The notes under the pieces: generated by a model | Seen by the model: only the letters and a program-made list of their open reading frames with translations | Database searches by the model: none | Told to the model about the DNA's origin: nothing | In this document: positions 1-34,741 of the stretch, in pieces | Layout of the letters: each line of letters opens with the position of its first letter | Numbering within the stretch: position 1 is the first letter of the stretch | Source: Ileibacterium valens | GTDB taxonomy: Bacteria > Bacillota_I > Bacilli_A > Erysipelotrichales > Erysipelotrichaceae | DNA length: 34,741 nucleotides | Assembly: GCF_001945525.1 (NCBI RefSeq) | Contig: NZ_MPJW01000122.1 | Span: forward strand, 1 to 34,741 | Direction of reading: 5' to 3' | Translations under genes and position numbers: made by a program

Positions 1-117
1 TATAGTCTATTTACATAACTACTATACCATAAATAAGCCTATATATCGAGGGCCGACACCGCTAAATTGAACTTAAAAACAGGGGTTAGAGGCTTTACAC
101 AAGACCAATCTGCAGAA

Positions 118-155
118 GAAATTAAAAGCCAGGCACCCCATGCAGGTGCCCGGCT
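118..155 (-). terminator. Rho-independent terminator after mobile-element remnants
   Basis: Arms at 127-137 and 145-155 pair over 11 positions with one A/C mismatch around a 7-base loop. Read on the minus strand the stem is followed by TTTTAATTT. It lies just beyond the relaxase-like fragment, so it may be the original terminator of the mobile element. Confidence 0.6.
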
Positions 156-170
156 ATAGATAAAGCCTGT

Positions 171-290
171 TTATGGGCAAATCTTATAGTCTAATCGACT
201 GGGAAAGTTGTAATCAAATGAACTGAGGAGGATCGTCTTTTCAGATTTCAGTTCTTCCAAGTCTTCTGTCAGTTCGGCCCGTTTTGCTCG
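171..290 (-). pseudogene. Relaxase/mobilisation protein fragment (remnant)
   Basis: A 39-codon open stretch (290 down to a TAA at 171) encodes a charged coiled-coil-like piece containing RAELTEDLEELKSEK. This resembles the helical C-terminal part of relaxases carried by conjugative and mobilisable elements in Firmicutes; the assignment is from memory of the family and is tentative. There is no start codon or catalytic domain. It is in a different frame from, and slightly overlaps, the recombinase remnant immediately upstream, which indicates a deletion junction near 285-295. Confidence 0.4.
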
Positions 291-552
291 ATGGTCAGCT
301 GGAAAATACAACGGACAACCGCAGCGGCTTCCTCGTCGATATACCAACTGGACTTATCTCTCGGCATTTTCTTGTAGCCATAAATGGCACAGTTGGTAGT
401 AGGCTTGCCGGATTCGCCTTTCACACGGATCGCTGTGTTCTGCTTGCGGCTCATATCACGAAGATACCACTCGTTCATAATGTTGAGGAACGGGACAAAC
501 TCATTGCTGTTCTGATCGTCGCTGTCCACGTTGTTGGCAATCGCCACATAGT
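269..552 (-). pseudogene. Large serine recombinase fragment (remnant)
   Basis: The last ~94 codons of an open frame running 1063 to 269 match the middle of large serine recombinases (TnpX/TndX-like, the type that moves integrative elements). Recognisable pieces in order are YVAIANNVDS, the FLNIMNEWYLRDMSRK segment, GYKK, and the DEEAAAVVRCIFQL helix. The N-terminal catalytic-serine domain and the C-terminal DNA-binding and coiled-coil parts are missing. The piece is fused in frame behind IS66 sequence through ~40 codons of unrelated residues and stops shortly after the helix, so it cannot be functional. Confidence 0.8.
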
Positions 553-674
553 GGTGACTGTTCACCGAGATACTAAAAGGCACCCAAAAAGGCAGAATTA
601 CTAAAGATAATTCTGCTCTCTGGATGTCTTTTTTGCTTTTAATCAATTGCCTCTGGTTGTCCAGGCATCCTACC

Positions 675-1063
675 TTCTGGGGGTTTATCAGATGCTTGAG
701 AACAGATAGAACACTGTAATTGCGATTGCTCTGAGTGGTTATGATGACCGATTGATGATTGACGAAATCCTGTGCCCCTGAGGCTGAGCCGAACATCTTG
801 GATACATTCTTTCTTGTCTTTAACAAGGACAGAGCCTGCCCTGCCAGATTATTACTATAGGGTGCATCAAAATCCTTAATGAAACGAAGGTGGTCATCCT
901 TGTTTTCAATGAGTCTTCTGAAGGTTCTGTAATAAGGCGGAAACAATTCTTTGTCTTCAATGTCATACTTTTCTGCTTTATCCTCCCCGAATTTCATCCC
1001 TCTATTACAGATATCCAGAAAGCTTTTCTCATATTTTTCGTGGATGATTTGGCCCAGAAACAT
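675..1063 (-). pseudogene. IS66-family transposase C-terminal fragment
   Basis: Residues 1-130 of the 1063-269 frame match the C-terminal DDE region of IS66-family transposases: FIKDFDAPYSNNLAGQALSL, then KTRKNVSKMFGSASGAQDF. IS66 proteins carry the third catalytic acid in NNxAE; here the motif reads NNLAG, with Gly at residue 75 (codon GGG at 841-839), so the catalytic glutamate is lost. The first two thirds of the transposase and both IS ends are absent. It abuts the DHHW gene (27 bases away) and may mark an old insertion or deletion boundary. Confidence 0.85.
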
Positions 1064-1090
1064 CAGTTTTGATAAGTACAGTCTACCTTG

Positions 1091-2425
1091 TTATTCAGAT
1101 TGAGCGTCCGTCAAATCAGCTGCTTTTGCTGTTGGATTCTCTGTAGATTCATCAGAATTCTCCTGTTCCTGATCAATTCCGTTTTCGAATGCTGATTCAG
1201 ACTCATTAACCTGCACTGATTCTTCAGAATTCTGAACCTCTGGTGCTTCTTCAACCGGTTCACTTTCAAATTCAGCAGCCATTGTGGATAATGAAGAATC
1301 ACTCATTAAGGTCTCACACGAATAAACAGCTAGAATTTCATTGATTCCGTTGCGGTTGATCAGTTTTGAAAGTTCATCCATACAATAGCGGGGATCAACA
1401 ATTGTGATACTTCGATAATACGGAAGAAGAAACTGAATCATGGAATTGGCATAAGAATCCTTTATTAACAACAGATTCCGATCATTGTCAGCCATCGTAT
1501 CAATGGTCACAATCGATTGGTTCGCCCCAAGAAAAACCTGATATTGATCTTTTTGGTTTAACTTGTCCACCTGATAAATCGAAGTTGATTTACTGCCATC
1601 TGCCCATTTAACGACATAGGGATTCTCTTTCTGATTGCTCCAGGGACGGATTTTGATTTCATCTTTCAGAAAACAGCTTCCCGAAGCTGAAGCCAGAGTT
1701 CCAATAAAGGAACGGCTGATGGTAAATGAATCAAACTGATCCATGTTCATTCCAAAATCTGGATGGACCTGCTCACAGAAGGTCATAGCCGCCATACCAG
1801 CCGTATCACTTGTCCAATGGTGATCGGTCTTATAGTACAAAGGCTGATCTTTATTGCTTAACAACTGATCATTAATAGAGATCAGTGAAGCAGAAGTCAT
1901 ACTGCCTGAGATCCGGTTAATTTCATTGACCTGATCGATAAAAGTAGCCTGATAAGGCAAGTTTTCTTTTTGAATGCTGGCTGCATCCGGAGCGATCAAA
2001 ACGGATGTCTGAATTCCTGTAGACGCTGCCATGTTGTTGAAGGCGGTAATATTTGAATCCAAAATTTCAGAACTCAGATTATCTGGAGCTGAAAACAGCT
2101 GCCTATGGCCAAGATAAACTTCATTGATTTTGCTTTGACCTGCCGCTTTTCTGAAGATGTAATTCAGATGGAAAAACAAATCACGGCCTGGAAATTGGTC
2201 CTGGGCATAGGATTCAGCTTCCTCACCAAAATCTCCATCCCATAAGTCTTCTGCCTGCATCGCTGGAAACTTTGCAAGAGTTCGGTTTTCTGTCTGCGAA
2301 AAACTGAAGTCAGGCCAGATGATCGATAGAATCAGTCCACAGCTCAGGACAAATATTAATAAGCCTGCCAGATTCTCCGAAATTTTTGCCAGACCAATCC
2401 TGAGGAATTTAAGTAAGTCTTTCAT
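1091..2425 (-). CDS. DHHW-family (AlgX/AlgJ-like) surface polymer acylation protein
   Basis: A 444-residue protein with one N-terminal membrane segment (about residues 20-38), so the bulk is outside the membrane. It carries DHHW at 201-204 and KDSYANS at 322-328, the two signature blocks of the DHHW/AlgX-J group of SGNH-like proteins that work with MBOAT acyltransferases. By family knowledge it probably receives an acyl (acetyl) group from the MBOAT partner and moves it to an exported polysaccharide or wall polymer; the substrate cannot be told. The last ~55 residues are very rich in Glu, Gln, Ser and Asn, an unusual acidic tail. The ATG has a perfect AGGAGG site that overlaps the stop region of the upstream MBOAT gene, implying translational coupling. 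It is the last gene of the three-gene operon. Confidence 0.85.
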   Translation of the reverse strand: MKDLLKFLRIGLAKISENLAGLLIFVLSCGLILSIIWPDFSFSQTENRTLAKFPAMQAEDLWDGDFGEEAESYAQDQFPGRDLFFHLNYIFRKAAGQSKINEVYLGHRQLFSAPDNLSSEILDSNITAFNNMAASTGIQTSVLIAPDAASIQKENLPYQATFIDQVNEINRISGSMTSASLISINDQLLSNKDQPLYYKTDHHWTSDTAGMAAMTFCEQVHPDFGMNMDQFDSFTISRSFIGTLASASGSCFLKDEIKIRPWSNQKENPYVVKWADGSKSTSIYQVDKLNQKDQYQVFLGANQSIVTIDTMADNDRNLLLIKDSYANSMIQFLLPYYRSITIVDPRYCMDELSKLINRNGINEILAVYSCETLMSDSSLSTMAAEFESEPVEEAPEVQNSEESVQVNESESAFENGIDQEQENSDESTENPTAKAADLTDAQSE

Positions 2426-2436
2426 CAGTCATCCTC

Positions 2437-3888
2437 CTAAAAAGCCGCATACAGAAATGTCTGCGCAGATTGAGAAATTATGAACGTCAGACAGATTGCG
2501 AAAGCCAGGATATAGGCTGCATTTCGAAAGACGTTCCACCATTCCCTTTTATTGTGGACTTCAAATAGACGGACTCTAATCGTTCGAGCGATCCGACTAT
2601 CCAGACGACTGACCACAATCACACAGATCATCATCAAAACAAGTCCGTTTTTCAGATAGAAAAGGCTCGCTCCATCCGCAAAGCCACTGACAGTTAATCC
2701 ACTCATACGGATGACTCTGAAAAATGCCTGCATAAAGTCAGTCGATGAAAATAATGTCCAGCCAATAAGCTCCCAGAAAATGACCCACAGGTGAAGGATT
2801 GAAGGATTCCAGGATTTCATTTTGTCTTTTAAAACCAGTCTTTCAAGAAGGATTAATCCTCCCTGCAGCAATCCCCAGACTAAAAATGTCAGTCCAAAGC
2901 CATGCCATACCCCAGTCAGGAACCAGACAATCAAAACATTCAGAATCCAGCGTTTCTGATCGACCCGATTTCCGCCTAAAGGGATATAGACATATTCTCG
3001 AAACCAGGAAGTCAATGAGATGTGCCATCTGCGCCAGAAGTCCTGAACGGATGTGGCCAGATAAGGATGGTCGAAGTTTTTTGGAATCACAAAGCCAAAG
3101 AAAGCTGCCAGTCCTCTTGCCATTCTTGAATAGCCGGCAAAGTCGAAGTAGATCATTAAGAAATAACTGATATTGCAAAGAAGATTTCCTAACCAGGTCG
3201 TATTGGCTAAAAGCCCATTAAAGAGCAGTCCTAAATTATCCGCCAGCAATACTTTAAAGCAGATTCCCTGTAAAAAGAGCATGGCTCCATCCTTAACCTT
3301 TGCTCTTGTCGCTGGATGGTTTTCCATCTGTCCTTTTAATTGTGAGTAATGAGCAATTGGCCCCATATTCACCCAGCCAAAAAAGCCGGCAAATAAGGCG
3401 AATTCCATAAATGAAACGCATTCTTCCTTGTTTTTATAAATATCAAACACAGCGCTCATACATGAAAATAGATAAAAAGAAAGACCAAGCGGCATCAAAA
3501 AAGAGCGTGGTAAGGCAACATCTCCGATCAGCCAGGATAAAGACCCTAAAAGACCTGGCAGGTAGCGGTAAACAAATAAAATGATCAGGTTGCCTGCGAT
3601 CGCTGTAATCAGAACAAGCTTTCTTTTTCTATTAATTTCATTCAGTTCATCTTCATCAATCGTCAGAGCTTTTGCCTGATTAAATACCGATAGCTGTCTG
3701 CATGCTGCAAAGTTCCATAACAGCACCCCAAAGAGAATACATAGTGATAAAAGCGAACCCCAGGAATAAAACAGGATCGAAGCCAGAAAGAGAAACAGGT
3801 TTCTATACCGTGGCTGAATAATAAACCAATAAAGCAGACAACTGATTGGCAAAAAGCCAAAGAGGAAGGCGATATCTGTAAACTGCAT
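2437..3888 (-). CDS. MBOAT-family membrane O-acyltransferase (AlgI/DltB-like)
   Basis: A 483-residue polytopic membrane protein with about ten hydrophobic segments. MBOAT landmarks are clear: YFDFAGYSRMARG (247-259), DFWRRWHISL with SWFREYVYIPLGG (283-306), and LTGVWHG (324-330) with the invariant His329. Members move acyl groups across the membrane to secreted polysaccharides or teichoic acids. No dlt genes are present, so this is the AlgI-like branch paired with a DHHW protein rather than D-alanylation. Its ATG overlaps the TGA of the upstream DUF4358 gene by one base (TGATG), and the DHHW gene follows after 11 bases. The acyl donor and acceptor are unknown. Confidence 0.93.
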   Translation of the reverse strand: MQFTDIAFLFGFLPISCLLYWFIIQPRYRNLFLFLASILFYSWGSLLSLCILFGVLLWNFAACRQLSVFNQAKALTIDEDELNEINRKRKLVLITAIAGNLIILFVYRYLPGLLGSLSWLIGDVALPRSFLMPLGLSFYLFSCMSAVFDIYKNKEECVSFMEFALFAGFFGWVNMGPIAHYSQLKGQMENHPATRAKVKDGAMLFLQGICFKVLLADNLGLLFNGLLANTTWLGNLLCNISYFLMIYFDFAGYSRMARGLAAFFGFVIPKNFDHPYLATSVQDFWRRWHISLTSWFREYVYIPLGGNRVDQKRWILNVLIVWFLTGVWHGFGLTFLVWGLLQGGLILLERLVLKDKMKSWNPSILHLWVIFWELIGWTLFSSTDFMQAFFRVIRMSGLTVSGFADGASLFYLKNGLVLMMICVIVVSRLDSRIARTIRVRLFEVHNKREWWNVFRNAAYILAFAICLTFIISQSAQTFLYAAF

Positions 3889-4460
3889 CAGTGATTCCCC
3901 CTTAATGCGTCAAGAAATGCCTGATCGCTCTGAGCTGCTGCATCCCCCGTATAAAACAGAAGATAATTTCCCTGAACATCAAGCAGAGCGTTTTCCATCA
4001 TCGCCTGCTGTTCTGGTGCATATCCTGAATAAATATCAATCTGCGCCTGCTTTCGGGTTTCAATTCGCTCTGTGATCATTTCAGCCTGCTGTTCCGTATC
4101 AAATTTTGCGATCACGATTTCTCTGGCCGAAAAGGCATCTGATTGTCTGTAGAATCCGATCTGCACCCCTTCCTGCGGACCGATATTCAAATATTTACGG
4201 ACCATCTGATCATTCATTGCCGGATAAAAAGCCGGATCGTTGACTGCTAAAACTGCCTGCTCAACCAGTGAAAATTCACTCGAAGAAACGATCGGCTGCC
4301 TGATCCAGGGAATAATCCATAAAGCCAGAAAGAAAATGGCAGTTCCAACCTTTAGCCCATTCATCCAAAGAATTGTGCCGGGTTTTGTCTTGTTCCTGCT
4401 CTTGTTCTTTTCTTGTCTTCCCGTCTTCAGATTACGAAAACGGGTGAAATTTCCTTTCAT
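3888..4460 (-). CDS. DUF4358-type membrane-anchored protein
   Basis: A 190-residue protein with a basic N-terminus (residues 5-33), one membrane segment (about 35-52) and an external domain of ~130 residues. The external part, with YLNIGP, the FYRQSDAF region and QAEMITERIETRKQAQ, resembles the DUF4358 proteins commonly found beside MBOAT/DHHW pairs in Firmicutes. Its biochemical role is unknown; context suggests an accessory or substrate-handling part of the surface acylation complex. It is the first gene of the operon, with start ATG preceded by a TAGGGGA ribosome site. The 64 bases upstream contain no obvious consensus promoter. Confidence 0.7.
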   Translation of the reverse strand: MKGNFTRFRNLKTGRQEKNKSRNKTKPGTILWMNGLKVGTAIFFLALWIIPWIRQPIVSSSEFSLVEQAVLAVNDPAFYPAMNDQMVRKYLNIGPQEGVQIGFYRQSDAFSAREIVIAKFDTEQQAEMITERIETRKQAQIDIYSGYAPEQQAMMENALLDVQGNYLLFYTGDAAAQSDQAFLDALRGNH

Positions 4461-4524
4461 TCAATCCCCTACTTTCTTTACTTCTTATTGATTATTGACT
4501 CCTGAAATCTGAGTATGTCATCTG

Positions 4525-5544
4525 CTATTTCTGTTCAGGTAAAGAAAAGAAATCGATCTGTCCAAAATAGGAACGCTTTCCTTTTGGTTCGCAGATCATT
4601 CCGCCTTTTTCATAAATAGCGATCACTTCAAGTCCAGAATCATCCATCGCTTTTTCGATATGCCTTTTCTGATGAGAACTGCCCTGGTAATGAACTTCAA
4701 TATCAAAATCATCAAGATACCCTAAGCCAGAATACCAGCCATAATCTGGATAATCTTCATCTGGTGTGATGTGATATCTTTTCAGCTGAATCATTGCTCC
4801 AGCTGAAAATCCGACTATCGTCTGTTGATAATTTTTTAATATCGCAGTCAGTTTCTTTTCCTTGATTCTTTTCATCATCAGATCTGGCGCTCCTCCAGGA
4901 AGAACCAGAATACTTGAATTCAGGATTTTATTTTTCATCACTTCAGGCGAATCTTCAAAAAAGTTGACCCAGACAATCTGATCTTTTTTTAAACCAAACT
5001 TCAAAAAAGGATCTGTGTTCGCACGATACCAGATTCCGCGGCCTGCTCCAAATTGCCTGTCCCAATCTTGCGCGTTTTTTGTATCATCATAAAAACTGAA
5101 AGCAAGAATACAAACTCGATCTGTTGGCCTGTAAACCTTTTTTAATGCTGGATAGCACCATTTCTCGTCGTACATGGAAGTATTCATTAATATATTCATT
5201 CGGTGCTTTGCATTGATTTCTTCAATTCTGAGAATATCTTTTGCTGTCAGTTCACTCTGTAAAACAGGAACTGACAGTTTTCCATGAATCCATTTGCACT
5301 CCTGAGACTGCCAAAAAAGATCAAGATTTGGATTCAAATCATCGATGACAAGCAAAACTGAATCATTCTCATCATTTGTCTCTTGCTTATGCTTATCCAT
5401 GGATTGAATCTGGTCCCGATTTTCCATGGCAAAAGTATTTCGACTTGAAAAGAAAATGGGATTATCCTTACTGGCTTTCAAAGACAGCGAACCATCAAGA
5501 AGTTTTTGCGCCTGAGCTCTGTCAATTTTACGGACAATTTCCAT
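4525..5544 (-). CDS. Peptidase S51-like (type 1 glutamine amidotransferase-fold) protein
   Basis: A 339-residue cytoplasmic protein. The C-terminal ~210 residues have the S51 (dipeptidase E / cyanophycinase) pattern: ILVLPGGAPDLMMKR (212-226), the nucleophile elbow GFSAGAM with Ser247, and a His in the IEVHYQ segment. These enzymes are serine hydrolases that cleave Asp-containing dipeptides or related substrates. The first ~125 residues are extra relative to dipeptidase E (~230 residues) and are not recognised. The ATG lies 9-10 bases after an AGG-type ribosome site, 10 bases downstream of the small upstream gene, so the two are probably co-transcribed. The substrate is not predictable. Confidence 0.75.
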   Translation of the reverse strand: MEIVRKIDRAQAQKLLDGSLSLKASKDNPIFFSSRNTFAMENRDQIQSMDKHKQETNDENDSVLLVIDDLNPNLDLFWQSQECKWIHGKLSVPVLQSELTAKDILRIEEINAKHRMNILMNTSMYDEKWCYPALKKVYRPTDRVCILAFSFYDDTKNAQDWDRQFGAGRGIWYRANTDPFLKFGLKKDQIVWVNFFEDSPEVMKNKILNSSILVLPGGAPDLMMKRIKEKKLTAILKNYQQTIVGFSAGAMIQLKRYHITPDEDYPDYGWYSGLGYLDDFDIEVHYQGSSHQKRHIEKAMDDSGLEVIAIYEKGGMICEPKGKRSYFGQIDFFSLPEQK

Positions 5545-5554
5545 AACAATAAGC

Positions 5555-5803
5555 CTATCCTAAACGCAATGGACGATCATCCAAGCAGTTTGCTGCATAA
5601 ATTTCTTCATACATCTGCTGAAGAAGTTTTCCTTTGGCATTGAGTTCATATTGCCAGTCATTGCCGTTGGCTTTAATTTCGTCATTAATTGCTTTTAATA
5701 TGAAAGCAGGATTGGATGTCTGCATGCTTGCGCCAATGGCCTGCCATGGCTCATCGAGTTCCTGTTCTAGAATCGCAATCTGTTCATTGGTAATTGTAAT
5801 CAT
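5555..5803 (-). CDS. Small hypothetical protein (82 aa)
   Basis: No family is recognised. The 82-residue product is acidic, helical-looking and soluble, without signal peptide, membrane segment or cysteine motif beyond a single Cys. It has a good ribosome site (AAGGAAGG, about 8 bases before the ATG) and lies 10 bases upstream of the S51-like peptidase gene, so it is likely translated and co-expressed with it. It could be a partner of the peptidase, but nothing in the sequence shows that. Confidence 0.65.
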   Translation of the reverse strand: MITITNEQIAILEQELDEPWQAIGASMQTSNPAFILKAINDEIKANGNDWQYELNAKGKLLQQMYEEIYAANCLDDRPLRLG

Positions 5804-5931
5804 GAATAGTTTTCCTTCCTTTTACTTGTAACCTGCTATCTGTTTTTCATCTTGAATGGATTGTTCCTGGTATTCTGGGATTCTCAGTTTTCACCAATCT
5901 GAGTCCCTTATCGATTTTGCTTTTCAAAGTC

Positions 5932-5965
5932 AAAAAAGGGAATACCTCGATGATGAGATATTCCC
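5932..5965 (-). terminator. Rho-independent terminator of the ligA-camS-gatCAB operon
   Basis: GGGAATACCTC (5938-5948) pairs with GAGATATTCCC (5955-5965), one mismatch, loop GATGAT. On the minus strand it is followed by TTTTTT (5937-5932). It lies 32 bases after the stop of the 196-residue gene. Confidence 0.85.
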
Positions 5966-5996
5966 AAAGTGTCTTGCCTGAGGCTGAATATTTCGA

Positions 5997-6587
5997 CTAC
6001 CGTCGAACCTGATCAGTCAGCTCCTGATTTCTGGCAACACGCATATTATCGATCACCTTACCAGAAGCTCCGGTTTTCAGAATCTTGATGTATCTTTGTC
6101 CATCAATTGGATGGTCTGCATCGACCAGGAAATTGTAGGAATCGATTTCAAGATCATAGTTCTTGGAGTCATTTGAATTTGTAAAATAGGTATCGATCGG
6201 CAGGACATTGTTGACGATTCCATATGCGGCTTCAGCTGCGTTCGTCAGTCCGTCATCGTCATATCCATCCTGCATATTCAGATGAATACGCAAGGTTGCG
6301 CTTTTCATATCCATTGTTGCGCTTTCAACCCCTTCGATATTCATCAATTCACTCTGAATGGCATCCAGATCTTTTTGTTGAATTTCAGGCTGAAGAGCAT
6401 TTTCGGAAAAGCGGCTGCCTTCAACCGGCTTTCCCTGTGATTCCATTGAACTCATCAGGACATAGCCCACGATGGCCACCGGAATCAGAATGATAATCAG
6501 AGTCAGCCAGACGAGTTTATGCCCCTGTTTGACTTTCTGCTTCTTTGGTTTTCGTGTTTTCTTTACTTTTACTGGTTCAATCGGCAT
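5997..6587 (-). CDS. Membrane-anchored hypothetical protein, last gene of the gat operon
   Basis: A 196-residue protein: a strongly basic cytosolic head (KVKKTRKPKKQKVKQ, 7-21), one membrane helix (about 26-46), then an external acidic domain of ~150 residues. The segment around LMNIEGVESATMDMKSATLRIHL-like residues 78-99 resembles small alpha/beta folds that read '...GVxSATxxxKxATLRI', but I do not recognise a family. Its start has a strong GGAGG site five to six bases upstream. It follows gatB after 52 bases with no terminator between and is followed by a terminator, so it is co-transcribed with ligA-camS-gatCAB. A role in envelope biology is only a guess from its topology. Confidence 0.75.
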   Translation of the reverse strand: MPIEPVKVKKTRKPKKQKVKQGHKLVWLTLIIILIPVAIVGYVLMSSMESQGKPVEGSRFSENALQPEIQQKDLDAIQSELMNIEGVESATMDMKSATLRIHLNMQDGYDDDGLTNAAEAAYGIVNNVLPIDTYFTNSNDSKNYDLEIDSYNFLVDADHPIDGQRYIKILKTGASGKVIDNMRVARNQELTDQVRR

Positions 6588-6639
6588 TTGATCCTCCGCT
6601 TAATCCTAACAAGTATACCATATTCGAGCGCTGTAGTTT

Positions 6640-8064
6640 CTAACGTTTAGTCAGCTCAGTACGAATCATTTCATTGGTCTTCTTTGGATTGGCCTTTCCT
6701 TTTGAAGCTTTCATGACCTGACCAACCAGGAATCCGATTGCGCGGTCCTTACCATTCTTGTAGTCTTCAATCGACTGTGGATTGGCATCCAGCACGCTGT
6801 TGACCATTTCAAGAAGAGCAGAATCATCACTGACCTGTTCCATCCCTTTTTCTTTGATGACTTCACGCGGCATCTTTCCCTGCATGACTTCTTCAAAGAT
6901 TTCCTTTCCCTGTTTGCCGGAAATTACACCATCATGAATCACATTGACTAATTCAGCGGCAGCTTCAGGGGTCAGCTTGCTTTGGGCTAAGGCTACCGAA
7001 TTTTTATTGAGCCATGCTGAGATATCACCGATTACCCAGTTGGCCATTTTCTTGGCATCCCTGGCAGTCTTCATTGCTTCTTCATAGAAGTCTGCTTTTT
7101 CACGATCGTTGACCAGTAGGCCAGCATCATAATCACTCAGCTTATACTGGCTGATCATGCGTTCTTTTCTGGCCTGCGGCAGTTCTTCCATATTGGCCTG
7201 AATCTCTTCAATCCAGGCTGGATCCAATGCAATGGGGAAAATATTTGGTTCGGGGAAATATTTATAATCGACATTTCCCTCTTTTTTACGCATCAGAACA
7301 GTCGTTTTCGTGGGCTCATCATAGCGGCGGGTTGCCTGTTCTACCTTTTGCCCTTCATCAAGCAGTGCGCTTTGTCTTTCAATTTCAGCTGCCACAGCTT
7401 TTTGAACATTGGCAATCGAATTCAGGTTTTTGATTTCGGTTTTCGTTCCTAATTTTTCGGGATCATCTGAAAGCGAAATGTTTACATCACAGCGCATGCT
7501 TCCTTCTTCCATTTTGACATCTGAAACATTCAGATAAAACAGAATCTGGCGAAGCGCCTCAACATAGGCAGCAGCTTCCTGAGCTGTATGCATGTCCGGT
7601 TTTGAGACGATTTCAACTAATGGAGTTCCAGCCCGGTTGAAGTCAATGTAGGTTCCTGATTCCTTATGAAACTGCTTAGCTGTATCTTCTTCCATATGAA
7701 TTCGTTCAATACGGATCTTCTTCTTTCCTTCTTCGGTTTCAATTTCTACAAAGCCATCTTTTCCAATCGGATGAAATTGCTGAGTAATCTGAAATCCCTT
7801 GGGCAGGTCAGAATAGTAGTAGTTTTTTCGATCAAATTTAACGAGTGGATCAATCGTGCAGTTAAGCCCGGTACAGGCTTTGATTGCCAGACGAACAGCG
7901 TTCTTATTCAGGCAGGGCAGCGTTCCAGGCAGCCCAAGATCAACAGCTGAAGTGCAGGTATTGGCTTTTTTGCCAAAAGCGACAGGAGCCGATGAAAACA
8001 TTTTGGTATTGGTTTTTAATTCGCAATGAATTTCAATTCCAATGGTTGGCGTATATTTGCTCAT
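6640..8064 (-). CDS. gatB: Asp-tRNA(Asn)/Glu-tRNA(Gln) amidotransferase subunit B
   Basis: A 474-residue protein of normal GatB length. It contains the DRKNYYYSDLPKGFQITQ block (78-95), IHMEEDTAK (122-130), DFNRAGTPLVEIVSKPD (141-157), a middle cradle domain that binds and phosphorylates the misacylated tRNA, and the C-terminal YqeY-like tail domain ending in MIRTELTKR. GatB activates Glu-tRNA(Gln) or Asp-tRNA(Asn) and accepts ammonia from GatA. The ATG overlaps the gatA stop (ATGA), which favours equal production of the subunits. Its presence implies indirect synthesis of Gln-tRNA and/or Asn-tRNA. Confidence 0.97.
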   Translation of the reverse strand: MSKYTPTIGIEIHCELKTNTKMFSSAPVAFGKKANTCTSAVDLGLPGTLPCLNKNAVRLAIKACTGLNCTIDPLVKFDRKNYYYSDLPKGFQITQQFHPIGKDGFVEIETEEGKKKIRIERIHMEEDTAKQFHKESGTYIDFNRAGTPLVEIVSKPDMHTAQEAAAYVEALRQILFYLNVSDVKMEEGSMRCDVNISLSDDPEKLGTKTEIKNLNSIANVQKAVAAEIERQSALLDEGQKVEQATRRYDEPTKTTVLMRKKEGNVDYKYFPEPNIFPIALDPAWIEEIQANMEELPQARKERMISQYKLSDYDAGLLVNDREKADFYEEAMKTARDAKKMANWVIGDISAWLNKNSVALAQSKLTPEAAAELVNVIHDGVISGKQGKEIFEEVMQGKMPREVIKEKGMEQVSDDSALLEMVNSVLDANPQSIEDYKNGKDRAIGFLVGQVMKASKGKANPKKTNEMIRTELTKR

Positions 8065-9425
8065 AATGTCGGTTCCCCCTGAAAATCAATAACTTTTTCA
8101 ACTCCAGCAGCTGTGTCCAGAAGTTTCTGTTCCTCGAAAGGACGAGCTGTCAGTTCCACGCCAAACGGCAGTCCATCGCTAAGACCTAATGGCAAGACGA
8201 TGGAAGGATAGCCGGTAAAGTTTGCCAGCTGCATATGTTCTTCTTCAAAGCGGTCGATTCCAAAACGAACCTCACTGGTTTCTTCGATTTTTGGTGCGAC
8301 ATCTGGCGCCGCAATCGTTAAAACGACATCCTGATCTTCAAACAGTCTGGCATACGCTTCTGAAATCAGACGACGGATTTTCTGAGCCTTTCTGAATAAA
8401 CGATCCTGATTTTCTTCAAATAATGAATAGGATCCAATCACAAAGCGGGCGCGGACATAGCTTGAAAAGCCTTCAGTACGGCTGGCCGTCATAACATCTT
8501 CAACACTTTCACCCGGTTTGCGCACTCCAAAACGAATTCCATCCAGATTGGAATGATTGGCGGTGGCTTCTGCATTGGCAATGGTTTTGTAGACAGGAGC
8601 AATCAGCTCAAGCAGTTTACGATCCATTTCTAAATCGCTGACGATCGCACCAGCATTTTTTAAATCGTCAACCAGCTGATCAAAGGCGGCTTTAATATCC
8701 GGATTTTTAATTTCATCGCTGACAGTACGTAAAATTCCAATTTTCTTTCCTTTAAGATCGTCATTTAAGAGTTCAGAGTATTCTCCAACTTCTTCATAGG
8801 ACGAAGTCATATCATGATCATCCCGGCCAGCAAGAACTTCCAAAGCCAGAGCTGCATCTTTTACAGACCTGGTAAACGTTCCGACCGTATCAAGGGAAGA
8901 AGCATAAGGAATGATTCCATACCGTGGAATTCTTCCGTAAGTTGGCTTGAAACCAACAACTCCACAAAAAGCTGCAGGTTTTCGAATGGAGTCACCCGTA
9001 TCTGTTCCAATAGCTAATGGAACGGCCTTTGAAGCAACCAGAACGGCACTTCCTCCAGAACTTCCTCCGGAAATACGATCTAAATCATAGGGGTTATGAA
9101 CCGGGCCAGTAAATGCATTCCGGTTGGTTCCACCCATACCCAGCTCATCCATACTGGCTTTGGCCATGATCACTGCTCCAGCCTCTTTTAAGCGTTTCGC
9201 GACAATGGAATCATAGACTGGGATGTAATTGTCCAGAATTCCAGAACTTGCGGTGGTTCTTAATCCATTGGTAATGATGTTGTCCTTTAAGACAACAGGA
9301 ATTCCAGCAAGTTTTCCCTGGGTGCTGATTTCATCCGGTAACTCTGCAAAAGTGACTACGGCGTTCAGACTGGGCTGAACTTCAGAAAGTCTTTTTGCAC
9401 TCTGCTCAATCGTTGTCTTATCCAT
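8061..9425 (-). CDS. gatA: Asp-tRNA(Asn)/Glu-tRNA(Gln) amidotransferase subunit A
   Basis: A 454-residue amidase-signature glutaminase that releases ammonia for GatB. The Ser-cisSer-Lys triad is inferred as Lys47 (GIPVVLKDNI), Ser122 (GGSSGGSA) and Ser146. The spacing 47/122/146 equals the usual 79/154/178. Two points are odd. The residue before the catalytic Ser146 is Asp in GTDTGDSIRKPA, where most GatA have Gly-Gly-Ser-Ile-Arg-Gln. The protein also lacks about 30 residues of the usual N-terminal helices. I have seen the TGDSIRKPA variant associated with Mollicutes-type GatA, so it is probably a lineage trait rather than a defect. The start overlaps the gatC stop (TAATG) and has a GGTGGTG site. 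Confidence 0.97.
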   Translation of the reverse strand: MDKTTIEQSAKRLSEVQPSLNAVVTFAELPDEISTQGKLAGIPVVLKDNIITNGLRTTASSGILDNYIPVYDSIVAKRLKEAGAVIMAKASMDELGMGGTNRNAFTGPVHNPYDLDRISGGSSGGSAVLVASKAVPLAIGTDTGDSIRKPAAFCGVVGFKPTYGRIPRYGIIPYASSLDTVGTFTRSVKDAALALEVLAGRDDHDMTSSYEEVGEYSELLNDDLKGKKIGILRTVSDEIKNPDIKAAFDQLVDDLKNAGAIVSDLEMDRKLLELIAPVYKTIANAEATANHSNLDGIRFGVRKPGESVEDVMTASRTEGFSSYVRARFVIGSYSLFEENQDRLFRKAQKIRRLISEAYARLFEDQDVVLTIAAPDVAPKIEETSEVRFGIDRFEEEHMQLANFTGYPSIVLPLGLSDGLPFGVELTARPFEEQKLLDTAAGVEKVIDFQGEPTL

Positions 9426-9718
9426 TATTTCACCACCTTCGGAACATGAACATGTCCCATTCGCACATCTGCTGCATTGCTTAATGCATCATCCTGATCG
9501 AGTACATCCACGATTTCGTCTTCACGTAAGAAAACCGTTGGGGTTTCAAACGGATAAATCATTGGTTCTACACCATCTGTATCGATCGTATCGAAGAGCT
9601 CGACCTGCTTTTCAACGGCTAAAAAGTCCTTTTTTAAGGCTTCTATCTCTTCATCGGAAAGATCAAATTTCAAATCATTGGCTAATTTTCTAAAATATTC
9701 AGATGAAAATTTCTCCAC
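9425..9718 (-). CDS. gatC: Asp-tRNA(Asn)/Glu-tRNA(Gln) amidotransferase subunit C
   Basis: A 97-residue GatC, the small belt subunit that wraps the GatA-GatB interface. Recognisable features are the N-terminal helix (FSSEYFRKLANDLKFDLSDEE) and the extended C-terminal FLREDEIVD with the Ala-rich ADVRMGHVHVPKVVK end. I place the start at GTG 9718, preceded by AAAGGA eight bases away, because this gives the family length. An upstream in-frame ATG at 9790 would add 24 residues of non-conserved, basic sequence. The stop overlaps gatA. A 188-base gap from camS leaves room for an additional promoter, but none is obvious. Confidence 0.93.
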   Translation of the reverse strand: MEKFSSEYFRKLANDLKFDLSDEEIEALKKDFLAVEKQVELFDTIDTDGVEPMIYPFETPTVFLREDEIVDVLDQDDALSNAADVRMGHVHVPKVVK

Positions 9719-9906
9719 TTTTAAGTTTCCTTTCCAAACAGGCTGCCTGTCCTGCCGCTTTTCCTGTTTATTGTATAACCGAGAATCCATAGGATTCTCT
9801 CTGTTTACTTTTACAGGACTAATCTCATTGATGTGAGCAAATTACCGATAACATTCATCACTTGCTTTAAGCTGATTCTCTAAGAAGAACCTCTTATAGA
9901 AGAAAT

Positions 9907-13057
<3,151 letters not shown>

Positions 13058-13552
13058 TTATCTATTTGCGATAATTACATCTTATTTTCTTATCGTTTTA
13101 TTCTTTTTGTTTTCATCATTTATTTTCTGATGTTCTGTTTTTGAATTGTACTTTTCAGCTTTAATCATTGGCTGAGAGTCATCAGTTTTAATGTTTTCAA
13201 AATCAGATCATTGACAGTTTTCTGCATTTAAGATTGATATCCTAATTCTCATCAAGATGTCTGCTTACATCCTAAACAGCCTGTAAATTGTATCACAGGC
13301 TGATGAACTGACTTCATACATTTATTCTGAGAGTTCTGCTTCTTCTTTTTAAAAACAAACGCTTTGAATTCCTATGCTCTTTATCTCGAAACAGCATTCC
13401 CTATCACTGCTGCATTATGATTCATTGTTATGGAATCAGGAATGCAGGAAGCCATTTTCGGTTTATCCCAATCGAGAGCTTTTCATTTTCGAAAGAAGGT
13501 TTCAACCTCAGGCCTTTTCTGTCTTCGATAGCTGCTCTGGCTTAAAGCTTAC
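13058..13552. other. Noncoding gap between clc and ligA
   Basis: This is AT-rich, with no reading frame that looks like a gene. It contains an 8-base perfect inverted repeat, CAGCCTGT (13277-13284) with ACAGGCTG (13295-13302), which lacks a T-run on either strand. The ligA promoter should lie here on the minus strand, but I could not find a convincing -35/-10 pair. Confidence 0.5.
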
Positions 13553-14806
13553 TCAGGCCTCTGTCTTTTCTTCTTCATATCGCTGCTGCAAGGCATAAAT
13601 GGATTGCGAATGATTGACAAGATAGGCTGCTGAACAGGCGATAAAGAAGGCTGGAAAGCCGCCAAAGCCAAAAATTTCAATACCCACCATAATGGGTGCA
13701 AGCCACGTATTGGTACCCGCCCCAAAGACAGCCGCATAGCCAAGAGCAGCCGACCACGCCGGATCCATGCCGAATAAAGGCCCAATCACAAATCCCAGAC
13801 TGCTTCCAATCGCAAATAGTGGAGTGACTTCTCCGCCGACAAACCCAACGCTAAGACATCCGATGGTCAGCAGCATCTTAAACAGCCAGTCCCACGGATA
13901 GATTGTCATCGGTGGTTTATAAAAACAGCCATCAATCAGATTCGTACCAAAATTGGAATAGCGGCCATTCCATAGGACAAAGAGCAGTACAGCCAGAATG
14001 CTTCCAACAATTAACACTCTTTTTTTACCATCTGGAATTTTTTTTAAAATCCATCCTCGAAATTTTTTTGAGATCCAGGCAAAGCTTCCGCCAACAATTC
14101 CAAACCCAATGCCTAAAAGCAGATACTTCCAGCCCTGATCAATCGAAGAGATTGTTAATGGAGCAGGCAGAATATGGGTTTCAGCGTTCAGACCCAATAA
14201 TCCTCCTACCCAGCTTGCCATTAATGAAGCGGCGATCGTACAAGGCAAAGCTCGATATTTCAAAGTTCCAGCGACTAACACTTCTATGGCAAAGAACACA
14301 GCCGTATATGGAGTTCCAAATAGTCCCGCAAAACCAGCAGCCATTCCTGAAACCAGAAAGATCGTCTTTTCATGATAGAAGAAGGGAAACCGGCGATTAA
14401 TAAAACTCGCAATCGTCGTTCCTATCTGCATGGCCACCCCTTCCCGGCCAACCGAAGCGCCAAACAGATTTGAGATCCATGTCGCAAACATCATCAGTGA
14501 AAGAGTTCGTTTGGGAATCCAGCGCTCCTTTCCCTGCGAAATTTCAAAAACCAGGTTCATTCCCTTTCTGGACTTTTTACCGTATTTTTCAAACAGTACC
14601 ACCAGAAGTAAGCCTGCAAAGGGCATACCGAATAAAATCCATGGATTCAGTTCACTATGAATTTTCAGCACAGTTTCAAGTCCCATCTGATAGATGAACT
14701 CAAAAAAAGCCGTAATCGCTCCAATCAACAGCCCCATTGCGATCCAGATTCCGAGTTCTGAAAAATCGATAAGATTCTGTTTGATTCGTTTAGCTGCTTC
14801 GTTCAT
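13553..14806 (-). CDS. CLC-family anion transporter, probably fluoride/proton antiporter (CLC-F type)
   Basis: A 417-residue membrane protein with the CLC pattern of about ten to twelve helices. The selectivity segment GREGVAMQIG (120-129, gating Glu122) and KGMNLVFE (81-88) in place of the chloride-type GSGIP motif suggest the CLC-F clade, in which that serine is replaced by Met and GREGP by GREGT/V. These proteins export fluoride in exchange for protons. The ATG is preceded by AGAGGT eight bases away. I looked upstream for a crcB (fluoride) riboswitch and did not see one. The family is certain; the fluoride assignment is a motif-based inference. The gene stands alone, followed by a long gap before ligA. 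Confidence 0.85.
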   Translation of the reverse strand: MNEAAKRIKQNLIDFSELGIWIAMGLLIGAITAFFEFIYQMGLETVLKIHSELNPWILFGMPFAGLLLVVLFEKYGKKSRKGMNLVFEISQGKERWIPKRTLSLMMFATWISNLFGASVGREGVAMQIGTTIASFINRRFPFFYHEKTIFLVSGMAAGFAGLFGTPYTAVFFAIEVLVAGTLKYRALPCTIAASLMASWVGGLLGLNAETHILPAPLTISSIDQGWKYLLLGIGFGIVGGSFAWISKKFRGWILKKIPDGKKRVLIVGSILAVLLFVLWNGRYSNFGTNLIDGCFYKPPMTIYPWDWLFKMLLTIGCLSVGFVGGEVTPLFAIGSSLGFVIGPLFGMDPAWSAALGYAAVFGAGTNTWLAPIMVGIEIFGFGGFPAFFIACSAAYLVNHSQSIYALQQRYEEEKTEA

Positions 14807-15078
14807 GTTTAAAACCTCTATCTACTCTTTTCAATTATTCTCTGATCCCTTCAATGATCAATCTGGATTGAGATCAAAAAAAACAAATTAAACTTTCGCA
14901 AGGATCTGCTCTGATACGTTCAAAAACGGATGACTGAACAGATGGCTGCATATAAAGACCTGTTTCTCTTATTTTAGACCGTTTTCGCTGGATTTCTTCT
15001 CTTAAAAAATCGAGCAGTGACAGGTGTATCAAAAAGAAAAACGAGCGCAAATAATAATAAATAAAAAAATAAGGAAAG
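14807..15078. other. Noncoding gap upstream of clc
   Basis: AT-rich spacer between the pcrA terminator and clc. It presumably holds the clc promoter, but no consensus pair or riboswitch is recognisable. Short reading frames here look like chance. Confidence 0.45.
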
Positions 15079-15118
15079 AAAAAAAGGAAGCAGCTTTCCA
15101 AAAGGAAAGTCACTTCCT
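15079..15118 (-). terminator. Rho-independent terminator after pcrA
   Basis: AGGAAG (15085-15090), CTTTCC (15094-15099), loop AAAA, GGAAAG (15104-15109) and CTTCCT (15113-15118) fold into a two-part stem with a 3x3 internal loop. On the minus strand the stem runs into seven T. It lies about 130 bases past the pcrA stop. Confidence 0.8.
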
Positions 15119-15249
15119 GCTAAAACTGTTATTGGTCTGATGTGATCGTTTTTTATCCATTCAGAATCTGTTTCGAACGAAGTAAACAGGGCAATTCCTG
15201 TCAGAATCTAAATCTGATTCTGGTTATGGCTTCAAATACTGCTTCAAAT

Positions 15250-17496
15250 TCAGGAAGCTGAATCAAGTGATTCAGTTTCAGCAGATTCTGTCGAGTTCTG
15301 GTCCGCTTTGACCTTACTTAAGGTTGGATGATTCGTATTAATCTTTTTCGTTCCAATCGGATATGGAAAAGCAATAGAAGCGATATCCTTATCAACGCTG
15401 ACAATTACTCCTTCACCATAAATCGTATGATCGACTTTATCTCCTTTACGATAATGGACTCCTCTGCGGGCTTTCCGATTTCGTAAAGCTGAGTTGGCTT
15501 TCGTACTATGCGTATTCGTTTTCTGGTTAGAGTTCTGTTCTTCTGAAGATTCAGAGCGTGAATCATCGACAATATACTCTTCAGTCAGCTCCTGAAGGAA
15601 CCGGCTGGGGCGGCGATGGGTACGGTCGATAAAGTTAATTCCATTGTTCCAGGTAATGAACAAGCGCTGTTTGGCTCTGGTCATGGCGACATAAAGCAGT
15701 CTGCGTTCTTCTTCCAGAGCAGCCGCTCCGCCTTCTTCTATACTTCTTCTGGATGGGAATACATCTTCATTAAATCCCGAAATGAAAACCACTGGAAATT
15801 CAGTTCCCTTTGCGGCATGAACAGTCATTAATGAGACCATATTGTCTGATTCTTCATCATCTCTGTTCTTGTCAGTATACAGGGAAATATCCTGCAGGTA
15901 GCTTTCAAGTGTTGTATTGGGATCATTCTGTAAAGCCAGGGCAAGGTCCTGCTTGAGTTCCTTGACGTTTTCAAGCCGCTCATCTTCCTTGGCTTCAAGA
16001 AGCATATCCTCATAACCCGTATAATCAAGAATCGCATCAATCAGATCTGGAAGTTCGCAGGTTTTCATTTCATCCTTGAGTTCCTGAATGGTTTCATAAA
16101 ACTTCTGCGCTTTTTTGCTGGCCGCTGGAGAAAGAGTCTGAGAATTGCCCATCACATCGAGCAGATTCATATCCCGTTTTCTGGCCTCTTCAGAAAGCTT
16201 TTCAATCGTTCTGGCACCAATTCCCCGTTTTGGCTGATTAATTACCCGAAGAACCGCTAAATCCAGGGATTTTCTTTTCGGATCGTTTTCATCAGGAGCA
16301 GCCAGCAATCTCAGATAGGATAAAACATCTTTAATTTCGGCTCTATCGTAATATCGAATTCCGCCATAAATACGATGCGGAATATGAATGGAGCGAAGCA
16401 CTTTTTCCACATTTCTTGACAGATAATTGCTTCGATAAAGAATAGCCATATCTTTATATGGGATGCCGGCTCTGGAAAGCTCATTGATCTGTCTGGCGAT
16501 ATACATCGGTTCACGCTCTTCTTCCTGAGCTTCATAAAGAGTGATCTTCTCTCCTTCACCCAGTTTGGTGAAAAGATCCTTTTTAATCCGCTTAGAGTTG
16601 TTTTCAATCACCTCATTGGCTGCAGAAAGAATATTCTGAGTGGATCGGTAATTCTCATTCAAAATCACTGTATGGCAGGGTTTGAAGTCATTATGAAATT
16701 GAAGAATAATATCCACTGAAGCTCCACGCCATGTGTAAATCGTCTGATCCGGATCTCCTACGACGCAAAGATTCGCATCTTCTCTGACCAGTGACTTAAT
16801 GATCTGATACTGAATTGGATCAATATCCTGAAATTCATCGACGTGAATAAAATCGAGCCGATTCTGCCACTTTGTGCGAACTTCTTCATCGTTTTTTAAC
16901 AGTTTTTCGGTCTCGAGCAAAAGATCATCGAAATCAACGGCTTTCATTTCCTGACGTCGTTTTTCATACTCTTCATAGACATCTGCCAGCTGTTTAAAGC
17001 GTTGATTATGAGCCATGTCTTGAGCCATCTGCGGACTTACTTTTCCGGTTTTATTTGAAGAAATATAACCGACAGCCTGCCCATGAGTGATCTCATCCAT
17101 GTTTGTAGAAAGTTCCTTGAAGATTGGACGCAGCAATGTCTTCTGATCTTCTGTATCCATAATCGTAAAATTCTTCGGAAGATTGGCAGCTTCACTGTCC
17201 TCGCGAAGAATTCTTGCACAAAGTGAATGAATTGTAGAAATGCGCACGTGCCTGGCGTCTTCAAATCCGATCGCCGACGCCAAACGATCCTTCATTTCCT
17301 GCGCTGCTTTATTGGTAAAGGTAATGGCCATAATCCGGTTTGGCCAGATTCCAAGTTCATTAATCAGATATTCAATACGCGCCATCAGCACGCTGGTTTT
17401 GCCAGACCCTGCTCCAGCCACTATACGGACATGGCGGTCAATCTCGCAGGCGGCTTCCTTTTGAGCGTCATTGAGTTTTTCCATTAGTAAAGACAT
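15250..17496 (-). CDS. pcrA: ATP-dependent 3'-5' DNA helicase PcrA/UvrD
   Basis: A 748-residue superfamily 1 helicase. It has Walker A GAGSGKT (28-34), the helicase II box VDEFQDIDPIQY, GDPDQTIYTWRGA, the NYRST and VSLMTVHAAKGTEF motifs, and VAMTRAK near residue 600. The C-terminal ~70 residues form the Tudor-like domain (HTIYGEGVIVSVDKD) that docks PcrA onto RNA polymerase. It unwinds DNA in excision repair and displaces RecA. I choose ATG 17496 with an AGGAGC ribosome site over the longer frame from TTG 17559, which adds 21 non-conserved residues. It is transcribed alone and ends in its own terminator. Confidence 0.96.
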   Translation of the reverse strand: MSLLMEKLNDAQKEAACEIDRHVRIVAGAGSGKTSVLMARIEYLINELGIWPNRIMAITFTNKAAQEMKDRLASAIGFEDARHVRISTIHSLCARILREDSEAANLPKNFTIMDTEDQKTLLRPIFKELSTNMDEITHGQAVGYISSNKTGKVSPQMAQDMAHNQRFKQLADVYEEYEKRRQEMKAVDFDDLLLETEKLLKNDEEVRTKWQNRLDFIHVDEFQDIDPIQYQIIKSLVREDANLCVVGDPDQTIYTWRGASVDIILQFHNDFKPCHTVILNENYRSTQNILSAANEVIENNSKRIKKDLFTKLGEGEKITLYEAQEEEREPMYIARQINELSRAGIPYKDMAILYRSNYLSRNVEKVLRSIHIPHRIYGGIRYYDRAEIKDVLSYLRLLAAPDENDPKRKSLDLAVLRVINQPKRGIGARTIEKLSEEARKRDMNLLDVMGNSQTLSPAASKKAQKFYETIQELKDEMKTCELPDLIDAILDYTGYEDMLLEAKEDERLENVKELKQDLALALQNDPNTTLESYLQDISLYTDKNRDDEESDNMVSLMTVHAAKGTEFPVVFISGFNEDVFPSRRSIEEGGAAALEEERRLLYVAMTRAKQRLFITWNNGINFIDRTHRRPSRFLQELTEEYIVDDSRSESSEEQNSNQKTNTHSTKANSALRNRKARRGVHYRKGDKVDHTIYGEGVIVSVDKDIASIAFPYPIGTKKINTNHPTLSKVKADQNSTESAETESLDSAS

Positions 17497-17538
17497 GAAA
17501 TTCGCTCCTGTTCTTTTCTCATTTTGGCCTGTTTCATA

Positions 17539-17556
17539 GAATTCATTTATGAATTC
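17539..17556. promoter_or_regulatory. Palindrome upstream of pcrA
   Basis: GAATTCAT-TT-ATGAATTC: 8-base arms around two bases, centred about 50 bases before the pcrA ATG. It is compatible with a dimer-binding operator or a leader hairpin. It does not match the Firmicutes LexA box (CGAAC-N4-GTTCG). Confidence 0.35.
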
Positions 17557-17647
17557 CAAAAAGGCCGCCTTACTATTTTACCATGCAGGAAGCCTTTGAG
17601 AATTTGAGATTTTGCAAGTCGAGTCCTTTTTCCAGTGAAAAACACAC

Positions 17648-17685
17648 CAAAAAGGCGGAATTCTGCCGAAAAGCAGAATTCCGCC
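17648..17685 (-). terminator. Rho-independent terminator after the 390-aa gene
   Basis: A perfect 13-base stem, GGCGGAATTCTGC (17654-17666) with GCAGAATTCCGCC (17673-17685), loop CGAAAA, followed on the minus strand by TTTTT. It is 22 bases past the stop codon. Confidence 0.92.
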
Positions 17686-17707
17686 AATGATTTATTATCT
17701 AAATAGG

Positions 17708-18880
17708 TTAATGAGCAAATCCGGAAAGGCGAATACATTCCTGCAGATAAGGTACATCTTTCGAGTTATTGGTTATTGCGTGAATGTAAAGGTATTCTTC
17801 ATCCTGGCGGATTACCGCATTAATGTTATGGATTCCGTCTTCTTCATAGGTATCCATCCAGATTGTTTTGCCTTTGAATATTTCCGGTTTTTCTTCCATC
17901 AGATCTTTTGCATCAGGAAGAATTGCTGGCTGTTTGGAAGCCTGAATCAGCCAGCTCCACTCTCCTTCATTCGTATAAGGCGCCATCAGATTCACAGACT
18001 GCTGGCTCGGATCATAGCTTCTTTCAGCTGTTCCAGGTGCTACGACACGGGCATCCTCAAATAAATGGTAAACTTCGCGTGTTCGGTATTGGATTGCTTC
18101 CCGGTCCATGGGCAGTGCGTCTTTTAGCTTGTTTTCGCGGTCGAGTAAATCGACAAGTTCGGTATATTCCTTGACTGGCAGTTTCAGATCCGGATCCTTT
18201 TCATGAGCGATTTCAAGATAATCAGCAATTTCATTTGCGGTTTTTTCGGTTTCCTCGTTCATTTTGGAATAGATACCGCGTCCTTCCTTGGCAAGCAATG
18301 TCAAAGCGGCATTCCGGTAAAATCTTGCATCTCTGTCCCAGTCGTTCCAGACATAGAAATCATCCATCAGATCTTCGATCTCTTTATTCATGAATTCTTT
18401 CCTGTCCATAAATCCAGTACTTGTCATGACTTTATTCTCATCTTCAATGGGAAGAAAGTACGTTTCGTCATAGAGATAATTCTTTTTACGGAAATCTGAA
18501 TCCGTCAGAATCAGATTTTTAACATAATCGAGTTCATTTTCATAAACATGGTGCAGACGATGAAAATCCTCATCGTTTGCGTATTCAAGATCATCGATCA
18601 GTTCGTATTCACCAAGAGGAACTTCCTCCTGAATGTCTTTGAACAGATCGACCACAAAAGCATGAAAGCCAGCTCCGGCATGTCGTGTATTCGCAGACAG
18701 AATCATATTTCCATCTTCTTCAGTCACGACGATTTTTCCCTGTGGGCAAGCCAGAATTTCTACATGACTTCCCTTGTCTTCAATCTGAATTCCTTCGCGA
18801 TGACAAAGAGCGGCCAGAACTTCATAAAGTTCATTCATCTCCTTTTCATTGCGATCCTTGCATATCAATTGAACAAACAT
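17708..18880 (-). CDS. Conserved-looking hypothetical protein (390 aa)
   Basis: I do not recognise a family. The product is a soluble, strongly acidic protein rich in Asp, Glu and Tyr, without signal peptide or membrane helix. The N-terminal ~75 residues look like a small alpha/beta unit. The middle (80-290) is helical and charged (EYELIDDLEYANDEDFHRLH), and the end (about 290-390) contains several Trp and the segment GEWSWLIQASKQPAIL. It has a good AGGGAG ribosome site. It is a single-gene transcript: a palindromic operator-like site lies 56 bases upstream and a strong terminator follows. A regulator for that site is not present in the window. Confidence 0.75.
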   Translation of the reverse strand: MFVQLICKDRNEKEMNELYEVLAALCHREGIQIEDKGSHVEILACPQGKIVVTEEDGNMILSANTRHAGAGFHAFVVDLFKDIQEEVPLGEYELIDDLEYANDEDFHRLHHVYENELDYVKNLILTDSDFRKKNYLYDETYFLPIEDENKVMTSTGFMDRKEFMNKEIEDLMDDFYVWNDWDRDARFYRNAALTLLAKEGRGIYSKMNEETEKTANEIADYLEIAHEKDPDLKLPVKEYTELVDLLDRENKLKDALPMDREAIQYRTREVYHLFEDARVVAPGTAERSYDPSQQSVNLMAPYTNEGEWSWLIQASKQPAILPDAKDLMEEKPEIFKGKTIWMDTYEEDGIHNINAVIRQDEEYLYIHAITNNSKDVPYLQECIRLSGFAH

Positions 18881-18935
18881 TCTAATCTCCCTAAGACAAT
18901 TTTATTTAAACATGTCTTGATTTATTTTCCTTATA

Positions 18936-18951
18936 GAATGACCTGTCATTC
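18936..18951. promoter_or_regulatory. Operator-like palindrome before the 390-aa gene
   Basis: GAATGAC-CT-GTCATTC: 7-base perfect arms around two bases, immediately upstream of a TATAAG that could be the -10 of the minus-strand gene. The size and symmetry resemble TetR-family operators, so a repressor could block polymerase here. The -35 is not evident, so promoter placement is uncertain. Confidence 0.45.
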
Positions 18952-19150
18952 AAACATATTCTACTCATTTGATTTATTCGCATATCTTATTTATCGACAG
19001 CCGACAAACAGACTTTCCAGGTCAGTATCTGCTCGCTTTATTCTGCGATGGTTCTTGCAGACGGCTTTGTTTCGTCCTTTATATTCTCAATTTATCTTTC
19101 TTTAATTCACAATTTATTTTTCGGACTGTTTTTCAAATTGTTTTTCGAGC

Positions 19151-20071
19151 TTATTTTCTTCTCGGCTTTTTTTTGGCATTCTCTAAAGCCAGTTCTGAAG
19201 TCCATCTTCCAAAAATTCCACATGGAAGAAGTGCGTTGTCCTTCCTGATTGGAAGAAGAGTTTCTCCGGTTTCAACCTGACCGCCATGATTGCGGACAAT
19301 CGTGCGGTCCATAGTCTGTTTTAATGAAGTTAACGGAAAACCGGTTGTATACAGATTGATGATCATAAATAACGCATCATCAGCCAGCAGCTTTTGAGCT
19401 TCATAGACCAGTTCAAAAATATTATCTTCAAGTTTCCATACTTCTCCATTGGGTCCTCGTCCATAAGAAGGCGGATCCATGATAATGGCCTGATAGGTTC
19501 TTCCTCTTCTTTGTTCTCGTTTAATGAACTTCAGAGCATCTTCAACCAGAAAGCGGATTTTTTTGCCTTCGAGATGATTCAGCTCCATATTCTCCTTTGC
19601 CCACTCGTTAATCCCCTTGGAGGCATCCAGATGAACTACTTCATCTGCGCCGGCTTTTGAAGCAGCCATTGTCGCCCCTCCGGTATAGGCAAACAGGTTT
19701 AAAACCCGAATCGGCTGATCAGAATTTGCTTTTGCTTCCCGAATGGTCTTCATGATGAAATCCCAGTTTGCAGCCTGTTCAGGAAACAGTCCGGTATGCT
19801 TGAATCCCGTTGGAGAGATCTTAAATCGTAAATCTTTATAGGACACCACCCAGTTTTCCCTGATTGGCTTTTTATATTCCCAGCTTCCGCCGCCTTTTCT
19901 TGAGCGGTGATAAATGGCATCTGCCTTTTTCCAATCGCGTTCATCATCGATCGGCCAGATGGCGACCGGATCCGGTCGGCGTAATATGATTTTATTCCAG
20001 CGTTCAAGTTTCTCACCTGAACCTGCATCGAGGACTTCGTAATCTTTCCAGTCCTTTGCAATCTGATTCAT
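19151..20071 (-). CDS. Class I SAM-dependent methyltransferase (RlmI/RlmK-like)
   Basis: A 306-residue cytoplasmic enzyme. An N-terminal ~90-residue part (WNKIILRRPDPVAIWP, ENWVVSYKDLRFKI) precedes a Rossmann domain with SAM motif I VLNLFAYTGGAT, an acidic loop VVHLDASKGINEWAKEN, and catalytic motif MDPPSYGRG. This matches the Methyltrans_SAM group that includes 23S rRNA methyltransferases; the target base here is not known. ATG 20071 is preferred to GTG 20083 because the AAGGAA site directly abuts the GTG. Its promoter CTGGCA-N16-TATAAT is visible just upstream. No terminator hairpin is seen after it; the sequence is only T-rich. Confidence 0.88.
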   Translation of the reverse strand: MNQIAKDWKDYEVLDAGSGEKLERWNKIILRRPDPVAIWPIDDERDWKKADAIYHRSRKGGGSWEYKKPIRENWVVSYKDLRFKISPTGFKHTGLFPEQAANWDFIMKTIREAKANSDQPIRVLNLFAYTGGATMAASKAGADEVVHLDASKGINEWAKENMELNHLEGKKIRFLVEDALKFIKREQRRGRTYQAIIMDPPSYGRGPNGEVWKLEDNIFELVYEAQKLLADDALFMIINLYTTGFPLTSLKQTMDRTIVRNHGGQVETGETLLPIRKDNALLPCGIFGRWTSELALENAKKKPRRK

Positions 20072-20100
20072 AGGTCTATTCACTTCCTTTAGTCTTTCTT

Positions 20101-20128
20101 ATTATATCCGAGCTGACTCTTTTGCCAG
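20101..20128 (-). promoter_or_regulatory. Promoter of the methyltransferase gene
   Basis: On the minus strand, -35 CTGGCA (20128-20123) and -10 TATAAT (20106-20101) are 16 bases apart, about 30 bases upstream of the ATG. Confidence 0.6.
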
Positions 20129-20138
20129 CCTTTTAGGG

Positions 20139-20164
20139 CCTGAAGAAGGCCTTCAGGTTTTTTT
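20139..20164 (+). terminator. Terminator-like hairpin facing the plus strand, no gene upstream
   Basis: CCTGAAG (20139-20145), loop AAGGC, CTTCAGG (20151-20157), then seven T (20158-20164) on the plus strand. All neighbouring genes are on the minus strand. It may end an antisense transcript, or be an operator next to the methyltransferase promoter. Confidence 0.5.
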
Positions 20165-20215
20165 CATTCTCTTCATTTTCTCAATTCTTCAGGTGCACAG
20201 TTTTCGAATTCAAAT

Positions 20216-20247
20216 GAAAAACCGGCCTTCCAGTTGGGGAAAGCCGG
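20216..20247 (-). terminator. Rho-independent terminator of metNIQ
   Basis: CCGGCCTTCC (20222-20231) and GGAAAGCCGG (20238-20247) form a 10-base stem with one G-U pair. On the minus strand TTTTT follows. It lies 30 bases after the metQ stop. Confidence 0.9.
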
Positions 20248-20276
20248 CATAAATATCGTATTTGACTGGTCCAAAA

Positions 20277-21146
20277 TTATTCAGCAGGTACTACAGAAGT
20301 TCCGAAATTTTCAGTGATGTAATTTTTAATCTCATCTGATTTAAGAACTTCTACGAGAGTTTTAATTCCTTCGTTGTCCTTGTTGGATTCCTTAACGGCA
20401 ATGATATTCTGGTAAGTCTTCGCCGCATCAGAATCTTCTGGTTCGTAAGCGATACGCAGATCGGTTACATCACCGGCCATGGCATAGTTACCGTTGATTA
20501 CTCCAGCTGCAAGATCTGGAAGCTGCGCTGCGATCTGGTCAGCCGGAAGTTCGATGATTTCAAGATTTTTTGGATTTTCAGTAATGTCCTTAATCGTAGC
20601 TGTGTTGAGATCGGCATCTTCACTTAATGTGAGCAGGCCAAGTTCCTGAAGCAGAAGCAGAGCACGGGCTTCATTGGTTGCATCGTTTGGTACGGCAATT
20701 TTATCGCCATCCTTGATTTCAGCAACATCTTTTAAGGTTTCGGAATATACTCCAAATGGTTCATAGTGAATAGCGCCGACGCTGATCAGATACCCATCGT
20801 CACCGGATTTATAGTTGGAATCGGCATCATAACCTTCCAGGTAAGGCAGATGCTGGAAGTAGTTGGCATCCAGACTGCCATCAGAAACTGCCGGGTTAAT
20901 CGGTGGATAATCTGAGAATTCAGTAATCTGCAGATCATACCCTTTTTCTTTCATTGCTTCTTTTGCTTCTTCAAGGATCTGTCCATGAGGAGTTGTTGTA
21001 GCTCCAACCTTAATGACAGTCAGTTCATCACTCGAAGCATTTGCATCATCTGCAGATGAGTCATCAGAAGATACAGAGTTGCTCGAGCATGCTGCTAATG
21101 AAAGTGCAAGTCCAGCTGCAAACAGTCCCTTTACAAACTTTTTCAT
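20277..21146 (-). CDS. metQ: Methionine ABC transporter, substrate-binding lipoprotein
   Basis: A 289-residue NlpA/MetQ-family lipoprotein. The signal peptide ends in lipobox LAAC (Cys20), followed by a Ser/Asp-rich linker. The binding domain has the family blocks VGATTTPHGQILEEA, DYPPINPAVSDGSLDANYFQHLPYLE and IAVPNDATNEARALLLLQ. It captures methionine outside the membrane and delivers it to MetI. Strong AGGAGG ribosome site. The gene is last in metN-metI-metQ, 87 bases after metI, and shares the T-box leader upstream of metN. Confidence 0.95.
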   Translation of the reverse strand: MKKFVKGLFAAGLALSLAACSSNSVSSDDSSADDANASSDELTVIKVGATTTPHGQILEEAKEAMKEKGYDLQITEFSDYPPINPAVSDGSLDANYFQHLPYLEGYDADSNYKSGDDGYLISVGAIHYEPFGVYSETLKDVAEIKDGDKIAVPNDATNEARALLLLQELGLLTLSEDADLNTATIKDITENPKNLEIIELPADQIAAQLPDLAAGVINGNYAMAGDVTDLRIAYEPEDSDAAKTYQNIIAVKESNKDNEGIKTLVEVLKSDEIKNYITENFGTSVVPAE

Positions 21147-21233
21147 ATCAATTTTCCTCCTGTACTTTTTGTACGAATCTATGTTCTACCAGCATTTTTT
21201 GCTGGATAAAACCAGGTTGAATTTAAATCATGA

Positions 21234-21911
21234 CTAATGCGTAGTCTTTTTTACAAGCCAGTCTCCAATTCCCTGAATAATGGAAATAAGAATCAGAATT
21301 AAAATGACGACTACATAAGTGATATCCATCATTCGACGCTGCCATCCATAGCGAACAGCAAGATCTCCTAATCCACCCGCTCCAACGACACCCACAACGG
21401 CAATCTGTCCAATCAGAGCGATCAGAGTGATCGTAATTCCGCGAATCATTCCCGGAATATTTTCTCTTAAATAGACCTTTGTAATAATCTGCCAGGGAGA
21501 CATTCCCATGGCTATACTGGCCTCCACAATTCCTTCCGGAATTTCTTCAAGTGAGCTTTCAAACTGCCTGGCCATAAATGGAACAGTCGTTACGACCAAG
21601 GGAATCAAAGCTCCCTGAATTCCAATTGCGGTATGAAATACAGCACGGGTGACTTCAAGCAGCAGCGGGATCAGAATGACAAATGGAATGGCCCGAAACA
21701 GATTGATGATCTTATCGAGAATCCAGTTGATCGGTTTATTTTCCAGAATCCCTCCTGGTTTGGTCACCACAACAGTTATGCCTAATGGCAGACCGATTAA
21801 AACTGCAATCAGGCCAGAAATTCCAAGCATGATTAACGTGTCGATAATGGCTTTGGGAAACTGTCCTCCAAATTCAACGACGTTGGGAAACCATTCAGTC
21901 AATATGTCCAC
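21234..21911 (-). CDS. metI: Methionine ABC transporter permease
   Basis: A 225-residue permease with five hydrophobic helices and the ABC-coupling EAA loop (EASIAMGMSPWQIITKVYL, about 130-148). It forms the membrane channel for MetN-driven methionine uptake. The start is GTG 21911, supported by a very strong GGAGGTGATG site nine bases upstream. The gene overlaps the end of metN by 17 bases, which ties its translation to metN. Confidence 0.95.
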   Translation of the reverse strand: MDILTEWFPNVVEFGGQFPKAIIDTLIMLGISGLIAVLIGLPLGITVVVTKPGGILENKPINWILDKIINLFRAIPFVILIPLLLEVTRAVFHTAIGIQGALIPLVVTTVPFMARQFESSLEEIPEGIVEASIAMGMSPWQIITKVYLRENIPGMIRGITITLIALIGQIAVVGVVGAGGLGDLAVRYGWQRRMMDITYVVVILILILISIIQGIGDWLVKKTTH

Positions 21912-22938
21912 GTTTCATCACCTCCAGATTCACATTTTGCTCTTTAATATAGTTAATGGCTTTACGCACATCTTCGTCTGATCCGGAAAGAATGCTGACT
22001 AATGTACCAATTGAATTGTTCTTAATCACTTCCACGTTTCCAAAAATAATGGAACATTCCACATTAAACTTTCTTGAGACATTGGAAATCAGCGCTTCAG
22101 AGGCATTATCCGAATCATAAGTAATCCGAATCAGCTGCTGATTGGGCGAAAGCTGAGTCAGCGGATGGTTTTCTTCAATCAGTTCCGTGATCTTGTTCGA
22201 GTTATTTGCGGTAGCGATGAAGTTTCTGGTCATCTCCTGAATTGGATTTACGAAGATTGGAACAATATCGTTCTTTTCGATAATCCGGCCATTTTCCATG
22301 ACCGCTACCCGATCACATATTTCCTTAACAACCAGCATCTCATGAGTGATGACTACTACTGTAATCCCCAGATTCTGATTGACCTTTTTGATCAGATGCA
22401 GAATCGATTGAGTGGTCTGCGGATCGAGTGCACTGGTGGCTTCATCACAAAGCAGGACTTTTGGATTGCTTGCCAGAGCTCTGGCAATGGCTACCCGCTG
22501 CTTCTGACCGCCTGAAAGCTGAGAAGGATAGGAATCCTTCCTTTCAACCAGATCTACTAGCTCTAAAAGCTCAATCACTCTTTTTTCAATTTCTTCCCGG
22601 TTCATTTGCTGCATCTTCAAAGGCATTGCCACATTTTCATAAATGGTACGGCTTCTCATCAGGTTGAACTGCTGAAAGATCATCGACATTTTCTGCCGTT
22701 CTTTCCTTAGCTCTTTTGGCGAGAGTTCCATCAAATTCTTACCATCAAAAATGACCTTGCCATCATCCGGTCTTTCAAGCAGGTTCATGCAGCGAACCAG
22801 AGTTGACTTCCCTGCTCCGGAAAATCCAATAATGCCATAAATAGCCCCTTTAGGAACATGAAGACTGATATCCTTTACCGCATGAACATCTCCGTCTTTT
22901 GTTTTAAATGTCTTGGTGACATGTTCTAGACGTATCAA
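21895..22938 (-). CDS. metN: Methionine ABC transporter ATP-binding protein
   Basis: A 347-residue ATPase: Walker A GFSGAGKST (38-46), signature LSGGQKQR, Walker B VLLCDEATSALD, switch His in VVITHEM. The C-terminal ~85 residues form the NIL/ACT-like domain that senses methionine and inhibits transport when it is plentiful. I place the start at TTG 22938 (product begins MIRLEHVTKTF) because AAGGAG sits eight bases upstream and this matches the family N-terminus. The longer frame from TTG 22956 has no ribosome site. It is first in metNIQ and lies directly downstream of the T-box terminator. Confidence 0.95.
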   Translation of the reverse strand: MIRLEHVTKTFKTKDGDVHAVKDISLHVPKGAIYGIIGFSGAGKSTLVRCMNLLERPDDGKVIFDGKNLMELSPKELRKERQKMSMIFQQFNLMRSRTIYENVAMPLKMQQMNREEIEKRVIELLELVDLVERKDSYPSQLSGGQKQRVAIARALASNPKVLLCDEATSALDPQTTQSILHLIKKVNQNLGITVVVITHEMLVVKEICDRVAVMENGRIIEKNDIVPIFVNPIQEMTRNFIATANNSNKITELIEENHPLTQLSPNQQLIRITYDSDNASEALISNVSRKFNVECSIIFGNVEVIKNNSIGTLVSILSGSDEDVRKAINYIKEQNVNLEVMKRGHID

Positions 22939-22957
22939 TCCAAAAACTCCTTCCAAT

Positions 22958-22990
22958 AAAAAAAGCCTCCGTCCCCATTAGGACGAAAGC
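22958..22990 (-). terminator. T-box regulated terminator hairpin before metN
   Basis: Plus-strand 22981-22990 and 22965-22974 form a 10-base stem with two G-U pairs. On the minus strand it is followed by seven T (22964-22958). It shares bases with the T-box antiterminator, so it forms when tRNA is charged. Confidence 0.85.
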
Positions 22991-23210
22991 TGAACTTTCG
23001 TGTTACCACCTAAATTCGCAGATCCGTTGCCGAAACTGCCTTACCGAGTACTGACATACTCTGACGCTGTAACGGGCGCTTCCGTCATTCCTGCCAATCG
23101 GAAATGCGGCTCCAAGACCATGTTCATTCTGCTCTTCGCGTTTCTTTTCACCAACCAGAAACTCTCTACGCCGTCCTTCAGAATTACTCTTCTTTTCTTT
23201 GCCAATGTAT
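22958..23210 (-). ncRNA. T-box leader (methionine-specific) controlling metNIQ
   Basis: On the minus strand, in order: AGAGTAA near 23190, AGAGAG and GGTTGGTGAAAAG (stem I distal elements), the specifier region GAAC-ATG-GTC with AUG at 23121-23119 followed by TTGGAGC, the T-box core AGGTGGTAACACGAAAG (23011-22995), and a terminator. T-boxes read uncharged tRNA: the specifier pairs with the anticodon and the T-box bulge pairs with the tRNA NCCA end to favour antitermination. The AUG specifier means tRNA-Met, which fits the methionine importer downstream. The leader is about 250 bases. Confidence 0.93.
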
Positions 23211-23216
23211 GCCACA

Positions 23217-23244
23217 ACTTTAACACAATCTTTTGGTTTGTCAA
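23217..23244 (-). promoter_or_regulatory. Promoter of the T-box/metNIQ transcript
   Basis: A perfect -35 TTGACA (23244-23239) and -10 TAAAGT (23222-23217) with 16-base spacing on the minus strand. The predicted start is about 23210, just ahead of stem I of the T-box. Confidence 0.7.
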
Positions 23245-23334
23245 AAGATATTTTCAGAAATTACATTTTTTTCACTGCGCTTGAAAGTGGTATCATGCTA
23301 CGGCTCTGGTCTGTGAATCAAATAGCTCGGTTTT

Positions 23335-23375
23335 CAAAAAATGACCTGTCCTTGCAGCAGTCAGGACAGGTCATT
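23335..23375 (-). terminator. Strong terminator with no close upstream gene
   Basis: A perfect 13-base stem, AATGACCTGTCCT (23340-23352) with AGGACAGGTCATT (23363-23375). On the minus strand it is followed by six T. The nearest minus-strand gene ends 418 bases earlier, so it ends either a long 3' UTR or a separate small RNA. Confidence 0.88.
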
Positions 23376-23793
23376 ATAACGAATTTCTTTTCTTTTTTTC
23401 TCTCTTTGATTTTCTGAAGTCAAAAGTGGTTATTAATACAAACCGCCTGGGAAGGAAATTCTAATTTAGCGCATCCCAGTTTAAAACCAGTCATGGACTC
23501 TCCATTATCTAAAGCCGATGGGACTGCTGCTTGGCAGACCTAGGGGCAAATCACAGGTTAATTTGGGACAGTCTCTGTTCGCTGATTTGTATTTTTTGCA
23601 TGTTAGTTGCCTGAGCTTACCGTCTAAGCCGGCTAGATTACAGTAACCGTTTTTTAAATTTTGTGTATTTAAAATCCTGGCCTTCAAATCGTATACTCGA
23701 TTTGTCAATCTACTGACTGATTGGCCATTTATGTCTTCATGGTCCGTTTATTAAACCATTCGTTTTGCGCTTTTTTTTGATTCTATCGTTTTA
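23376..23793 (-). other. Unexplained 418-base region before an orphan terminator
   Basis: There is no reading frame with a ribosome site and no recognisable tRNA, tmRNA, 6S or RNase P RNA. A 67-codon frame (23708-23505, minus) is Cys/Pro-rich and looks like chance. Small local repeats exist, such as GCTTA-GACGG-TAAGC on the minus strand near 23620. The region could encode a noncoding RNA ending at the terminator, or be a decayed element. Confidence 0.4.
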
Positions 23794-24120
23794 TCAGTTA
23801 TAAACGTGAAAACGAATCGCACCAAAGCTTCCAGAAGGCTGAGCGACAGCGCGCTTAATGGTATCTCGGAAAATTTCGGTAAAACCAATGCATCCTTCCT
23901 GTTCTTCAATCAGGGAATCATTGAGTCTGGCTTCTTTTTTTAACCAGCTGTGATCCTTCTTGATATCTTCAAAAGATTCATCTGCTTCATTCATAATTTT
24001 AGCGGCTTCTTCATAGCGGCCCTGACCTGCGAGTTCGAGTGTACGGATCATTTTCTGACGCGCATTTCTGGTCTCGACTCCGATTTTATACATTTTCATT
24101 CTGACTTCTTCGTTAGACAT
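23794..24120 (-). CDS. Small helical protein resembling PTS lactose/cellobiose IIA
   Basis: A 108-residue, all-helical soluble protein. The segment MYKIGVETRNARQKMIRTL followed by GRYEEAAKIMNEADESFEDIKK has the heptad and spacing pattern of helices 1-2 of the IIA(Lac) phosphotransferase family. The phosphorylated His segment of true IIA proteins (HAQDHLM in helix 3) is absent; that region reads GFTEIFRDTIKRAVAQPSG. If related, it is not a phosphocarrier and may be a regulatory derivative. ATG 24120 has GGAGAG eight bases upstream and is preferred over ATG 24135. No PTS partners are nearby. Similarity is by eye only. Confidence 0.6.
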   Translation of the reverse strand: MSNEEVRMKMYKIGVETRNARQKMIRTLELAGQGRYEEAAKIMNEADESFEDIKKDHSWLKKEARLNDSLIEEQEGCIGFTEIFRDTIKRAVAQPSGSFGAIRFHVYN

Positions 24121-24135
24121 ATTGATTCTCTCCAT

Positions 24136-24793
24136 ATCCTGTTCAGATCAATCTTAATTTTTTGTTTGTTTGTGATCGTTGTTCGATCAATTTACCAGCG
24201 GAAATAATTTGCCTGAGGTCTTTACCACAGTTAAATCCTACTTGCATTTTCAGTTTAGCAAACATTTTTCCGAGGTAAACAGCTTTGCATTTCAATTTGA
24301 TCAAGCTAAATCTCAGATAAAGATCCTTTTTTCTGCATTAATTTCGCATAAAGACAAGATTAAGAGCTTATAAAGAGAACTTAAGCTGATTTTTTACCTG
24401 AGTCCTTTTGAGACAGATGTGATTATTTATGTTTGTTTATTTATCAGTTTTAAACATTTTTAAAATCAAACCGCAAAGCCTGCGTCCGCAATAAGAAGCC
24501 ACCTGGCAGAGTCAGAAACGGACGGCTAAAAATATATGCTGATTTTTTATTTCTTTTTAGAACATTCTTAGTCCGTTAGCTAGGATATTAAATCTTGGCG
24601 GCAAGGTTAGCTATATACTTTGAAAAAGATAGTCTAGCCATTATCTAACCTGATACTGAATACATTCCAATCCCAAAAAGCTTACAATTAATTTCAGAAG
24701 TCTAAAAGCTTAAAAGTTTTGGTTATAATGTTCATCTGACTATTTTCAGCCAGCCAATTGATTCAAAATAAGTCTGACAGAAAGGTAGATTCT
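24136..24793. other. Noncoding AT-rich gap with a possible structured element
   Basis: No gene is seen. A stem can be drawn between AGCC/GTCCG (about 24476-24488) and CGGACGGCT (24519-24527), with a three-base bulge, followed by a T-rich stretch (24541-24556). Two direct copies of GTTAGCTA lie about 31 bases apart near 24576 and 24607. The promoter of the plus-strand hydrolase is at the right end. Confidence 0.4.
24724..24729 (+). promoter_or_regulatory. -10 element of the hydrolase gene
   Basis: A consensus TATAAT at 24724-24729, about 65 bases before the ATG. The -35 region (TCTAAA at 24701-24706) is poor, so confidence is modest. Confidence 0.45.
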
Positions 24794-25495
24794 ATGGCAC
24801 TCTCAGATTTACGCAAGCTGCTTCATAAAAACAGCCAGAAACGGCAAAAAAAAGATCTTGTTGTCACCATTCATGGATTTGGAACAAAAACGAGTTCTGA
24901 AATGACTCCTTTAAAGAACTATCTGACTTTAAAGGGATATGATGTCGTCAGTTTTGATATTTATGACTATGACAATCCTAAAGATACGGATTATAAGAAA
25001 TGGATCCGGCGATGCGAAGAACAGATAAGAAAAGCCCTTGAAGACGGAAGACCAATTACTCTTCTTGGATTCAGTATGGGTGGAGTGATTGCCTCCTATT
25101 TAGCCTCTGTTTATCCGATCCGACAGCTGATCCTGTGTGCGCCAGCCTTTAATCCGATTGACTTTTCAAAGATCCAGAAGATTGGCAAAAACATTATTAC
25201 CTCTTCAGGAGCTGGAGGATCAATGAGCAGCGATCAGATGCAGGCCTTTTTGAAGATCGTTTCAAAATATAAAGAATCCATCTCTCATGTCGAATGCCCG
25301 ACATTGATTATTCATGGAACTGAAGATGAAGTGATTCAGCCGAAATCATCGAAGAAGGCTTATGATCTTTTACCTGCTGCAAATAAGCGTCTGATTTATC
25401 TAGAAGGGGCAAAGCATCGTTTCCTGTACGATCAGATCATGGAAAAGACAGCATTTACCCTGATCGAAGATATGCTGACAGATCGTATTTTCTAG
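24794..25495 (+). CDS. Alpha/beta hydrolase (serine esterase-like)
   Basis: A 233-residue cytosolic alpha/beta-hydrolase. The oxyanion segment is VVTIHGFGT, the nucleophile elbow is GFSMGG (Ser94), the acid is in HGTEDEV (Asp178) and the His is in GAKHRF (His208). This is the layout of small carboxylesterases and monoacylglycerol-lipase-like enzymes; the substrate is unknown. ATG 24794 has AAAGG nine bases upstream and is chosen over TTG 24758. It is the only clear plus-strand gene in the window and converges on pncB, sharing a bidirectional terminator. Confidence 0.9.
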   Translation: MALSDLRKLLHKNSQKRQKKDLVVTIHGFGTKTSSEMTPLKNYLTLKGYDVVSFDIYDYDNPKDTDYKKWIRRCEEQIRKALEDGRPITLLGFSMGGVIASYLASVYPIRQLILCAPAFNPIDFSKIQKIGKNIITSSGAGGSMSSDQMQAFLKIVSKYKESISHVECPTLIIHGTEDEVIQPKSSKKAYDLLPAANKRLIYLEGAKHRFLYDQIMEKTAFTLIEDMLTDRIF

Positions 25496-25535
25496 TATTT
25501 CCTTTGAAAATTTCTTCGTAACGAATACCAAAAAG

Positions 25536-25582
25536 CAAAAAACTTCGAAACCCACCTGATGATGGATTTCGAAGTTTTTTCT
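25536..25582. terminator. Bidirectional terminator between hydrolase and pncB
   Basis: ACTTCGAAACCCA (25542-25554) pairs with TGGATTTCGAAGT (25563-25575), one mismatch. T-runs flank it in both directions (25575-25580 on plus; the A-run 25537-25542 read on minus). It serves both convergent genes. Confidence 0.88.
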
Positions 25583-25665
25583 TTAAGGAAATGTCTGTAT
25601 CAATTCCTGGGTAATCATCATTGCCTGGATTAATCGAAAAACAGGTAGGAACTTGAATGGATGGT

Positions 25666-27129
25666 TCAGCGCATCTGAGAAATCATGTCAAGCTTGAGAT
25701 CGAGCAGATCTTCTGAAAGATCGACATAGTATTCCTGAGGATTGGAGAAACGCTTGATTTCTTCCCAGAGCGTTTCCTGTTCTCTGGCGCAGTATTCCCT
25801 GATTTCCTGCAGCGTGGGCTGTTTGTAAACCAGCTTTCCATGGATGAAAATTGGAACCATTAACTCACGAAGCAGATAGGTTCCGCCTTCAATGGTTTTA
25901 TATTTCCATTTTTTCATTGGATGATAGATGGTCAGATCCTTTTTGGGATCAAGAATTTCATGATCGAGAGTCATCAGATCCGCAATGGCCATCTGATCAT
26001 TCTTATCGTAAATCCGGTACAGCTTTTTCATTCCCGGATTGGTAATCTTTTCTTCGTTTTCGGAGATCTTAATCTTTGGAATTGGACGTCCATCTTCATC
26101 CATGATTGCAGAAAGCTTATAGACGCCTCCAAAAACCGGTGTGTGTTTCGAAACAATCATATTTTCGCCCACTCCAAAGGAATCAATTCTGGCTCCCTGA
26201 CGGGTCAGCAGGGATTCAATCAGATATTCATCAAGCGAATTGGAAACCACAATGGAACAATCCTCCATACCGGCTTCATCGAGTGCTTTTCGTACTCGTT
26301 TAGACAGATAAGCCATATCGCCCGAATCGATGCGAACACCTTTTAAGCGATAGCCATTGGGTTCAAGATAATCTTTAGCGACCTGGATCGCATTTTTCAC
26401 GCCAGAATGCAGCGTATTGTACGTATCAATCAGCAGAGTGCAGGATTCAGGATATGTCTTGGCATAGGCCATAAAGGCGTCGTATTCACTTGGAAAGCTC
26501 TGAATAAAAGAATGAGCCATGGTTCCTAATGCCGGAATACCAAATTCCATACCAGCCTGAGTTGTCGCTGTACCATTTACTCCAGCTATATAGCAGGCTC
26601 TGGCCCCATATAAAGATGAATCAAAGTTGTGAGCACGGCGGGCTCCAAACTCCATCACAGCTTTTCCATTCGCGGCCTGGACAATACGACGGGCTTTTGT
26701 GGCGATCAGTGTCTGATGGTTGATCGCAAGCAGCATGGCGGTTTCGATCAGCTGAGCTTCAATTAAAGGAGCCTTAACACGAATTAAAGGCTCATAAGGA
26801 AAGACTGGGGTTCCTTCTGGTATAGCCCACAAATCACCAGTAAAACGAACAGTAGATAGATATTCCAAAAAAGCCTCGCTGAACTGGCCGGTCGATCGTA
26901 AATACTCAATCATATCGGCATCGATTGAGAAGTTTTCAACATAGTCGATAATCTGATCTAAACCGCAAAAAATCGCAAAACCTCCATTATCGGGGTTTCT
27001 TCGATAAAAGAGATCAAAAACGACCTCTTCATTCGTTCCATTATCGAAATAAACCTGCGACATGGTCAGCTCATAAAAGTCCATCATCAACGACTGATTG
27101 CGTTTATCACTTAGCGTAGTATTTGTCAT
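25666..27129 (-). CDS. pncB: Nicotinate phosphoribosyltransferase
   Basis: A 487-residue NAPRTase that makes nicotinate mononucleotide from nicotinate and PRPP (Preiss-Handler salvage). Landmarks: DFYELTMSQVYF (17-28), FGARRAH (161-167), GTMAHSFIQSF with the phospho-accepting type His (202-212), DTYNTLHSG (235-243) and IDSGD (267-271). It has a Gram-positive-type length. The ATG is preceded by AAGAGGA. It follows pncA after 30 bases, forming a two-step nicotinamide-to-NaMN salvage operon. Confidence 0.95.
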   Translation of the reverse strand: MTNTTLSDKRNQSLMMDFYELTMSQVYFDNGTNEEVVFDLFYRRNPDNGGFAIFCGLDQIIDYVENFSIDADMIEYLRSTGQFSEAFLEYLSTVRFTGDLWAIPEGTPVFPYEPLIRVKAPLIEAQLIETAMLLAINHQTLIATKARRIVQAANGKAVMEFGARRAHNFDSSLYGARACYIAGVNGTATTQAGMEFGIPALGTMAHSFIQSFPSEYDAFMAYAKTYPESCTLLIDTYNTLHSGVKNAIQVAKDYLEPNGYRLKGVRIDSGDMAYLSKRVRKALDEAGMEDCSIVVSNSLDEYLIESLLTRQGARIDSFGVGENMIVSKHTPVFGGVYKLSAIMDEDGRPIPKIKISENEEKITNPGMKKLYRIYDKNDQMAIADLMTLDHEILDPKKDLTIYHPMKKWKYKTIEGGTYLLRELMVPIFIHGKLVYKQPTLQEIREYCAREQETLWEEIKRFSNPQEYYVDLSEDLLDLKLDMISQMR

Positions 27130-27159
27130 ATTTTCCTCTTATCTGTTTAAATTTCCTGA

Positions 27160-27786
27160 TCACTTTACAAATTCAGAGATTACCTTAATTCCATTAGCTT
27201 CCATGTTTTTTAAAGCAAATTTATTCATCTTTTTTGCTTTATGCGATGAAAATTCTGCATCGTAAGTATCGACACAATTTACAGGAACTATCACTCTCAT
27301 GTTTCGTTTTTCGTTCTGATTGATCCAGCTTTGAAGGCTGAGGACCAACTGCAGGATGCATAAATCTGTACAGCAGCCAGTGACCACTAAATCAGCCGGT
27401 GCTTTGATCGCATTGAGCCAATCTGAAAATCCAGGAGCAGTAAAGGTATTAATCGAATTCTTTTTGAAGACATTTGTATCGGTGACATAATCCTTTAATT
27501 CATCAATAACCTGAGACTCGGATGTTCCTTCAAGGCAGTGCACAGGAAAGGTCTCGAACTCAAGACATCCTTCCTGATGGCAGTCTGTCACAAACAAAAG
27601 ATCCTGCCGGACATGATTTGTATTCGCGATTAAATTAATAATCGGTTGAACAGTACGAGCAATGTAAGGATCGCTGAGCTTCCCTTCCTTGATAAAGCCG
27701 TTCACCATATCGACCACGATAATGGCAGGATTGATGAGTTCCGAGTAGTCCATTACAAAATACTCATCGCAGGTAAGTCTGGCCAT
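27160..27786 (-). CDS. pncA: Isochorismatase-family amidase, probable nicotinamidase
   Basis: A 208-residue cysteine hydrolase. The inferred triad is Asp26 (VVDMVNGF), Lys109 (VFKKNSINTF) and Cys143 (VTGCCTDLC, with the cis-peptide GC-C/T-D pattern). Together with pncB directly downstream this supports conversion of nicotinamide to nicotinate. The metal-site residues of classical PncA (D-x-H-x2-H) are replaced by DCHQEGCLEF, so metal ligation may differ, and the specificity call rests on context. ATG 27786 has AAAGGA about ten bases upstream; an in-frame GTG at 27804 overlaps that site and is unlikely. Confidence 0.85.
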   Translation of the reverse strand: MARLTCDEYFVMDYSELINPAIIVVDMVNGFIKEGKLSDPYIARTVQPIINLIANTNHVRQDLLFVTDCHQEGCLEFETFPVHCLEGTSESQVIDELKDYVTDTNVFKKNSINTFTAPGFSDWLNAIKAPADLVVTGCCTDLCILQLVLSLQSWINQNEKRNMRVIVPVNCVDTYDAEFSSHKAKKMNKFALKNMEANGIKVISEFVK

Positions 27787-28082
27787 AATCAACATTCCTT
27801 TCACAATTGATTTCTTTTTAAGATTTCTGTTTATTCATCCATGACGAACGATTGAACAAAAGACCCAATCAACAATAAAGCCACTATTTATCTTTTAAAG
27901 TTCAATAACAGAAAACAGATGAAGATCTATAAGAAATTTTTTGTTTATTATATTCCAATTTCCGTTAATTCCCCATATTTCTGAAAAATTTACCAGACGT
28001 TCATTTTGAATTGAACTTAGCCTGATTACTAAACCTGAATGGTATGAACAGATACCTTTATCAGATTTGAAACCAGGCAGCT
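27787..28082. other. Noncoding gap between recA and pncA
   Basis: An AT-rich leader region for pncA-pncB on the minus strand. A consensus -10 TATAAT is at 27952-27947 but no matching -35 is visible. No NAD riboswitch was recognised. Confidence 0.4.
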
Positions 28083-28116
28083 AAAAAAAACATTCTCTCC
28101 AGAATGGAGAGAATGT
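28083..28116 (-). terminator. Rho-independent terminator of recA
   Basis: A perfect 11-base stem, ACATTCTCTCC (28090-28100) with GGAGAGAATGT (28106-28116), loop AGAAT, then eight T on the minus strand. It is 30 bases past the recA stop. Confidence 0.93.
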
Positions 28117-28145
28117 TCGAATCTGTAATATGACGATGATTAAAA

Positions 28146-29288
28146 CTATTCAGCAGTTTCTTCCTGTGAAGCTTCTTCGACATTTACATCTTCATTGGTA
28201 GCGAGAAGATCTTCTACAGTGATTGTCTGATCTGCTTCCGTCTGATCAGCAGCTTCCTCATTGGAAGGCATGATTGCCGCATGAACTCTTTCTTCGATTT
28301 CCCTGCGGAGTTCTTCGTTGTTTTTTAGGAATTCCTTAGCAGCCTCTTTACCCTGGCCGACCTTGTCCCCATTGTATGAGTACCAGGCACCGGATTTTTT
28401 GAGAATATCGTGGTCTACAGCCAGGTCAATCAATTCGGAAATTGCTGAGATCCCCTGTCCATACATGATTTCAAGCTGGCAGGTCTTAAATGGCGCAGCG
28501 ACCTTGTTTTTTGCAATTTTCACCTTAACTTTGTTTCCAACCGGATCGGTTCCATTTTTAATCACTTCAGATTTTCGGATATCAATACGAACAGAAGCAT
28601 AGTATTTCAAAGCCTGTCCGCCAGGAGTTGTTTCCGGATTACCATAAACAACACCCACCTTTAACCGCAGCTGGTTAATAAAGATCGCTGTACAGTCGTT
28701 GCGGTTGATGATGCCAGCCAGTTTACGCATAGCTTTGGACATCATTCGAGCCTGAAGACCCACCTGCTGATCTCCCATTTCGCCATCGAGTTCCATCTGC
28801 GGAATCAATGCGGCAACGGAGTCCACAACAACCAGATCGACTGCTCCACTTTCAATTAACATCAGCATGATGTTCAGTCCCTGCTCACCAGAGTCAGGTT
28901 GAGAAAGAATCAGTTCATCAATATTAACGCCAAGTGCTTTGGCATAAATTGGGTCAATCGCATTTTCTGCATCAATAAATGCAGCTCGTCCGCCTTTTTT
29001 CTGAACTTCAGCAATCGCATGAAGAGCCAGGGTAGTCTTACCGGAAGATTCAGGACCATAGATTTCAATGATTCGTCCCTTAGGATATCCTCCGATCCCT
29101 AAAGCCTGATCCAGAAGCAGTGATCCAGAAGGAATCACTTCGACATCTACCGCTTTTCGCTCTCCAAGCTTCATGATTGATCCTTTTCCATATTCCTTTT
29201 CAATGGATTTAATCGCATCATTCAGAAGCTCGTCTTTGGATTTTGTTTTTTCTTTATCTTTTGTAGCTTTTTCTTTTTTTGCAGCCAT
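28146..29288 (-). CDS. recA: Recombinase A
   Basis: A 380-residue RecA. Walker A GPESSGKT is at 78-85, Walker [13 protein letters not shown], the L1/L2 DNA-binding loops lie around [18 protein letters not shown] and the [19 protein letters not shown] region, and the C-terminal tail is acidic. RecA forms filaments on single-stranded DNA for strand exchange and SOS signalling. The N-terminus carries a Lys-rich extension (about residues 1-18) before the conserved [15 protein letters not shown]. Ribosome site AAAGGATGG. It follows pncC after 122 bases that hold a 10-base inverted repeat, and ends with its own terminator. Confidence 0.98.
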
Positions 29289-29312
29289 AATTCCATCCTT
29301 TCACTATCATTT

Positions 29313-29349
29313 ACATCAGATTTTTAATCTTTGTTTCTGAATCTGATGT
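29313..29349 (-). promoter_or_regulatory. Inverted repeat in the recA leader
   Basis: ACATCAGATT (29313-29322) and AATCTGATGT (29340-29349): perfect 10-base arms, 17 bases apart, 25-61 bases upstream of the recA ATG. No T-run follows on the minus strand, so it is more likely an operator or a leader hairpin than a terminator. It does not match the LexA consensus. Confidence 0.5.
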
Positions 29350-29410
29350 TCATTTTTCGTTGTATGTTTATTTTGAATCATCAGACTTACAGATTAATCA
29401 AGCTGACGAT

Positions 29411-29959
29411 TTAATTTTCTGAATCATGATGATCTTTTCGATCGTAATCTTCATACTCCTGATGAATATTCTTTTGGATCAGATTCATTAATCGATCCAT
29501 CATGAGATCGACCAGTTTGAGTCGCAATTCATTTCTTTCGAGTGAGAGATTGAATTCATAAACCTCAAGATCATGATGACTGGCCAAAGCGCAGTAAACT
29601 AATCCGGCTGGTTTTGATTCCATCACTTTTGGTCCGGCATTACCGGTAAAGGAAACACAATAATCACAGTCGAGAACTTTTCTGGCATTTTTAGCCATTG
29701 CAGCAGCGCAATTTGAGCTGACAACTCCGAAACGTTCAATGATTTCGTGATCGACATGAGCCAGACGTTCCTTTTCAAAGCTCATATAGGTAACTAATCC
29801 GCCGGCAAGAACCTGACTTGCTCCAGAAACTGAGGCCAGACTTGAGCAAAACAAGCCAGCGGTCAGCGATTCACAGGATCCGATCTTTAAATTGTGACTA
29901 GCGCATAGATCAATCAGGTCTTTGGACTTCTTTCTGATCTGATCTTCTAAACTTTTCAT
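29411..29959 (-). CDS. pncC: CinA C-terminal domain protein / NMN amidohydrolase
   Basis: A 182-residue stand-alone CinA C-terminal domain. GSCESLTAG (27-35) carries the catalytic Ser31, and Lys63 in YMSFEKERL fits the second catalytic residue. The FGVVS and FTGNAGP segments are also typical (the latter is usually TGIAGP). PncC deamidates NMN to NaMN, recycling the NMN released by LigA. The N-terminal COG1058 domain of full CinA is absent. Located between pgsA and recA as in many Firmicutes; AAAGGAGA ribosome site. Confidence 0.9.
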   Translation of the reverse strand: MKSLEDQIRKKSKDLIDLCASHNLKIGSCESLTAGLFCSSLASVSGASQVLAGGLVTYMSFEKERLAHVDHEIIERFGVVSSNCAAAMAKNARKVLDCDYCVSFTGNAGPKVMESKPAGLVYCALASHHDLEVYEFNLSLERNELRLKLVDLMMDRLMNLIQKNIHQEYEDYDRKDHHDSEN

Positions 29960-30040
29960 TCAGGTTTCTCCTTTATTGAATCAGTCAATGAGGTAAATGA
30001 ATACGCGGATGACTGGTGAGTGCTGAAAATCACGCAAATG

Positions 30041-30065
30041 AAAAAGCATGAATTACATGCTTTTT
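30041..30065. terminator. Hairpin at the 3' end of pgsA, possible terminator
   Basis: AAAAAGCATG (30041-30050) and CATGCTTTTT (30056-30065) form a 10-base stem with a five-base loop that contains the pgsA stop codon. The T-run is inside the stem on both strands, so termination may be partial, letting some transcripts continue into pncC. Confidence 0.6.
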
Positions 30066-30649
30066 AAAACGTATTTCTTAAGCTTCTGAAAATAGATCCA
30101 TCCAGAATAGAGCGAAGCCGCTGTCGCCGCCCACAGCATGAGATCTGCCATCGGAAAATGCAAATAGCAAAACGGCCAGTTGCAAAGCAGCAGCAGACAG
30201 ATTGCAATCATCTGTAAAACGGTTTTCACTTTTCCGGAAAAGCCTGCTGAAACGACACTTCCTTCAGAAGCTGCCGCAAAGCGCAGCCCATCTACAAGCA
30301 AATCACGGGCTGTCATCAGTAAAACGGCAATGACATTGGCTTCATGCGTGCTGACAAGCAAAATCAATATGGTGTTAACCAGCATTTTATCCGCAATTGG
30401 ATCAAGAAACTTTCCAAAAGAAGTAATGAGATTGTTTTTGCGGGCAATCTGACCATCAAGCATATCCGTTAAGGAAGCGATGGCAAAAAGAACAAAAACA
30501 ACGAGATTTCTTCCAGATAACCCGCTGGTTTCGTCCAGAACCAGCCAGTCTTTTGGGATGTACAAATAACAGGCCACCACAATTGGAACCATCAGGATCC
30601 GCAATACAGTAAGCTTATTTGGCAAATTCATTTGTTTAAAAGTATTCAT
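30053..30649 (-). CDS. pgsA: CDP-diacylglycerol-glycerol-3-phosphate 3-phosphatidyltransferase
   Basis: A 198-residue membrane enzyme of phosphatidylglycerol synthesis. The CDP-alcohol phosphotransferase signature is complete: D62-x2-D65-G-x2-A69-R70-x8-G79-x3-D83-x3-D87. There are about five hydrophobic helices. It transfers the phosphatidyl group from CDP-diacylglycerol to glycerol-3-phosphate at the inner face of the membrane. ATG with GGAG nine bases upstream; it follows rodZ after 24 bases, so both are in one transcript. Confidence 0.96.
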   Translation of the reverse strand: MNTFKQMNLPNKLTVLRILMVPIVVACYLYIPKDWLVLDETSGLSGRNLVVFVLFAIASLTDMLDGQIARKNNLITSFGKFLDPIADKMLVNTILILLVSTHEANVIAVLLMTARDLLVDGLRFAAASEGSVVSAGFSGKVKTVLQMIAICLLLLCNWPFCYLHFPMADLMLWAATAASLYSGWIYFQKLKKYVLKSM

Positions 30650-30673
30650 GTTTTTATCTCCAGGAAAACATTT

Positions 30674-31831
30674 TTATTCGTAATATTCACTGTCTGGATC
30701 TGTATAAGAACCAGCAGCATATGGATCCTCAATTCCCTGATCTTCCGAATTGAGCTCTCCCTGTCCACTTTCAACATATTCTTCACTCTGAGAATAGTCC
30801 TCTTGGGTTGGTGTTTGTTCCGTATTCAGCTGATCAGGTTCCTGAGACTGATCTGAGGATTGATCCTGAGAACTCTGATTGGCTGATCCAGTAAACTGCA
30901 GCGTCACCACGCCATATCCATCGGTAAATCCAGTTTCCTGCAATGGAACAGCTGTGTTGTTGACAGTAATCTGATCATTCGCCTGATAACCGCTGATTTC
31001 AAGTTCAATCAGCGTATCTGTGCCACTCTGGAAAGTATAGGTCCAACTCTGATCAAAAGTATGAGAAGTATTTTGAGTCCCATTAACATACACTGTCACA
31101 CTCATCTGAGCTGCACATTGAAAAGCGATCGAAATGGGCTCGGAATCGGAAAGAGTATTTTCAACGGTGAAACCATTCACCGTATCGGCTGCGGCAGTAA
31201 CCGTAACCGGAATGGCATTTTCCTGCTTTTCAGCCTGAGAACTTGCGTCTTTCTGAGATTTGAACTGATCAGCTAAACGCTGTGTTTCCTCTTCTTTTTT
31301 CTTGAGTTCTTCCTGTTTAGCCAGTTCAGCATTGCGGATATTTCGCTCTGATAGTGCATCAACTGCCAGTGATAAAACGGCTAAGAACGTCAGGGCACCG
31401 ATTGCTGTAAAAATCAGTGTTCTTGAAAGCTGATTTTTAGGATCCCAGTTCATTTTTCTTGAAAGAGCGCCTGCCATGTTTGAGAAGATGTGCTTGCGTC
31501 TTCTTCTTTTTTTAGTCCCCTTCTTCTTTGCCGCCGGCATATTTTCAATCATTTTTCGTTGTGCCTGTGTGATAGCCATATCTCTTGCATGAGCGTAAGC
31601 CGAGATGGTTGCATCGACTTCAGGAGCAATCACCGCCCAGTTGACACCAATCACATCTGCATAAGAATGTACAAAATAACGGACAAATGAAAAATCGTCC
31701 GAAAAAACGTCCAGATTATTTTCTTCAATGGCCCGGATAAATTCCGGAGATAAATGAGTCTGTATCGCAATGTCCTGAATTGAAAGATTCAGATCCAATC
31801 TGCGTTTCTTGAGTATCTGATAGTAAGCCAA
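30674..31831 (-). CDS. rodZ: RodZ-like helix-turn-helix membrane protein
   Basis: A 385-residue protein. Residues 1-70 are a RodZ-type HTH domain (LKKRRLDLNLSIQDIAIQTHLS), followed by a helical and strongly basic stretch ending at KKGTKKRRRRKH (103-114), one membrane helix (about 138-158), a linker with coiled-coil character (EELKKKEEETQRLADQFK), a beta-rich DUF4115 domain (about 205-300) and a long Gln/Ser/Glu-rich tail (305-385). RodZ links MreB filaments to wall synthesis. The start is TTG 31831, supported by AGGGGGA nine bases upstream; no alternative ATG lies near. It is the first gene of rodZ-pgsA-pncC-recA. Confidence 0.88.
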   Translation of the reverse strand: MAYYQILKKRRLDLNLSIQDIAIQTHLSPEFIRAIEENNLDVFSDDFSFVRYFVHSYADVIGVNWAVIAPEVDATISAYAHARDMAITQAQRKMIENMPAAKKKGTKKRRRRKHIFSNMAGALSRKMNWDPKNQLSRTLIFTAIGALTFLAVLSLAVDALSERNIRNAELAKQEELKKKEEETQRLADQFKSQKDASSQAEKQENAIPVTVTAAADTVNGFTVENTLSDSEPISIAFQCAAQMSVTVYVNGTQNTSHTFDQSWTYTFQSGTDTLIELEISGYQANDQITVNNTAVPLQETGFTDGYGVVTLQFTGSANQSSQDQSSDQSQEPDQLNTEQTPTQEDYSQSEEYVESGQGELNSEDQGIEDPYAAGSYTDPDSEYYE

Positions 31832-32007
31832 GCTGAAGAATCCCCCTTATCCGAAATGATTATAACAAACGGATGGGATCAAATCGCTGACCCTCTTTCT
31901 CCAAAAAAACATTTCCTTGAAGTTCTCTGTTTTCCTGGCTATTTCAGTCTATCGCAGATATTGACACCATTCGTGTATATATTAAAATTTTCTTCCTCAT
32001 TTCACAG

Positions 32008-32034
32008 AAAAAAACTGTCCGATTGGACAGTTTT
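32008..32034 (-). terminator. Rho-independent terminator of the GNAT gene
   Basis: AAAACTGTCC (32011-32020), loop GATT, GGACAGTTTT (32025-32034). On the minus strand it runs into TTTTTTT. It is 23 bases past the stop. Confidence 0.88.
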
Positions 32035-32056
32035 ATCATCTGAAAAAATCAATTGT

Positions 32057-32548
32057 TTATGGCTGTAAATCAAGCTGCATTAAATACCAGGTTTTGCCGG
32101 CATGCGCTGAATCAGCAACGCCTTTGTTGACAAAGCCGAGTTTTTCATAAAACGGAATATGTTCCTCCTTGCAAGTCAGAATAATTCCGCTTCGTGAATC
32201 TTCACGACAGTCCTTGATTGCTTCCTTCATTAAGATCGAAGCATAACCACGATGACGGTATTCAGGATCTGTTTCTACACCAAACATCATTTGCCATTTG
32301 CCATCTTCATTATGCATGGCAGCATTGGCATACATTTCATCAGCAAGGAATTCATTGTCAGTCGTCATTCCATTGACCATGGCTACCAGGCGGCCATCTC
32401 GTTCAAGCAGCCAGAAATGATTTGGGAAAGTCTCAAGGCGCTCCTTTAAGACAGTCCTGGACGCAGCTTCTTCAGGCGAAAAACAGGCCTGTTCGAGGCG
32501 GTTGATCTCTTCAAGATCGTTCAAAGACGCATTGCGAATATCGAGCAT
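32057..32548 (-). CDS. GNAT-family N-acetyltransferase
   Basis: A 163-residue cytosolic acetyltransferase. The acetyl-CoA binding loop is YRHRGYASILM (R-x-x-G-x-A form), preceded by the strand MMFGVETDPE and followed by the conserved HIPFYEKLGF segment. The N-terminus (IRNASLNDLEEINRLEQACFSPEEA) resembles arylalkylamine-acetyltransferase-like GNATs that act on small amines. The substrate is not predictable. ATG with GGGAGGA upstream; it is a single-gene transcript with an extended -10 promoter and its own terminator. Confidence 0.9.
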   Translation of the reverse strand: MLDIRNASLNDLEEINRLEQACFSPEEAASRTVLKERLETFPNHFWLLERDGRLVAMVNGMTTDNEFLADEMYANAAMHNEDGKWQMMFGVETDPEYRHRGYASILMKEAIKDCREDSRSGIILTCKEEHIPFYEKLGFVNKGVADSAHAGKTWYLMQLDLQP

Positions 32549-32577
32549 TGTCAGCTTCCTCCCGTCTAAGCACGACC

Positions 32578-32586
32578 ATTATAGCA
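32578..32586 (-). promoter_or_regulatory. Extended -10 promoter of the GNAT gene
   Basis: TGCTATAAT on the minus strand (32586-32578), i.e. TGn plus consensus -10. No clear -35, which extended -10 promoters can lack. It is about 30 bases upstream of the ATG. Confidence 0.6.
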
Positions 32587-32643
32587 AACTTAGGAAAAAA
32601 AAGATTGCATCATTCTTTTTATCATGTTGTATGAATCCAAAGA

Positions 32644-33444
32644 TTATTCCTTGTTTTTCTCATTATCAGCCAATGAACTTAGATCCAGAATCTCATGATT
32701 CAGTACATATGAAGCTCGTTTATCATGTTCCTTTTTCATTGAAGGATTGCCGCTTTCTTCATCCGAGTAGATCTCGATAACATAGTTACGCCCATGAATT
32801 CGATCAACAATCGTTGCGACAATTCCATTTTCATTTTCTACCGTATAGAAATACTGATCATTGGTTCCTTCAAGCCGTAAATATTTCTGAGCTTCCCGAA
32901 AATATTCTTCTTCTTCCGATTTGGAAAACGGATAGTCTGCCACATAACTGTAAAAGATCATGTTCAGACCATTTTCGAGTTTGAAATCACAGGAGTATTC
33001 TGTATTGCTGATCAAAGCATCTGTCTGCCAGTCTGAATACTCGGGCATTCCAATTTTGATATCGGACTCAGGAAGCGTCATCATTCCATCATGAATATAT
33101 TCATCAGGGACGAAAAGAGGATCAATATAGCTTTCCTGAATTTCTTCTGAATAGGCTGCAGAATTAGAATCTTCTGCAGTAAAAGAAACCGTTGCCTCCT
33201 CATTTGACGAACTGTTTCTGAATAATCCGGAGACCAGGCTGAATAAACCCAGAAAAATCAGGATGATAAAAGCTGCCATCCCAATCCTGAGAACTTTCCT
33301 TGCCTGATGGGGTTCCATTGTTTTTCTTGGTGGGTAAGGATTGATATAAGAATCACGGGGAATAGCTGGAACCAGAGAATTTCCGCATCGCTGACATCTA
33401 TATACCCCTTTTGGATTATCAAAGCCGCAGTCTTTGCAGATCAT
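32644..33444 (-). CDS. Zinc-ribbon single-pass membrane protein
   Basis: A 266-residue protein. A cytosolic zinc ribbon (Cys3, Cys6, Cys17, Cys20: CKDC...CQRC) is followed by a proline-rich basic linker, one membrane helix (about 52-74) and an external domain of ~190 residues. The external part contains the repeated-acid linker SSNEEATVSFTAEDSN and then a region with MPEYSDWQTDALIS. The family is not named, but proteins with this layout are common in Firmicutes. ATG 33444 is chosen with AGGGGAG five bases upstream; TTG 33447 is one codon earlier. No function can be given. Confidence 0.8.
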   Translation of the reverse strand: MICKDCGFDNPKGVYRCQRCGNSLVPAIPRDSYINPYPPRKTMEPHQARKVLRIGMAAFIILIFLGLFSLVSGLFRNSSSNEEATVSFTAEDSNSAAYSEEIQESYIDPLFVPDEYIHDGMMTLPESDIKIGMPEYSDWQTDALISNTEYSCDFKLENGLNMIFYSYVADYPFSKSEEEEYFREAQKYLRLEGTNDQYFYTVENENGIVATIVDRIHGRNYVIEIYSDEESGNPSMKKEHDKRASYVLNHEILDLSSLADNEKNKE

Positions 33445-33526
33445 CAAATCTCCCCTTTCTAATGATTAGCCACATTTACAGGTCTGAACGAAAAGTTAAT
33501 TATTTCGTAACCATCGATTTGCAAAA

Positions 33527-34091
33527 TTAACTTTTTTTAGATGAGCCTGCAAGCAAGATATAATTCGGACCATTCTGAGTCAGTTTTGATTCATAAAGAT
33601 TCATCTCATCCAATAGAAGATTCTGGTTATTAAAATCTTTCATACGATTGAGCTCATTAATGAATTGTTCAAAACACTCCTGAGGTTCAATTTTTATAGA
33701 CTTGATCAACGTTGAATTCAGTCTGAGCTTTCTGGCAATCGTAATATGAGCCTTGAATGATTTATCATCAAAAACAAAACCATGTTTTTTCAGTTGTTCC
33801 TTAAGATTTTGAACTTTGATTGATAATTCCCTATTCTCATCAAAACGCAAAACCAGAAGATCTCTCCATTGTTCAAATAGTCCCGGTTTTAATATAACCT
33901 CGCCAAAATCAAAGTTTTGAACCAGAGAAATCAGTTGATGAATTATCTGTTCATCTTCAATATTGCCTAAAAAGACCAAAGTCATGTGCAGGTGATCGGA
34001 AGATACAAACCTCCCGGTCATTCCTTTTGATTTCATAAATTTCTCAATCGGAAGAATCTTCTCTTTAAATGATTGAGAAATTGGAGACGCA
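33527..34091 (-). pseudogene. thpR: RNA 2',3'-cyclic phosphodiesterase, 5' end lost to an IS element
   Basis: A 2H phosphoesterase of the ThpR/LigT type, with both catalytic motifs: HMT in DHLHMTLVF and HIT in FKAHITIA. Such enzymes open 2',3'-cyclic phosphates on RNA ends. The first in-frame ATG is 34036 (169 residues), yet the family-like sequence SQSFKEKILPIEKFMKSKG continues upstream to about 34091, where it runs into the end of an IS200/IS605-type element. The original start codon and roughly the first eight residues are missing. No start codon lies in the open part, a TAG is in frame inside the IS end, and ATG 34036 has no good ribosome site. The protein is therefore probably not made, or is made poorly as a truncated form. 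Confidence 0.75.
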
Positions 34092-34300
34092 GTGACATCC
34101 TCCCCCGCCTACGCCAACGCTTAGAGGCGGGGGCTTCCACCATAGGCCAGGGTTGGTTCCTGCTCGATAGAGCCATCGCTCTAAGGTTCAACAGGCTGTC
34201 TCCGTGTGTCCCACGGTTCTATGATATTTGTTGAATTAGGCGATGACTAACCGCATTCCTTCATTTCTGATGTTGATTGCTGCATTGATGTCTCGATCGT
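34092..34300 (-). ncRNA. TnpB-associated omega RNA / right end of an IS200/IS605-type element
   Basis: The region covering the 3' end of tnpB and the following ~140 bases has the layout of an IS605-type right end that yields the TnpB guide RNA. It has stems CCGTG/CACGG (34202-34216) and AGAGC/GCTCT (34169-34182), and a terminal GC-rich stem CCCCCGCCT (34102-34110) with AGGCGGGGG (34125-34133), then GGATGTCAC at the edge near 34092. In such elements the flanking ~16-20 bases form the guide; here they would be the start of thpR. That a transcript is made is inference. The 5' limit inside tnpB is approximate. Confidence 0.65.
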
Positions 34301-34741
34301 GATGAGCGCCACACTCTGGGCAGTCCCAGACTCTGAGAGATAAGTTTTTCGTTTCTTTATTCTTATAGCCGCAGCTAGAACAGATCTGACTGCTTGCAAA
34401 GAACTTATCCACTTTGACAAGCTGTTTTCCCATATCGGCAAGCTTATACTCCAAAAATCGAGTGAACATTCCCCAGCTGTTATCTGATACAGACTTACCA
34501 AAATGAAGTGACTGTGACAGTCCTTGCATATTCAGATTTTCGATACAGACACAATCATGGTCATTGGCTATCTGCCTTGATTTTTTATGCAGAAAATCTC
34601 TGCGTTGATTGGCTTTTTTTCATGAAGTTTAGCGACTTTGATTCGCTGTTTATTTCAGTTGTTTGAGCCTTTGACCATGTGTGAAAGTTTCCGTGGCTCT
34701 CTTTTGAGCTTCTTTTCAGCCTGGCGGTAATATCCTGGATA
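34236..34741 (-). pseudogene. tnpB: TnpB (RNA-guided nuclease), decayed, partial at window edge
   Basis: The C-terminal third of a TnpB: YRQAEKKLKREPRKLSHMVKG, then ...[39 protein letters not shown], a zinc finger CSSCGYKN...CPEC, and the final RuvC motif [11 protein letters not shown]. It is broken twice: an in-frame TGA at 34657-34655 and a frameshift in a seven-A run (34620-34614 read on minus) that needs one more base. The last 97 codons from ATG 34529 are open but hold only the C-terminus. The N-terminal half lies outside the window. Confidence 0.88.

Follow-up and report, generated by a model that had tools for sequence, protein, structure and literature searches.

Envelope acylation by known systems guards the wall against lysozyme (PMC12148441, PMC6174289). 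In Bacillus cereus, PatA1/PatB1 O-acetylates the secondary wall polysaccharide (SCWP) by means of an MBOAT protein and a DHHW protein with TDHHW, KDS, and DXRY motifs (PMC9487903). The Asp and His of the PatB1 catalytic triad come from TDHHW, KDS supplies the nucleophilic Ser, and the Arg of DXRY forms the oxyanion hole (PMC9487903). The Gram-negative OAP cluster (patA, patB, and ape1) combines an SGNH transferase and a second SGNH hydrolase with an MBOAT that ends in FXYXXF, the acyl-shuttle motif of PatA (PMC12148441). In alginate acetylation (AlgI/AlgJ/AlgX/AlgF), an MBOAT and SGNH-like proteins act with a small extracytoplasmic protein, and clostridial cellulose synthesis has an MBOAT-DHHW pair, CcsH/CcsI, which adjoins cellulose synthase genes (PMC7710045). 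An acyl-Tyr shuttle motif is also found in DltB/DltX/DltD.

Here we describe a trio of genes, encoding DUF4358, MBOAT, and DHHW proteins, in a 34,741-nucleotide stretch of Ileibacterium valens DNA (the window). In the literature that was searched, DUF4358 is mentioned only as a row of a proteomics table. We think it likely that the trio is a surface O-acyltransferase of the PatA/PatB1 type with a third, extracytoplasmic component. Its association with such genes over two genome sets, together with domain fusions, gives DUF4358 a testable role in envelope acylation.

A three-gene locus with the motifs of MBOAT-SGNH acyltransferases

The three genes follow one another closely (Table 1). DUF4358 and MBOAT meet in the sequence TGATG, in which base 3888 is common to both and the MBOAT start lies inside the DUF4358 stop codon. 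The Shine-Dalgarno sequence of the DHHW gene overlaps the MBOAT stop codon, TAG (2437-2439), and the DHHW ATG follows 11 bases past that stop. All three open reading frames, their families, and the 1-base and Shine-Dalgarno-overlap junctions were confirmed as originally predicted. A promoter scan of positions 1 to 6700 returned 8 sites where 13.5 were expected, which leaves no basis for naming a promoter. In the same interval, 12 terminator-like sites were counted against an expected 5.4.

Table 1. Positions of the trio and of its sequence features within the window
Feature	Position	Strand	Basis
DUF4358 gene	3888..4460	-	ORF; PF14270 60.5 bits, cutoff 25
Tyr147 of DUF4358	4020..4022	-	sole invariant column, 31-sequence alignment
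MBOAT acyltransferase gene	2437..3888	-	483 aa; PF03062 68.7 bits, cutoff 27
FLYAAF, C-terminal, fits acyl-shuttle motif FXYXXF	2440..2457	-	pattern match
AGGAGG Shine-Dalgarno sequence of DHHW gene	2433..2438	-	read from sequence
DHHW-family SGNH acyltransferase gene	1091..2425	-	444 aa; PF14286 61.5 bits, cutoff 25
TDHHW motif, aa 200-204	1814..1828	-	pattern match
KDS motif, aa 322-324	1454..1462	-	pattern match
DPRY motif, aa 344-347	1385..1396	-	pattern match
Acidic C-terminal tail, 59 residues	1094..1270	-	19 D/E, 1 K/R

Neighbors of the trio are an S51 peptidase-like gene and a transposase/recombinase remnant; further away lie genes for an amidase (adjoined by GatB and GatC, assigned by eye), CamS, and DNA ligase. 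No polymer synthesis gene was found among the neighbors tested, a scan that took in ORFs up to 22956 other than the 82-aa ORF at 5555-5803, in line with the predicted absence of such genes next to the trio. The locus thereby differs from the alginate system, with no synthase or export genes among those neighbors, and from CcsH/CcsI, with no cellulose synthase genes found beside it.

FXYXXF is the extreme C terminus of 70 of the 71 distinct MBOAT proteins in our set. The MBOAT of the trio matches the DltB model TIGR04091 with 138.4 bits, far below the cutoff of 375, and carries the shuttle motif on the MBOAT itself, unlike DltB/DltX/DltD. When genome contigs were searched with the MBOAT protein, one locus alone (L031) was recovered; its MBOAT lacks FXYXXF and sits on a very long tree branch. 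The top solved-structure match of the DHHW protein is PatB1 (E value of 2e-16), and the protein also matches ALGX (PF16822; 37.8 bits, cutoff 26.5). A hydrophobic stretch can be seen by eye at its N terminus, where a failed single-sequence model (mean pLDDT of 38) places a helix at residues 2 to 36.

Based on FLYAAF, the DHHW motifs, and the PatB1 match, the trio most likely encodes an MBOAT-SGNH surface O-acyltransferase, and the families, the shuttle motif, and the catalytic motifs lend good support to its description as a transmembrane acylation set. The Tyr of FLYAAF would receive an acyl group, most likely acetyl, from cytoplasmic acyl-CoA; this peptide would ferry the group to the DHHW Ser at the outer face, and DHHW would transfer it to a hydroxyl group on a polysaccharide of the wall or cell surface. 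The acyl group is thus probably carried across the membrane to a cell wall polymer. Compared with PatA1/PatB1, the trio adds DUF4358 as a third gene and, in many relatives, a GDSL/SGNH hydrolase as a fourth, and the genome of the window has no match to PF04230. Compared with PatA/PatB/Ape1, it has a DHHW protein rather than one of the PatB family, plus DUF4358.

DUF4358 genes adjoin MBOAT genes in two sets of genomes

MBOAT adjoins DUF4358 at 60 of 91 DUF4358-anchored loci, a count that excludes L031 and the loci fetched for MBOAT or DHHW (L081 to L091); one place fetched twice (L062 and L080) is entered as L080. In the set from the window's own class, 29 of 49 loci have an MBOAT, and the order is DUF4358-MBOAT-DHHW in 29/29. 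The Ruminococcus-class set, which omits 3 of 45 matches (two of G291 and one of G347), has an MBOAT at 31 of 42 loci; DUF4358 is upstream of MBOAT in 26, with DHHW in view at 24 of these, and is borne by a downstream protein in 5. The gap between DUF4358 and MBOAT is no more than 74 bases in 30 of 31 own-class cases (with L088, fetched for MBOAT or DHHW, kept in this count), and in unfused cassettes the gene directly upstream of MBOAT is DUF4358. Across 60 genomes (the window's own and 59 relatives), an MBOAT lies within 2 kb on the same strand for 18 of 34 Pfam matches to DUF4358, compared to a mean of 0.056 under a chance model of random placing in which MBOAT rows come only from genomes with a DUF4358 match.

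Co-occurrence, on which the original prediction turned, therefore held up, yet 31 of the 91 loci (20/49 own-class and 11/42 Ruminococcus-class) have DUF4358 without MBOAT, three of them unjudgeable: L039 ends 158 bases past DUF4358, and L046 and L059 enter N, where genes are hidden since the ORF set leaves out those shorter than 80 aa and those containing more than 5 X. One genome, G031, has DUF4358 and no MBOAT match. DUF4358 is thus not confined to the acylation machine. Among 92 DUF4358 proteins (some found by custom profiles alone, with L088 kept and L080 standing for L062), those with no MBOAT beside them include 10 with GDSL only (L039 and L046 belong here), 4 with DHHW only, and 17 with neither.

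These loci, along with MBOAT-DHHW pairs that occur without DUF4358 (L081, L082, L083, and L085), are what would be expected if the pair were an ordinary one and DUF4358 a mere passenger. We consider that reading very improbable, given the conserved order and close spacing, the DUF4358 fusions described below, and the similarity of the MBOAT and DUF4358 trees, in which the genomes around the window are grouped alike. The trio rows require 4 label changes in the MBOAT tree and 6 in the DUF4358 tree, so they form no single clean clade in either; L089 and L090 (MBOAT tree) and L039 and L046 (DUF4358 tree), which have split contigs or an N-run, were counted with the trio by judgment.

GDSL hydrolase genes and fusions suggest a partner role for DUF4358

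A GDSL/SGNH hydrolase gene is often found upstream of DUF4358 in relatives. Among the 60 MBOAT loci it stands beside the trio in 25 and is fused in 3 more, so the description of the trio as a minimal set is incomplete. The neighbor scan took in 62 of 74 proteins on the upstream side and 60 of 72 on the downstream side. As in many of these relatives, the OAP cluster holds a second SGNH hydrolase, whereas the one GDSL homologue found in the genome of the window, a putative esterase, lies unlinked on a different contig. A sequence search of the PDB with the GDSL protein at L035:7112-7855 returned nothing at 0.001.

In three genomes (at L136, L143, and L144), a single polypeptide beside MBOAT joins DHHW, GDSL, and DUF4358, with all three Pfam domains above the cutoff and no N or stop within. 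In L160 (above the cutoff) and, weakly, in L165 (20.1 bits, below the cutoff), DUF4358 and an ALGX domain share one protein that lies beside MBOAT-DHHW. Other uses of DUF4358 are suggested by its fusion to SLH repeats (L162) and to a transglutaminase domain (L159).

Taken together, the conserved cassette, the GDSL neighbor, and the fusions make it most likely that DUF4358 partners SGNH enzymes outside the cytoplasm, and not those of the MBOAT-DHHW machine alone. Anchored in the membrane, it may dock one or more SGNH enzymes to the MBOAT or gate transfer, by analogy with the role proposed for AlgF with AlgJ/AlgX, and the GDSL hydrolase of many cassettes could be an esterase that removes O-acyl groups, much like Ape1. 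The ALGX fusion provides a link to AlgX, and DUF4358 may supply a counterpart of the AlgF step. The folds may differ: AlgF has two beta-sandwich domains (PMC10641220), and the single-sequence model of DUF4358 is alpha/beta.

DUF4358 could instead partner the GDSL hydrolase alone, as an eraser module merely cotranscribed with an MBOAT-DHHW writer that it does not contact. GDSL-DUF4358 occurs without MBOAT in 10 of 92 sequences (two unjudgeable), adjoining scpA/scpB in L047, L066, L067, and L074, and DUF4358 comes immediately after the GDSL domain in the three fusions. Nevertheless, we find this unlikely: 18 of 29 own-class MBOAT loci have no GDSL beside the trio, DUF4358 directly precedes MBOAT in unfused cassettes, and in the genome of the window DUF4358 is still with MBOAT-DHHW while GDSL is unlinked. 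Beyond the preferred reading of DUF4358 as an SGNH partner, the full cassette might be a self-contained write-and-erase machine, in which a polymer gains the MBOAT-derived acyl group through DHHW and loses it again through GDSL. DUF4358 would then couple these two enzymes or switch between them, and its highly conserved Tyr147 might belong to the switch or even serve as a further acyl carrier. We offer this as a speculation, with the chances rather against it; if true, writer, eraser, and coupler would be one chain in the three fusions.

Sequence features and predicted fold of DUF4358

The DUF4358 protein has 190 aa, with a basic N terminus and one hydrophobic segment (best 19-residue stretch from aa 35). 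Its PF14270 domain (aa 82 to 169, bases 3954 to 4217) would lie outside the membrane. Simple patterns found either a lipobox or a hydrophobic stretch near the N terminus in most of 54 DUF4358 proteins, and the N-terminal starts of the GDSL proteins resemble these.

The alignment in which Tyr147 is invariant was built from members chosen from cassettes. In the wider set, Tyr is present at this position in all five fused proteins and in 48 of the 56 MBOAT-linked ones (three have a gap), in 1 of 4 DHHW-only proteins, and also in 9 of 10 GDSL-only proteins and 10 of 17 with neither, so an acyl-carrier role peculiar to the MBOAT setting is unsupported.

The DUF4358 model has a middling mean pLDDT of 63, and a Foldseek search with it gave nothing at E ≤0.001 (best, 0.057, a designed protein). 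The extracellular domain of PknH was rejected as a fold match, since its VIA-align 2 score (best Z, 5.2) was too low and unrelated rows came close behind. PorM/GldM, the best hit of a PDB profile search with 31 DUF4358 sequences (E value of 0.014), was set aside. A scan of viral contigs, for which a single DUF4358 protein (L032:7857-8333) was the query, yielded no confirmed relative.

Possible acceptor polymers

The genome of the window (98% complete) has no match to PF04464, PF04230, or DltB. It encodes five LCP proteins and has a single AT3 match; the frame of that match is 339 aa long, and the search thus found no protein of OatA size. Because this genome gave no match to PF04230, the mark of pyruvylated SCWP, a wall polysaccharide acceptor would not be of the pyruvylated form. 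Two acceptors are compatible with the surface O-acyltransferase that we favor. A general SCWP-type wall polysaccharide, as for PatA1/PatB1 of B. cereus, is a possible but tentative choice: PatB1 shares three motifs with the DHHW protein besides being its top solved match, and the LCP proteins are in keeping with it, but the genome has no PF04230 match, and 7 of 18 trio genomes, including this one, have no PF04464 match. Peptidoglycan, which would make the trio a counterpart of the OAP cluster, we regard as doubtful. The parts list equals that of OAP, as described in PMC6174289, if GDSL is counted, and the lack of an OatA-sized protein and of PF04464 and PF04230 matches would fit. However, PatB1, the DHHW enzyme of known activity, acts on a secondary wall polysaccharide (PMC9487903), and the five LCP proteins point to wall glycopolymers. 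Three of the 18 trio genomes (G001, G022, and G030) and about 7 of the 42 others have AT3 frames of at least 550 aa; this shows no pattern of the trio replacing OatA and argues against peptidoglycan.

The acidic tail of the DHHW protein

The acidic tail had been called unexpected for the family. It is real, and the protein extends 97 residues past DxRY (98 with Tyr counted), compared to a median of 37.5 for those DHHW proteins (50 out of 68 distinct ones) in which all three motifs were found by pattern. Long C termini do, however, occur in some relatives, with 136 residues in G003, 182 and 183 in L160 and L165, and 386 to 394 in the three fusions. An IS insertion is an unlikely source of the tail, because G003 is also long-tailed. 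The DHHW protein of L142 has the same length past DxRY as that of the window (97 residues).

Three adjoining genes and their active-site motifs

The original prediction placed three tightly coupled DUF4358, MBOAT and DHHW genes on the minus strand, and the sequence of the window bore out both their positions and their junctions, which consist of a 1-base overlap (TGATG) and a Shine-Dalgarno sequence that overlaps the MBOAT stop codon. All three products exceeded the curated cut-offs of their families in a Pfam scan. The best solved match of the MBOAT protein was DltB (E 2e-19), and the NCBIfam DltB model was far from being reached (138 bits versus a cut-off of 375); that of the DHHW protein was Bacillus cereus PatB1 (E 2e-16).

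Locations of the cassette genes and of other features discussed in the text
Feature	Location	Strand	Remark
DUF4358 gene (PF14270)	window 3888-4460	minus	
MBOAT gene (PF03062)	window 2437-3888	minus	
DHHW gene (PF14286)	window 1091-2425	minus	
Peptidase S51-like gene	window 4525-5544	minus	on the DUF4358 strand, with 64 bases between it and the downstream DUF4358 gene
264-aa ORF	window 269-1063	minus	
331-aa DUF4358 protein	L162:6854-7849		adjoins DHHW-like gene; MBOAT not in view
331-aa DUF4358 protein	L163:6863-7858		adjoins DHHW-like gene; MBOAT not in view
DUF4358 joined to transglutaminase-like domain	L159:4098-5756		

MBOAT-DHHW pairs are already known (PatA1/PatB1, PMC9487903; CcsH/CcsI, PMC7710045), and there are precedents for a set of MBOAT, transferase and esterase (the OAP cluster, PMC6174289) and for a small partner protein (AlgF, PMC10641220). 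Published work describes an FXYXXF hexapeptide in PatA and DltX whose Tyr bears the acyl group (PMC12148441) and, in PatB1, three motifs of the catalytic triad and oxyanion hole (PMC9487903). Those three motifs are all present in the window DHHW protein as TDHHW, KDS and DPRY. The window MBOAT ends in FLYAAF, which fits the hexapeptide, as do the C-terminal ends of 70 of the 71 distinct MBOAT proteins collected (the exception is L031). In a literature search that left most subscription journals uncovered, DUF4358 appeared only as a table row in a single paper, and the cassette was not described in any title or abstract opening found on DHHW, GDSL, SGNH or MBOAT.

The predicted acidic tail of the DHHW protein is real: its final 59 residues include 19 acidic residues and 1 basic residue. 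In the own-class set, G003, whose MBOAT is sister to that of the window, was the only other source of a three-motif protein with a C-terminus of comparable length; in the Ruminococcus-class set, such a C-terminus occurred in L142, L160, L165 and three fusion proteins. The tail looks like a flexible extension.

Conservation of the cassette

Loci were compared in an own-class set, from searches whose listed matches all fall in the class of the own genome, and in a set from the class of the Ruminococcus genome G290, which carries L031; we infer these classes to be Bacilli and Clostridia, respectively. DUF4358 was matched in 34 of 148 Ruminococcus-class genomes. MBOAT adjoined DUF4358 in 29/49 own-class loci (window included), always in the order DUF4358, MBOAT, DHHW (29/29), and in 31/42 Ruminococcus-class loci, where DUF4358 preceded MBOAT in 26 and was carried by a protein downstream of MBOAT in the other 5. 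The co-occurrence of DUF4358 with MBOAT, proposed as a check in the original prediction, far exceeded chance: across the own genome and 59 relatives, MBOAT lay within 2 kb on the same strand for 18 of 34 DUF4358 Pfam matches, versus a mean of 0.056 and a maximum of 2 in 10,000 runs of random placing.

The window MBOAT paired with that of G003 (support 100/100) within a clade of ten cassette-bearing rows (99/99). The DUF4358 tree recovered the same ten genomes plus G028 as a clade of eleven rows (95/85), with the window-G003 pair at 94/71. Over the whole trees, the cassette label required 4 changes for MBOAT (shuffled mean, 7.4) and 6 for DUF4358 (shuffled mean, 15.7). A second MBOAT-DHHW type, lacking DUF4358 and the KDS motif (L081, L082, L083 and L085), formed a separate clade of its own (100/100); both types occur in G001, G013 and G029.

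DUF4358 outside the cassette

Some loci speak against the association: DUF4358 stood without MBOAT in 31/91, 3 of them not judgeable (L039, L046 and L059); in G031, DUF4358 was present and an MBOAT match was absent. Near 17 of 92 DUF4358 proteins there was no MBOAT, GDSL or DHHW. One setting of lone DUF4358 comprises FMN-dehydrogenase, pyrophosphatase-like, BrkB and RNA methyltransferase genes, and the cassettes of L038, L041, L073 and L078 have similar surroundings. In L047, L066, L067 and L074, a GDSL-DUF4358 pair without MBOAT directly follows scpA and scpB; L054 has scpA, scpB and DUF4358 without GDSL.

The fusions in which DUF4358 occurs make it likely that it shares an extracytoplasmic task with SGNH enzymes, though not exclusively. 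In L136, L143 and L144, a single protein directly after MBOAT carries DHHW, GDSL and DUF4358 in that order, each above its Pfam cut-off; a search of these loci with profiles built here turned up neither DUF4358 nor GDSL as a protein of its own (L136 extends only ~1 kb past MBOAT), and the genome of L143 (G394) has a further GDSL-DUF4358 pair elsewhere (L154). Beside MBOAT-DHHW in L160, DUF4358 is fused to an ALGX domain; L165 looks the same, with DUF4358 below the cut-off (20.1 bits). DUF4358 also follows three SLH repeats in L162 (by Pfam scan of L162), whose adjoining DHHW-like gene is slightly below the cut-off (24.7 versus 25), and is joined to a transglutaminase-like domain in L159.

Flanking genes and the acceptor polymer

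Immediately upstream of DUF4358 there is often a GDSL/SGNH hydrolase gene, whose product starts with a hydrophobic stretch or a lipobox-like sequence. Counted per locus (downstream in L043; two copies in L035 counted once), it accompanies 11/29 own-class and 14/31 Ruminococcus-class loci with MBOAT and is fused in 3 more of the latter. By Pfam scan, GDSL accounted for 11 of 62 upstream flanking proteins, with every other family in at most 2, and the commonest downstream family for 3 of 60. The only GDSL homologue found in the own genome is on contig C120, close to the contig end, with an apparent transposase fragment (judged by eye) beyond it. In the window, the Peptidase S51-like gene sits where many relatives have GDSL; phmmer gave no match to it in L031-L091. 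Within the 264-aa ORF, aa 43-126 match the IS66 transposase end (E 8.5e-8, far below the cut-off) and aa 168-261 weakly resemble the serine recombinase CcrC (E 0.014); this ORF is perhaps a remnant patched together from two mobile genes.

Polymer-related flanking matches were few (LCP, 2/60 downstream; PGA_cap, 1/62 upstream). Neither PF04464 nor PF04230 has a match in the own genome (98% complete), and PF04464 is absent from 7 of the 18 cassette-bearing genomes among the own genome and its 59 relatives (G000, G003, G007, G024, G030, G034 and G035); the acceptor here is therefore unlikely to be a product of TagB/TagF-type enzymes or a polysaccharide with pyruvyl groups. The own genome encodes one MBOAT, one AT3 in a 339-aa frame and five LCP proteins; an LCP-attached glycopolymer and peptidoglycan remain as candidate acceptors.
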